From Candidatus Muiribacteriota bacterium (lineage in GTDB: Bacteria > Muiribacteriota > DAOVTB01): DNA of 49,379 bases. Where the stretch lies: positions 1 through 49,379 of the forward strand of contig DAOVTB010000010.1 in the NCBI GenBank assembly GCA_030633305.1, given 5' to 3'. Under the pieces are notes generated by a model. It searched no databases. It was given only the letters and a program-made list of their open reading frames with translations, and was not told the origin of the DNA. The first letter of the stretch is position 1, and each line of letters begins with the position of its first letter. A program made the position numbers and the translations under genes. Shown here piece after piece: positions 1-49,379 of the stretch.

Positions 1-357
1 ACCATCTGCAATAACGATCGGGCAACCCATTGTAGCGTATGAAAAACCATGTTTCATTGCTGTTTCAATGTGATCTACAGCATTTGTTCGTCCGCCTGCG
101 TAAAGAGTTGCGGTATCAGTTAGAAAAGGTTTACAACCGTTTGCTTTAAGCAGTTTGATGATATGAGCAACATAATGTGGTTTAATGAATGTGCTGTTAC
201 CACGTTCTCCAAAATGTACTTTTACAGCGACAATATCTCTTTTTTTATAGATTTCATCACATCCCAGAGCATTCCATATTTTTTCAATTTTATTCATGTA
301 GTTGTCGTTGCGTTTGAGCTCGCGTCTTGGTGTAAATAAAACTTCAGATTTTTTCAT
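1..357 (-). CDS. DUF362 family protein, C-terminus cut by window edge
   Basis: The 119 codons run from an ATG at 357 off the left edge of the window. The translation contains VAVKVHFGERGNSTFIKP, then a hydrophobic stretch and TDTATLYAGGRTNAVDH, which is the pattern of the DUF362 domain. In that family the domain is often followed by a 4Fe-4S ferredoxin domain; here that part would lie outside the window. The gene sits 30 bases downstream of miaB on the same strand, so the two are probably co-transcribed. The exact role of DUF362 proteins is not settled; an iron-sulfur or redox role is the usual suggestion. The family call is fairly sure and the function is open. Confidence 0.75.
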   Translation of the reverse strand, partial: MKKSEVLFTPRRELKRNDNYMNKIEKIWNALGCDEIYKKRDIVAVKVHFGERGNSTFIKPHYVAHIIKLLKANGCKPFLTDTATLYAGGRTNAVDHIETAMKHGFSYATMGCPIVIADG

Positions 358-387
358 CTTATTCTTTCTCCAGAATATTTTACTTAT

Positions 388-1716
388 TCAATCATTTATT
401 TTTTTTCCAAACAATGTCCAGCTGCTTGCCGATTCAATTTCAACATCCCGTATTTTACCATAAAGTTCCTGATCTGAATTAAAAACAACCACTCTATTAT
501 GATCGCTGCGTCCTGCCCAATTATATTTCCCGGTTTTTTCAATCGAATCTACCATCACTTTTTCAATTTGTCCTATTCTTTTGGCAGTTTCCTGTTTTGT
601 AATTTCTTTCTGGATTTCAATCAGATTCCATAACCGTTTTTTCCTGGCTTCTTCTGGCAACAGGTCTTTCATATCATATGCTGCAGTTCCTTTTCGTGGT
701 GAATAATAGAATGTAAAAGCGCTGGCATACCTGATTTTTTGGACAAGAGAGAGAGTCTGTTCAAAATCCTCATCGGTTTCTCCAGGGAAACCGCAAATTA
801 TATCTGTTGTTAAAGCAACATCCGGGATAAGCTTTTTTATTTTTAGAGCTTTTTCGATATATTCTTCTCTGGAATAGCCTCTATTCATCAGTTTAAGGAC
901 TGAAGTAGAACCTGATTGTACAGGGAGGTGGATCTGGTTACATATTTTATCGTGTTTAGCAATACAGTGTATCAATTCATCTGAAAAATCTTTGGGATGT
1001 GAGGTAGCAAATCTGATTCGTGAAATTCCATCGATTCCAGCAATTTTATCAAGTAATCCAGGAAAGCCAATTCCAAAAGCAGGTTTTTTTCCATAAGAAT
1101 TAACATTCTGTCCTAATAAAGTGATTTCCTGAATACCTTTTTGAGTTAAAAATTTTACTTCATCAATAATATCTTCAGGTTTTCTGGAAAATTCGCGTCC
1201 TCTGACATATGGAACAATACAGTAGGTACAATAATTATCACATCCCTTCATTATAGATACCCATGCTTTAAGTCCATCTGGATCTACATTTTCTTCACTT
1301 TTTGGAACATATTCACCATCAATGAACCACTCTTCATCATAGGCCTTTCCTGTTTCAATGACTTCATCAAGAATAGAGTCAATTCTTGAAACTGCCTGAG
1401 TTCCAAAAATAAAATCGACCCAGGGGAGAGCTTTCAGCAATTTATTCTGTTCTTTTTGGGACAGACAACCGCCTACTCCGATGATTAAATTGCCCTCTTT
1501 TTTCCTGTTTTTCAGATTTTGAACTCTGGAATACAGTCTTTCTTCGGCATGACCCCTAACGGCACAGGTTGTGAAAATAATAATTTCTGTATCCGAGTTC
1601 CTTTCATCCTCGCCTTTTAGATACTCATAACCTTTTTCAATAAGCTTCTGGGCAATTATTTCGCCATCATGAAAGCTCATCTGACAACCGAACGATACGA
1701 TAACAAATTTTTTCAT
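388..1716 (-). CDS. miaB: tRNA-2-methylthio-N6-dimethylallyladenosine synthase MiaB
   Basis: This radical SAM methylthiotransferase adds the 2-methylthio group to N6-isopentenyladenosine-37 of tRNAs reading UNN codons. Its 442 residues are the usual family length. The N-terminal domain has the three auxiliary-cluster cysteines C11 (SFGCQM), C51 (TTCAVR) and C84 (VGGCLSQ). The radical SAM CxxxCxxC motif is C159, C163 and C166 in GCDNYCTYCIVPYVRGRE. A TRAM-like domain closes the protein (about 375-440). MiaB proteins usually read FGCQMN at C11 and this one has FGCQMS, a small departure. The ATG at 1716 follows an extended -10 promoter about 40 bases upstream. The related enzyme MtaB is the main alternative, but GREFSR and overall spacing favour MiaB. 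Confidence 0.93.
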   Translation of the reverse strand: MKKFVIVSFGCQMSFHDGEIIAQKLIEKGYEYLKGEDERNSDTEIIIFTTCAVRGHAEERLYSRVQNLKNRKKEGNLIIGVGGCLSQKEQNKLLKALPWVDFIFGTQAVSRIDSILDEVIETGKAYDEEWFIDGEYVPKSEENVDPDGLKAWVSIMKGCDNYCTYCIVPYVRGREFSRKPEDIIDEVKFLTQKGIQEITLLGQNVNSYGKKPAFGIGFPGLLDKIAGIDGISRIRFATSHPKDFSDELIHCIAKHDKICNQIHLPVQSGSTSVLKLMNRGYSREEYIEKALKIKKLIPDVALTTDIICGFPGETDEDFEQTLSLVQKIRYASAFTFYYSPRKGTAAYDMKDLLPEEARKKRLWNLIEIQKEITKQETAKRIGQIEKVMVDSIEKTGKYNWAGRSDHNRVVVFNSDQELYGKIRDVEIESASSWTLFGKKIND

Positions 1717-1752
1717 ACGTTATTTCCCATTAAATTATTAATTTTAAAGTGA

Positions 1753-1783
1753 ATTATAGCATATTAATTGTATATATGTTCAA
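1753..1783 (-). promoter_or_regulatory. sigma70-type promoter for miaB (extended -10)
   Basis: Read on the minus strand, TTGAAC (1783-1778) is followed 19 bases later by TATAAT (1758-1753), which is preceded by TGC, making an extended -10. Transcription would begin near 1746, about 30 bases before the miaB ATG. The spacer is a little long, but the extended -10 compensates. Confidence 0.55.
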
Positions 1784-1935
1784 AATTTTAGTAAATTACA
1801 ATGTGAGTTGTTTAATTTAAATAGTATACAGTATCAAAATTACATTTGGTGAAACAGAATAATTAATTTTTGAAACTCATTATTTTGAAAAGTGATATAA
1901 TTGATTAATGAAGTTTGGAGAAAATGGAGGAGTTT

Positions 1936-3225
1936 ATGAATTTTAGAGCAAAACGGTACATAGTGTTTCTGCTTGTTATTTTTATATATTCTGGATTTGC
2001 TTATTCTGAAGAAAAAAAGATCTGGAAGAAGAAAGCAAAAAAATCTTTAGGTGTAGTCATGATGAAAACTCCTCTTAAGGATTGGGATAAAATACAATCT
2101 TTGATTGAACCTGAAGATGTTCATGATCCCAAATGGAAAAATCTTAGAAGAGAAACATGGCCTCATATAACCATTCTTTATGGTTTACATGATGATAAAG
2201 TTGATGAAGTCAAAAAAGTATTATCTGAACTGAAAAAACCAATTTCTTACAAGATTGTTGATATTTCTCTTTTTAAAGCAAAATTTTGCGATATCTTAAA
2301 ATTTGGTGTTGTATCTGATGAAATTCAGGCACTACATAAGAAACTGAAAATTTATCCAAATTCTTATAAATTCAGTGGTTTATCTCCACATATGACTTTG
2401 GCTTTTGTAAGAAAAGGCGAAGGAAAAAAATATGCAGGGAAATTGACTACTCCGATAGAATTGCAGGGAATTGAGTTTGTATATCAGCAGGGAGATAAGG
2501 ATAAACGACATGTTATAAAGATTAGTGTTGAAAGTAAGACTGAGAATATAGTAGGCGGAAAGATATATGAACAAATTTGTACAGAATTAAAAATCAATGA
2601 AAAGAAATCAACTTCTGAGATTAAAAGGTTGTTAAATCAAGATTTGAAAGTTCTGGTAGATAAAATCAATGTTTATAACAGTATTGAACATATTCCTCTT
2701 AATATTCTTGATGATTTGAAACCTAAATATATAAAGAAAATTCCAGTTGATCCATGGAACCGGCCTTATAGAACATTTCATATAATTGGTTATGTGTGTA
2801 GCGATGGTCCGGATGGTAAGAAAAATACAACAGATGATATCAGAGTATCATATTTACCAGCATTTAAACCTGTTTCTGCAATGGTACACTATATTGGTAA
2901 AAGTGTTAAAATCTCCAGAGGTGATAAAATATGTGTATCGCTAAGCAGACCTGTTGGTAAGATGACATTTGGATCTGTTGAAAACAATTTTGTTTTGTAT
3001 GACCCTGTAATGAAACTTGAACCTTCTTTTGGCAAAGGTGCTTATTTTGAATATTCAGGAATAAATGGGCGAGTGATTAATATTGTACTAGGAGATAATC
3101 CCAGGTTAAAACCAGGTCGATCAATGCTACAGATTCATATGAAAAACTGTTCTATTTTTGATATGAGTTTTCCATTAGAAAAAAGGCTTATTCGAACTAA
3201 AGAACCGATTACAATTCAAAAGTAA
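1936..3225 (+). CDS. Exported 2H phosphoesterase fused to a pseudopilin-like (GspG-type) domain
   Basis: The protein has 429 residues. I chose the ATG at 1936 because GGAGGA lies 5-10 bases upstream and it begins a signal peptide (hydrophobic residues 8-23, likely cleavage after AYS). Residues about 38-200 form a 2H phosphoesterase-like domain with two HxT motifs, WPHITILYG (H77) and SPHMTLAFV (H152). This is the signature of 2-5 RNA ligase and cyclic phosphodiesterase families. Residues about 205-305 look like the globular part of type II secretion major pseudopilins: IPVDPWNRPYR then SDGPDG and TTDDI. The membrane-anchoring pilin helix is missing. The last 120 residues look like a beta domain that I do not recognise. 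Substrate is unknown; an exported 2H enzyme with this partner is unusual. Confidence 0.7.
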   Translation: MNFRAKRYIVFLLVIFIYSGFAYSEEKKIWKKKAKKSLGVVMMKTPLKDWDKIQSLIEPEDVHDPKWKNLRRETWPHITILYGLHDDKVDEVKKVLSELKKPISYKIVDISLFKAKFCDILKFGVVSDEIQALHKKLKIYPNSYKFSGLSPHMTLAFVRKGEGKKYAGKLTTPIELQGIEFVYQQGDKDKRHVIKISVESKTENIVGGKIYEQICTELKINEKKSTSEIKRLLNQDLKVLVDKINVYNSIEHIPLNILDDLKPKYIKKIPVDPWNRPYRTFHIIGYVCSDGPDGKKNTTDDIRVSYLPAFKPVSAMVHYIGKSVKISRGDKICVSLSRPVGKMTFGSVENNFVLYDPVMKLEPSFGKGAYFEYSGINGRVINIVLGDNPRLKPGRSMLQIHMKNCSIFDMSFPLEKRLIRTKEPITIQK

Positions 3226-3259
3226 AATCTTATTTTATCAATACGGGGTTGGAAGTTTT

Positions 3260-4144
3260 TTACCTATCTGGTTCGAGCCATTCGCTTGTTGAGCGATTGA
3301 ATCTGAAATTTCTGATTTCCCGAACATGTGAAAATCTGTTTTTGGCAAATTTTACTTCCATAATGGGTAAGGAATCATAGTCATAACTTTCATCATCTTT
3401 TGGACTAATTATCCATACCAGATCTGCATTGTTCCCGAATCTGCCTGTAACCCTGATCACGTCTTCGAGTCGAAGGGATTTACCATCAATACCATGTGGA
3501 TGTATTCCCGAGGTTAGAAAAAGCGGAATTTTGTATTCTGAAACAATATTTTTTAATCTGTTGGCCTGTTCGTCACATGGTTCGTCAAGTTGATTGTAAT
3601 GTTCCTCAAAACCAAGTAATTCCAGATTTTTCCAACCGTCAATAAAGACGACAAGGTTTGGATCACTAGAATTGGTATCTATATGGGATTCAATTTCTTC
3701 TTCAAGAGTGATTATGCCAGTTTCCTGTTGAATATCCTTTATAGAGAGTTTCCCTTCTTCTGCCCAATGTATGAGCCTGTCATAAGCAATTTTAAGTTTT
3801 TCGGTTTCATGAGGACTATTTTGCTTTCTTTTTAATTTATTCAGGGAAATTCCAGTCATAATTCCGAGTAATCGATTTATAATATAGTTACGTTTATCAT
3901 CTAGTGAAAGAAACAAACCTTTGAGATCAGGGGATGAAGTCAGCAGATCTAGAAAGAGATTAACGAGAAATGCAGTTTTTCCATAATTCCATCCACCTGC
4001 GACAAGATAAAAACCAGGCTGAATTCCACGAAGATCATTATATATAGATTGGAAACGTGTCAATGGATATCCTAGCGGATTTTCAGAATCTCGATTGGAT
4101 TCTACCTGAAATTTTTCCCTGAGATGATCTGCTAGGCTTTTCAT
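3260..4144 (-). CDS. Stand-alone DnaB C-terminal-like RecA-fold ATPase
   Basis: The 294 residues resemble only the C-terminal ATPase half of the replicative helicase DnaB. Walker A is GGWNYGKT (50-57), followed by LFLSLDDKR where DnaB has its FSLEM strand. Walker B is LVVFIDG (D169), and a VKFAKNRF segment (K268, R270) matches the KxR element that DnaB uses in trans for hydrolysis. The N-terminal helical-hairpin domain of DnaB (about 150 residues) is absent. It starts 122 bases from, and divergent to, the radical SAM gene. Family-wide, such proteins include phage and plasmid helicases and KaiC/RadA-like relatives. A real helicase role is not shown; it may be a regulatory ATPase. Confidence 0.65.
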   Translation of the reverse strand: MKSLADHLREKFQVESNRDSENPLGYPLTRFQSIYNDLRGIQPGFYLVAGGWNYGKTAFLVNLFLDLLTSSPDLKGLFLSLDDKRNYIINRLLGIMTGISLNKLKRKQNSPHETEKLKIAYDRLIHWAEEGKLSIKDIQQETGIITLEEEIESHIDTNSSDPNLVVFIDGWKNLELLGFEEHYNQLDEPCDEQANRLKNIVSEYKIPLFLTSGIHPHGIDGKSLRLEDVIRVTGRFGNNADLVWIISPKDDESYDYDSLPIMEVKFAKNRFSHVREIRNFRFNRSTSEWLEPDR

Positions 4145-4231
4145 ATATAAATCTCTTATTTTATTTTTAGTATATCATATTTTTCTTAATGTAATATCTA
4201 AAATATTTTTTCTTGATTAATAATCCACGAG

Positions 4232-4260
4232 TTGACTTTCTAAAGGCCTGCTCATATAAT
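4232..4260 (+). promoter_or_regulatory. sigma70 promoter abutting the radical SAM start codon
   Basis: TTGACT (4232-4237) and a perfect TATAAT (4255-4260) are separated by exactly 17 bases. The predicted start of transcription is at or within a base or two of A4267, the first base of the ATG. No Shine-Dalgarno site fits between them, so the mRNA looks leaderless. Confidence 0.7.
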
Positions 4261-4266
4261 CGTAAT

Positions 4267-5370
4267 ATGTTTGATATCAAGTTACTTAATAGACTTACCA
4301 TTCAACTGGATTTAACGAATTTCTGTAATCTTTCCTGTATTATGTGCGATTCGAAGAATTACAAAAAAAAGCAGTTTATGAAAAGAGATCTATTTGAAAA
4401 GATCTCAACTGAAATTGTAAGAGATTTTCCAGATGCACCTGTCCGAATGCATATGCATGGAGAGTCCACACTTCATCCTGAATTTTGTGGATTGCTTGAT
4501 ATTTTTTCAGAGTTGAAAAAAAAATATTCATCAAATAATATGATTGAGATATCAACAAATGGACAATATTCGGATAAAATTACAGATGCTTTGATTGATT
4601 CAGGAATTGTTTATTCTGTGACTTTTTCAGTTGATGCATCAGATTCAAAAGTCTATGAAAAAATTCGAAGAGGCGGAGATTTTGATATTTTATTAAAAAA
4701 TTTTGAACAGTTGCTTTCAAAAAATATTGATAGAAAAACAACACTCCCATATACTTATCTACAATTTATTGTAATGGAAGAAAACCAACATCAAATAGAT
4801 GATTTTGCAGCAAAATTCAGTATTCTTTATAAAAAATATGGGATTACTCCGGTAATTGAAAAGGATTATTTTTTTAAAGAAATGGACAAGCACAGGATTA
4901 TGTTTCTTAGGAAAATTGTTGGAGAGGATTTTAATTCTTTAAAACAGCAAAAGTATTTTGATGATCTTCACCTTCAATCCATCCATAATGTTATTCCGAA
5001 AAAGTCTGATAATAGTGATTCAAAAAAAACGCGAACTGTGGAGAAGTTGAATCAGTTTAGATATCCCTGTCCCGGATTGTGGCTTTATATTGGTATTCAT
5101 CCTGATGGAACTGTAAGCCCTTGTTGTCAGGATCCTGATGGAAGTTTTGTTCTTGGCAATCTGAATGATGAAAAACTGATTGATATCTGGACTGGTGAAA
5201 AGATTGAGAAATATCGACTGGATCAAATTGCTGGTGCTTTTTCAAATCCCTGTTCAGATTGTACAAATCAGATCGAAGCAGGTTTTTCAGATGAAGAATT
5301 GAAAGATTATCTTATAAAAATCGGGAAATCTGAATTATGGCAGAAATTTACTTTAAGAAGAAAGATTTGA
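4267..5370 (+). CDS. Radical SAM/SPASM domain protein
   Basis: A 367-residue radical SAM enzyme. The cluster motif is C20, C24 and C27 (TNFCNLSCIMCDS), close to the N-terminus. A SPASM-type C-terminal region supplies further cysteines at C268 (RYPCPG), C286 and C287 (VSPCCQDPDG), C329 and C332 (NPCSDC), with GNLNDEKLIDIW between them. That is the arrangement of enzymes that modify peptides, proteins or sugars with auxiliary 4Fe-4S clusters. No precursor peptide gene is visible beside it, so the substrate is unknown. I chose the ATG at 4267. A TTG at 4213 would extend the frame by 18 residues, but that stretch contains the promoter. Codon use matches its neighbours. Confidence 0.85.
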   Translation: MFDIKLLNRLTIQLDLTNFCNLSCIMCDSKNYKKKQFMKRDLFEKISTEIVRDFPDAPVRMHMHGESTLHPEFCGLLDIFSELKKKYSSNNMIEISTNGQYSDKITDALIDSGIVYSVTFSVDASDSKVYEKIRRGGDFDILLKNFEQLLSKNIDRKTTLPYTYLQFIVMEENQHQIDDFAAKFSILYKKYGITPVIEKDYFFKEMDKHRIMFLRKIVGEDFNSLKQQKYFDDLHLQSIHNVIPKKSDNSDSKKTRTVEKLNQFRYPCPGLWLYIGIHPDGTVSPCCQDPDGSFVLGNLNDEKLIDIWTGEKIEKYRLDQIAGAFSNPCSDCTNQIEAGFSDEELKDYLIKIGKSELWQKFTLRRKI

Positions 5371-5453
5371 TTATTTTCGTGTGAAGTCTGTGAATTTGTA
5401 CATGCTGATGTATCATGAATTACCTTTTTTGTGCTTCCCCATGGGTATAGCCG

Positions 5454-5483
5454 TTGGAATAAACAACCAACCCGTGCTATAAT
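5454..5483 (+). promoter_or_regulatory. sigma70 promoter with extended -10
   Basis: TTGGAA (5454-5459), an 18-base spacer ending in TGC, then TATAAT (5478-5483). Transcription would start near 5490, giving a 5' leader of about 40 bases for the gene at 5531. Confidence 0.65.
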
Positions 5484-5530
5484 ACAAATTGTTAAAAATA
5501 TTCAACAATTCAATAGTTAAAGAGGCAATA

Positions 5531-6325
5531 ATGAAAAAAACCGTTGTTTTCGTGTTATCCCTGTTTTCGATTTTACTTTTTTTATCTGTTCCTGAAAATC
5601 TGTATCCAAAAGGTGCCCGGAAAAGAGCAAGAAGGTTTTCGCAGTATTATTATTTTCAGGCACATGCCTGGATGATTAAGCATGGTTCAAAAAGTGGAGG
5701 AAATGCCTATATTTTAAGAAATAGAAGAGAAAGTACCTTGACAGTTGTATCTGGTTCTGTACCAGGTCATCTACACACTTATGGCATTCAGGCTGCTTAT
5801 TTTAAGGTGTATGGTTCCGGCTATAAACATGTTTACGTCGATTGGATTAAAAAAGGTGGCAAGATTAGGAAAGAGCTTGACATCGATCGTGCTTTTGCGC
5901 ATCTGAACAAAGGCTGGGCGGTTCTTAAAAAGGTTCGAAAGAGCATGAGCGCTTATGGAAACTGGGCCTGTAGTCAGAAAACAGAAACTCTGTATGCGGA
6001 AACTATCAAGTTGATGAAAATGATCAGACATATGAACCTGGAAAGACAGGATCGGAAAATCTTAATCACTGCAGCGACTTACCTGGATACGGCTGTTTAT
6101 TATTACAACAGACACAATGAACCTAACCGATCGTCTTTTCCTCAAAGAGTGACAAGAATGCATAAAATTAAAGTTATTCAGGTCATAAAAAATCTGGCCA
6201 ACCGGTTGATACAGATTACTGAGGATCCCTACGAATTTGAAAATTCGCGTAAGGTTCATCTCAAACCAAAGAATTATGATTCAGGACCGAAAAATCCTTT
6301 TTGGGCTGATATCCTGTTTCCTTAA
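5531..6325 (+). CDS. Exported protein of unknown function
   Basis: The 264-residue product starts at an ATG preceded by AGAGG at 5521-5525. The first 25 residues form a signal peptide (MKKT, then VVFVLSLFSILLFLSV). The mature part is basic and rich in aromatic residues, with a helical middle (about 110-230) containing several evenly spaced W/Y/H residues and one cysteine. I recognise no domain. It has its own promoter and no co-directional neighbour within 2 kb, so it is a single-gene unit. It faces the O-antigen-ligase-like gene tail to tail across a region with a perfect 8-bp hairpin and a dispersed repeat. Confidence 0.7.
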   Translation: MKKTVVFVLSLFSILLFLSVPENLYPKGARKRARRFSQYYYFQAHAWMIKHGSKSGGNAYILRNRRESTLTVVSGSVPGHLHTYGIQAAYFKVYGSGYKHVYVDWIKKGGKIRKELDIDRAFAHLNKGWAVLKKVRKSMSAYGNWACSQKTETLYAETIKLMKMIRHMNLERQDRKILITAATYLDTAVYYYNRHNEPNRSSFPQRVTRMHKIKVIQVIKNLANRLIQITEDPYEFENSRKVHLKPKNYDSGPKNPFWADILFP

Positions 6326-6366
6326 TCTGTGCCGGAAAGGTTAATATAAAACGCGATTATCTTTGG

Positions 6367-6388
6367 ATGGATTTGAAAAAAAATCCAT
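6367..6388. other. Perfect AT-rich hairpin between convergent genes
   Basis: ATGGATTT (6367-6374) pairs with AAATCCAT (6381-6388) around the loop GAAAAA. It lies between two converging genes, but neither strand has a clear U-tract after the stem, so a terminator role is only possible. Confidence 0.35.
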
Positions 6389-6425
6389 TGAAATTGGTCG
6401 TGAAATTACTTACACAATTTTAATT

Positions 6426-6457
6426 TTTCTTTGTGCCTTAGTGCCTTTGTGTGAAAA
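6426..6457 (+). repeat. Dispersed intergenic repeat, CTTTGTGCCTTAGTGCC family
   Basis: This is one copy of a repeat seen in several gaps of the window (other clear copies near 22943, 33348, 33485, 35503 and 37308). The core CTTTGTGCCTTAGTGCC is followed by TTTGTGTGAAAA. It lies just 8 bases past the stop of the minus-strand gene at 6466. Confidence 0.85.
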
Positions 6458-6465
6458 TTTTCTTT

Positions 6466-7731
6466 TTATTCTGTTGTGAAATTTAACAGTTCTGCAACTA
6501 TCAAATAATAGAGAACAGCTGAAACTGGCAGCATAAGAGGAAAACTTACAAGTCCCTGTGAAAGAAGAATAATAAAAGAAAGAATAAAAGGGATTTTTTC
6601 CATAGATCTGTTTTTTATTGAAATAATCAGAAGGTAGATATTGAAAACAAGGAATATTATTCCAATTGGAATACCCTTATCAACAAATTTTTGTAGAAAA
6701 GTATTATGAGCTCTTTTGGCGTATGACCAAAATGCTTTTTCTGTATCAGTTGCTGATTTGAAATAGTCAGCCTGGACCTTTACGATTTCAATCGGGAAAT
6801 TCCCTTCACCGATACCGGTCACTGGAAAACGACTGACAAGGCGACATGAATTTTTCCATAGGACAAGTCTTTTTCTAATGGAACCTGTTTTTTTGAAAAT
6901 CCTGTCTCTTAAAGTTGTGATTTCTTTATTATAACCATATCCTTTATTCAGCGGATTTTCAAAAAGAAATAAAAAGAATCCACCTGCGAGAAAGACGAAA
7001 ATTCCTGTAGCCCAAAGAATAGTTTTTGGAGCAATTATTTTTGAATTTAAAATCAAGTATATAAAGTACAGAACTACTCCTATAATCAGATTTAAAATAC
7101 CGGCCCTGGAAAATGAAACAATTATTGCAAAGCTCATGAGACAGAAGGAAGTGAAGTAGAATACTTTTTTTACTGTTGATTTTGAATCAAAAAGTTTATA
7201 CAGGGCAAAAGGTATCAGTGGAGTCAGAAAGTTACACATGTAATTTGGATTACCAAGAGTGGAATATACAATAGGACTGCTTTTAGTCCATTCAAGTCCT
7301 CGGATACCCCATTCCGGGAGAATAAAGTGAATACCATAGTATTGAAAGATACCAATTATACTTACCAGATTTGCTGATTGAAGAATCCAGTCAAATACCA
7401 TATTCATTTTTAAAGACCTTCTGAAATTATAAATGGATAATGCTAGAAGTAAGATCGTAATCTCATTTACTACATATACAGGGTTTATTTTTTTGAAAAG
7501 CAGCATTAAAAGTGAATTGATAGCAAAAAATAAAATAAATCCAAGAAATAATAATTCTACCGGTTTTTTTTTATTCTGTTTTTCGGTTTTGTTGAAATAA
7601 AGTCCACATATGATAAAAATTATCGAAAATGCTGATGTGAAAGCATATTTTGGAAGGAAGAAGTGATCATCCAATGTAGTTGAATATATAAGTGGAAGAC
7701 AGAATATATAAATACTGAGCAGGTATGACAT
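6466..7731 (-). CDS. O-antigen ligase/polymerase-like membrane protein (Wzy/WaaL family)
   Basis: The 421-residue protein is almost entirely hydrophobic, with about ten predicted membrane helices from residue 1 to 415. A larger polar loop sits around 265-340 between helices. Near the end of that loop is SYAKRAHNTFLQKFVDKG, matching the RxHNxxLQ pattern typical of the Wzy_C / O-antigen ligase family. Such enzymes polymerise or attach surface polysaccharides at the outer face of the inner membrane. Short-gap linkage (56 bases) places it after the receiver/HATPase gene on the same strand. No glycosyltransferases are nearby, so the exact glycan cannot be named. Confidence 0.8.
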   Translation of the reverse strand: MSYLLSIYIFCLPLIYSTTLDDHFFLPKYAFTSAFSIIFIICGLYFNKTEKQNKKKPVELLFLGFILFFAINSLLMLLFKKINPVYVVNEITILLLALSIYNFRRSLKMNMVFDWILQSANLVSIIGIFQYYGIHFILPEWGIRGLEWTKSSPIVYSTLGNPNYMCNFLTPLIPFALYKLFDSKSTVKKVFYFTSFCLMSFAIIVSFSRAGILNLIIGVVLYFIYLILNSKIIAPKTILWATGIFVFLAGGFFLFLFENPLNKGYGYNKEITTLRDRIFKKTGSIRKRLVLWKNSCRLVSRFPVTGIGEGNFPIEIVKVQADYFKSATDTEKAFWSYAKRAHNTFLQKFVDKGIPIGIIFLVFNIYLLIISIKNRSMEKIPFILSFIILLSQGLVSFPLMLPVSAVLYYLIVAELLNFTTE

Positions 7732-7787
7732 TATGTGATTCTATTCTATTTATCAACCAGTGTCAACGGATAGGCATATGTGTTAAA

Positions 7788-8687
7788 TTAGTTGGTATCT
7801 GGCTTCAATATTTTTTTTGTAACTTGTACTATATTGCCATTCCCAAAATATTCCATTGTATCAAACTGGAATCCTGCAAGAAATATACCTCGGCCATGGA
7901 GATCTAATTTACTATTTTGGAGGGGGCTTTTAATATTATTCCAATCAAATCCTTTACCTTCATCTGTAATAGTCCACTCTAGTATTTCCGTATCCATGTA
8001 GACTTTGATATAGACTTTCTTTTGTTTGTGTTCAGGATCAGACATTCTTTGTTTGTAGAACTTAACCATATTTTCACCATCATCTTCTAGTATCTGACCT
8101 TTTTCTTCATAAGAAATTCCTAGATTTCCATGTTCTACTGCATTCATGATAAGCTCGTAAAGTCCAAGTTTTATTTTGTGTTTTTCTTCGCAGTTTAGGC
8201 TATTGCCGCATTGTCGCACTAATAAATTTGTAAGGTCCCCTATTTTTGAAATATCATTTTCAAATTCTATTTTGTATTCACTTGAAATGATCCTTTTTTC
8301 AATATTAACGTGCCTTACTCTGTCTTTAATAATTTCACTGTATTTTAACAGTAATTGAACAAGTTGCTTAGATGAAAAAGGTTTTTTTAAGAAATTATCT
8401 GCATGAAGTTCAAGAGCTTTTATAACGTTTTCGCTACTTCCTATTCCTGACAAAATGATTACGATAGTGTCGGGGTTTTCTGCTTTAATATTTTTCAGTA
8501 GTTCTAATCCATCCATTTCAGGCATATTAATGTCTGTAAGAATTAAATCAGGTTTATAATCATAGTATTTTTTAAGGCCTTCTTTACCATTTTCTGCAAA
8601 TCTTACATCTTTGAAGCCCTTTATCTTTAATAATTTAACAAGGAATTTCACAACATCTTTTTCATCATCAATGACTAGAATTTTCAT
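7788..8687 (-). CDS. Response-regulator receiver fused to an RsbW-like HATPase domain
   Basis: Residues 1-120 are a CheY-like receiver: acidic pair D7-D8, phospho-acceptor D52 in LILTDINMPEMDG, S80 in VIILSG, and K102 in FLKKPF. Residues about 150-295 are a GHKL ATPase of the anti-sigma-factor kinase type, with an N-box (LYELIMNAVEHGN), a G1 box (DEGKGFDW) and a G2 box (LHGRGIFL). It has no HisKA dimerisation domain, so it resembles switch-protein kinases such as RsbW rather than a two-component histidine kinase. The combination suggests that phosphorylation of the receiver controls a serine-kinase or anti-sigma activity. No STAS partner or PP2C phosphatase is visible in the window. Confidence 0.85.
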   Translation of the reverse strand: MKILVIDDEKDVVKFLVKLLKIKGFKDVRFAENGKEGLKKYYDYKPDLILTDINMPEMDGLELLKNIKAENPDTIVIILSGIGSSENVIKALELHADNFLKKPFSSKQLVQLLLKYSEIIKDRVRHVNIEKRIISSEYKIEFENDISKIGDLTNLLVRQCGNSLNCEEKHKIKLGLYELIMNAVEHGNLGISYEEKGQILEDDGENMVKFYKQRMSDPEHKQKKVYIKVYMDTEILEWTITDEGKGFDWNNIKSPLQNSKLDLHGRGIFLAGFQFDTMEYFGNGNIVQVTKKILKPDTN

Positions 8688-8731
8688 ATAAAATACCTTA
8701 TAGATTTTTTTACTGATTTTATCATCCCCAT

Positions 8732-8740
8732 ATTATATCA
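8732..8740 (-). promoter_or_regulatory. Extended -10 element upstream of the receiver/HATPase gene
   Basis: On the minus strand TGA is followed directly by TATAAT, the extended -10 form, about 45 bases upstream of the ATG at 8687. I see no good -35 at normal spacing, so this is a weaker call than the other promoters. Confidence 0.35.
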
Positions 8741-8857
8741 ATAACATGATAAATATAGTAACAAAAATAATAGAAAACAAATTCGATTGAAAAAGAGTAT
8801 TAATCCTTTCAACATATACGTCTTGAGATTTTCTGCATCACCATGACATGGAGTGCT

Positions 8858-8890
8858 AAGCTTGCGACGTATAAAAATACGCCTCAGCTT
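8858..8890. repeat. Imperfect palindrome
   Basis: AAGCT at 8858 and AGCTT at 8886 flank a stem of CGTAT and ATACG around the loop AAAA. About 12 pairs form, with two mismatches and a bulge. It lies 18 bases upstream of the -35 of the next promoter, so it could be an operator, or a remnant of a palindromic repeat. Confidence 0.45.
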
Positions 8891-8907
8891 GCCCAGAAAC
8901 TGTAAAA

Positions 8908-8936
8908 TTGACATTTACTATGAATTCCATTAAAAT
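8908..8936 (+). promoter_or_regulatory. Near-consensus sigma70 promoter
   Basis: Perfect TTGACA (8908-8913), a 17-base spacer and TAAAAT (8931-8936). The expected start near 8943 leaves a 25-base leader for the gene at 8969. Confidence 0.8.
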
Positions 8937-8968
8937 TAAGAAAATCTAAAATTGGAGTGTTGAGCATA

Positions 8969-9466
8969 ATGAAAAAGATAATCGCAATAATAGGAATATT
9001 TCTTTTACTGAGTACTTTTGGTGAAGCTATATTCTTTCATAGACCTTCGGACAGAGCAGTTGAAGAAGGAGCCGATCTAGTTGTAGTAGGAAAAGTTGTT
9101 CAGGCTGATCCACCACCAATCAGGAGTTTAAATGAACTTTCGCGTCAGGATATAATGTTTCGCGTAAAGAAATGTTATAGAGGTGGTCTTCAAAAAAATC
9201 AGCTTATCCGAGTTAGAATCAATATTATGGATGCTAATATGGCTGTGTTTCAAGATGCATTTATTCCCAGGAGAATAAGAGGAAAAACTTTTTTACTATT
9301 TCTCTATAAAAACCGTGGGAATACATATAAACCAGTTTTTGGTCCCTATGGTTTTTTGAAATATGAAAAATCACTTCAAAAACGTTTTACGTTTCTCAGG
9401 TCCAGAAAGGTTTATAAAATCGATAAGAAAAAATCCTTTATAGATAGAATTATTATCGAAAACTAA
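8969..9466 (+). CDS. Small exported protein of unknown function
   Basis: The 165-residue protein starts at ATG 8969, 11 bases after GGAG. A GTG at 8957 is possible but would put extra residues before the signal peptide (KKIIAIIGIFLLLSTFGEA). The mature part begins FFHRPSDRAVEEGADLVVVGKV. A segment with an ADLVVVGKV strand, then FRVKKCYRG and later KTFLLFLYK, looks like the compact beta fold seen in many secreted proteins annotated as handling a recurring 'risk of release' pattern (VVGKV...F.V...RG...L). I cannot name a family with confidence. It has a strong promoter of its own and no operon partner. Confidence 0.65.
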   Translation: MKKIIAIIGIFLLLSTFGEAIFFHRPSDRAVEEGADLVVVGKVVQADPPPIRSLNELSRQDIMFRVKKCYRGGLQKNQLIRVRINIMDANMAVFQDAFIPRRIRGKTFLLFLYKNRGNTYKPVFGPYGFLKYEKSLQKRFTFLRSRKVYKIDKKKSFIDRIIIEN

Positions 9467-9531
9467 TTACCTAATATTTTATGAGCAATCTTTGAATATC
9501 CGGTGATATCAATTATTATCTGGTTCAAGTA

Positions 9532-11745
9532 TTAAATACTAGTTCTGAAGACCTTATCTACATTTGGTATTGATCCAATTGCACTGATAAGGTTTTCCAG
9601 GTTTTCAATACTTGAAATTTCCAGATTAATCATGAAAATTGCATGTCCTTTTTGTTTTGTAAAGGCTGAAAGTCTGGAAATATTGAGTTTATAGCTCGCT
9701 AGAAGGTTTGTAATGTTTAGAAGCAGGTTTGGTCTGTCGCGAGCAGTGATTTTTAAGACTGCAGAATAGTTCTTTTTATCGATTACAGTTGTATCCCATC
9801 TGACAGTGATCAATCTCTCTTTTTCTGGAACTGATTTTATATTGGGACAATCTTTTCTATGTACTGATATACCTTTACCTCTGGTAATAAATCCAATAAT
9901 TGAATCTCCAGGAATCGGTGTACAACATTTGGAAAGTTTTATAAGGACATCGTCAATTCCCTCAACAATGACACCTGAAGATGAAATCCTTCTGGATTTT
10001 TTTGGTTTATGTTTTTTTCCAGAAATTATATCCTGTAGCTTTAATTTCTCGATCTCGGGAAACATGCCCCTTATTATGTTTCTTGGATTATCTTCATTGT
10101 TTCCAAGAGCATAGTAAAATTGTTCTAGATTATTGTATTTTTGCTTGGTGTAATCTGAAAAACGTTTACTTTTAACGATATCTTTAAGATTAAATGTACT
10201 TGCTGGAAGAATATCGTAGTGATTTTTAAATTTTCCTTTCAGGTTTTCAAGAGTCTCTAAAAAAATTTTCTTTCCGTATCCGACAGTAATTACCCGTTCG
10301 TGTTGTTTAAACCAGCTTTTTATCTTACTTTTGGAACTGGAAGAACGAACGATTTTTAACCAGCTTCGATTCGGATTTTCAGTTTTTCCAGTAAGGATTT
10401 CGACTATATCGCCGTTTTTGAGGTTGTATGTGAGAGGTACAATCCGTCCGTTTACTTTGGCTCCGTTGCAGCGATGTCCGACTTCAGTATGTATTGCATA
10501 AGCAAAATCGATTGGAGTTGCTCCAAATGGTAGCACTTTCACTTCGCCTCTTGGTGTAAAAATAAATACTTCATCCTGAAACAGATCAAGTTTGATATTT
10601 TCTATAAATTCATTTGCATCTGTGGTCTCTTTGTGCCAGTCGATCAGTTGTTTCAGCCATGTAAGTTTTATGTTCAGGGCAGAATCCAAAGGTTTATTTT
10701 CCTTGTATGACCAGTGTGATGCAATTCCATCCTCTGCAATATCATTCATCTGTCTGGTCCTGATCTGTATTTCAAGAGGAATACCGGAACTTGACATTAC
10801 TGTAGTATGTAAAGACTGGTACATATTCATTTTTGGAACTGCTATATAATCTTTAAATCTATTGTGCATTGGAATCCAGACTTTATGGCAGATTCCGAGA
10901 ACAGCATAACAATCAGAAATGTTTTTTGTGAATACTCTGATTCCAATAAGATCATAAATATCTGAAAATTCAATATTGTCCCGGGCCATTTTAAGGTAAA
11001 TCGAATAGAAATGTTTTGGGCGTCCAATTATTTCAGCATTCAATTTGTTAATATTCAACTGTTCTGAAAGTTTTTCAATGGCTTTCTTTATAAATTCTTC
11101 TCTTTCTTTTCTTTTGAATTCAACTTTTCTTTTTAGTTCCTGATATTGTTCAGGATCAATATAATATAATGCGAGGTCTTCGAGTTCCCATTTTATTTTT
11201 TGAATTCCAAGTCTGTTGGCAAGTGGAGCATATATGTCGAGAGTTTCCTGGGCAATTCGTTTTTGTTTTTCAACAGGTAGATGCTTCAAAGTCCTCATAT
11301 TGTTGACTCTATCAGCAAGTTTTATGATCATGACTCTGATATCCTTGATCATTGCAAGAAGCATTTTTCTCAGATTTTCAGCATGCCTTTCTGAATTTGA
11401 CTTAAAGGATAGTTTTCCGAGTTTTGTTACCCCGTCAACTAGCATTGCAGTGCTTTTTCCAAATTTTTCGAAAATATTGTCGTATGTGACTTCTGTATCT
11501 TCGATCAGATCGTGCATTAAAGCCGAACATAGGGTTTCAGGATCCATCTGAAGAGTTATCAGGATTTCAGCTACTTGAATTGGATGGATAAAATATGGTT
11601 CACCGCTGGCTCTGAATTGTCCATCGTGATGTTTATGGGCGTAATCGTATGCCTCTTTTATCATTAAAAGATCTTTTTTGGAAAAAACTTTTTTGACTGG
11701 TTCAATAAAGTCATCAAAAGGTTTGATTACAAGTTCGTTTACCAC
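9532..11745 (-). CDS. rel: Bifunctional (p)ppGpp synthetase/hydrolase Rel
   Basis: This enzyme makes and degrades the stringent-response alarmone. Domains in order: HD hydrolase (HHDGQF, FIHPIQVAEIL, LMHDLIEDTE), synthetase (RFKDYIAVPK, YQSLHTTV, EIQIRTRQMNDIAEDG), TGS (about 370-430), a cysteine/histidine-containing helical region (KCCTPIPGD, HRKDCPN), and a C-terminal ACT domain. The RFKD motif is the RxKD form of bifunctional Rel enzymes, not the ExDD form of RelA. The frame is open to 11856, but I place the start at GTG 11745. This gives 737 residues, the usual length; the extra 37 residues are translated from a dispersed intergenic repeat. No Shine-Dalgarno is evident at the GTG. Confidence 0.93.
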   Translation of the reverse strand: MVNELVIKPFDDFIEPVKKVFSKKDLLMIKEAYDYAHKHHDGQFRASGEPYFIHPIQVAEILITLQMDPETLCSALMHDLIEDTEVTYDNIFEKFGKSTAMLVDGVTKLGKLSFKSNSERHAENLRKMLLAMIKDIRVMIIKLADRVNNMRTLKHLPVEKQKRIAQETLDIYAPLANRLGIQKIKWELEDLALYYIDPEQYQELKRKVEFKRKEREEFIKKAIEKLSEQLNINKLNAEIIGRPKHFYSIYLKMARDNIEFSDIYDLIGIRVFTKNISDCYAVLGICHKVWIPMHNRFKDYIAVPKMNMYQSLHTTVMSSSGIPLEIQIRTRQMNDIAEDGIASHWSYKENKPLDSALNIKLTWLKQLIDWHKETTDANEFIENIKLDLFQDEVFIFTPRGEVKVLPFGATPIDFAYAIHTEVGHRCNGAKVNGRIVPLTYNLKNGDIVEILTGKTENPNRSWLKIVRSSSSKSKIKSWFKQHERVITVGYGKKIFLETLENLKGKFKNHYDILPASTFNLKDIVKSKRFSDYTKQKYNNLEQFYYALGNNEDNPRNIIRGMFPEIEKLKLQDIISGKKHKPKKSRRISSSGVIVEGIDDVLIKLSKCCTPIPGDSIIGFITRGKGISVHRKDCPNIKSVPEKERLITVRWDTTVIDKKNYSAVLKITARDRPNLLLNITNLLASYKLNISRLSAFTKQKGHAIFMINLEISSIENLENLISAIGSIPNVDKVFRTSI

Positions 11746-11810
11746 ATAATAATTGTAACATAAAATAATAGTAATGCATATAATAAAGAAGAAAACAATA
11801 AAGTGATTGG

Positions 11811-11843
11811 ACCACAGAGGACACAGAGAACGCAGATAAAAAG
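11811..11843 (-). repeat. Dispersed intergenic repeat (CTCTGTGTCCTCTGTGG type)
   Basis: Read on the minus strand this is CTGCGTTCTCTGTGTCCTCT followed by GTGGT. A related string (CTCTGCGTTCTCAGCG, TCTCTGTGCGAG) follows the CTTTGTGCC repeat at 35544-35572. It lies upstream of rel in the rel direction. Confidence 0.7.
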
Positions 11844-11859
11844 GTAAGAATTGCAAACA

Positions 11860-11908
11860 AATAGAATAGAAAATAATTATTTAGTTAATAACTATTTTCT
11901 ATTCTATT
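11860..11908 (-). terminator. Long AT-rich hairpin, probable terminator of the UDG operon
   Basis: AATAGAATAGAAAATA (11860-11875) pairs perfectly over 16 bases with 11893-11908. After one mismatch TTAT and ATAA extend the stem, leaving a 7-base loop. On the minus strand it starts 8 bases after the stop of the membrane-protein gene and is followed by TTGTTTG. The stem is weak in G-C pairs, so it may also serve as an mRNA 3' stabiliser. Confidence 0.55.
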
Positions 11909-11915
11909 GCTCTCT

Positions 11916-12407
11916 CTATAGAAAGAAGAAAATCAAGATTCCGCCGATAATAAGGAAATATCCTACATATCTCTGGATGGCATTCATACTGTCTTTTTGT
12001 TTGATCCTGTTTTCTGCTAAAAGTCTTGAATTTGAAACAGTACCATGAAATTTACATTTGATTTTCACACCTGCTTCTGTTTTTGATCGAAACACACTGT
12101 AAGGATATTCTTTTCCCTTTTGATTGCAATGGTCCCATTCTTTTAAAAGCCCAAATTTAATTAGATTATATGAGTTGGCTTTTTCACCTTTTCCAATAAT
12201 TTTAATTCTATTTTCTGATTCTAATTTATCAAATGCCGTTTCAAGTTTTAACATGATTTTTGCACATCGAAATTCCTTATTATCATATTTTTTAGATTTA
12301 TAAGATGGAATTATGATAAGAATCCCTGCAATCAGAATCAGGAATACAATCAGAGTCTTACGACCAGATGAACTAATTAAAAACGGTGTAGTAGTATTAT
12401 TTTTCAT
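11916..12407 (-). CDS. Small membrane protein with pilin-like soluble region
   Basis: The 163-residue protein starts at ATG 12407 (a TTG at 12413 is possible). It has two membrane segments: residues about 17-33 and the extreme C-terminus (about 143-162). Between them is a helical stretch with CAKIMLKLETAFDKLE, then LKEWDHCNQKGKEYPYSVF and VKIKCKFHGTV. This order (Cys-helix, then C..GG/K.Y, then V.C..HG) resembles small type IV pilin-like proteins in several deep-branching phyla, but the classical prepilin cleavage site is missing. It begins 9 bases after the uracil-DNA glycosylase stop, so the two are co-transcribed. Function unknown. Confidence 0.6.
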   Translation of the reverse strand: MKNNTTTPFLISSSGRKTLIVFLILIAGILIIIPSYKSKKYDNKEFRCAKIMLKLETAFDKLESENRIKIIGKGEKANSYNLIKFGLLKEWDHCNQKGKEYPYSVFRSKTEAGVKIKCKFHGTVSNSRLLAENRIKQKDSMNAIQRYVGYFLIIGGILIFFFL

Positions 12408-12416
12408 AATCAATAA

Positions 12417-13028
12417 CTAAAAGTCATCAAGTATACTCTTGATGAGTTTCATATCCTCCCACATTTGCCATTTTGGAGAGCCTTCTTTTCTGGATGGATT
12501 TCTAAGTAGATAAGAGGGGTGAAATATCGGTATTGCCGGAATTTCAAAAAGAGTCAGAATTCGACCTCTTAATTTAGTTATTCCTTCTTTTTTACCAAGA
12601 AGAAACTTTGCGCTGACCCCACCACATAATATAAATGCCTTTGGCTTGAGAAGTTTGATTTGTGATAGAAGGTACGGTAGACAAATTGCCATTTCATTAT
12701 CTTTAGGATTTCTGTTTCCAGGCGGCTGGCATTTGACTATATTGGTGATGTATATGTCTTTTTCTCTGTCAATGCCAACAGATTCAAGGATTTTAGTCAG
12801 AAGTTTTCCGGCTTTTCCTACAAATGGGATTCCAGACTCGTTTTCATCAGCTCCAGGACCTTCGCCAATAAGCATAAGCTTGGAGTTTTTTGAACCAGCA
12901 CCAATCACGATTTTATTGCGTTTTTCGCATAATTCGCATTTCTTACAATCGATGATGTTTTCTTCTAATTCATCCCAGCTTTGATATAACTTGTCATTAA
13001 ACAAATCATTTTTTTCTATATTATCCAT
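12417..13028 (-). CDS. Family 4 uracil-DNA glycosylase
   Basis: This 203-residue enzyme removes uracil from DNA by cleaving the N-glycosidic bond. The 4Fe-4S ligands are visible as cysteines C28/C31 (near CKKCELC), C100 (NIVKCQPPGNRNP) and C116 (AICLPYL). Active-site motif A is GEGPGADENE (from about residue 55), and motif B is FHPSYLLRNP. The N-terminal 25 residues are variable, as in other members. The ATG at 13028 is the only sensible start. Family 4 enzymes are typical of thermophiles and many deep-branching bacteria. It heads a two-gene operon with the small membrane protein. Confidence 0.92.
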   Translation of the reverse strand: MDNIEKNDLFNDKLYQSWDELEENIIDCKKCELCEKRNKIVIGAGSKNSKLMLIGEGPGADENESGIPFVGKAGKLLTKILESVGIDREKDIYITNIVKCQPPGNRNPKDNEMAICLPYLLSQIKLLKPKAFILCGGVSAKFLLGKKEGITKLRGRILTLFEIPAIPIFHPSYLLRNPSRKEGSPKWQMWEDMKLIKSILDDF

Positions 13029-13086
13029 GATTATTGATTATATCAGAAAATTGTGCCGGACATTATTATTTTGTGTTTTTTTTTAC

Positions 13087-13116
13087 TTGTCAAAGTCATA
13101 TTTATAGGAATATACT
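13087..13116 (+). promoter_or_regulatory. sigma70-like promoter, TTGTCA type
   Basis: TTGTCA (13087-13092), an 18-base spacer and TATACT (13111-13116). It is a sister of the promoter at 14685: both share ACTTGTCAAA and the same spacing. Confidence 0.65.
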
Positions 13117-13175
13117 AGCTTTAGTATTATAAAATACGAATATAAAAAGATACATTAATGTAAGAGGAGAAGATT

Positions 13176-14666
13176 ATGTCAAAAATAATACTTTTTTCAG
13201 TGATGCTTATTCTTTGTGTCACGGTCAACTTTTTAGAAGCAAAAGTTATAAAGTCTGAAAGCAGTCTGTTACATAAGCAGTTTAAATATAACGTTGACGA
13301 ACGGGATAAACTGAAAGTAATAGAAGATAATGAAGTTAATTTGAAAATTAAGGCAAGGGATAATTATGATAATTATACGAATGCTCTAGCTCCGTCTAAA
13401 GTATCAAAAGTTCTGGCTGTGGCCACATATAATAAGGCTGGCCAAGAGGCAGGAGAAATAAAATATTATCTTCTTGGTGGAGACCATGTTGGGAAGCCTT
13501 GTGATTGTAATGGTGTCCCGAATGATCCAGATGCAATTCCACCAGAATTTATTGAACATTCCTACCAGATGACTGATAAAAATGATGACTTCATTTTTGA
13601 GAAAGATAACAGTGGAGGCATTTTATCAGGAAAACCAGTTATGGTTAAAACAAAAATAGGTAAAGTTGAAAGTGATAAGGTTATATTCACTTATCCTAAT
13701 GAATCTTTGAAAAAGCATTATGCAGATCCTGGTGCTGATTCAAATCAGACCGCTGGAATGAATGTAACGGAAGAATCTTCTCTTGATATGGCAACATTGA
13801 CTCAAGGACAGATTGAGACATTAAAGAATCAAAACGATGAAGAAAATCCAACTTCAACAATAGATAAATTTTTTAATTATAGTATTAATATTAAAGTGTC
13901 AGACGGTGCAGCCGTAAAAAAAGCAGAAACAGGTGAATTTGTTGGCCCAATACCTGCTGGTCAGCCCAATCCGGATAATGAATCTTCAATCACTATTCCA
14001 GTTGATGTACAGGATGTTACACCTCCCTCTTTTCATATAACTTTTACTTCTACAAGAAATGATGTAGATGGAAATGCAATTGAAACAAACATAAAGATTG
14101 GAGAAAAAGTTTTTAATGATGCTTCAACTAACAAATTTTATAAAATCTTAATTGATGGCATATATTTTATTAAAAAGGTTGGTGAATCCATTGAAACAGG
14201 AAGAAGTGTTTACAGGTGGTTGAATAAATTTTCTATCCATAATGGTGGAGATGTAACTGATCCTGAAGCTCTTGTTGCAAATCAGAAACTTAGAGATTCA
14301 CTTACTTTTCCAGAGAAACAGAGAATACGTGTTAACGTTGAAAGTTATGATAATTGTCGTTTTAGACCGCGGAGAATTGAAAATCAGGATTATGTAGATA
14401 AATTACTCACTGGAGCAGATCCTATGCAGATGCCGGGAACAATGTTTTATGCATTTGTAGAGACCACGGATACGGGAAATTTAGTTAAAATGTGGGGAAA
14501 TACTGAGATTAATCCAACTTTTATTATGCTTGAAAAGTTTAAAAATTTAACTAACAAGATGATATTTATTGCAAGAAGCATGGATTTAACCGGTAATATC
14601 ACTGATATAACAATTCCTGTGACGATTCTGGATCAGAAAATGAGACGGCAAACTCTTGGAAAATAA
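13176..14666 (+). CDS. Exported protein of unknown function
   Basis: The 496 residues begin with a signal peptide (MSKIILFSVMLILCVTVNFLEA), after a clear AGAGGAGA site. The mature protein is acidic and rich in N, D and T. It has a loop CDCNGVPNDP and three cysteines in all. The middle contains VPVDVQDVTPPSFHITF-like text (IPVDVQDVTPPSFHITFTS at about residues 269-287), which resembles the beginning of an Ig-like or cadherin-like fold, and a similar DDVTAP appears in the next gene. I know no family. Its promoter matches that of the next gene in -35 sequence and spacing, so the two may be co-regulated. Surface or periplasmic structural role is a guess. Confidence 0.7.
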   Translation: MSKIILFSVMLILCVTVNFLEAKVIKSESSLLHKQFKYNVDERDKLKVIEDNEVNLKIKARDNYDNYTNALAPSKVSKVLAVATYNKAGQEAGEIKYYLLGGDHVGKPCDCNGVPNDPDAIPPEFIEHSYQMTDKNDDFIFEKDNSGGILSGKPVMVKTKIGKVESDKVIFTYPNESLKKHYADPGADSNQTAGMNVTEESSLDMATLTQGQIETLKNQNDEENPTSTIDKFFNYSINIKVSDGAAVKKAETGEFVGPIPAGQPNPDNESSITIPVDVQDVTPPSFHITFTSTRNDVDGNAIETNIKIGEKVFNDASTNKFYKILIDGIYFIKKVGESIETGRSVYRWLNKFSIHNGGDVTDPEALVANQKLRDSLTFPEKQRIRVNVESYDNCRFRPRRIENQDYVDKLLTGADPMQMPGTMFYAFVETTDTGNLVKMWGNTEINPTFIMLEKFKNLTNKMIFIARSMDLTGNITDITIPVTILDQKMRRQTLGK

Positions 14667-14684
14667 AAAAAATATTTTTTAAAC

Positions 14685-14714
14685 TTGTCAAAAAGGTTTC
14701 TCAAGGGTTTTAAT
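14685..14714 (+). promoter_or_regulatory. sigma70-like promoter, TTGTCA type
   Basis: TTGTCA (14685-14690), 18 bases, TTTAAT (14709-14714). It starts 19 bases after the preceding stop codon, so the second gene has its own promoter despite the small gap. Confidence 0.55.
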
Positions 14715-14773
14715 TAGAGTAGAAAGAATTGATAGAAGACAAAAAAGAATATTAAAAAAAGGAGTATAGAGTA

Positions 14774-15619
14774 ATGAAAAGAACATTTGTTTTGGTAGTT
14801 ATGGTTTTATTTGTTTTTACGGCAGGTTATAGTCAGACGGCAACGACAACAACAGTTCAGTCTGATATGTTTGTAAATAATACATCTGGTTCAAGTGCTA
14901 GTTTTGATGAAGATAATCCTTCAACAGAGCTTGGTACTGATGAACACTCATTTGCATTTGGTGATACACCTGATGGTTCTGTGCCAGGTACAACAGATGG
15001 AGAATGGGCAGAAGAAGCAGCTCCAACATGGACAGTAACGACTCCAAGTGGAAATGAAGTTGATGTTCCAAATGAATCAATCAATAAGGATACTAATAGT
15101 GCAACAATGGGCGAACCAAATCTTGAAGTTGCAGAAGAAGTGGCAGGCGATTGGGAAGTAGAGGAAAAACCAACAGGTTTTGAAGAAGAAGATGAAGAGA
15201 TTGAAACTGTAAAAGAAGAAACACCAAAAGAACCAGAAGCTCCACTTCCACCACATTGTCCAAGAGAACCAGGTGAATATACAATTCATAATGGTGTCGC
15301 GATACGAACTAAAGATACTGAGACTGAAGTAGCTGATCCAGACAATCCTGGTGAAACCGTTACGGTAACAGAGAACGTTGAAGTTGAAGCAGCAGGTGGA
15401 GTATCATATTATGTTGATGATGTAACAGCACCCCTCGTTGATGTTGGAATCTATCAGGATCAAGGTGGAATGAAAGAAGATGTAGCTGATAAAGACGCTG
15501 ATGTAAAAAACAGAGCTAGAGTGTATTCAGTGAAGATGAAGGAAAATCCACGTAATTCAACTAGAGACAAGAAAACAGCAGGTGTTGAAGTAAGTACTTC
15601 TTCGCTAATTCAAAAGTAA
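14774..15619 (+). CDS. Exported acidic Glu/Thr/Pro-rich protein
   Basis: The 281-residue protein has a signal peptide (MKRTFVLVVMVLFVFTAGYS) followed by a low-complexity acidic region (about 20-155) full of T, E, P and D, likely disordered. From about residue 160 a more ordered part contains PHCPREPGEYTIHNGVA and then VSYYVDDVTAPLVDVGIY, echoing the DVTPP motif of the upstream gene. The C-terminus is basic (KENPRNSTRDKK). There is one cysteine. GGAG lies 10 bases before the ATG, and a strong terminator follows. Its extreme composition is unlike the flanking genes. I recognise no family; a cell-surface role is inferred only from export and composition. Confidence 0.7.
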   Translation: MKRTFVLVVMVLFVFTAGYSQTATTTTVQSDMFVNNTSGSSASFDEDNPSTELGTDEHSFAFGDTPDGSVPGTTDGEWAEEAAPTWTVTTPSGNEVDVPNESINKDTNSATMGEPNLEVAEEVAGDWEVEEKPTGFEEEDEEIETVKEETPKEPEAPLPPHCPREPGEYTIHNGVAIRTKDTETEVADPDNPGETVTVTENVEVEAAGGVSYYVDDVTAPLVDVGIYQDQGGMKEDVADKDADVKNRARVYSVKMKENPRNSTRDKKTAGVEVSTSSLIQK

Positions 15620-15640
15620 AATAAAATCTAATATAAAGAA

Positions 15641-15668
15641 ACTCCCCATTTTTGGGGAGTTTTTTTTT
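15641..15668 (+). terminator. Strong intrinsic terminator
   Basis: ACTCCCC (15641-15647) pairs with GGGGAGT (15654-15660) around a 6-base loop, followed by eight Ts. It ends the acidic protein's transcript. Confidence 0.92.
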
Positions 15669-15764
15669 GTCTGGTAAGAAATAATTAAAATATGATATTA
15701 TTATTTAAACAATCGTCTGATTTCAGGTTAAAAGTTTAATTAAATTAATTATTAGTGAGGTAGA

Positions 15765-17486
15765 ATGGTGAAAAAATTATTGATGACTATTATGGTAATC
15801 CTTGTATTTGCTTCAATCTGTCATTGTGGAAGTCTGATGGAACGGATACTTTTTAAAAAAGCTAATATTTACTGGGAAAAAAAGAATTATGTCCTTTCTG
15901 AAAAACTCTATGCACAATGCTTGAAAATCGATAGTGAAAACAAAAAGTTTTTATACAGATATCTCCTTTCAAAAATGAATCAGAATAAATATATTGAAGT
16001 TTTAAGTTTTTTTGATAATTTGAAAATGAAAAAACTTGGTTTAAAGCTTCTTCAATTAAAAAGAAATGCTCGAACTCAGTTATTTATGAATACCAAAAAA
16101 GTGGATGGCACAGTAAAGGCAAAAATATCAAAAAAACTTAATGCAAGTGAGATCAGTTTTAATACTATTCCAGACGCAATTGAAGGCAAAAAGGGTGAAA
16201 ATATAAAAATCATCCTGGATATGAAGAAGTTCAAAAAGAATGCTAAAAACATTTATGTCCATCTTGAAAAGATTGGATACCCATATTATGCCAATTTCTG
16301 TATGGTAGAAAAGAAAGAAAAATTGTGGGAAATCAATTTTTCAATCAAAAAGAAATTTTCAGATGTGAAACTGGATTTACCTATTTATGTATTTTATTCA
16401 AAAAAAGATTTTTATTATTATAATCTAAGAATAATTATGTCTAGTGGAAGTGTAAAAGTTGAAGGCCTTTCCTATACTAATGAATTGCAATACTTGAATG
16501 ATAGGGCTGTAATGATGAGTCGTGGTGAAGTAAAGTTCAAGGATTTTAAAATCGTTGTTCCAGGTCAAACTATTAATAGTCAGAGTCTTGATAAGGGGAA
16601 AAAGCTTGAAATTGGTACTGATTATTTTATCTGGGTAGTTGCCACTAAGGACAAGAATGCAAAGACTATACTTACTAAAAAGAAAAAAGATATAAAAAAT
16701 GGGCAGATGATTGGTTATTTTCATGTTGGCCCAGCGGGAAAAATATTAAGATACAGTGTTACAACAAATGATAATCTTGATGGAAGCACACTTGCTCCTG
16801 GAATTCCTCTTCCGGGAATGGTAAAAGTCGGGAAATTTGCAATGGATATTTATGAATGCTCAATGTTTGATGGCAAAGTATCCCCGAGATATGGAGTAAA
16901 GCCGCTTGCTTTTGTACATCAGGGAAAGGCAAGGATGCTTGCCAGAAAAGCTGGTAAACGTCTTCCTACAAATGCAGAATGGTTTTTTTGTGCACAGTCC
17001 TGTAAGGATCCAGACCTTTATTATCGTGGAAATGGAAAAGAATATGGAAATATCTGGCCGCTTAGCATCCCTTTAAATAGTAAGGATTTTGCTGGTGTAA
17101 CAAATAATCCTCATGGACAAAATGGTGTAAAACTTACAGGTGGAACTCTTACAGGAACCTGTCCTCTTGATGTGAATATGTATGGAAACTATGATATGGT
17201 TGGAAATATCAGAGAATGGGTTAATGATGCATCAACTGGAAAGGAACCGCTTGAAGATGGATATATTGCTGAAGTCGATGGTAATGGAAATGTAACCAAA
17301 ACCCAAAAATTACCTAATAAGGCATTTAATGGTGATTATTATTTATCATCCAGAGGTCGGCCATGGAATGCAGTTTTACGTGGTGGATGCTGGTATGATG
17401 GACAACGTGGTGGAAAGTATTATCAGAACTTGTTCTGTCGCCAGGCGTATTTCAGTTATTCAACTGGTTTACGCTGCGCAAGATAG
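15765..17486 (+). CDS. Exported protein with C-terminal SUMF1 (formylglycine-generating-enzyme-like) domain
   Basis: The 573 residues start with a hydrophobic export signal (VKKLLMTIMVILVFASI) at ATG 15765, after GAGG. Residues about 25-85 look like a TPR-type helical pair (NYVLSEKLYAQCLKID). The middle is an uncharacterised beta-rich region. From about 345 on is a FGE-sulfatase/SUMF1 fold: GMVKVGKFAMDIYECSMF, RLPTNAEWFFCAQ, YDMVGNIREWVND, VLRGGCWYDGQRGG and STGLRCAR. SUMF1 proteins include sulfatase activators, EgtB-type oxygenases and catalytically inert binding proteins. The two cysteines of true formylglycine-generating enzymes are not clearly conserved, so activity is uncertain. A terminator follows. 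Confidence 0.82.
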   Translation: MVKKLLMTIMVILVFASICHCGSLMERILFKKANIYWEKKNYVLSEKLYAQCLKIDSENKKFLYRYLLSKMNQNKYIEVLSFFDNLKMKKLGLKLLQLKRNARTQLFMNTKKVDGTVKAKISKKLNASEISFNTIPDAIEGKKGENIKIILDMKKFKKNAKNIYVHLEKIGYPYYANFCMVEKKEKLWEINFSIKKKFSDVKLDLPIYVFYSKKDFYYYNLRIIMSSGSVKVEGLSYTNELQYLNDRAVMMSRGEVKFKDFKIVVPGQTINSQSLDKGKKLEIGTDYFIWVVATKDKNAKTILTKKKKDIKNGQMIGYFHVGPAGKILRYSVTTNDNLDGSTLAPGIPLPGMVKVGKFAMDIYECSMFDGKVSPRYGVKPLAFVHQGKARMLARKAGKRLPTNAEWFFCAQSCKDPDLYYRGNGKEYGNIWPLSIPLNSKDFAGVTNNPHGQNGVKLTGGTLTGTCPLDVNMYGNYDMVGNIREWVNDASTGKEPLEDGYIAEVDGNGNVTKTQKLPNKAFNGDYYLSSRGRPWNAVLRGGCWYDGQRGGKYYQNLFCRQAYFSYSTGLRCAR

Positions 17487-17517
17487 ATAAATCAAAAAAA
17501 ATATCTATATAATTTAT

Positions 17518-17545
17518 GGGGGCCAGATTTATCTGGCCCTCTTTT
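17518..17545 (+). terminator. Intrinsic terminator
   Basis: GGGCCAGA (17520-17527) pairs perfectly with TCTGGCCC (17532-17539) around the loop TTTA, then TCTTTT follows. It lies 31 bases past the SUMF1 gene stop. Confidence 0.85.
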
Positions 17546-17558
17546 GATATCCTTTTTG

Positions 17559-17590
17559 TTTTTTCTCTGTGTCTTTGTGCGATTTTTATT
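17559..17590 (+). repeat. Divergent copy of the CTTTGTGCC repeat
   Basis: CTCTGTGTCTTTGTGCGAT inside a T-rich flank matches the dispersed repeats at 22943 and 35503 only in part. It sits between the terminator and the 3' end of the minus-strand HEAT gene. Confidence 0.5.
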
Positions 17591-17598
17591 TTTGAAAA

Positions 17599-20394
17599 TT
17601 ACTCGATCTCTTCTTTTCTAGTTAGTATTTTGAAACTTTTTCCAGATTTGATAAGGGTATCTTTCATAGTTGATTCAGTGATTTCCCTATCTAGTTCAGT
17701 TCCATCGCTAAGAGTACCTTTCATAAAAATACTGTATGTTGTGATGTATTTAGACCCTTTCTGTACAACACTTTTAACATTAACTATTATCTTAGTTGTT
17801 CCAAGATTTTTTATCTCGTTATCAAGTTTTTTTGCAAAACTTGCATAATTATCACTTTCGTCCTTATATTGTTCGGAATAGCAATTTTTCAAGCTTGCAA
17901 TATCTTTGCTATTATAATGTTTTGTGAAGGAAGCGTAAAAAACGTTTATCTTTGATTTATAATCCTTTTTTTCTATTTTCTTTTTCTTAACTGGCTTTTT
18001 AGCTTTTTTGACAATTTCCTTTTTTGCTTTAATTACAGGCTTCTCTTTTGTTTTAAACTGAGAAGAAACCCATTTGCTGGTAGTAGATACCCATTTACTG
18101 GCACTGGAAAAAAATACTCCAGCATTATCAATAATTTTTCCGGTGAAAAGGAAAGCACAGTTTTCGATAACAAGAATTAAAATCAGAATATACAGGAATT
18201 TCTTAATATGTGGGGGAGTACAAAATACTTCCTTGATTACTTTTTTTTCAACTATCTTAGTTTTGATTTGTGGAGCAGATCTTTTGGTTTTAATATTTTC
18301 CTTGGATTGTTTCAAATCGTTTTTGTCAGAAAACCATATTTCATGAAGTGCTATCAACTGTCTTCTATTATCAATGGAATCAGTTGTGATGATTTTTTCG
18401 AGAAATTCATTTTTATTGATTTGTAATTTGTTTTCCTTAATAGCTTTTACGAATTCGCTGATGTCTTCAGTTGTAGTTTTAGTATCTTCATTATCAACAA
18501 GAGATTTATTAAAGTTGAAATAGATTTTTCTTGCAAAAGACTGGATGTTTTCAACTGGATTATTCATTTCTTGAAAAGCCAGATCTATTACCGCTTTGCA
18601 ATCGTCATTTTTTACAACAGATAACGTTTTTAATTTCAATTCATCATTTTCTTCAAAATTATAAAGGTTTACAATAAGATCGCCGAATTCTGAAGAATAA
18701 ATTTTTTCAAAGATTTCAAGGATAATTAACCGGATGTTCTTTTCAGGATAGTAATGGTATAGATCGAGAAGAAAAGTAAAATCACTTTTTCTTACATAAT
18801 TTTTTATATCATGTAAAAGATTTACAAGATTTTCAGGGGAGCTTTCTTCAATAATATCCCGGGCAATATCTTTGAGATAAAGATTCTCTATAGATTCTAT
18901 TCTTTTGAGAATATCTTTTTTCTTTTTTTGCCCATCATCTTCCAAATGATTATCCTTTTGCTCATCTTCATCAGTTATATCCTGCTTGATTTCATTCATT
19001 TCTTCTGATATTTTGTTTATCAATGCAGTATTTTTTTTGATTTTTGTAACGCTTGCATCAAGAGACTCACCAAGATAGAGTAATGTTCTTTCGCTCCAGT
19101 AAACAAGATTATCATCGTTTGAATTAGCAATATAATCTCTTAATACAGGAATAGCACTTTTTCCGACTTTTCTAAGATACAATGCAACTTTTTTTCTTAA
19201 AGTCCACTTTCCATGTCCAAAATATGGAATCAAAGCGATGATTATTTCTTTTGTAACAAGTCCTGGGTTCATTGTTTCGATAATTACGTTCAGAATATCC
19301 TCGTTATGGATATTCAAAAGTGTTGCAATTTCGTCTCTTGCCTCAAATGGATAATCTACCATGAGTTTGGAAAACCAGATGTATAATTCTATATCAATAA
19401 CATTGTCAGGAGCATTTATATAATCTCTAAGAAAATTAATAGTATATAAACCAAATTTTACAAGCTGATTGAAAGCATAGCGTTTTACTTCCCAGGATTC
19501 ATCAAGCAATAAGTCGACAAGCAGATTCATCGATTTTAAACTTCTGACTTCAGAAAGAGCTGCAATTAGATAAAAACTTCTGTCTGGAAGATCTGCAATT
19601 AAATTCCTGATTGTATTGATACTGCCTTCACCTTTGATTTTTGCAAAAAGTTTAAGTGCGGAGACTTTTAAATTTGAATGCCCTTTTTTAAATAATCTCT
19701 CCAAATCTGGAAAGATCTTTTCCCCCATGTTTTCCAATATTTCAAATGAACTTGCCCTTATCAGGAATGATTCGTCTTCAAGTGCCTTGATCAGTATTGG
19801 AATTGATTTATCAGATTCGGTCTCTCCAAGTGCTATTATTGAATAATAACGCATCATGTAGTTGTTTCCACGGCTTGCTCTTGCAAGATTATCGATACTT
19901 TGATTTCCCATTAATCTACCAAATATTTTCATGGTCCAGTACTGGACATTTCTATTTTTTGAATTTTGAAATGCTTTGATTAGAAATGGAGCGATTTTCT
20001 GACCTAATTTTATGATATTTTCGCTGACCTCCTGTCTAACTTTCCAGTCAGGGGATTTAAATAATTCTATTAATGCTTGAATTGAAAAATCATCATCAAA
20101 GATCATAAGGGCGGGGATGTAGTGTTTTGCAATAAAATAGCACTTTTCTTTAAAACGTTTTTTGATAACAATTATCAGCTGATCCTTGTATTCAAGAGCA
20201 TATTTTTTTTCAAAAATAAACAGTTTTACACACCAATATGTAAAATCTTCATTCCTGTTGGTTTGCATATGTTTGAGGGCTTCAGAAAAAACATCTGGAG
20301 ATAATTGACTATACAATTCATCAAATGCATTTTTTCGTTCCTGCCAGGAATCAGAAGCAAATTTTAAAATAAGTTTCTTAATGTTATCAGCCAT
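17599..20394 (-). CDS. Membrane-anchored HEAT-repeat protein with C-terminal NTF2-like domain
   Basis: The 931-residue protein starts at ATG 20394. Residues 1 to about 600 are consecutive helical pairs of HEAT type, such as SPDWKVRQEVSENIIKLG and DESFLIRASSFEILENMG, with a charged coiled break near 470-500. A single membrane helix follows (about 733-752, FLYILILILVIENCAFLF). Next come a duplicated SKWVS motif, a Lys-rich linker, and a last domain (about 811-925) that looks like an NTF2/SnoaL fold (FYASFTKHYNSKDIASLKNCY). The HEAT part is probably cytoplasmic and the NTF2-like part outside. HEAT solenoids usually bind proteins, so a scaffold linking cytoplasm and envelope is a reasonable inference. 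No partner is evident. Confidence 0.78.
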   Translation of the reverse strand: MADNIKKLILKFASDSWQERKNAFDELYSQLSPDVFSEALKHMQTNRNEDFTYWCVKLFIFEKKYALEYKDQLIIVIKKRFKEKCYFIAKHYIPALMIFDDDFSIQALIELFKSPDWKVRQEVSENIIKLGQKIAPFLIKAFQNSKNRNVQYWTMKIFGRLMGNQSIDNLARASRGNNYMMRYYSIIALGETESDKSIPILIKALEDESFLIRASSFEILENMGEKIFPDLERLFKKGHSNLKVSALKLFAKIKGEGSINTIRNLIADLPDRSFYLIAALSEVRSLKSMNLLVDLLLDESWEVKRYAFNQLVKFGLYTINFLRDYINAPDNVIDIELYIWFSKLMVDYPFEARDEIATLLNIHNEDILNVIIETMNPGLVTKEIIIALIPYFGHGKWTLRKKVALYLRKVGKSAIPVLRDYIANSNDDNLVYWSERTLLYLGESLDASVTKIKKNTALINKISEEMNEIKQDITDEDEQKDNHLEDDGQKKKKDILKRIESIENLYLKDIARDIIEESSPENLVNLLHDIKNYVRKSDFTFLLDLYHYYPEKNIRLIILEIFEKIYSSEFGDLIVNLYNFEENDELKLKTLSVVKNDDCKAVIDLAFQEMNNPVENIQSFARKIYFNFNKSLVDNEDTKTTTEDISEFVKAIKENKLQINKNEFLEKIITTDSIDNRRQLIALHEIWFSDKNDLKQSKENIKTKRSAPQIKTKIVEKKVIKEVFCTPPHIKKFLYILILILVIENCAFLFTGKIIDNAGVFFSSASKWVSTTSKWVSSQFKTKEKPVIKAKKEIVKKAKKPVKKKKIEKKDYKSKINVFYASFTKHYNSKDIASLKNCYSEQYKDESDNYASFAKKLDNEIKNLGTTKIIVNVKSVVQKGSKYITTYSIFMKGTLSDGTELDREITESTMKDTLIKSGKSFKILTRKEEIE

Positions 20395-20433
20395 TTTATT
20401 CCAATATCTTCAATTATTTGTTTACTTTTTTTT

Positions 20434-20451
20434 CGTGCCCTTTGTGGTTAA
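20434..20451 (+). repeat. Divergent copy of the dispersed repeat
   Basis: CGTGCCCTTTGTGGTTAA resembles the second half of the CTTTGTGCCTTAGTGCC family and lies 40 bases upstream of the HEAT gene start. Match is partial. Confidence 0.4.
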
Positions 20452-20544
20452 TTTTTTTGTTTTTGTAAATATGACACAGTATGCAAGAAACACTCCTATT
20501 ATTTTAGTCAATCTAAGCAAGTTTTTCAATGTATTTATGGGAAT

Positions 20545-20577
20545 AAAAAAAGGAAGAACAAATTTGCTCTTCCTTTT
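20545..20577 (-). terminator. Intrinsic terminator of the proline-rich gene
   Basis: On the minus strand AAAAGGAAGA and TCTTCCTTTT (20577-20568 and 20557-20548) form a perfect 10-bp stem with a 10-base loop, running into more Ts. It lies 25 bases past the stop at 20602. Confidence 0.75.
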
Positions 20578-20601
20578 AAAAAAAAATTATTGAAAATTTG
20601 A

Positions 20602-21747
20602 TTACGGATTTATTCCAGTCATCCTTCTATATTCGTTTTTTGCTTCATCGCGTTGAAGTTTAGCTAGTGTTTCGGTAACGCTGTTATAAGATGCGTTATG
20701 ATATTGTCTATCGAAACGTCTGAAATCATCATATGCTCTGTCAGGATTGTAATAGAGATAATTGCCTCTACTTTTATGTGAGTAATAATCCGACTTCCCA
20801 TATTTGTAAGCCATTTTAGCTATTGCTTCATCAGTGGAATTCATAGGGGAATTCTGGTAAAGTCTGTATTGACGAATATATTCATCCCATGCGCCTCTGG
20901 CAGATGGATAAATGTTGTAGCCCTGCGTGATCATATCATCAAGTTTTCTTTTTGATCTGTTGTACTCTCTTTTTGCATCTCTTTCTTCCCAAGATCCATA
21001 AGCAGCTCTCTGATATCGCCTGTACCAATCCAGAACATCATTATATGCCTGAAGACATGAATGATATGAAGGAGGATTGTAAGGTGGCGGCGATGGAGGA
21101 TTATATGGCGGTGGTGTCGGCGGATTATACGGTGGCGGAGTTGGAGGATAAGGATTTGGAGCATTAGGATGCGGTTGCCATGGCCAATGACCCTCACCTG
21201 GTGGAGGAGTTGTTGGGCCTGTTATCGGAGCACTTGGTCCCCAGCTTCCCCATACAACTGTACCGTTTGGTCCGCCCAAGTGGTAATGTGGGTAAGACGA
21301 AGAATGGTCAAGATGTACGACCTTGGTACTGAGTTTATTAAGCTTTTTGATATAACCCTGTACAGCTTTTCTATTTGTTTTATTAAAAGTGGGTGCTGCT
21401 GCCATGAGGAGTTTATTGATTTTTATGATTGAAAGGCCATCACTGGCTGTAAGGTTTTTTGTATAATATTTTTCAATGACAGAAAGGTTCTTTTTTACGT
21501 CACCTTTTTTTATGCTTTTTGCAATATGTTTAAGGACTATCATTCTTTCAGAATTCCAATGTTCGATGCAGGTTCCTGCTTTTGTAGGTTTTCTAGTCCT
21601 CGAAAGGCTTTTAAGTCTTAAGTTTGCTTCTCCAAGTTGATCCAGTAGTTCTGTAAGTTTTGGAATCCTTACGCCCTTTTTATCTGCAGAAAATGCAAAT
21701 GAAGTGAATGCAAAGACGAAAAGTAGTAAAATTGTAAATTTTTTCAT
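20602..21747 (-). CDS. Exported proline-rich protein with three 52-residue C-terminal repeats
   Basis: The 381 residues start with a signal peptide (MKKFTILLLFVFAFTSFAFS, cleavage near ADKK). Residues 25-140 are a helical domain. A Gly/Pro/Trp stretch leads to an 8-residue repeat of PTPPPYNP type (tyrosines 207, 215 and 223). The rest is three tandem units with an exact 52-residue period starting at A234, A286 and A338: AYNDVLDWYRRYQ, AWDEYIRQYRLYQ and AYDDFRRFDRQYH, each continuing to S..E..AK about 20 residues on. The repeat is helical and aromatic. A consensus promoter and AGAGGAGG before the ATG predict high expression. I know no family; a surface or wall-associated role is inferred from the design. 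Confidence 0.8.
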   Translation of the reverse strand: MKKFTILLLFVFAFTSFAFSADKKGVRIPKLTELLDQLGEANLRLKSLSRTRKPTKAGTCIEHWNSERMIVLKHIAKSIKKGDVKKNLSVIEKYYTKNLTASDGLSIIKINKLLMAAAPTFNKTNRKAVQGYIKKLNKLSTKVVHLDHSSSYPHYHLGGPNGTVVWGSWGPSAPITGPTTPPPGEGHWPWQPHPNAPNPYPPTPPPYNPPTPPPYNPPSPPPYNPPSYHSCLQAYNDVLDWYRRYQRAAYGSWEERDAKREYNRSKRKLDDMITQGYNIYPSARGAWDEYIRQYRLYQNSPMNSTDEAIAKMAYKYGKSDYYSHKSRGNYLYYNPDRAYDDFRRFDRQYHNASYNSVTETLAKLQRDEAKNEYRRMTGINP

Positions 21748-21785
21748 AAATCCTCCTCTATTACCTGAAACAGGCTCAGTATTAA

Positions 21786-21814
21786 ATTATAAGTAGAATT
21801 AATATATTTGTCAA
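21786..21814 (-). promoter_or_regulatory. Perfect consensus sigma70 promoter
   Basis: On the minus strand TTGACA (21814-21809), 17 bases, TATAAT (21791-21786): an exact match to the consensus. Transcription would start near 21779, with a 32-base leader to the proline-rich gene. This is the strongest promoter in the window. Confidence 0.9.
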
Positions 21815-21907
21815 TTATTTCATCTTTCAAGAAACTACTTTAAAAAAAAGTAAAAAACCATTATAATGTGAAAATCTTGATACTAGAAAAGGAATTAATA
21901 CAAAAAT

Positions 21908-22444
21908 ATGGCTTTGACTGATTTTACACTGATTGAAAAAACGAAAGATTTTAATAAATTCTGTCAGTTTTTAATGAATGAGAAATATATATCCCTTGAT
22001 GTCGAAACGGCAATGTATACTAATCCGCCTAGATTATGTCTTATCCAGATTTCGACTGAAGAAAATAATTGGATTTGTGATCCATTAAAGATAATTGATA
22101 TTAGCGCAATTCAAGAAGTTCTTGAAAATAAATCGATTATTAAGATTATCCATAACGCTTCTTTTGAAAAAAGAGTTTTTAAACAGTACGGATATGAAAT
22201 TGAAAATGTATTTGATACTCTTGCAATCTCAAGAAAAATTAGAGGAATGAAAATCTCAGGAGGACATACGTTGCAAAGTGTTTGCTCCAGAGAACTTGAT
22301 GTCAAAATGGATAAGTCACAACAATGTTCTAATTGGATACTTCGTCCATTAAGTCAAAGGCAGCTTGATTATGCCTATCTTGATTCCAAGGTTTTGATCG
22401 ATCTATATGCAATTTTTACCAAAGAGCTTAATCCGAACATTTGA
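21908..22444 (+). CDS. RNase D-like 3'-5' exonuclease (DEDDy)
   Basis: The 178-residue protein is a single DEDD exonuclease domain. Exo I is SLDVETAM (D31, E33), Exo II is IIHNASFEKRVF and Exo III is LDYAYLDSKVLIDLY. RNase D has D in the Exo II place where this protein has E (HNASFE); that form occurs in a related branch. It lacks the HRDC domain of true RNase D, so the likely role is trimming of RNA or DNA 3' ends. A TATAAT at 21862 lies about 40 bases upstream, without a convincing -35. It stands alone, with a long repeat-rich gap downstream. Confidence 0.85.
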   Translation: MALTDFTLIEKTKDFNKFCQFLMNEKYISLDVETAMYTNPPRLCLIQISTEENNWICDPLKIIDISAIQEVLENKSIIKIIHNASFEKRVFKQYGYEIENVFDTLAISRKIRGMKISGGHTLQSVCSRELDVKMDKSQQCSNWILRPLSQRQLDYAYLDSKVLIDLYAIFTKELNPNI

Positions 22445-22600
22445 CGAGCGATCTTTGAATTTTCTCATGTCAGTCCAAAGTTCAAAATACAGAAGAGTAT
22501 TCCTCGCTTTGATCAGACATGAAAAAATCCAAATCTCATCTCGGCAAATGCCCGGATTGTATTAGATTAAATAAGAAAAATACTAAATATCAATAAGATG
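22445..22600. other. Gene-free stretch leading into the repeat cluster
   Basis: This is the first part of a 664-base gap. I see no gene. TCATGTC (22465-22471) and GACATGA (22516-22522) form a 7-bp inverted repeat with a 44-base loop that could be a degenerate palindromic element. The rest of the gap is described in the entries for 22601 to 23072. Confidence 0.4.
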
Positions 22601-22657
22601 GGATCACATGGACTTTTGTTATGCTCGGAATTCGAGCATCATGAAAGTGCTTTGACC
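22601..22657. repeat. GGGTCA-type long palindrome, copy 1
   Basis: GGATCA and GACTT pair with AAGT and TGACC across about 57 bases. The centre is the perfect stem ATGCTCG (22621-22627) / CGAGCAT (22633-22639). On the plus strand the tail reads TGACCCCTGCGCCAGATTAG, matching the tail of the copy at 30957 (CTGACCCTCGCGCCAGGTTA). Confidence 0.65.
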
Positions 22658-22710
22658 CCTGCGCCAGATTAGTTGTTTCCACCCAAAGTGGTATAGAAAA
22701 TATGCGATGT

Positions 22711-22761
22711 GGTGTCCAGGTCTCATTTTGGGAACGAAATCCAACGAGAGACACTGGCACC
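22711..22761. repeat. Palindrome inside the repeat cluster
   Basis: GGTG (22711), CCAG (22716) and TCTC (22721) pair with GAGA (22746), CTGG (22754) and CACC (22758). The stem is interrupted but symmetrical. Together with its neighbours it makes this gap a cluster of palindromes rather than a gene. Confidence 0.5.
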
Positions 22762-22813
22762 GTACAGTCAGTCTGCGGATTTGATAATAATGCCAAATAT
22801 AAATATAGATTGT

Positions 22814-22917
22814 GTCAGAAGGACTTGAATTTTCTTTGATGTTCAAAAAAATTCAATGTGCCCTGATGCGTTATGACAACGCCATATTACCTCGAGCTAA
22901 ACAAAAGTCCTTCTGAC
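22814..22917. repeat. GGGTCA-type palindrome, copy 2, with 13-bp inverted ends
   Basis: GTCAGAAGGACTT (22814-22826) is repeated exactly in reverse complement at 22905-22917. Inside, TTGAATTTTCTTTGA (22825-22839) pairs with TCAAAAAAATTCAA (22843-22856). The inner core AATTTTCTTTGA/TCAAAAAAATT is identical to that of the copy at 30957, showing that both come from one repeat family. Confidence 0.75.
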
Positions 22918-22942
22918 CCTAGCTGATATTAACTTTTCGCTC

Positions 22943-22972
22943 TTTCTTTGTGCCTTAGTGCCTTTGTGTGAT
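22943..22972 (+). repeat. Dispersed intergenic repeat, CTTTGTGCCTTAGTGCC family
   Basis: Identical over about 33 bases to the copy at 35503. It is followed by CTCTGTGGTGAG (22990-23001), the second motif of the family. It lies about 140 bases before ftsY. Confidence 0.85.
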
Positions 22973-23043
22973 CTATTTACTCTTTTTTTCTCTGTGGTGA
23001 GTCTTTTTTCTTAATTTTTCTTCCTTTATGTACCTTCCAAGTA

Positions 23044-23072
23044 TTGTATTTTCTATAGATTAATAGTAATAT
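23044..23072 (+). promoter_or_regulatory. Probable promoter for the ftsY operon
   Basis: TTGTAT (23044-23049), a 17-base spacer, then TAATAT (23067-23072). A start near 23079 leaves a 30-base leader with GGAG before the ftsY ATG. Confidence 0.5.
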
Positions 23073-23108
23073 CGTGCGAAACTGACTAAATTTACCGGAG
23101 TAAAAGTA

Positions 23109-24374
23109 ATGTTTAAATTTATTAAAAATATATTCAAAAAAGATAAAGTTGAAGAGAAAAAAAAGGAATCAACTGTTGTAGAAGAAATTTCTGTTAAAGT
23201 TGAAACACCTGCGGTTGCTGAAGTTTCGTCGAAAGTGGAAACGTTGGTTAAGGAAGAAGTAAAAGAAGTTGGAGTGGAATCTGAAAAAGATGTTCAAGAA
23301 GAAATAACAGCTGAAACTCCTGTCTCTGAACCGGATATTATTCCCGAACCAGTGGTCGATGAAGTTCCTGTACCTGAGATTATTCCCGAAACCAAAGCAG
23401 AGGAAATAGCGGAGATTAAGGAAGTCGATGATACAATAGAAAAACCAGTCGAAAATGAAGAACTTACATGGCTGGAAAGGCTGAGAGTGGGACTTACAAA
23501 AACAAGAGAGAGTTTTACCCAGAAGATCAAGGAACTTGTTGGTAAAAGTCATAAAATTGATGATGAATTCCTGGAGGAACTTGAAGAAATTCTTATTACG
23601 ACTGATGTCGGTGTGAAAGGGATGACCAATATTCTTGAACATTTTCAGGAAATTGCAGAAATGGAAGAAATTCAGGATCATAGAGAATTACTTGATCTTT
23701 TAAAAGAAATATTTCATGTGATTCTTGATGATAAGCCAGTTCCTATTAAACTTAATGATGGCGAATTAACAGTAATCATGCTGGTTGGAGTTAATGGAAC
23801 TGGAAAGACTACGACGATTGGAAAACTGGCTAAAAAATATCGAGACCAAGGAAAAAGTGTCATGCTTGCAGCAGGCGATACATTCAGAGCTGCTGCAATT
23901 GAACAACTTACAGTATGGGCAAACAGAGTGGGATGTGACATAATCAAATATGAAAGCGGCGGAGATGCAGCAGCAGTTGTATTTGATGCAGTAACAGCTG
24001 CAAAAGCTCGAAAGAAAGATATTCTCCTTATAGATACTGCTGGAAGACTGCATACCAAAGTCAATCTCATGGAAGAACTAAAAAAAGTAAGGCGTGTAAT
24101 AAAGAAGGTGATTCCTGATGCTCCTCATGAAACTCTGCTTGCACTCGATGCAACAACAGGGCAGAATGCAGTGAACCAGGCAGCAGTATTTCACAAGGAA
24201 ATCGATCTGACTGGTTTGATCCTGACAAAACTTGATGGAACTGCCAAGGGTGGTATAGTTGTTGCAATAAAAGAGGAACTGAAATTACCTGTTAAAATGA
24301 TAGGCGTTGGTGAAAAAGTTCAGGATCTTCATGTTTTTGATCCTTCGGAATTTATTGAAGCGCTTTTAAGTTAG
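23109..24374 (+). CDS. ftsY: Signal recognition particle receptor FtsY
   Basis: FtsY is the membrane receptor that docks SRP-ribosome complexes at the translocon. The 421-residue protein has a long acidic, low-complexity N-terminal A-region (about 1-115, repeats of VE, EE and PE). Then comes the N domain and the GTPase domain: G1 GVNGTGKTT, DTAGRL (G3), and TKLDGTAKGG (G4/G5). The C-terminus reads VGEKVQDLHVFDPSEFIEAL. It opens an operon-like run: a HEAT gene follows 11 bases later, then ffh. The acidic extension, as in enterobacterial FtsY, fits a membrane-binding role. Confidence 0.96.
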   Translation: MFKFIKNIFKKDKVEEKKKESTVVEEISVKVETPAVAEVSSKVETLVKEEVKEVGVESEKDVQEEITAETPVSEPDIIPEPVVDEVPVPEIIPETKAEEIAEIKEVDDTIEKPVENEELTWLERLRVGLTKTRESFTQKIKELVGKSHKIDDEFLEELEEILITTDVGVKGMTNILEHFQEIAEMEEIQDHRELLDLLKEIFHVILDDKPVPIKLNDGELTVIMLVGVNGTGKTTTIGKLAKKYRDQGKSVMLAAGDTFRAAAIEQLTVWANRVGCDIIKYESGGDAAAVVFDAVTAAKARKKDILLIDTAGRLHTKVNLMEELKKVRRVIKKVIPDAPHETLLALDATTGQNAVNQAAVFHKEIDLTGLILTKLDGTAKGGIVVAIKEELKLPVKMIGVGEKVQDLHVFDPSEFIEALLS

Positions 24375-24385
24375 AGGAGTACTAG

Positions 24386-25717
24386 ATGAAATCTTTACGA
24401 GAATTTGGAATAATTGAACTTATTGAAAAGTTGAATTCGCTTGATTCACCCCAGCTTTATCTAAAAGAAATTCTTACACTCTGTGAGAGTGAAAATATGG
24501 CAATAAGATTATCGGCTTTGAATGTATTGAAAAAGATGGATGATAGTGAAAGTGAAGCAGCACTGTTCAGGTATTTTCTTGAAAATCATGAATCGAAATT
24601 CTATGTTGTAACTGAAGCTATAATTGAAAGAAAGTGCTGTTTGGAAGAAATCTGCAGAATAATAGTCGATACTGAATATCCAGTTAAATTAAGAAAAACG
24701 GGTGTATATATACTATTGCGGATTTATACGGAAAGTAATGACCAGTCTATTTATCAGAGTATTTTAAATACTCTTTCATATGTGAAACAGACTTTTCAAA
24801 AAGAAATACTTGGCTGGATCGATAATTTTGGGATGATCGAATTTTCAGAATTACTGTCATCTAAACTTGGTGTTCAAATTATGCCATCAAAGGCTTTAAA
24901 GCCTTTCAGTGTTGATCCGAACCTGAAAAAAAGACTTGAGCGAAAAACCCAGCACCTTGTAACAACTCTTACCGCCTTCGATATGGAACTTGCCGGCAGG
25001 ATGAGTTTTTTTATAACCAATCAAGATATTGCTGGTATGATTGAAGAAATCTCTGATAGATTGAATGTAGAAAAGAATTCCAAGATTGTTGCTATTCTTA
25101 TAAGGCTGCTAGGATACACAGGAGAGAGTGGAATTATTCCTGTAATTATTCCTTTTCTTGAATGTGAAGATTCCAGGGTAAGGGCTGATTCAGTTGAAAC
25201 TCTGGTCAATACAAGAAATGAGAGTGTGATAAAGTTAATAATGCCTTTAATCGATGATGAAGATAATCGTGTAAAAGCGAATGTAGCGTCTGGACTCTGG
25301 TCTTTTGGTGGTTTAAGAGCGATCAGCATTCTCAAGGAGATGCTTGATAAAACTGATTCATTGATGAGGCAAAGCGCCGTATATGCTCTTGGAGAAATCA
25401 GGAGTATCCAGGTATTGGATATTCTAAAAGAGATTCTATATAATGATCCTGTATTTGATGTTAAACAACATGCAATATTAGCTTTGGAAAAAATACTTGA
25501 TCCTCAGGTTGTTCCAATTCTGGCTGGTTTTATTATTGATGAATCCATAATGATGGCAAATCTTAAAGTAGAGGCCGTTGTTATTCTCTCAAGGATTGGA
25601 AATGAAGATGCTATTGAATTTCTTGAGGAACTGATTGAATATAAGAGTCTTTCTCTTCAAATCAGAGAAGAAGCAAATTTCCAATTAAAAATGATGCAGA
25701 AGGAGGGCAGAACATAA
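24386..25717 (+). CDS. HEAT-repeat protein between ftsY and ffh
   Basis: The 443-residue protein is all helical, with HEAT/PBS-lyase-type repeats that are clearest in the second half: ECEDSRVRADSVETLVNT, DDEDNRVKANVASGLWSFG and KTDSLMRQSAVYALGEI. There is no signal peptide or membrane helix. It starts 11 bases after ftsY with AGAGGAG, and its TAA overlaps the ffh ATG by one base (TAATG), so translation is probably coupled. HEAT proteins bind other proteins. Its place between the SRP receptor and SRP GTPase suggests a link to protein targeting, but only by context. It also carries a sequence VETLVNTRNESVIK typical of HEAT-like metalloprotein adaptors. Confidence 0.85.
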   Translation: MKSLREFGIIELIEKLNSLDSPQLYLKEILTLCESENMAIRLSALNVLKKMDDSESEAALFRYFLENHESKFYVVTEAIIERKCCLEEICRIIVDTEYPVKLRKTGVYILLRIYTESNDQSIYQSILNTLSYVKQTFQKEILGWIDNFGMIEFSELLSSKLGVQIMPSKALKPFSVDPNLKKRLERKTQHLVTTLTAFDMELAGRMSFFITNQDIAGMIEEISDRLNVEKNSKIVAILIRLLGYTGESGIIPVIIPFLECEDSRVRADSVETLVNTRNESVIKLIMPLIDDEDNRVKANVASGLWSFGGLRAISILKEMLDKTDSLMRQSAVYALGEIRSIQVLDILKEILYNDPVFDVKQHAILALEKILDPQVVPILAGFIIDESIMMANLKVEAVVILSRIGNEDAIEFLEELIEYKSLSLQIREEANFQLKMMQKEGRT

Positions 25718-27060
25718 TGTTTACCAGTCTAAGTGATAAATTACAGGGCATATTTGAGAAACTAAGGGGAAAAGGCAGGCTGAATGAAAAAAATATTCAG
25801 GAAGCTTTAAAGGCAATAAAAATGTCGCTTTTAGAAGCTGACGTTAACTATAAAGTAGTTAAAGATTTCATGAAAGCTACAAAAGAAAAGGCTTTGGGTC
25901 AGGATGTTTTAAAATCACTTACTCCAGCGCAACAGCTTATCAAGATTGTATATGATGAACTAGCAAGAATTATGGGAGAAAGTGCCAGTGAATTGATATT
26001 GAATGTAAACCCACCTTCTGTTGTGATGCTGGTTGGTTTGCAGGGATCTGGTAAGACAACTCATGCTGCTAAACTGGCTAAAATGTTGAAAAAACTTGGC
26101 AAAAAACCGTTGTTGGTTGCAGGTGATATATATCGTCCAGCGGCTGTAAAGCAGATTCAGGTTCTGGGTGAACAGATTGGTGTGGATGTTTTTTCAATGG
26201 GGACCAAGCTTAGTGTTCCGGATATCGTTAAAGGAGCAATGGCATTTGCAAAGGATAATGAAATTGATGTTGTCCTGGTAGATACTGCAGGACGTCTCCA
26301 TATTGATGATACTTTGATGGTAGAGTTGGAAGATGTAAAGAAGGTTTGTACACCTGATGAAATCATGCTTGTTGTTGATGCCATGACTGGTCAGGAAGCA
26401 GTGACCGTTGCAAAAGAATTCGATGATCGTCTTGATATAACCGGTTTGATACTAACGAAACTTGATGGTGATGCAAGAGGTGGAGCAGCATTATCAATTA
26501 AATATGTAACCGGTAAACCAATTAAATTTATTGGTGTCGGAGAAAAATTGAATGCCATTGAAGTTTTTCACCCAGATCGAATAGCTCAGCGTATTCTGGG
26601 AATGGGAGATATGCTGTCTTTGATTGAAAAGGCTGTTTCTACTGTTGATGAAGAAAAGATGAAAGAGATGGAGGAAAGACTCAGGAAACTTGAATTTACA
26701 TTTGATGATTTTCTTGTCCAAATGGAACAGATCAGAAAAATGGGTCCACTCGAAGATCTTCTTGGAATGATACCGGGTTTTTCTCAAGCCAAAAAACTAA
26801 AAAACATCAAGATAGATGATAATCAGTTGAAAAAAGTAGAAGCAATTATTAAATCGATGACTCTTGCTGAAAGAAATCGACCTACCTTGATTGATGGTAG
26901 TCGCAAACGCAGGATTGCTGCAGGAAGTGGGAATAAGGTTCAGGACGTAAACCAGTTATTGAAACAATTCAGTGAAACAAGAAAAATGCTTAAGCAGATG
27001 GGTGGACTTGAGAAGAAAATGAAAAAAGGAAAAATGGGATTTCCTTTTCCAGGAATGTAG
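25717..27060 (+). CDS. ffh: Signal recognition particle protein Ffh
   Basis: Ffh binds signal sequences and 4.5S RNA and pairs with FtsY. The 447 residues contain the N domain (1-85), a GTPase domain (G1 GLQGSGKTTHAAKLA, DTAGRL, TKLDGDARGG) and a Met-rich M domain with QMEQIRKMGPLEDLLGMIPG and a basic RNA-binding stretch SRKRRIAAGSG. The C-terminus is MKKGKMGFPFPGM. Length and motifs are normal. The ATG overlaps the stop of the HEAT gene by one base. The 4.5S RNA gene was not found in the window. Confidence 0.97.
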   Translation: MFTSLSDKLQGIFEKLRGKGRLNEKNIQEALKAIKMSLLEADVNYKVVKDFMKATKEKALGQDVLKSLTPAQQLIKIVYDELARIMGESASELILNVNPPSVVMLVGLQGSGKTTHAAKLAKMLKKLGKKPLLVAGDIYRPAAVKQIQVLGEQIGVDVFSMGTKLSVPDIVKGAMAFAKDNEIDVVLVDTAGRLHIDDTLMVELEDVKKVCTPDEIMLVVDAMTGQEAVTVAKEFDDRLDITGLILTKLDGDARGGAALSIKYVTGKPIKFIGVGEKLNAIEVFHPDRIAQRILGMGDMLSLIEKAVSTVDEEKMKEMEERLRKLEFTFDDFLVQMEQIRKMGPLEDLLGMIPGFSQAKKLKNIKIDDNQLKKVEAIIKSMTLAERNRPTLIDGSRKRRIAAGSGNKVQDVNQLLKQFSETRKMLKQMGGLEKKMKKGKMGFPFPGM

Positions 27061-28161
27061 ATGTCATCTGTTATTGTATCAGGTTTTTATGGCAAGGGAA
27101 ATCTTGGCGATGAAGCAATTTTGTCAGGATTGAAAAAAATATTTTCTGATACTTCCAATAATTTGAAACCTTTGACTTTTGATGTTGAATACACTCGGGA
27201 TTTACATGGTCTTGAAGGAATTAACAGAAATACTTTAGCTGATGTCATCGATGGAATAAAGAACAGTTCCATGATTATTAGTGGTGGGGGCGGACTGTTT
27301 CAGGACTGGTCACTGTTAACTCCATTATATTACGGTTCTGTTTTTTTTCTGGGTAGTTTATTTCAAAAAAGAATATTTGCTATTGGTCAAAGCATTGGTC
27401 CATTAAAACGAAAAATATCCGAAATTGTAACAATTGCATCTTTGAAAAAAGCAGAAGCGATTTTTGTGAGAGATATTTTTTCTAAAGAATTTCTTGATCC
27501 CAGAATAAAAAAACCTGTTTATCTATCAGGTGATCTTGTTTTTCAATTGGAATCGGATTACTCGTCAAAGAAGAGCCCTGAAAAACGGTTAACATCATGT
27601 TGTCCTGTACATATAGGAATCAATCTTCGAAATTGGAAATTTACATCAAAGGATTTTACAGGGATATTGTGTTCTGCATTAAACAGGATTTCAGAAGAAT
27701 CAGAATCAACGTACAAAATAATTCATTGTCCATTCAGAGGAAATGATGAAGGGGAAATTACTCAGAGAATTACAGATGCAATTCCATCTGCAGAGACATT
27801 TATTACTCGGGATCATAGGGATATGATTGGGAAAATTGCAGATTTTGATTTGTTTATAACAATGAGGCTGCACGGAATAATATTTGCTCTATTAAGTGCT
27901 ACGCCATTTCTGGCACTGTGTTATGACGACAAAATGCTGAACTTCCTGAATACATTTGGACTTGGAGAGTTTGCAATAAAAATTGAGGATTTAACTATAG
28001 AGCATTTTAAAAAAAAGTATTTGCTCATCACTAACAATTATAATAGAATCAGAGATAGATTGGTGGTTATCAAACAACGGATACGTGAGATAAGCATGAC
28101 TGATCGCAAGATTATCAGGGAATTGACAGGCCGCGCAGGTCGTACCTGTCGTACAGGTTAA
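27061..28161 (+). CDS. csaB: CsaB-like polysaccharide pyruvyl transferase
   Basis: The ATG follows the ffh stop directly (TAGATG). The 366-residue protein has the pyruvyl-transferase pattern: SGFYGKGNLGDEAIL at the start, ISGGGGLFQDWSLLTP in the first half, and MRLHGIIFAL in the second. CsaB transfers pyruvate from phosphoenolpyruvate to wall polysaccharide, which anchors S-layer proteins with SLH domains. The last eleven residues (TGRAGRTCRTG) do not look like the family and are encoded by a palindromic repeat (28125-28158), so the gene's 3' end has been extended by an inserted element. Co-transcription with the SRP genes is likely from spacing. The particular glycan is unknown. Confidence 0.87.
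   Translation: MSSVIVSGFYGKGNLGDEAILSGLKKIFSDTSNNLKPLTFDVEYTRDLHGLEGINRNTLADVIDGIKNSSMIISGGGGLFQDWSLLTPLYYGSVFFLGSLFQKRIFAIGQSIGPLKRKISEIVTIASLKKAEAIFVRDIFSKEFLDPRIKKPVYLSGDLVFQLESDYSSKKSPEKRLTSCCPVHIGINLRNWKFTSKDFTGILCSALNRISEESESTYKIIHCPFRGNDEGEITQRITDAIPSAETFITRDHRDMIGKIADFDLFITMRLHGIIFALLSATPFLALCYDDKMLNFLNTFGLGEFAIKIEDLTIEHFKKKYLLITNNYNRIRDRLVVIKQRIREISMTDRKIIRELTGRAGRTCRTG
28125..28158 (-). repeat. Palindromic element inside the csaB 3' end
   Basis: Alternating ACAGG and CCTGT units: ACAGG, CAGGT, ACCTGT (28144-28149) and ACAGGT (28153-28158), with CGT spacers. The 14-base string CCTGTACGACAGGT, on the minus strand here, also occurs on the plus strand at 29781-29794 in the kinase gene. 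Confidence 0.8.
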
Positions 28162-28165
28162 ATAA

Positions 28166-30007
28166 ATGTTAAGACAGAAATTATTTTTATATTTTACAGG
28201 AGTTTTCATACTTCTGATTATTGGAACATTCTTTTTTACATCGTCTAATATTAGAAGTATTTTTTCACAGTATGAAAAAGGGCGTCTGAAGGATGCTTTA
28301 AGTGAAATTAAACAGCAATATTTGGATATCAAGTTCCAGAGCGAGAATCTACTGCTTTCACTGGTTTCCAGACACAGTGTGATAAAAATTTTACAGAAAT
28401 ACAGCAAACAGACTTTTTATACTTTAAAGGAGAATGCAAGAAGAGAACTGATTTCAGAACTGATTGATATAAAAACACATCGTGGAGTTTCATTATTGAG
28501 GGTCTATGATACGAAAAGCATGCTGGTCCTGGATCTGTTTAATTTGAATCGCAAAAGCGGGTTGATTTCTAAGAAATCAATTATAAGAAATGCGATTGAT
28601 AAAAAAGAAAAGGCAGAATTTGTAACTAAAAATTCGAAAGAGTATATTTATACTTTTACAAGTCCTATTTATTCATCTAATGGTAGCTGGCTAGGATCAA
28701 TGAGTCTTGGCTTCAGCATTTCTCAAATACTCCAGCAAGTTAGAGAATTAACTGGTTTTCATCTGTTTTTTGTTGAGGATGATAATGGTGTAAAAAAATT
28801 GTTTTTCTCGACAATGAGATTTATGTCTGAGGAAGTACGAAAAAAATTCGAACAGGAGATTACTGTCCAATCAGATATTTCAAAGTATTCGATCTCTGAA
28901 AGAGACTTTTCTTTTGGAACCTCTATAAATATAAAGGGTAAAGAGAAAGGGAAGTCATTCATTATAATAGGCAGTATGGAAAATTTAAAGATAAGGTATT
29001 TGCTTGAAGAGCTGAACAGGGATTTTCTGATTATTTTTCTTGTAGCAGTACTTTTAGCAATTATGCTGACTTTTTATATTTCAAGTATTGTTACGTCGCC
29101 CCTTAAAGAATTGATAAAAGTATATAGAAAGTTTGGTGAAGGGGAATATGATTCCAGGATAGAACTTAAGACCGGGGATGAATTTCAGGAGCTTGGAGAT
29201 ACTTTGAATAATATGGCAGAAAAGATTATGAATTCTGATTCAGAATTAAGAAATTTTAATTCAGAATTACAGAAGGAAGTTGGGCAGATCAGTTCCGAAC
29301 TAGGAGTACTACATAAGGAATTGAAACAAACTGAAAAGCTTTCAGCTTTAGGTGTCCTTGCCGCTGGAGTTGTTCACGAGATAAAAACTCCTTTAACAAC
29401 ATTGAAGGGAACAACAAGTTATTTGAAGAATAAATCTAAAGAAGGCGAAGTTCAATTCAAGTATCTCAGCACGATGGTAGATGAGATTGAGAGGATTCAG
29501 GGGATTACCCATAATATAATGAACTTTGTAAGAAAAGATCGTGATTTCAGAAAAATAAGTGAAATCCTTGAGCCCATTCAGACAATTCTTAATCCAGCTA
29601 TGGTCAAGGAACGGATTTTTCTCAATATGGAGATTAAAGATAACCTTAAATTCAGCCTGCCTGCTGACAGTATGAAACAAATTCTTATCAATTTGATGAT
29701 GAACAGTAAAGAAGCTATCAAGGAAAAGCCTGGTCATATTTCGGTGACTGTCGCTATAGTTGATGATAAAACAGGACCGTCCTGTACGACAGGTTGTATT
29801 ATCATCAGAGATGATGGCGAAGGGGTTGCGACTGAATATAAGGAAAAAATATTTGAACCATTTTTTTCAATTAATAAAAAAGATGGGACAGGACTTGGTC
29901 TATCTATCGTTAAAAAAATGATCAATGAAGCTGATGGTCAGATAATTCTGATTGATGATGAAGAAAAGGGTGCTGCTTTCAAAATTACTCTTCCTTTTGT
30001 AAAATGA
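28166..30007 (+). CDS. Membrane sensor histidine kinase
   Basis: The 613 residues begin with a membrane helix (6-28), then a sensor domain outside the cell (about 30-280), a second helix (FLIIFLVAVLLAIMLTFYI), a HAMP domain and a coiled coil. The HisKA box is GVVHEIKTPLTTLKG (H is the phosphorylation site). The HATPase has NLMMNSKEAI, DDGEGV and GTGLGLSIVKKM. A short insertion, KTGPSCTTG, precedes the DDGEG strand and is encoded by a palindromic repeat. The ATG lies 4 bases after csaB, and the stop overlaps znuA (ATGA). No response regulator is adjacent. Its coupling to znuA hints at metal or envelope sensing. Confidence 0.92.
   Translation: MLRQKLFLYFTGVFILLIIGTFFFTSSNIRSIFSQYEKGRLKDALSEIKQQYLDIKFQSENLLLSLVSRHSVIKILQKYSKQTFYTLKENARRELISELIDIKTHRGVSLLRVYDTKSMLVLDLFNLNRKSGLISKKSIIRNAIDKKEKAEFVTKNSKEYIYTFTSPIYSSNGSWLGSMSLGFSISQILQQVRELTGFHLFFVEDDNGVKKLFFSTMRFMSEEVRKKFEQEITVQSDISKYSISERDFSFGTSINIKGKEKGKSFIIIGSMENLKIRYLLEELNRDFLIIFLVAVLLAIMLTFYISSIVTSPLKELIKVYRKFGEGEYDSRIELKTGDEFQELGDTLNNMAEKIMNSDSELRNFNSELQKEVGQISSELGVLHKELKQTEKLSALGVLAAGVVHEIKTPLTTLKGTTSYLKNKSKEGEVQFKYLSTMVDEIERIQGITHNIMNFVRKDRDFRKISEILEPIQTILNPAMVKERIFLNMEIKDNLKFSLPADSMKQILINLMMNSKEAIKEKPGHISVTVAIVDDKTGPSCTTGCIIIRDDGEGVATEYKEKIFEPFFSINKKDGTGLGLSIVKKMINEADGQIILIDDEEKGAAFKITLPFVK
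29771..29794 (+). repeat. Palindromic element inside the kinase gene
   Basis: ACAGGAC-C-GTCCTGT (29771-29785) is perfectly palindromic, and CCTGT-ACG-ACAGG overlaps it at 29781-29793. The string CCTGTACGACAGGT also occurs at 28145-28158 on the other strand. The element is in frame and adds about eight residues. Confidence 0.8.
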
Positions 30008-30882
30008 TGAAAAAATACCTGTTTTTATTAATATTGTTTCTCGTAATTCTTGTTGGTTGCTCAAATAATGTTGCAACAAATTCTAAACCATTGGTAACAG
30101 TTAGTATTTTACCTCAAAAATATTTTATCGAAAGAATTGCAGGGGATTATATTGAGGTACTGGTTATAATTCCACCTGGTGCAAGTCCAGCAACGTTTGC
30201 GCCAACGCCAATTTTATTGACTAAAATGAATCGGTCCAGACTTTATTTCAGTATCGGCCATCTTCCATTTGAAAAAGCCTGGATGTTAAAAATAACTGGT
30301 TCAACCCATGACATGAAAGTAATCGATACATCATCAGGGATTTCTATGATTACACCTGATGAACATGACCATCATGGAAAAGATCATGATCATAGTGGAA
30401 TTGATCCTCATATCTGGTTATCTTGTAAAGAAGTTGAAATACAGGTTAGAAACATTCAAAAAGCACTGAGTAATACTTTTCCTGAAAAAAAAGAAATGTT
30501 TGAAAAAAATGGATCTAAGTTTTTAAAAGAAATTAGAAGTCTTGACGAAAGTCTGAAAAAACATTTTGAAAAAATTAAGTGCAGGGAATTTATAGTTTTT
30601 CATCCTGTCTGGTCGTATTTTGCCAGATCATATGGCCTGGTTCAACATGCAATTGAAGCAGAAGGGAAAAAACCATCTCCGCTACAGATGAAAAAAATTA
30701 TTGATCTGGCAGAAAAGCGTGGAATAAAGGTTATATTTGTACAGAAACAGTTTGATATAAGGAGCGCGCAGGCTATTGCTGAAGAAATAAATGGAAAAGT
30801 AATTGCACTGGATCCTCTGGCAGAAGATTGGCTGAGCAATATGGAAAAAATTAGTGGTGTACTTTTAAAAGAGCTGAAATAA
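30004..30882 (+). CDS. znuA: ZnuA-like metal-binding lipoprotein
   Basis: This is the substrate-binding part of a zinc (or manganese) ABC transporter. The 292 residues have a lipoprotein signal (VILVGCSNN, lipid on C19). Two halves carry GASPATFAPTP and HPVWSYFARSYGL with KQFDIRSAQAIAEEI; a His-rich loop DEHDHHGKDHDHSG (119-132) favours zinc. In many family members the first metal ligand is a His within a GASPH motif; here that place is Ala (GASPA), while IGHLPFE (H86) may serve instead. The ATG overlaps the kinase stop. znuC and znuB follow after a 240-base gap that contains a repeat, so znuA may belong to a separate transcript. Confidence 0.88.
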   Translation: MMKKYLFLLILFLVILVGCSNNVATNSKPLVTVSILPQKYFIERIAGDYIEVLVIIPPGASPATFAPTPILLTKMNRSRLYFSIGHLPFEKAWMLKITGSTHDMKVIDTSSGISMITPDEHDHHGKDHDHSGIDPHIWLSCKEVEIQVRNIQKALSNTFPEKKEMFEKNGSKFLKEIRSLDESLKKHFEKIKCREFIVFHPVWSYFARSYGLVQHAIEAEGKKPSPLQMKKIIDLAEKRGIKVIFVQKQFDIRSAQAIAEEINGKVIALDPLAEDWLSNMEKISGVLLKELK

Positions 30883-30956
30883 GAAAAAAATTACCACGAA
30901 TAACACGAAAGGAATAAGAAGAAAATAGTAAGGAATATAAAATAATTAATATAAAA

Positions 30957-31014
30957 GGGGTCAGAAGTACTTTAATTTTCTTTGAAGTCAAAAAAATTCA
31001 CAGTACCCTGACCC
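30957..31014. repeat. GGGTCAG-type long palindrome, copy 3
   Basis: GGGTCAG (30958-30964) pairs with CTGACCC (31008-31014); GTACT with AGTAC; and AATTTTCTTTGA (30974-30985) with TCAAAAAAATT around AG. Nearly every base in the 57-base unit pairs. It lies between znuA and znuC and ends in the shared tail CGCGCCAGGTTAG. Confidence 0.85.
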
Positions 31015-31122
31015 TCGCGCCAGGTTAGTTTAATTCTCATAAACAAATAAAGAGGAACAGGCAAATCACGCAAAATATGAAAAGAAATATTTGAATATCG
31101 AACATTTATTAAAGGACAAAAT

Positions 31123-31872
31123 ATGAACTGGCTTTTAAAACTGGAAGATGTAACAACTGGTTATGATGATAAAATAATAGTCAAAAATGTAGATCTTACG
31201 ATCTATGAAAAAGATTTTCTAGGAATAATCGGTCCAAATGGCTGTGGAAAAACAACGTTATTGAAAATTATCATGGGATTACTGGAACCTGTTGAAGGAA
31301 AATTGATATATGCTGAATCTCGACCAAAGATTGGCTATCTTCCTCAGTTTTTGGCTAAAGATAAGAAATTTCCAATTTCGGCATTTGATGTTGTTCTTTC
31401 TGGAACAATGTGTTTGAATAATAAAATTGATTCTTGTAAAGATACAAAAGAAAATATAAAACGTGCTAACGAATTGTTTGAAAAACTCGGTATTAAAGGC
31501 CTGGAAAATCAAAACTTTGGAACACTGTCTGGTGGTCAAATGCAGAGGATATTTCTGGCTAGAGCTCTTATTTCCTCTCCGGAACTTCTCGTTTTAGATG
31601 AACCAACCACTTTTGTTGATACTGTTTTTACAAAGGGATTCTATGAACATCTTGCTGAACTTAATTCTCAGATGGCAATAATTCTGGTTTCTCATGAACT
31701 TGGTGTAATTTCTTCACATGTTAAGAATATAGCCTGTATAAATAAAACGATCCACTATCATAGTGGAAATGATCTTTCAAGGGAAGTTCTGGACCATTAT
31801 GAATGTCCTATAGATATTCTTGGTCACGGGGATATTCCACACAGAGTATTGAGGAAACATGGAGATAATTGA
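31123..31872 (+). CDS. znuC: ABC transporter ATP-binding protein ZnuC-like
   Basis: The 249-residue ATPase drives metal import with ZnuB. Walker A is GPNGCGKTTLLK, the signature motif is LSGGQMQRIFLARAL, Walker B is LLVLDEPT, and the H-loop is ILVSHELG. The start has AAAGGA before the ATG. Its last 14 bases overlap the znuB start. C-terminal SREVLDHYECPIDILGHGD is typical for zinc/manganese ATPases. Manganese or iron remain possible substrates, but the His-rich ZnuA partner favours zinc. Confidence 0.92.
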   Translation: MNWLLKLEDVTTGYDDKIIVKNVDLTIYEKDFLGIIGPNGCGKTTLLKIIMGLLEPVEGKLIYAESRPKIGYLPQFLAKDKKFPISAFDVVLSGTMCLNNKIDSCKDTKENIKRANELFEKLGIKGLENQNFGTLSGGQMQRIFLARALISSPELLVLDEPTTFVDTVFTKGFYEHLAELNSQMAIILVSHELGVISSHVKNIACINKTIHYHSGNDLSREVLDHYECPIDILGHGDIPHRVLRKHGDN

Positions 31873-32707
31873 TCTTATAACTTATAAGTTTTTTTTGAAG
31901 TCTCTGATTGCTGCATTTTTTGCAAGTATTGCCTGTGGCATTATCGGAACATATATTGTTTCCAGAAGGATTGTGTTTATCAGTGGTGGAATCAGTCACG
32001 CTTCTTTTGGCGGAATCGGTATGGGATACTATCTTGGGATTGATCCTGTAATTGGAGCAGCCGTTTTTGGTGTAATGGCAGCAATCGTTGTTCAATTTAT
32101 GAGCGAACATTCAGATATCAGACAGGATTCGTTGATAGGAATTCTGTGGTCATTTGGAATGGCAATAGGTATTATTTTTATCTATATTACTCCAGGATAT
32201 GCACCTGATCTTATGAGCTATCTATTTGGAGATATTCTGACAGTGACTTATCTGGATGTTTTAGCATTGTTTGCTATTGTTATATTGTCTATTTTTACTT
32301 TTACTTTCTGGTATCGCAAGATTCTTTATATTTCATTTGATGAAGAATTTATGAAATCACGTGGAATCAACACTAGAATAGTTAATTATATTCTTATTTG
32401 TCTTGTTGCATTGGTTATTGTGACATGTATAAGGGTTGTGGGTATCATATTGGTTATATCATTGTTAACTGTTCCTCAGGCAATTGCAGAATTATTTACA
32501 GATAATTACAGTAGAATGATAGTTATGTCCAGCGTCTTTGGATTTTCTGCAATTGTGATTGGTCTTGTTGTTTCGAGTTTACTTGGTATACCAAGCGGTG
32601 CAACCATTATTTTTTCACTTGTATTTTTATTTATGATTTTAAAAGGGATGCAATCAATCAGGATAAGGCTAAGATTGAAAAGTAATTTAAGAAATACAAA
32701 ATTTTAA
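31859..32707 (+). CDS. znuB: ABC transporter permease ZnuB-like
   Basis: The 282-residue integral membrane protein has eight or nine helices and the ABC-3 family pattern (GIIGTYIVSRRIVFISGGISHASFGGIGMGYYLG; quoted here as GIIGTYIVSRRI and GGISHASFGGIG). It forms the metal channel with ZnuC. Translation is coupled through overlap with znuC. The stop codon lies inside a 20-base AT palindrome. Confidence 0.92.
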   Translation: MEIIDLITYKFFLKSLIAAFFASIACGIIGTYIVSRRIVFISGGISHASFGGIGMGYYLGIDPVIGAAVFGVMAAIVVQFMSEHSDIRQDSLIGILWSFGMAIGIIFIYITPGYAPDLMSYLFGDILTVTYLDVLALFAIVILSIFTFTFWYRKILYISFDEEFMKSRGINTRIVNYILICLVALVIVTCIRVVGIILVISLLTVPQAIAELFTDNYSRMIVMSSVFGFSAIVIGLVVSSLLGIPSGATIIFSLVFLFMILKGMQSIRIRLRLKSNLRNTKF

Positions 32708-32715
32708 AATTTTGT
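32696..32715. terminator. AT-rich palindrome, possible bidirectional terminator
   Basis: ACAAAATTTTAAAATTTTGT is a perfect 20-base palindrome that includes the znuB stop. It separates znuB from the convergent DUF3592 gene. With no G-C core it would be a weak hairpin, so the role is uncertain. Confidence 0.4.
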
Positions 32716-32727
32716 CTTCGTTCTTTT

Positions 32728-33216
32728 TTACCCTGTAAGAAGGCAATTTGCTAGAAGTATCAGCCCGAGAGTTAAAAACATGAAAGCGGTAAGAATGATC
32801 AGTAATGGTTTAGTCATATCCTGATTTTCAAGAATACTTTCTTTGGGCTTATTGGGATTGTACTGGACTGCGACTCTCATTCCGAATCTATATTTTATTG
32901 CAAGTTCAAGTTTTGTCTGTCTGGTTGGGAGCATGTATCCAAAACTTACTCGATGAGATTTATATTCAACTTTGTGTAAACTATAACTGTAATAAACTTT
33001 CTCAACTTTCGTATTTTCTGCATGTTTAGGATTATATATATCAGGAAACTCTTTATTGGACAGAATTTTACCATCGGTCATTGGCCAGAATCTACATGCT
33101 ATACATTTAAGATACAGACGAACTCCTAATATCAATATAATTAGTCCTATTCCAATGAATCCTGCAGAACATCCAATTTGATCCTGCCAGCAACTCATAA
33201 TCAGTTCAAATGACAT
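32728..33216 (-). CDS. DUF3592-like membrane protein
   Basis: The 162-residue protein has a membrane helix at each end (about 17-34 and 138-158). Between them is a beta domain with VYYSYSLHKVEYKSHRVSFG, YRFGMRVAVQYNPNKPKESIL, the strand order of the DUF3592 family. A CIACRFWP motif after the first helix holds two of its cysteines. No biochemical role is established for the family. It stands alone between the znu operon and a repeat-rich gap. Confidence 0.8.
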   Translation of the reverse strand: MSFELIMSCWQDQIGCSAGFIGIGLIILILGVRLYLKCIACRFWPMTDGKILSNKEFPDIYNPKHAENTKVEKVYYSYSLHKVEYKSHRVSFGYMLPTRQTKLELAIKYRFGMRVAVQYNPNKPKESILENQDMTKPLLIILTAFMFLTLGLILLANCLLTG

Positions 33217-33347
33217 TTTTAGTCCTTTTACAATTTAAACAACATATTAATTAGTTTATCGGTATTAATGGATATCTATTTAATTGTATAACTATATTAA
33301 TATTATATAGAGTGTAATCAGATTTAAAATAAGAAAAAGAAATGCTC

Positions 33348-33374
33348 TCACAAAGGCACTAAGGCACAAAGAAA
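33348..33374 (-). repeat. Dispersed repeat, inverted copy
   Basis: TCACAAAGGCACTAAGGCAC and AAAGAAA: the reverse complement of the family, here facing the copy at 33485 across about 110 bases. Confidence 0.85.
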
Positions 33375-33438
33375 TAAGATAAAGAATGAAACACAGAGGA
33401 CAAATAATTAATCCTTAGCGGTAAATCTTCATTGTATT

Positions 33439-33460
33439 GGACAGGCACAGGGGCCTGTCC
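33439..33460. repeat. GGACAGGC/GCCTGTCC palindrome
   Basis: GGACAGGC (33439-33446) pairs exactly with GCCTGTCC (33453-33460) around ACAGGG, followed by CTACTA. It resembles the palindrome after pckA (GTAGGGG family) and lies at the centre of the inverted pair. Confidence 0.75.
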
Positions 33461-33484
33461 CTACTATTTTTGACCTTCTTCTCT

Positions 33485-33513
33485 TTTCTTTGTGCCTTAG
33501 TGCCTTTTTGTGA
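33485..33513 (+). repeat. Dispersed repeat, direct copy
   Basis: TTTCTTTGTGCCTTAGTGCC then TTTTTGTGA, partner of the inverted copy at 33348. Two extra Ts distinguish it. Confidence 0.85.
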
Positions 33514-33529
33514 AAACTTTCTTATCTTT

Positions 33530-33558
33530 TTTTCGCAATTATATGATTATGATATAAT
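33530..33558 (+). promoter_or_regulatory. Possible promoter for the zinc-ribbon/Doc operon
   Basis: Good -10 TATAAT (33553-33558) in GATATAATAT, but the hexamer 17 bases upstream (TTTTCG) is a poor -35. The ATG at 33592 lies 33 bases after the -10, and GGGGA precedes it. Confidence 0.4.
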
Positions 33559-33591
33559 ATGAAAAATTTCAATTTTTAAAGGGGAACGGTT

Positions 33592-33972
33592 ATGAGAAAG
33601 TGTTTTCATTGTGAATGTGAATTACTGGAAATCAAGATGGAAGGGGAGCTCGTTGATAGATGCCCGAAATGTGACGGTATATTTTTTGATCCAGGAGAAC
33701 TGGAGTCAATATGCAAAATTGTTGAATTGTTTCAGGATGCTGTCATTAATGAAGGGGATATAGATACAATCAGTGATTTTGAAAAAAATCAACATGTTAC
33801 ATGTCCCAATGATTGCGCCCAGATGTATAACCGTGAAGTTGGTGGCTTAACTGTTGATATTTGCCCTGAATGCGATGGTATATGGCTTGATGGTGGAGAA
33901 ATATCAGCTTTAAAACTGGCCGAGAAACATATTAAAAAGAATATTCAACTCTATATCAGGCTTGGGAGCTAA
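33592..33972 (+). CDS. Double zinc-ribbon protein (zf-TFIIB type)
   Basis: The 126 residues are two zinc ribbons. The first has C4/C7 and C24/C27 (RKCFHCECE, RCPKCDGIFFDPGELE); the second has C71/C75 and C91/C94 (TCPNDCAQMYN, ICPECDGIWLDGGEI). The second ribbon has an unusual CxxxC spacing. The CP.C.GIW.D.GE pattern is the zf-TFIIB family of bacteria. Function in bacteria is not known; it may bind nucleic acid or proteins. It heads a three-gene operon; the Doc gene starts 4 bases after its stop. Being first before a Doc-like toxin, it could act as a partner, but no antitoxin features are visible. Confidence 0.85.
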   Translation: MRKCFHCECELLEIKMEGELVDRCPKCDGIFFDPGELESICKIVELFQDAVINEGDIDTISDFEKNQHVTCPNDCAQMYNREVGGLTVDICPECDGIWLDGGEISALKLAEKHIKKNIQLYIRLGS

Positions 33973-33976
33973 GATT

Positions 33977-34381
33977 ATGAAATATGTAAATAAAAAAATG
34001 GTAGTTGTAATAAACAGGATGGTTTTTAATATTACGGGTGGGATGTCAGCCCAGGGGAGTAATCTAAGGCCTGGAATGGGTTTAGGATTTATTGACAACA
34101 TTCATGCAAATGAGATATTTGGACAGAAAATTTATCCTGATATATTCCACCAGGCTGCTGCATACATGTTTTTCATTATAATGAATCATGTTTTTCTTGA
34201 TGGTAATAAAAGGACTGGTCTTGCTACTGCGATAACATATCTATCCTGGAACGGTATTGAGTTTTCTCCTTTTGATGAAGATCATGTTTTTGACTTTGTT
34301 ATTTCAATTGCAGATGGTGTAAATGAACCTGATGAAAAAATTCCTGAAATTGCAAACTGGCTAAAAACACAGGCTGTGTAA
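33977..34381 (+). CDS. Doc-like Fic-fold protein
   Basis: The 134-residue protein starts at ATG 33977, with GGGAG 8 bases upstream (a TTG at 33962 is less likely). It is nearly all one Fic/Doc fold. The catalytic loop is HVFLDGNKRTG (H71 to G81), the HxFxDxNKR form of the death-on-curing family, not the HPFxxGNGR form of AMP-transferring Fic enzymes. Doc of phage P1 phosphorylates EF-Tu and stops translation; its antitoxin is Phd. Here no Phd-like gene is present. The ATG of the next gene overlaps the stop (TAATG). Function as toxin is inferred from fold only. Confidence 0.85.
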   Translation: MKYVNKKMVVVINRMVFNITGGMSAQGSNLRPGMGLGFIDNIHANEIFGQKIYPDIFHQAAAYMFFIIMNHVFLDGNKRTGLATAITYLSWNGIEFSPFDEDHVFDFVISIADGVNEPDEKIPEIANWLKTQAV

Positions 34382-35298
34382 TGAATAACAAAGAAATACC
34401 ATTCAAATACAGAAACATTCTTGAAGATCTTGATTTCGATCTAAACCTGGATAATATGGTTTTTAAGCCAAACGCTGGATTTGATACTGATGCAGTGATT
34501 ATTGATAATGAATATGTTGCACTTTTTTCAAAAAACAGAAATTCTGATTCGATCAAAAAGACAATCATGCTTTCGGACCAGATAAGAGATTATGTTACAT
34601 TGCAACTTCCTTCATCGGTTTTAAGAACTGATGAAGTAATACTGAGCCCAATGATAAAAGGTTTTCCATTAGAAAGACATTATATAAATGCTTTAACCGG
34701 GAAACAAAAAGATGGACTTGCTGATCAAATTGGTAATTTTATATCTGAACTTCAATCGGTACCAGAAAGCATAATCAAAAAACTTGAATTACCTGACAGG
34801 TGTTCGATTTATACTCACGAAGCCATATGCAGTAGATACATAAAAATGGCTAATCGGATTGCTCCAAACTTAAATTTACACACAGCTGAATGGATAAGGG
34901 AGCATTGCGAATCTTATTTGGATAATAATAAAATTGATGCGTGGGATGGAGTGTTGTGTCATGGTGAAATGGCCCCTGTTCATATACATTGTGACTATGA
35001 AAATACTGAAATTATCGGGATTCTTGATTTTGATCAATCGTATGTAGGTGACCCGGCTGATGATTTATTTTTCATGTTCTGGTGTTATGGCCAGAGTTTT
35101 GCTGAGCGAATTATAAAGAAGCATAATAATCTTGAAAAACACTTTCTACGTGCCAGATTTTTAATGGGATTCAAAATGATTGAATGGTTTTATAAGGGGA
35201 TTACGCTTGATAAACACAGGTGGACTGGACAGCTTCTGTCGCTTCCGTTTGATTTCACCCCAATTACTTATGCTGAGTTTGATAAAAAAAATAAATAA
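34381..35298 (+). CDS. Aminoglycoside-phosphotransferase-like kinase
   Basis: The 305-residue protein is an APH/choline-kinase-type fold. The catalytic loop, normally HGDxxxxN, is altered to CHGEMAPVHIH (Asp to Glu, Asn to His). The Mg-binding DFE place is ILDFDQSYVGDPADDLF, which is intact as DFD. An N-terminal ATP-binding lobe is present. Such changes can lower or alter kinase activity. It is translationally coupled to the Doc gene. Similar kinases act on small metabolites or, like HipA-type enzymes, on proteins. Drug resistance is not implied. A hairpin with a T run follows 39 bases downstream. Confidence 0.82.
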   Translation: MNNKEIPFKYRNILEDLDFDLNLDNMVFKPNAGFDTDAVIIDNEYVALFSKNRNSDSIKKTIMLSDQIRDYVTLQLPSSVLRTDEVILSPMIKGFPLERHYINALTGKQKDGLADQIGNFISELQSVPESIIKKLELPDRCSIYTHEAICSRYIKMANRIAPNLNLHTAEWIREHCESYLDNNKIDAWDGVLCHGEMAPVHIHCDYENTEIIGILDFDQSYVGDPADDLFFMFWCYGQSFAERIIKKHNNLEKHFLRARFLMGFKMIEWFYKGITLDKHRWTGQLLSLPFDFTPITYAEFDKKNK

Positions 35299-35337
35299 TT
35301 TGAACCAATATTGATATTCAGTTGTATATTAATTAGG

Positions 35338-35410
35338 AAGCCGGATCACTCCTCGACTGTATCAATAATTGACTGCTGCTACGACTGAAGGGTAAAGTGA
35401 CCCGGCTTTT
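35338..35410 (+). terminator. Structured terminator with a large loop
   Basis: AAGCCGG-A-TCACT (35338-35350) pairs with AGTGA-C-CCGGCTT (35396-35408), then TT. The 45-base loop holds GACTG three times (near 35355, 35371 and 35383) and the small palindrome TCAATAATTGA. It ends the Doc operon. The large loop suggests more than a simple terminator. Confidence 0.65.
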
Positions 35411-35502
35411 ATATTATATCAAATTTTTTCCAAATCGTATATTGTAAATCTAAAAAATATTACGATTTTTTTCCTTAGTGCACTTCGTGGTAAAATTTTT
35501 AT

Positions 35503-35572
35503 TTTCTTTGTGCCTTAGTGCCTTTGTGTGATCTACCTTTTTTCTCTGCGTTCTCAGCGTTCTCTGTGCGAG
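35503..35572 (+). repeat. Dispersed repeat, two-motif copy
   Basis: CTTTGTGCCTTAGTGCC with TTTGTGTGATCTA (identical to the ftsY-upstream copy), then CTCTGCGTTCTCAGCG and TCTCTGTGCGAG. It lies upstream of pckA; an inverted copy lies downstream at 37308. Confidence 0.85.
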
Positions 35573-35596
35573 ATGTTTTTTTTTTTTATAATGGGG

Positions 35597-35625
35597 GTTG
35601 ATTTCATAAAGAATTTTTAATAAAA
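35597..35625 (+). promoter_or_regulatory. sigma70 promoter for pckA
   Basis: TTGATT (35597-35602), 17 bases, TAAAAT (35620-35625). Start near 35632 gives a leader of about 33 bases, with ATGGAGA before the ATG at 35665. Confidence 0.7.
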
Positions 35626-35664
35626 TGCAATCAAGAAATATATATATAATATGGAGAATCAAAA

Positions 35665-37275
35665 ATGGCAATAAAAAGTCAAGATTTGTTGAAGTATGGT
35701 ATTACTGATGTTGAGGAAATTGTTTACAATCCGACATATGAACAGCTTTTTGAAGAGGAAATGAAACCTGGTTTGGAGGGTTTTGAAAAAGGGCAACTTT
35801 CAGAATTGGATGCTGTGAATGTAATGACAGGAATTTTTACTGGTCGTTCCCCAAAAGATAAATTTATTATTAAAGATAATGTAAGTCAAGATAAGATATG
35901 GTGGACAACGCCTGAGTCTCCTAATGATAACAGGCCAATGACTACTGAAGTTTGGAGTAAATTAAAGAAAATCGTTGTTTCTCAGCTTTCGGGGAAAAGA
36001 TTATTTGTTATGGATACTTTTCTTGGTGCAAACGAGAATTCACGATTAAAAATTAGAGTTATTACAGAAGTAGCATGGCAGGCTCATTTTGTAAAAAATA
36101 TGTTTCTGCGACCTACTGATGAAGAACTTGCTGATTTTGGAGAACCTGATTTTGTACTTTTGAACGGCTCTAAAACCAGTGACCCGGATTGGAAACAACA
36201 TGGTTTAAATTCTAATGTTTTTACTGCGTTCAATTTAACAGAAAAAATGCATGTAATTGGTGGTTCGTGGTATGGCGGAGAAATGAAAAAGGGAATGTTT
36301 GCCATGATGAATTATTATTTACCACTTCAGGGAATGGCAGCAATGCATTGTTCTGCAAATAGAGGTAAAGATGGTGATGTTGCTATTTTCTTTGGCTTGT
36401 CAGGAACTGGGAAAACGACTCTTTCAACTGATCCAAAACGTGAATTAATTGGTGATGATGAACATGGCTGGGATGATGACGGAATTTTTAATTTCGAAGG
36501 TGGTTGTTATGCAAAAACCATAAATCTTGATTCCGAAGCTGAACCAGATATTTTTGGAGCTATCAAACGTGACGCTTTACTTGAAAATGTTACACTTGAT
36601 GAAAATGGGAAAATCGATTTTAATGATAATTCAGTAACTGAAAATACCAGGGTGTCATATCCTGTTTATCACATCGATAATATTGTAAAACCAATATCAA
36701 AAGCAGGGCATGCCAATAAAGTTATTTTTCTTTCTGCTGATGCATTTGGTGTTTTACCGCCGGTTTCAAAATTAACTTCTGAACAAACTAAATATCATTT
36801 TTTATCAGGATTTACAGCTAAATTAGCTGGGACTGAGCTTGGAGTTACTGCACCACAACCTGCTTTTTCAGCATGTTTTGGAGAAGCATTTTTATCACTT
36901 CACCCAACCAAGTATGGTGAAGAATTAGTGAGAAAAATGGAACGACATAATGCAGAAGCTTATCTTGTAAATACCGGATGGAATGGTACAGGGAAACGTA
37001 TTTCTATTAAGGATACACGTGGAATTATCGATGCGATTCTGGATGGTTCAATTGAAAAAGCTGAAACAAAGAATATTCCTATTTTTAACTTAAAGGTTCC
37101 AACTTCTTTACCTGGAGTTAACCCGGAAATTCTAGATCCTCGTGATACATATTCTGATGTTTCTGAATGGGATGGAAAAGCTAAAGATCTGGCTGCTCGT
37201 TTTATTAAGAATTTTGAAAAATATACAGATAATGATGAAGGTAAAAAATTAATTGCTGCTGGACCACAATTGTAA
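35665..37275 (+). CDS. pckA: ATP-dependent phosphoenolpyruvate carboxykinase
   Basis: PckA converts oxaloacetate and ATP to phosphoenolpyruvate, CO2 and ADP, the entry to gluconeogenesis, or runs in reverse in fermenting bacteria. The 536 residues match the family. Motifs: [12 protein letters not shown] near the substrate site, [14 protein letters not shown] (kinase-1a loop), [22 protein letters not shown] (here noted as [11 protein letters not shown] and [10 protein letters not shown]), and the region [17 protein letters not shown]. It is the ATP form, not the GTP form. It is a single-gene unit with its own promoter. Repeats flank it on both sides in inverted orientation. Confidence 0.97.
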
Positions 37276-37307
37276 TAGTTCGTATAAAGAAAAAAGATAA
37301 GAATATG

Positions 37308-37336
37308 TCACACAAAGGCACCAAGGCACAAAGAAA
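37308..37336 (-). repeat. Dispersed repeat, inverted copy
   Basis: TCACACAAAGGCACCAAGGC then ACAAAGAAA, the reverse complement of the 35503 copy. Together they bracket pckA. AACACAGAGAGTACAGG follows at about 37343, a remnant of the second motif. Confidence 0.85.
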
Positions 37337-37385
37337 AAGATTAAAACACAGAGAGTACAGGAAAAATTAAGAGAGATGAAATATA

Positions 37386-37447
37386 GTAGGGGCGGACTCT
37401 AAATCCGCCCTTTTGTTTATTAGGGCAGGTTTGGAACCTGCCCCTAC
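37386..37447. repeat. Nested GTAGGGG/CCCCTAC palindrome
   Basis: The outer arms GTAGGGG (37386-37392) and CCCCTAC (37441-37447) enclose two hairpins: GGGCGGA/TCCGCCC (37390-37410) and GGGCAGGTT/AACCTGCCC (37423-37443). The folded form is a cloverleaf-like structure. It differs sharply in G+C from its surroundings. Confidence 0.85.
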
Positions 37448-37538
37448 AATAATTATAAATATGTATTATTTTTTTTAGTTCAAAGTCTAAAATTCCAATA
37501 TAACTCCTGTCTTTAAAGGAAAATAAATAAAATTATTC

Positions 37539-37568
37539 TTGACAAAGTCTTGTCTACTCTGGTGTAAT
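37539..37568 (+). promoter_or_regulatory. Promoter of the str operon
   Basis: Perfect TTGACA (37539-37544), an 18-base spacer, TGTAAT (37563-37568). The start near 37575 gives a leader of about 95 bases ahead of rpsL. Confidence 0.75.
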
Positions 37569-37668
37569 AATGATTCGGTGCCATATATGTGATGGGACAC
37601 TACTTGTGATGTTAATATAAATTTGTTGAGTTGCAAAATAATAGAAATTTTGTTGAGGAGGAAAGAAA

Positions 37669-38043
37669 GTGCCTACGATTAATCAGTTGATTAGAAAAGG
37701 TAGAAAGTCCAAGGTAAAGAAGTCAAAATCTAAAGCCATGGAATGCTGCCCACAGAAACGCGGTGTTTGTACAAGAGTCTGGACAGTTACACCAAAAAAA
37801 CCTAACTCTGCTTTGAGAAAAGTAGCAAGGGTAAGACTTACAAATGGTTTAGAAATAACAGCTTATATTCCAGGTGTTGGTCATAATCTTCAGGAACATT
37901 CTATCGTTTTAATAAGAGGCGGAAGAGTGAAGGATTTACCAGGTGTAAGATATCACATACTTCGTGGTGTACTTGATACACAGGGAGTTGAAGGAAGAAT
38001 GCAGGGCCGTAGTAAATACGGAACAAAGCGTCCTAAGAAGTAA
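37669..38043 (+). CDS. rpsL: 30S ribosomal protein S12
   Basis: S12 helps decode mRNA at the ribosomal A site. The 124-residue protein starts at GTG 37669, after GAGGAGG; the sequence [12 protein letters not shown] fits the conserved start. [11 protein letters not shown] and [12 protein letters not shown] are intact, with Lys at the two places where streptomycin-resistance changes arise, so the ribosome should be streptomycin-sensitive at this site. First gene of the str operon, 12 bases before rpsG. Confidence 0.98.
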
Positions 38044-38055
38044 GGAGACAGACAG

Positions 38056-38529
38056 ATGCCAAGAAGAAGAAGAGCTATTAAACGAGAAGTTATTCCAGAT
38101 GCTATTTATAATAGCAAACTGGTTACCAAATTTGTTAACCGACTTATGTTGGCTGGCAAAAAAGGTGTTGCTGAAACAATATTTTATGGTGCACTTGATA
38201 TTATCAAGAAAAAGATGCCTGGCGAAAACCCAAATGAAATATTTAGAAAGGCTATTGAAGCTGCAAAACCTATATTAGAAGTTAAATCAAGAAGAATTGG
38301 TGGTGCGAACTATCAGGTTCCTATTGAAGTTAGACCAGAAAGAGCACAAACATTGGCTCTGCGTTGGATTGTGAATTATACTAGACAACGTAAGGAAAAA
38401 TGTATGGCTGAAAAACTTGCTGGAGAATTGATGGATCTTAATAATGGCAATGGTGCCACTTATAAGAAGAAAGAAGATACACACAGAATGGCTGAAGCTA
38501 ATAAAGCTTTTGCACATTATAAATTCTAG
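38056..38529 (+). CDS. rpsG: 30S ribosomal protein S7
   Basis: S7 starts assembly of the 30S head by binding the 3' domain of 16S rRNA and contacts the E-site tRNA. The 157 residues begin [15 protein letters not shown], with [20 protein letters not shown] and the C-terminal [19 protein letters not shown], both typical. Spacing to rpsL is 12 bases and to fusA 26 bases. The start ATG follows AAGGAGA. Confidence 0.98.
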
Positions 38530-38555
38530 ACGATCTAGATTTAGAGGAATATAAA

Positions 38556-40658
38556 GTGTCTGCAGGATTGGAAAAGATTAGAAACATTGGGATTATTGCC
38601 CATATCGACGCTGGTAAGACAACTACCACCGAGCGGATGCTTTATTATACAGGAAAAATTCACCGGATAGGAGAAGTACACGAAGGTACGGCTACTATGG
38701 ATTGGATGGAGCAAGAGCAGCAGAGGGGAATTACGATTACCGCTGCTGCGACTACTTGCTACTTTGAAGATACGGTGGTGAATATTATTGATACGCCCGG
38801 CCATGTGGACTTCACAATGGAGGTCGAAAGATCAATCAGAGTGCTTGATGGAGCTGTTGGTGTATTTTGTGCTGTAGGCGGAGTAGAACCTCAAAGCGAA
38901 ACCGTTTGGAGACAGGCTAACAAGCACAAAGTTCCTAAGATGGCTTATATCAATAAGATGGACCGCGTAGGTGCAGACTTTTTTCAGGTTGTAAATGAGA
39001 TCGATGAGAAATTAGGTTCAAACCCATTGGTGCTTCAAATACCTATTGGTGAAGAAGATAAATTTGAAGGAATAATTGATCTTATATCAATGAAGGCACT
39101 TTATTTTGATGAAGAGGATTTCGGACATACATATAAGAGTCTTGAAATACCTGAAGAATACAGGAAAAATGCAGAACTTTGGCGTGAAAAAATTTTGGAT
39201 TGCGCGAGTAATTATGATGATGACCTTATGGAGCTGGTACTTGAAGAACAACCAGTGCCAGAAGAGTTGATCATTAAAAGTATTAGAGAAGCAACGATTT
39301 CTGATGGTATTGTTCCTGTGTTTTGTGGAAGTTCGCTTAAAAACAAAGGTGTTGTTACATTACTTGAGGGAATAGTAAGGTTTATGCCGACTCCTATGGA
39401 TATTGAACCTGTAACGGTTTTAGTTGGTAACAAGAATAAAGAAGTGAAAATAGAACCAGATGAAAGTAAAAGTCTTGTAGGATTGATTTTTAAGATTGCT
39501 TCAGATTCATTTGTTGACAGAATTTCTTATTTCAGAATCTATCAGGGGACTTTGAACAAAGGTGATCAATTGTGGAACAGCCGTACTGAAAAGGTTGAAC
39601 GGATACAGAAGATTTTTAAGATGCATGCAAATCATAGAAATGAAATTGATGTGGCTAAAGCTGGTGACATTGTTGCCCTTGCTGGTCTGAAGAACTCATT
39701 TACAGGTGATACGCTGTCAAAGAAAGCGCTTCCTGTTCAACTTGAAAGTATTTCTTTTCCTGAACCTGTGATGAGTGTAGCGATTGAACCGAAAAGCAAT
39801 GCGGAACAGGAAAAACTTGACAAGGCGATGAAAAAACTTGAACTTGAAGATCCTACGTTCAGAGTTAGCGTTGATTCAGAAACTGGACAAACGATTATCA
39901 GTGGGATGGGAGAATTACATCTTGAAGTGTTGGCGCAGAGATTATTGAAGGAATTTAAAGTTTCTGCCAATGTTGGAAAACCACAGGTTTCTTATCGTGA
40001 ATGTATTAGCGAGAAAGTTGCTTCGGTTGAAGAAATTTATGATAGAGAATTGCCAGGAACTTCAGGCCGACAGCATGGTCATGTAGTGTTGAGTTTGATT
40101 CCAGGTAAAGCAGGTACCGGACTGGTTTTTGAAAGTAAAGTTACTTTTGGCGATATTTCAAAACCTAATCAACTGGCAATCGAAGATGCTGCTCTTGGTT
40201 CCGCTGGAAGTGGACCTGTTATGGGTTACCCGGTAACGAACATTAAAGTAGTACTAATAGGTGGAAAGGAAATTGAAAAAGTTTCCTCAGATATTGGTTT
40301 TAAAATTGCAGTTGGAAAGGCTTTCAGGCGTGGACTTGAAATGGGAACCCCGATATTACTGGAGCCTACAATGAAAATGGAAATGATTACTCCTGAAGAA
40401 TACATGGGTGATATTATTGGTGATATAAACTCTAAACGTGGAGTAGTCGTCAATATTTCTGAAAAACATAAGATGAAGTATATTCACGCAGTAGTGCCAT
40501 TGGTAAACCTGTTTGGATATTCGACAAAGATCAGATCACTTTCGCAGGGAAGAGCAACTTTTACTATGGAATTTGATTCATATGTAAGGGTTCCGGGACA
40601 GGTTTTTGAAAAAATGATGCAAAAAATGATGGGATTGCTTGACAATTCTTATAAATGA
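38556..40658 (+). CDS. fusA: Elongation factor G
   Basis: EF-G is the GTPase that drives tRNA-mRNA translocation and, with RRF, ribosome recycling. The 700 residues start at GTG 38556 after AGAGGA. G1 is [12 protein letters not shown], switch I ends [11 protein letters not shown]3 is [14 protein letters not shown], and G4 is NKMDRVGAD. Domains II to V are present, including the domain IV segment YRECISEKV. The length is normal, with no sign of an EF-G2 paralogue. The tuf gene that usually follows in the str operon is missing here, and rpsJ follows after a 98-base gap with its own promoter. Confidence 0.97.
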
Positions 40659-40690
40659 TATATACTTGAGGGTTATTTCCCAAATGGTAT

Positions 40691-40719
40691 TTGACATATA
40701 ATGAATAAGTAAGTAAATA
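40691..40719 (+). promoter_or_regulatory. Promoter upstream of rpsJ (S10 operon)
   Basis: Perfect TTGACA (40691-40696), 17 bases, TAAATA (40714-40719). Its start near 40726 leaves a leader of about 30 bases with AAGGAGGA before the ATG. It allows the S10 block to be expressed apart from fusA. The leader is too short for an L4-type attenuator as in E. coli. Confidence 0.65.
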
Positions 40720-40756
40720 AATATTAAGATTTGAAAAGGATAAGGAGGAATTTGAA

Positions 40757-41065
40757 ATGGCAATGAGATTTCGGATTTGTTTAAAGACATATGATCACGA
40801 GGTACTGGATAGATCGGCTCATTCAATCGCTGATACAATCAAGAAGACTGGTGCAACAATTTCTGGACCTGTACCACTTCCGACAGAGATCAGTCGATAT
40901 TGTGTGATTCGTGCACCGCATGTAAACAAGGATTCAAGAGATCAGTACGAAATAAGAGTTCATAAAAGATTGATAGATGTTTATAACTCGAATCAGGACA
41001 CGATTAGTGAATTAAAGAACCTTGAGTTACCATCAGGTTTAAAAGTAGAAATAAAACAATTCTAA
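40757..41065 (+). CDS. rpsJ: 30S ribosomal protein S10
   Basis: S10 (102 residues) binds the 30S head and, as NusE, takes part in transcription antitermination with NusB. MAMRFRICLKTYDHEVLD, with VPLPTEISRYCVIRAPHVNK and EIRVHKRLIDV, are all typical. It opens the S10 operon after its own promoter and a strong AAGGAGGA site, and precedes rplC by 13 bases. Confidence 0.98.
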   Translation: MAMRFRICLKTYDHEVLDRSAHSIADTIKKTGATISGPVPLPTEISRYCVIRAPHVNKDSRDQYEIRVHKRLIDVYNSNQDTISELKNLELPSGLKVEIKQF

Positions 41066-41078
41066 AGAGGTGGGAATA

Positions 41079-41702
41079 ATGATTGCAATAATTGGAAAGA
41101 AAATCGGGATGACTCAGATCTTTGATGAAGACGGAAGAGCAATTCCTGCTACAGTAATTAAAGCTGGACCATGCACTGTTATGCAGGTTAAAACTAAAGA
41201 AAATGATGGTTATTCTGCGGTTCAACTTGGATTTGACGAAGCTGGTAAGGTAAATAAACCTAAAGATGGACACAATAAAAAATGGGGCGGAACAAAGTCA
41301 CGTGTGATCAAGGAAATCAAAGTTTTAGAAGGTGAAGAATACAAAACTGGTGACGAGATCAATGTAGAAATCTTTAAAGATGTGAAATATGTAGATGCTT
41401 CAGGGATATCAAAAGGTAAAGGTTTTGCCGGAGTTATCAAAAGATACCATTTTGGTGGTGGTAGAGCATCTCATGGTGGAAGACTTAGTAAAAGAGGAAC
41501 CGGTTCTATCGGTAACTGTGCGAGTCCAGGCCGTGTTGTAAAAGGGAAGAAGATGCCAGGTAGAATGGGAAACCAGCAGGCGACTGTTCAGAGTATTGAA
41601 GTTGTAAAGATTATCCCAGAAACAAATCTTCTTATAGTAAAAGGTGGAGTACCAGGACATAAAGACACTGTACTTATGATAAAAAAGAGTGTTAAGAAAT
41701 AG
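41079..41702 (+). CDS. rplC: 50S ribosomal protein L3
   Basis: L3 helps form the peptidyl-transferase region. The start is ATG 41079, with GAGGTGGG upstream; a GTG at 41070 is inside that ribosome-binding site. The 207 residues begin MIAIIGKKIGMTQIFDEDGR and contain GFAGVIKRYHFGGGRASHGG and PGRMGNQ, where L3 binds the peptidyl-transferase loop. Length is normal. Confidence 0.97.
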   Translation: MIAIIGKKIGMTQIFDEDGRAIPATVIKAGPCTVMQVKTKENDGYSAVQLGFDEAGKVNKPKDGHNKKWGGTKSRVIKEIKVLEGEEYKTGDEINVEIFKDVKYVDASGISKGKGFAGVIKRYHFGGGRASHGGRLSKRGTGSIGNCASPGRVVKGKKMPGRMGNQQATVQSIEVVKIIPETNLLIVKGGVPGHKDTVLMIKKSVKK

Positions 41703-41731
41703 CATAGTCTTGCAAAGGAGGAGCACAGGAA

Positions 41732-42358
41732 ATGATTAAAATACCCGTATATAATTGCAAGGGTGAAGAAGTTAAGAAAGTTGAACTTCCACAGAATATA
41801 TTTGACGTAAAGGTAAATGAAGTAATGATCTCGGAAATGATCAAACTTCAGTTGATGAATAAAATGCGTGGTCTTGCATCAACGAAGACCAGAAGTGAAG
41901 TTCGTGGCGGAGGAAGAAAACCATATCGCCAGAAAGGAACTGGACGCGCAAGAGCTGGATCAAGTAGTTCACCAATTTGGGTTGGTGGTGGTATTGCTTT
42001 TGGACCAAGACCAAGAGAAAGACATTACGATCTCCCAAAGAAAGCCAGAAGAGTTGCTTTTAAATCAGTTTTCAGTTTGAAAGCTAAAGAAGGAAACCTT
42101 TGTCTTGTAGATGAACTTAAAGTTTCAGAACCAAAAACGAAGCGGATGGCTGAAGTTATAAAAAATTTGAAGTTTGAAGATAATAAAGTTGTTTTTATTG
42201 ATGTAAAACTTGATGCAGATGTGAAAAAAGCTGCAAAAAATATTAAAAATATGAAAACTCTTGATTTTACACAGCTAAACGTACATGACATGATGAAACA
42301 TGAAAAATTAGTGTTGACTGAAGCTATGCTTGCAAAATTACAGGAGGTTTACAAATAA
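41732..42358 (+). CDS. rplD: 50S ribosomal protein L4
   Basis: L4 lines the peptide exit tunnel. The 208 residues contain the extended loop [20 protein letters not shown], which reaches into the tunnel, then [10 protein letters not shown]. The start follows AAAGGAGGA. Its TAA overlaps the rplW ATG (TAATG), so translation is coupled. In E. coli L4 also regulates its own operon, but the short leader here gives no visible target. Confidence 0.97.
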
Positions 42359-42657
42359 TGGATACTGAAACAAAATACAGAGACCTTTTGATTAAACCTA
42401 TTATCAGTGAAAAAACATATATGCTGATTGAACAGAATAATTCGTATGTATTTGAAGTACATCCTAATGCAAATAAAATTGACATTAGAAAAGCTGTTGA
42501 AAAGCTTTTTAATGTACATGTACTGAAAGTAAATATTCAGAATTATGTTGGAAAGCCTAAAAGACTTGGTATGTATCAGGGAAAAAGAAGATCCAAGAAG
42601 AAGGCAATTGTAAAATTGCGTGAAGGTGAAACTTTACCATTCTTTGAGACTGTATAA
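42358..42657 (+). CDS. rplW: 50S ribosomal protein L23
   Basis: L23 sits at the tunnel exit and is the docking place for trigger factor and SRP. The 99 residues contain LIKPIISEKTYMLIEQNN and FEVHPNANKIDIRKAVEKLF, then KRLGMYQGKRRSKKKA. Length and motifs are normal. Start overlaps the rplD stop. Confidence 0.97.
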   Translation: MDTETKYRDLLIKPIISEKTYMLIEQNNSYVFEVHPNANKIDIRKAVEKLFNVHVLKVNIQNYVGKPKRLGMYQGKRRSKKKAIVKLREGETLPFFETV

Positions 42658-42684
42658 ATTAGAAGACTATAAAGGAGTAATACC

Positions 42685-43512
42685 ATGGGTATAAAGAAAT
42701 ATAAACCAACAACCCCAGGTCGAAGGGGAATGACTGTTTCAGATTTCGCAGAAATCACTAAGACGAAACCTGAAAAGAGTCTATTAGAGGTGAAAAAGAA
42801 GATATCCGGTCGTAACAATCATGGACGTATAACAGTACGTCATCGTGGTGGTGGTCATAAAAGACACTACAGAATAATTGATTTTAAAAGAAACAAGATC
42901 GGGATTCCAGCTAAAGTGGCTGCAATTGAATATGATCCAAATCGTGGAGCAAGAATAGCTCTTGTTGTATACGCTGATGGTGAAAAAAAATATATTATCG
43001 CACCTTTGAAATTAAATGTAGGCGATATAATTGAAAATGGACCAGATATTGAAATTCGTGTAGGAAATGCGTTACCAATAAAGAAAATACCTGTTGGAAC
43101 AATTATACACAATATAGAGTTGAAACCTGGAAAAGGCGCTCAGATTGCACGAAGCGCTGGAACTTCAGCACAGATAGTTGGTAAAGAAGAAAAATATGCA
43201 CAGATCAAATTACCATCTTCTGAACTTAGAATGATTCTTACAACTTGTTATGCAACTATTGGACAGGTTGGTAATACAGATCATGAAAATCAGACTATCG
43301 GAAAAGCTGGACGGAAACGCTGGATGGGTATCAGACCAACTGTACGTGGAGTTGCTATGAACCCAGTTGACCATCCACATGGTGGTGGTGAAGGGCGTTC
43401 TCCACAGGGTAATCCACATCCTGTAACACCATGGGGTGTTCAGACTAAGGGTAAAAAGACACGTAATAAAAAGAAACCAAGTAATAAATTTATCGTTAAA
43501 CGAAGAAAGTAA
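42685..43512 (+). CDS. rplB: 50S ribosomal protein L2
   Basis: L2 is needed for subunit association and peptidyl transfer. The 275 residues have [20 protein letters not shown] in the RNA-binding part, and [19 protein letters not shown] with the conserved His near the active centre. An AAAGGAG site precedes the ATG. It is followed by rpsS after 20 bases. Confidence 0.98.
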
Positions 43513-43532
43513 AATATTGAAAGGAGGATCTC

Positions 43533-43817
43533 ATGAGCAGGTCACTTAAAAAAGGCGCATTCCTTCAGGAAAAGTTAAAAAAGAAAATTATGTTTCTTAA
43601 CGAAACAAACAAAAAAAGAGTTATTAAAACCTGGTCTAGACGGTCAACGATTTTCCCAGAAATGGTCGGGCATACTATTGCAGTCCATAATGGAAGAAAA
43701 CATGTACCTGTTTTTATTACTGAAAATATGGTAGGACACAAACTTGGAGAATTTGCTCCAACTAGGATGTTTAGAGGACATGGTTCTCATACCGAAAGAA
43801 CTATTTCGATTAAGTAA
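43533..43817 (+). CDS. rpsS: 30S ribosomal protein S19
   Basis: S19 pairs with S13 in the 30S head. The 94 residues include [35 protein letters not shown] and [13 protein letters not shown], typical of S19. Spacing to rplV is 14 bases. It is of interest because the next gene carries an S13-like domain, and S13 is the natural partner of S19. Confidence 0.98.
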
Positions 43818-43831
43818 AGGAGGAAATGGTA

Positions 43832-44356
43832 ATGGCACAATTATTAGGACAGGATTTATTACAGGGAGAAAACATTTTAGAAGCTTTACTTGAACTTCCT
43901 GGAATGACTCAAGTAAAAGGTAAAAGAGCTTTAAGACTCGCAAAAGTCAGTAAACATAAAATGGTTGATGATCTTTCCGATGAAGAAGTTAGTAAAATCG
44001 ATGCAAATATCGATTCTCCAATGGGGAAAGTGAGTCATGTGCGGATTTCGCATAGGAAAGCAAACGCAGTTATGAGATTAATCAGAGGCAAACAGGTTGA
44101 CAATGCTTTTGATATTCTGAAATTTACTCAAAAGAAAGCTGCAAGGATTATTGAGAAAGTATTGAAAAATGCTGTAAGTAATGCAAGTAACAATTTTGAT
44201 CTTGATCCAGAAAGCCTCTATGTACATAAAGGTGCAGTAGAAGAAGGCTTTACGCTGAAAAGAATTCAGCCAGGACCAATGGGGCGTGCTTTTCGAATCA
44301 GGAAAAGAACAAGCCATATTAAAATTGTTGTGAAAGAAAGAAAGGAGGCTAACTAA
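43832..44356 (+). CDS. rplV: 50S ribosomal protein L22 with an S13-like N-terminal domain
   Basis: The start is ATG 43832, 8 bases after AAAGGAGG; an ATG at 43826 is too close to it. The 174 residues are about 60 longer than typical L22 (about 110). Residues about 66-174 are normal L22 (VSHVRISHRKANAVMRLIRG, FTLKRIQPGPMGRAFRIRKR, SHIKIVV), which lines the exit tunnel. Residues 1-60 are foreign to L22 and look like the N-terminal half of ribosomal protein S13: MAQLLGQDL at the start, and ALLELPGMTQVKGKRALRL then VDDLSDEEVSKID, aligning with S13 over 40 residues without gaps. There is no frameshift, and the linker DSPMGK is short. TAATG couples it to rpsC. Confidence 0.93.
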   Translation: MAQLLGQDLLQGENILEALLELPGMTQVKGKRALRLAKVSKHKMVDDLSDEEVSKIDANIDSPMGKVSHVRISHRKANAVMRLIRGKQVDNAFDILKFTQKKAARIIEKVLKNAVSNASNNFDLDPESLYVHKGAVEEGFTLKRIQPGPMGRAFRIRKRTSHIKIVVKERKEAN

Positions 44357-45006
44357 TGGGACAGAAGACAAATCCTATCGGAATAAGAGTTGGAATCATT
44401 AGAGGATGGGAATCTAACTGGATCAGTGACAAAAAAGATTATGCAAAGTTCCTCCACGAAGATATCTATATACGTAAGTATATTTTTGAAAAAGGTGCTC
44501 GTGCAGATGTTGGAAAAGTCTATATAGAAAGACCTTCTCCACAAGTTATTAATATAACTGTTCATACTGCAAAACCTGGAATACTCATCGGAAAAAAAGG
44601 TGCAACAATTCAGGAAATAAAAGAGCATATAGAAAAGAAAACTAAACGTACAATCAGAATCGATACTCGCGAGATTAAAATAATGGAAACCAATGCATTC
44701 CTGGTTGCTAAACATATTTGTTTACAGCTTCAGAAACGTTCGTCTTTTAGACGTGCTATGAAGATGTCTGTAACAAGGGCAATCCAGCGGGGTGCTGTTG
44801 GAGCAAAAGTTTTAATAAGTGGTAGAATCGGTGGTGCTGAAATTGCTAGAAGCGAACACCATTCTGATGGAAAAGTTCCTCTTCATACATTAAGAGCTAA
44901 TATTGATTACGGTTTTGCTGAAGCAAAAACTACTTATGGACTCATTGGTGTAAAAGTTTGGATCAACAAGGGTGAAGTGGCTTACGGTCAGAAAGTAGAA
45001 GTATAG
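44356..45006 (+). CDS. rpsC: 30S ribosomal protein S3
   Basis: S3 forms part of the mRNA entry channel and has helicase-like activity with S4. The 216 residues show MGQKTNPIGIRVGIIRGWES, the KH motif PGILIGKKGATIQEIKEHI and the C-terminal RIGGAEIARSEHH. The ATG overlaps the rplV stop by one base. Confidence 0.98.
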   Translation: MGQKTNPIGIRVGIIRGWESNWISDKKDYAKFLHEDIYIRKYIFEKGARADVGKVYIERPSPQVINITVHTAKPGILIGKKGATIQEIKEHIEKKTKRTIRIDTREIKIMETNAFLVAKHICLQLQKRSSFRRAMKMSVTRAIQRGAVGAKVLISGRIGGAEIARSEHHSDGKVPLHTLRANIDYGFAEAKTTYGLIGVKVWINKGEVAYGQKVEV

Positions 45007-45037
45007 CTTACAGCATTGATAGAGGGAGGAAATAATA

Positions 45038-45454
45038 ATGTTAATGCCTAAAAAAATGAAATATAGAAAGATGCAGAAAGGTAGAGTTCGCGGAGCAGCA
45101 AAACGTGGATATTCAGTATCTTTTGGCGAATATGGTTTGAAAGCGATGGAATGTGCCTGGATCACAAACAGACAGATCGAATCTGCCAGACAGGCAATGA
45201 CTCGTCACATAAAAAGAGGCGGAAAAGTCTGGATAAGAATTTTCCCAGCCAAACCGATCACAAAGAAACCTGCTGAAACCAGAATGGGTAAAGGTAAGGG
45301 AGCAGTTGAATCATGGGTTGCGGTTGTAAAACCGGGAACCGTAATGTTTGAAATGCAGGGTGTTGAGTATGAACTTGCTAAAGAAGCCATGAGACTTGCT
45401 TCTCGCAAATTGCCAATCAGGACCAAATTTGTGAAACGGAATGAAACGTTATAG
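45038..45454 (+). CDS. rplP: 50S ribosomal protein L16
   Basis: L16 helps organise the A-site tRNA region. The 138 residues include [16 protein letters not shown], then [20 protein letters not shown] and [19 protein letters not shown]. Length is normal. GGAGGA precedes the ATG. It lies 31 bases after rpsC. Confidence 0.98.
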
Positions 45455-45472
45455 GCTAGGAGGATTAGCGAA

Positions 45473-45676
45473 ATGAATGGACAGGAATTAAGAGATTTGA
45501 CTAAAGATGAACTGGAACAGAAATTCAGGGATTTTAAATCGGAGTTTTTTAATCTTAGATTTCAGGCAGCAATTGGTCAGCTGACAAATACAGCAAGGAT
45601 CAAGCAAGTAAAAAGAACGATTGCCAGAATTAAAACGATTATGAAAGCACATGAAATAAAAGAGATGGAAACATAG
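45473..45676 (+). CDS. rpmC: 50S ribosomal protein L29
   Basis: L29 is a small helical protein near the tunnel exit, next to L23. The 67 residues have [20 protein letters not shown] and [20 protein letters not shown], then [11 protein letters not shown], the family pattern. AGGAGGA precedes the ATG. The gap to rpsQ is 12 bases. Confidence 0.97.
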
Positions 45677-45688
45677 GAGGATCAAAGA

Positions 45689-45949
45689 ATGGAGCAGAGA
45701 GGAACACGTAAGACTCTTGCTGGTAACGTGATAAGCAACAAGATGGAAAAGACTGTTGTTGTTCAGGTACAGAATTTTAAAAATCATCCCTTATATAAAA
45801 AGCAGATAAAGACTTTTAAAAAATATAAGGTACATGATGAACAAAATGAATGCAATGTTGGTGATAAAGTTGAAATAGTAGAAACACGTCCGCTTAGTAA
45901 AGAGAAAAGATGGAGAGTTTCTAAGATTGTCCAGAAGGCCATAGGTTAA
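45689..45949 (+). CDS. rpsQ: 30S ribosomal protein S17
   Basis: S17 binds 16S rRNA helices in the body of the 30S subunit. The 86 residues contain [39 protein letters not shown] and [19 protein letters not shown]. All are conserved S17 motifs. GGAGGA lies before the start. Confidence 0.97.
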
Positions 45950-45963
45950 GGAGGCGAGAAAAA

Positions 45964-46332
45964 ATGATTCAGAATGAAAGTCGTCTAAAGATTGCTGATA
46001 ATACAGGAGCAAAAATTGTTTTATGTTTTCGCATTATGAAAGGTGGAAACACAAAATATGCCAGTGTTGGTGATATTGTTAAATGTACTGTCAAAAAAGC
46101 GATTCCTGACGGAATGGTTAAAAAGGGTGAAATTGTTGATGTTGTTATAGTTCGGACTGCGAAAGAAATTCGTAGAAAAGATGGAACATACGTCAAGTTT
46201 GATGATAATGCAGGTGTTATTATCGATTTGAATAAAAATCCCAAGGGTACTCGTATTTTTGGACCAGTTGCCAGAGAACTTCGTGAAAAAGAATTCATGA
46301 AAATAGTTTCACTTGCACCTGAAGTGATTTAG
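45964..46332 (+). CDS. rplN: 50S ribosomal protein L14
   Basis: L14 lies at the subunit interface and binds the silencing factor RsfS. The 122 residues start [19 protein letters not shown] and contain [30 protein letters not shown], and [20 protein letters not shown]. Family length. AAGGAGG precedes the start. Confidence 0.98.
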
Positions 46333-46348
46333 ACAGGAGGAAGAGACA

Positions 46349-46711
46349 ATGTTTGGGAGAAATAAAGTTAAGAAAAAGAACCTTAATAAGATTCATATAA
46401 AAAAAGGTGATACAGTAACTATCAGACATGGCAAATACCAGGATAAAGGTTCAAAAGGAAAAGTTTTGAGCGTTCTGGCAAAAGAAGGAAAAGTGATTGT
46501 TGAACATATCAACATGATTAAGAAACACCAGCGCCCGACTGAAAAGTTTAAGAGCGGTGGTATTATTGAAAGAGAAGGTGCAATTCCAGTAAGTAAAGTA
46601 ATGTTGGTTTGTACAAAATGTAATAAAGCAACTCGCGTAGGTCATACAAAGATTGAAAGTAAAAGAGTCAGAATTTGTAAGAAATGCGGAGAAATTATAG
46701 ACAAAGTCTAA
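46349..46711 (+). CDS. rplX: 50S ribosomal protein L24
   Basis: L24 starts 50S assembly and lies near the tunnel exit. The 120 residues have the KOW motif [38 protein letters not shown], and a C-terminal pair of CxxC motifs ([18 protein letters not shown]) seen in many bacterial L24. The N-terminus is about 14 residues longer than most ([14 protein letters not shown]). The start has GGAGGA. Confidence 0.97.
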
Positions 46712-46726
46712 TAGGAGGAAAGCAGG

Positions 46727-47278
46727 ATGGGACATGAACCAAGATTAAAGATAAAATACAAAGATGAGATTTTACCTGCTTTGATGGAATCAGGAAGATT
46801 CAAGTCAGTTATGGCAGCTCCAAAACTGATCAAAGTAACGATTAATTGTGGTATTAATGAAGCAAAGGAAGATGCAAAAATACTTGAAGGTGTTTTAAAG
46901 GATATTGCACTTATTACTTCTCAGAAACCAGTAATTACACGTGCAAAGAATTCAATATCTAATTTTAAAATACGTGAAGAAATGCCTGTTGGCTGTAAAG
47001 TAACTTTACGTAAAACACAGATGTGGGAATTCGTTGACAGATTCTTCAATATTGTGATTCCAAGAATCAGGGATTTCAGAGGATTATCACCTAAGTCTTT
47101 TGATGGTCGTGGAAATTATTCCATGGGTCTCAAAGATCAGATGGTTTTTCCTGAAATTGATTTTGACAAGATCGTTAAGGCGCAGGGAATGAACATTTGT
47201 ATTACTACAACTGCCCAGAATGATAAAGATGGTTATGAACTTTTAAAATTACTCGGTTTACCGTTTAGAGAAAGATAA
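46727..47278 (+). CDS. rplE: 50S ribosomal protein L5
   Basis: L5 binds 5S rRNA and touches the P-site tRNA. The 183 residues include PKLIKVTINCGINEAKEDAK, TRAKNSISNFKIREEMPVG, IPRIRDFRGLSPKSFDGRGN and NICITTTAQNDKDGYELLKL. Length is typical. The start has TAGGAGGA. Confidence 0.98.
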   Translation: MGHEPRLKIKYKDEILPALMESGRFKSVMAAPKLIKVTINCGINEAKEDAKILEGVLKDIALITSQKPVITRAKNSISNFKIREEMPVGCKVTLRKTQMWEFVDRFFNIVIPRIRDFRGLSPKSFDGRGNYSMGLKDQMVFPEIDFDKIVKAQGMNICITTTAQNDKDGYELLKLLGLPFRER

Positions 47279-47298
47279 ATATTTAGGAGGTACAGGTT

Positions 47299-47484
47299 GT
47301 GGCAAAAAAATCAATGATAATAAAAGCAAAACGACCCAAAAAATTTAAGGTAAGGGAATACAACCGATGCCAGCTTTGTGGAAGGCCTCGTGCTTTTCTC
47401 AGAGATTTTGAAATGTGTAGGATATGCTTCAGGAAATTAGCCAGCAATGGTATGATCCCCGGAGTAACCAAATCCAGCTGGTAA
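47299..47484 (+). CDS. rpsN: 30S ribosomal protein S14 type Z
   Basis: The 61-residue zinc-binding form of S14 starts at GTG 47299 after TAGGAGG. Zinc ligands are [13 protein letters not shown] and [10 protein letters not shown] (two CxxC pairs). [20 protein letters not shown] and [11 protein letters not shown] are typical. This shorter form, rather than the zinc-free long form, fits many Gram-positive and deep-branching bacteria. A zinc-poor alternative was not seen in the window. Confidence 0.97.
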
Positions 47485-47506
47485 TCATTAAAAGGAGGAG
47501 AGAAAT

Positions 47507-47905
47507 ATGGTTATGACAGATCCAATTGCGGATTTCTTATCAAGAATACGAAATGCAAACAAAGCTCTACATTCCAGTGTTGATATTCCAATATCAAAAT
47601 TAAAGGAAAGATTAGCTTGTATACTGCTTGACGAGGGTTATATAAAAGACTTTAAAGTTGTCAACAGTAGAAAAGAATCAAAAATCAGAGTTTTTATGAA
47701 ATATAAAGGCGAAAGTGAAAGAGTTATTAAAGGTATAAAAAGGATTAGCAGGCCTGGTCTTAGAATTTATGCTAAAAGGGATGAAGTTCCAAAGGTACTT
47801 GGAGGTCTTGGTATTGCGATTATATCAACTTCTTCAGGTCTTATGACTGATCGTGTAGCAAGAAAAACTGGTGTGGGCGGCGAAGTTGTCGCTTATGTCT
47901 GGTAG
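47507..47905 (+). CDS. rpsH: 30S ribosomal protein S8
   Basis: S8 binds the central domain of 16S rRNA and, in E. coli, represses the spc operon. The start is ATG 47507, 8 bases after GGAGG; the ATG at 47513 is further. The 132 residues contain [38 protein letters not shown], and the C-terminal [20 protein letters not shown]. Confidence 0.98.
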
Positions 47906-47917
47906 GAGGGTTGAAAT

Positions 47918-48469
47918 ATGTCTAGGATTGGAAAATTACCAATTGAAGTCCCTAAGGGTGTTGATGTTAATATTACTAAGAACAAAGTAACTGTAAAAGG
48001 TCCTAAAGGAACTCTTGAAAAAGAATTCCTTCCAGAAGTAGATATACTTATGGAAGATAATAAGATCCTTGTCAAAAGACATGGTGATACTGGACCGAAA
48101 AAAGCTGTTCATGGTTTGACTCGGGCTTTGCTGGCAAACATGGTGACTGGTGTTTCCACTGGTTTTTCAAAGAAACTTGAAATCCATGGAGTTGGTTATA
48201 AAGTTGGCTTAAGTGGTAAGAAGATTATTCTTAATGTTGGCTATTCAAACCCAGTTGAAGTAGAGATTCCTAAAGGACTTGAATGTACAATAGAAGGTTC
48301 TAAGGGCAAAGAGAATATTTTGATCATTTCTGGTCATAATAATGAGCAAGTAGGACAATTTTCTGCTGATGTAAGAAAAATACGTCCACCTGAACCATAC
48401 AAAGGTAAAGGGATTCGTTATTCAAATGAATATGTACGTAGAAAAGCCGGAAAACGCGGTGTTAAATAG
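47918..48469 (+). CDS. rplF: 50S ribosomal protein L6
   Basis: L6 lies near the factor-binding site. The 183 residues have two similar domains: MSRIGKLPIEVPKGVDVNIT, VKGPKGTLEKEF, then a second part with GVGYKVGLSGKKIILNVGYS and IRPPEPYKGKGIRYSNEYVR. Normal in length. The start has AGGAGG. Confidence 0.98.
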   Translation: MSRIGKLPIEVPKGVDVNITKNKVTVKGPKGTLEKEFLPEVDILMEDNKILVKRHGDTGPKKAVHGLTRALLANMVTGVSTGFSKKLEIHGVGYKVGLSGKKIILNVGYSNPVEVEIPKGLECTIEGSKGKENILIISGHNNEQVGQFSADVRKIRPPEPYKGKGIRYSNEYVRRKAGKRGVK

Positions 48470-48503
48470 TTAATTTAAAAATAATTATAAAGGAGTAAAT
48501 GTT

Positions 48504-48875
48504 ATGCCAAAGCTTAAGACAAGAAGAGAATTCAGATCTCGTAGACATAAACGGGTCAGAAACAAGATCGTAGGCACTTCGGAAAGACCAAGACTTTGTG
48601 TCTTTAGAAGTAATAATAACATATATGCCTCTCTTATCGATGACACAGTAGGGAAAACATTGTTTTCACTGTCGACGCTTAACAGTGAATTAAAAGTTAA
48701 GCTTAACAGTAGTACTGGAAATGTTGAAAGTGCTAAAGCCGTTGGACAAATGCTTGCTCAGCAAGCTGTAGACAAGGGTATTTCGGATGTAGTATTTGAT
48801 AGAGGTGGATATTTGTATCATGGAAGGGTTAAAGCTCTTGCAGAAGGTGCCAGAGAAGGTGGTTTGAAGTTTTAA
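48504..48875 (+). CDS. rplR: 50S ribosomal protein L18
   Basis: L18 binds 5S rRNA with L5. The 123 residues include [40 protein letters not shown], and [20 protein letters not shown], with the C-terminus ARE-GGLKF. All typical. AAAGGAG lies before the ATG. Confidence 0.98.
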
Positions 48876-48900
48876 CACTTCAATAATGGAGACTTAAATT

Positions 48901-49379
48901 ATGGCTTATAAAAAGAAAGATTTTAGAAAGAATGAACAGGATTGTGAATTTGAAGAAAAGGTTATCAATATAAATCGTGTTGCCAAAGTTGTAAAAGGTG
49001 GTAAACGATTTGGTTTTAGTGCTATTGTTGCAGTAGGCAACAGAAAAGGAACTGTAGGAATCGGAACAGGAAAAGCAAGAGAAGTACCTGCTGCTGTTAG
49101 AAAAGCTGTTGCAGATGCTAAGAAAAGTCTTGTAAACATTCCTGTAGTTAATGATACTATTCCACATGAGATTCTTGGTAGATTTGGTGCGGCAAGAGTA
49201 ATGCTTAAACCTGCTAGTGCTGGTACCGGTGTTATTGCTGGTTCACATGTAAGAGCTGTTGTTGAACTTGCTGGAATTAAAAATATACTGACAAAATCTC
49301 TTCGTTCACCAAACAAAATCAATATTGCTCGCGCAACTATACAGGGACTTTCAAGTCTTAGAACAGTTGCAGAAGTTGC
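48901..49379 (+). CDS. rpsE: 30S ribosomal protein S5, truncated by the window edge
   Basis: S5 is involved in decoding accuracy and mRNA unwinding. 159 codons are visible from ATG 48901. Motifs: [53 protein letters not shown] (given here as [20 protein letters not shown]), and [17 protein letters not shown], then [19 protein letters not shown]. The end of S5, about 10-15 residues, lies outside the window. The spc operon continues with rpmD/rplO/secY in most bacteria. Confidence 0.96.

Follow-up and report, generated by a model that had tools for sequence, protein, structure and literature searches.

Organisation of the rplV locus

The window, by which we mean the whole stretch of 49,379 nucleotides analysed here (contig DAOVTB010000010.1 of assembly GCA_030633305.1, Candidatus Muiribacteriota bacterium), carries the gene for ribosomal protein L22 (rplV) in the normal operon place of uL22 between rpsS and rpsC. 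The features of this locus are as follows:

43533..43817, + strand: rpsS (S19), normal, directly upstream of rplV (stop codon 43815-43817)
43818..43823, + strand: Shine-Dalgarno sequence AGGAGG, 8 nt spacing to the ATG at 43832 (read directly)
43832..44356, + strand: rplV, 174-aa protein comprising an S13-like N-terminal domain and L22
43832..44017, + strand: S13-like domain (helix-two-turns-helix type), residues 1-62, ungapped to S13 residues 1-62
44018..44029, + strand: junction PMGK, whose proline and distance from the L22 core recur in family f6 (see below)
44030..44335, + strand: conserved L22 domain, residues 67-168 (PF00237, E 2.8e-37; TIGR01044)
44356..45006, + strand: rpsC (S3), normal, directly downstream of rplV

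The rplV frame is open from the ATG at 43832 to the TAA at 44354-44356, and its Shine-Dalgarno sequence comes directly after the rpsS stop codon, which confirms the placement of the gene directly after rpsS in the first-pass annotation; this adjacency is the standard operon order. A true start near codon 60, which that annotation had named as the finding that would speak against an extension, was rejected on the basis of the Shine-Dalgarno sequence at 43818, the lack of a good site around codon 60 and the retention of the extension in f6: the start is codon 1. An alternative ATG at 43826 lies only 2 nt from AGGAGG.

The window protein contains a complete L22 domain above the curated cut-offs of both Pfam and NCBIfam: residues 67-168 match PF00237 with 127.5 bits (cut-off 28; E 2.8e-37), and TIGR01044 is matched with 125.2 bits (cut-off 73.65). 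The core is thus that of a normal bacterial L22. That the first 60 or so residues stand outside normal L22 was correctly recognised at the outset, as the Pfam L22 match covers residues 67-168 only; whereas an ordinary bacterial L22 begins at about residue 1 of the core, 66 residues lie ahead of it in the window protein.

Similarity of the N-terminal extension to S13

Besides L22, the only Pfam match of the window protein is to S13: PF00416 is found over residues 4-75 (E 4.3e-5; whole protein against 24,736 models) and, when the extension alone is used, over residues 4-63 with no gap (E 1.4e-4). The scores of 22.7-24.4 bits lie under the Pfam gathering score of 31 bits, as is to be expected for half a domain. 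Three NCBIfam S13 models match in the same register (uS13_bact, E 2.5e-4; the archaeal-type PRK04053, 7e-4; uS13_arch, 1.1e-3), with scores that are also under the curated cut-offs, and a phmmer search against PDB chains returned S13 chains as the top 15 matches (best E 0.026). Comparison with 29 S13s of the phylum using hhalign gave a score of 38.2, with 18.8 as the best of 300 shuffles. A search of the bare 68 residues against 382 whole genomes afforded 63 best non-self matches, down to E 0.0204, all of which lie at a frame start, align from query residue 1-3 and belong to frames of ~119-168 aa: the 28 matches outside the phylum that were re-checked are without exception genuine rpsM genes, coinciding with PF00416 at 92-121 bits, and the matches within the phylum in G027, G038, G034 and G003 also fall on S13 places. 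The hhalign score above all shuffles and a genome search that returns rpsM indicate that the resemblance goes beyond chance. The likeness to the N-terminal half of S13, proposed at the outset from the sequence alone, is therefore upheld by Pfam, NCBIfam, hhalign and the genome search, as is the gapless nature of the alignment, which pairs residues 1-62 with S13 1-62.

Identity of the window domain to the S13s of the phylum amounts to 23-34%, and the S13 residues G6, G24, V45 and L48 are kept. In contrast, K13-R14, invariant in the 29 S13s of the phylum, is lost in all L22-borne copies together with the second glycine of the GIG motif: in place of K13-R14 and GIG the window domain reads GEN.. 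and PGMT, and f6 reads DVD and KGLD. The basic second half of S13 (rpsM; PF00416, TIGR03631) is absent from the extension, the match being limited to about S13 1-62 and continuing into L22 instead, and the rplV product has neither the second half nor the score above a curated cut-off that mark a full-length S13. Judged by its sequence, the window extension is a domain of S13 descent and not an S13.

A full-length S13, for which a check had been proposed, is encoded elsewhere in the same genome (G000:C18:3780-4100, 114.5 bits), and S13 is present above cut-off in 37 of the 40 genomes of the phylum. Since a full rpsM is still found in its own genome, the L22 extension can be ruled out as a replacement of S13. 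With K13-R14, the second GIG glycine and the basic second half gone and a true S13 in existence, the domain cannot do the work of S13.

Distribution within the phylum and beyond

The phylum sample of 40 genomes comprises eight families (f1-f8), with the window genome as the sole member of f1. A related, more divergent S13-like domain is present on 21 L22s of f6 from nine genera: these proteins start MLRLVGVNIPDDVDLFNGLRLIKGL... or similar, have 80-105 residues ahead of the core and are likewise encoded with a Shine-Dalgarno sequence preceding the domain start, whilst L22 was not found in three further f6 genomes. The L22 N-termini of f2, f3, f4, f5, f7 and f8 are short or unrelated and exhibit no S13-like domain (for this family survey the L22 of G007 was read in its C-terminal part only). 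No such domain was detectable on the 14 other L22s of the phylum or on ~330 L22s outside it, nor on 20 long-frame L22s from elsewhere. When the f6 L22 profile was searched against the 382 genomes, the N-terminal part was matched in f6 only, among the matches listed; a few of these begin earlier, but only via stop-codon read-through. Weak matches were listed in part, so that this search and that of the long-frame L22s do not extend to every genome. The first-pass annotation had held that absence from close relatives, combined with the lack of a conserved fold, would count against the extension: absence applies to six other families of the phylum but not to f6, whose members display a conserved fold as far as modelling can indicate.

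In case of f6 alone, the match to S13 is borderline, as its score of 25.9 is barely above the best of 200 column shuffles (25.8). Among single f6 N-terminal domains, uS13_bact was the best match in three of four (E 0.015-0.11), and eight of the nine PDB matches of the f6 profile are S13, aligned N-terminus to N-terminus; Pfam searches with the f6 domains gave no S13, with weak chance matches only. A joint f1 and f6 profile matched S13 with a probability of 94.9 and an E of 4.7e-8 (hhalign; columns 1-78 on S13 1-62). In this alignment f6 bears inserts of 4 and 12 residues relative to S13 (12 or more in the case of the longer one), as opposed to the ungapped window domain. An AlphaFold2 model of an f6 L22 shows the domain at pLDDT ~83-90, with helices at residues 15-20, 28-41 and 66-75 and two strands (45-48, 54-57) within the insert region; the helices fall where S13 has its three, and their order appears to be alike. 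In a Foldseek search with this model the 50 matches listed were all L22, with S13 not among them. The domain of the window protein itself was modelled poorly by AlphaFold2, the alignment having misplaced it.

The f6 domain is under selection as strict as that on the L22 core. Across f6 pairs its dN is ~0.03-0.25, well below dS, as in the core, with dN/dS of 0.042/0.40 versus 0.069/0.43 in one example pair, the domain being about as low as the core; these figures are from f6 pairs, f1 being a single genome.

A further feature of f6 concerns L29 (rpmC), which is prolonged at its C-terminus by a conserved stretch of ~143 aa that is rich in lysine, probably helical and without a clear counterpart in Pfam or PDB. 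The corresponding loci are:

L095:7056-7688, + strand: f6 L29 (others in L093-L101)
L097:9642-10271, - strand: f6 L29
L099:9949-10584, - strand: f6 L29
45473-45676 of the window: L29, ordinary, 67 aa

Number of fusion events

The f1 and f6 sequences can be aligned gaplessly from the last helix onwards and into the L22 core, and both have [DEN]-x-P where the two domains join (KMVDDLSDEEVSKIDANIDSPMGKVSHVRISHRK / PKVGDLTWKEKSRLIDLVDIPRASITNVRMSPRK), whilst S13 is without a proline at the matching position: the junction spacing and proline common to f1 and f6 favour one fusion. Against one origin counts the identity between f1 and f6, which at 16-27% over 62 columns is no higher than that of either to S13 (f1 23-34%, f6 mean 26%). 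Comparison of the f1 and f6 profiles with hhalign gave no direct match, and in the 62-column tree f1 falls within the S13s, weakly supported and at the end of a very long branch. The origin is not settled by the ribosomal-protein tree, with monophyly of f1 and f6 not rejected (AU p = 0.09). On balance, we consider a single origin of the f1 and f6 fusions to be moderately favoured.

Possible role of the domain on the 50S subunit

As read from its sequence, L22 residues 1-62 represent a repurposed N-terminal half of S13 fused in frame. Made as one chain with L22, the domain would be present in one copy per 50S subunit, and it would not be expected to bind the 30S-head site of S13, which is filled by the true S13. 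In the solved ribosome of Cutibacterium acnes, an N-terminal extension of uL22 anchors H2, H24, H46 and the H19 tip of 23S rRNA, and the C-terminal tail points to solvent (PMC10085706); uL4, uL22, uL23, uL24 and uL29 form the tunnel and vestibule (PMC13338714). This extension site, together with uL22 being part of the tunnel and vestibule, makes the outer 50S face near the exit the likeliest location. The domain most likely packs there beside the tunnel exit, near H2, H24, H46 and the H19 tip, where it would provide additional bracing of rRNA domains and adjacent proteins, both in assembly and in the mature subunit. An S13-derived domain bracing the outer 50S near the tunnel exit is the best explanation overall, and one to which we would give about an even chance of being correct. 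Against the brace stands the net acidic character of the window domain (-3), given which plain rRNA binding is not favoured; with f6 domains at +3 to +10 and S13 1-62 at -1 to +4, charge is not decisive for or against this role.

A special 23S rRNA insertion as the partner of the domain was also considered and rejected: comparison of G021 (f6) with G001 (f2), G003 (f4) and E. coli revealed no insertion confined to f6. The 23S rRNA of the window's own genome was not found. An insertion of ~70 nt after E. coli position 274 is common to the three 23S rRNAs from the phylum in this comparison (L110, L111, L112).

The main rival of the brace is a role chiefly in docking: the S13 descendant would serve as a platform at the tunnel exit to which targeting factors or chaperones bind, or through which the membrane is contacted. 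The weak or negative charge of the window copy and the loss of the conserved basic pair of S13 would agree with this, as would the gain of a conserved ~143-aa domain by L29, a second exit protein, in f6, as if the exit had been remodelled; however, the window genome combines the L22 domain with a plain 67-aa L29, and we regard a docking role as somewhat unlikely. Still less probable is passive accretion, in which a neutral fusion following partial rpsM duplication was kept by being folded into the subunit and has no separate function. The patchy occurrence of the domain, in f1 and f6 but not in f2, f3, f4, f5, f7 or f8, is compatible with this, and bacterial ribosomal proteins commonly bear long terminal extensions, most of them with no known function (PMC9534751). 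Against such accretion counts the retention of the domain in 21 of 21 f6 L22s found, across nine genera, under selection like that on the core.

Contact with the 30S subunit, S19 or mRNA, either as an inter-subunit bridge or as a regulator tying S13/S19 supply to L22, appears very unlikely. The first-pass annotation had raised subunit contact and noted the position of rplV directly after rpsS, and S13 and S19 are established partners in the 30S head; yet the rpsS-rplV order is that of the standard operon, and K13-R14, the second GIG glycine and the basic second half of S13 are gone from the extension. Furthermore, uL22 N-terminal extensions sit on H2/H24/H46/H19 of 23S rRNA, remote from the 30S head, as in the solved C. 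acnes ribosome (PMC10085706). Finally, that the domain is a lineage-specific helical extension resembling S13 by chance is highly improbable: although Pfam and NCBIfam scores are under the curated cut-offs and the match of f6 by itself is borderline, rpsM is what an unbiased genome search returns from dozens of unrelated genomes, ungapped and N-terminus to N-terminus, the shuffle control is passed, and bacterial and archaeal S13 models agree.

Comparison with known ribosomal protein extensions

Ribosomal proteins often gain tails. Extended ribosomal proteins are known and common, L22 and L29 of Mycoplasma pneumoniae included, with functions largely unknown (PMC9534751); these and the C. acnes uL22 (PMC10085706) are alike to the proteins described here in having extra terminal sequence, some of it structured, on the same proteins. 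The window extension differs in that it descends from a second universal ribosomal protein, one that belongs to the opposite subunit; such descent is not reported in the available text of either source. PRK12279, the 'L22/unknown domain fusion protein' (NCBIfam NF008917), also combines L22 with an additional domain, but only its L22 part matches the window protein (model 10-109 of 311) and its extra domain follows L22. A literature search, conducted outside most subscription papers, did not bring up any case in which one universal ribosomal protein bears a domain of another, which is weak evidence of absence.

It thus seems that part of one universal ribosomal protein was put to new use on another, belonging to the other subunit. 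Should the domain be sited like known uL22 extensions, an rRNA-binding fold can be transferred within the ribosome to a different site on rRNA or protein, which bears on how ribosomal proteins diversified. More tentatively, the S13 domain may have moved once, in the ancestor of the phylum, onto L22 and to a new site at the exit, where the L29 of f6 was also enlarged, giving a remodelled exit platform made partly of recycled ribosomal parts; we consider this wider scenario possible rather than probable. The findings also call for caution in marker-gene pipelines, as S13 and L22 profiles can both match one protein in this phylum.

Other L22 termini were encountered in the course of the analysis. 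The N-terminal tail of an L22 from another phylum (L122 in G089; MRRDITMAVSRI) matches the S13 profile with 9 bits, probably by chance and perhaps via its LRRD...IKRL stretch. The f5 L22s (L025, L028, L029, L076) have a charged N-terminal extension of another kind, ~45 residues long (MLVSEAKIREKFYNQNRQNG...), which by eye does not resemble S13. The window L22 is without a long C-terminal tail; one that is rich in lysine and alanine is present in f2, f4 and f6 (L008, L013 and the f6 loci).
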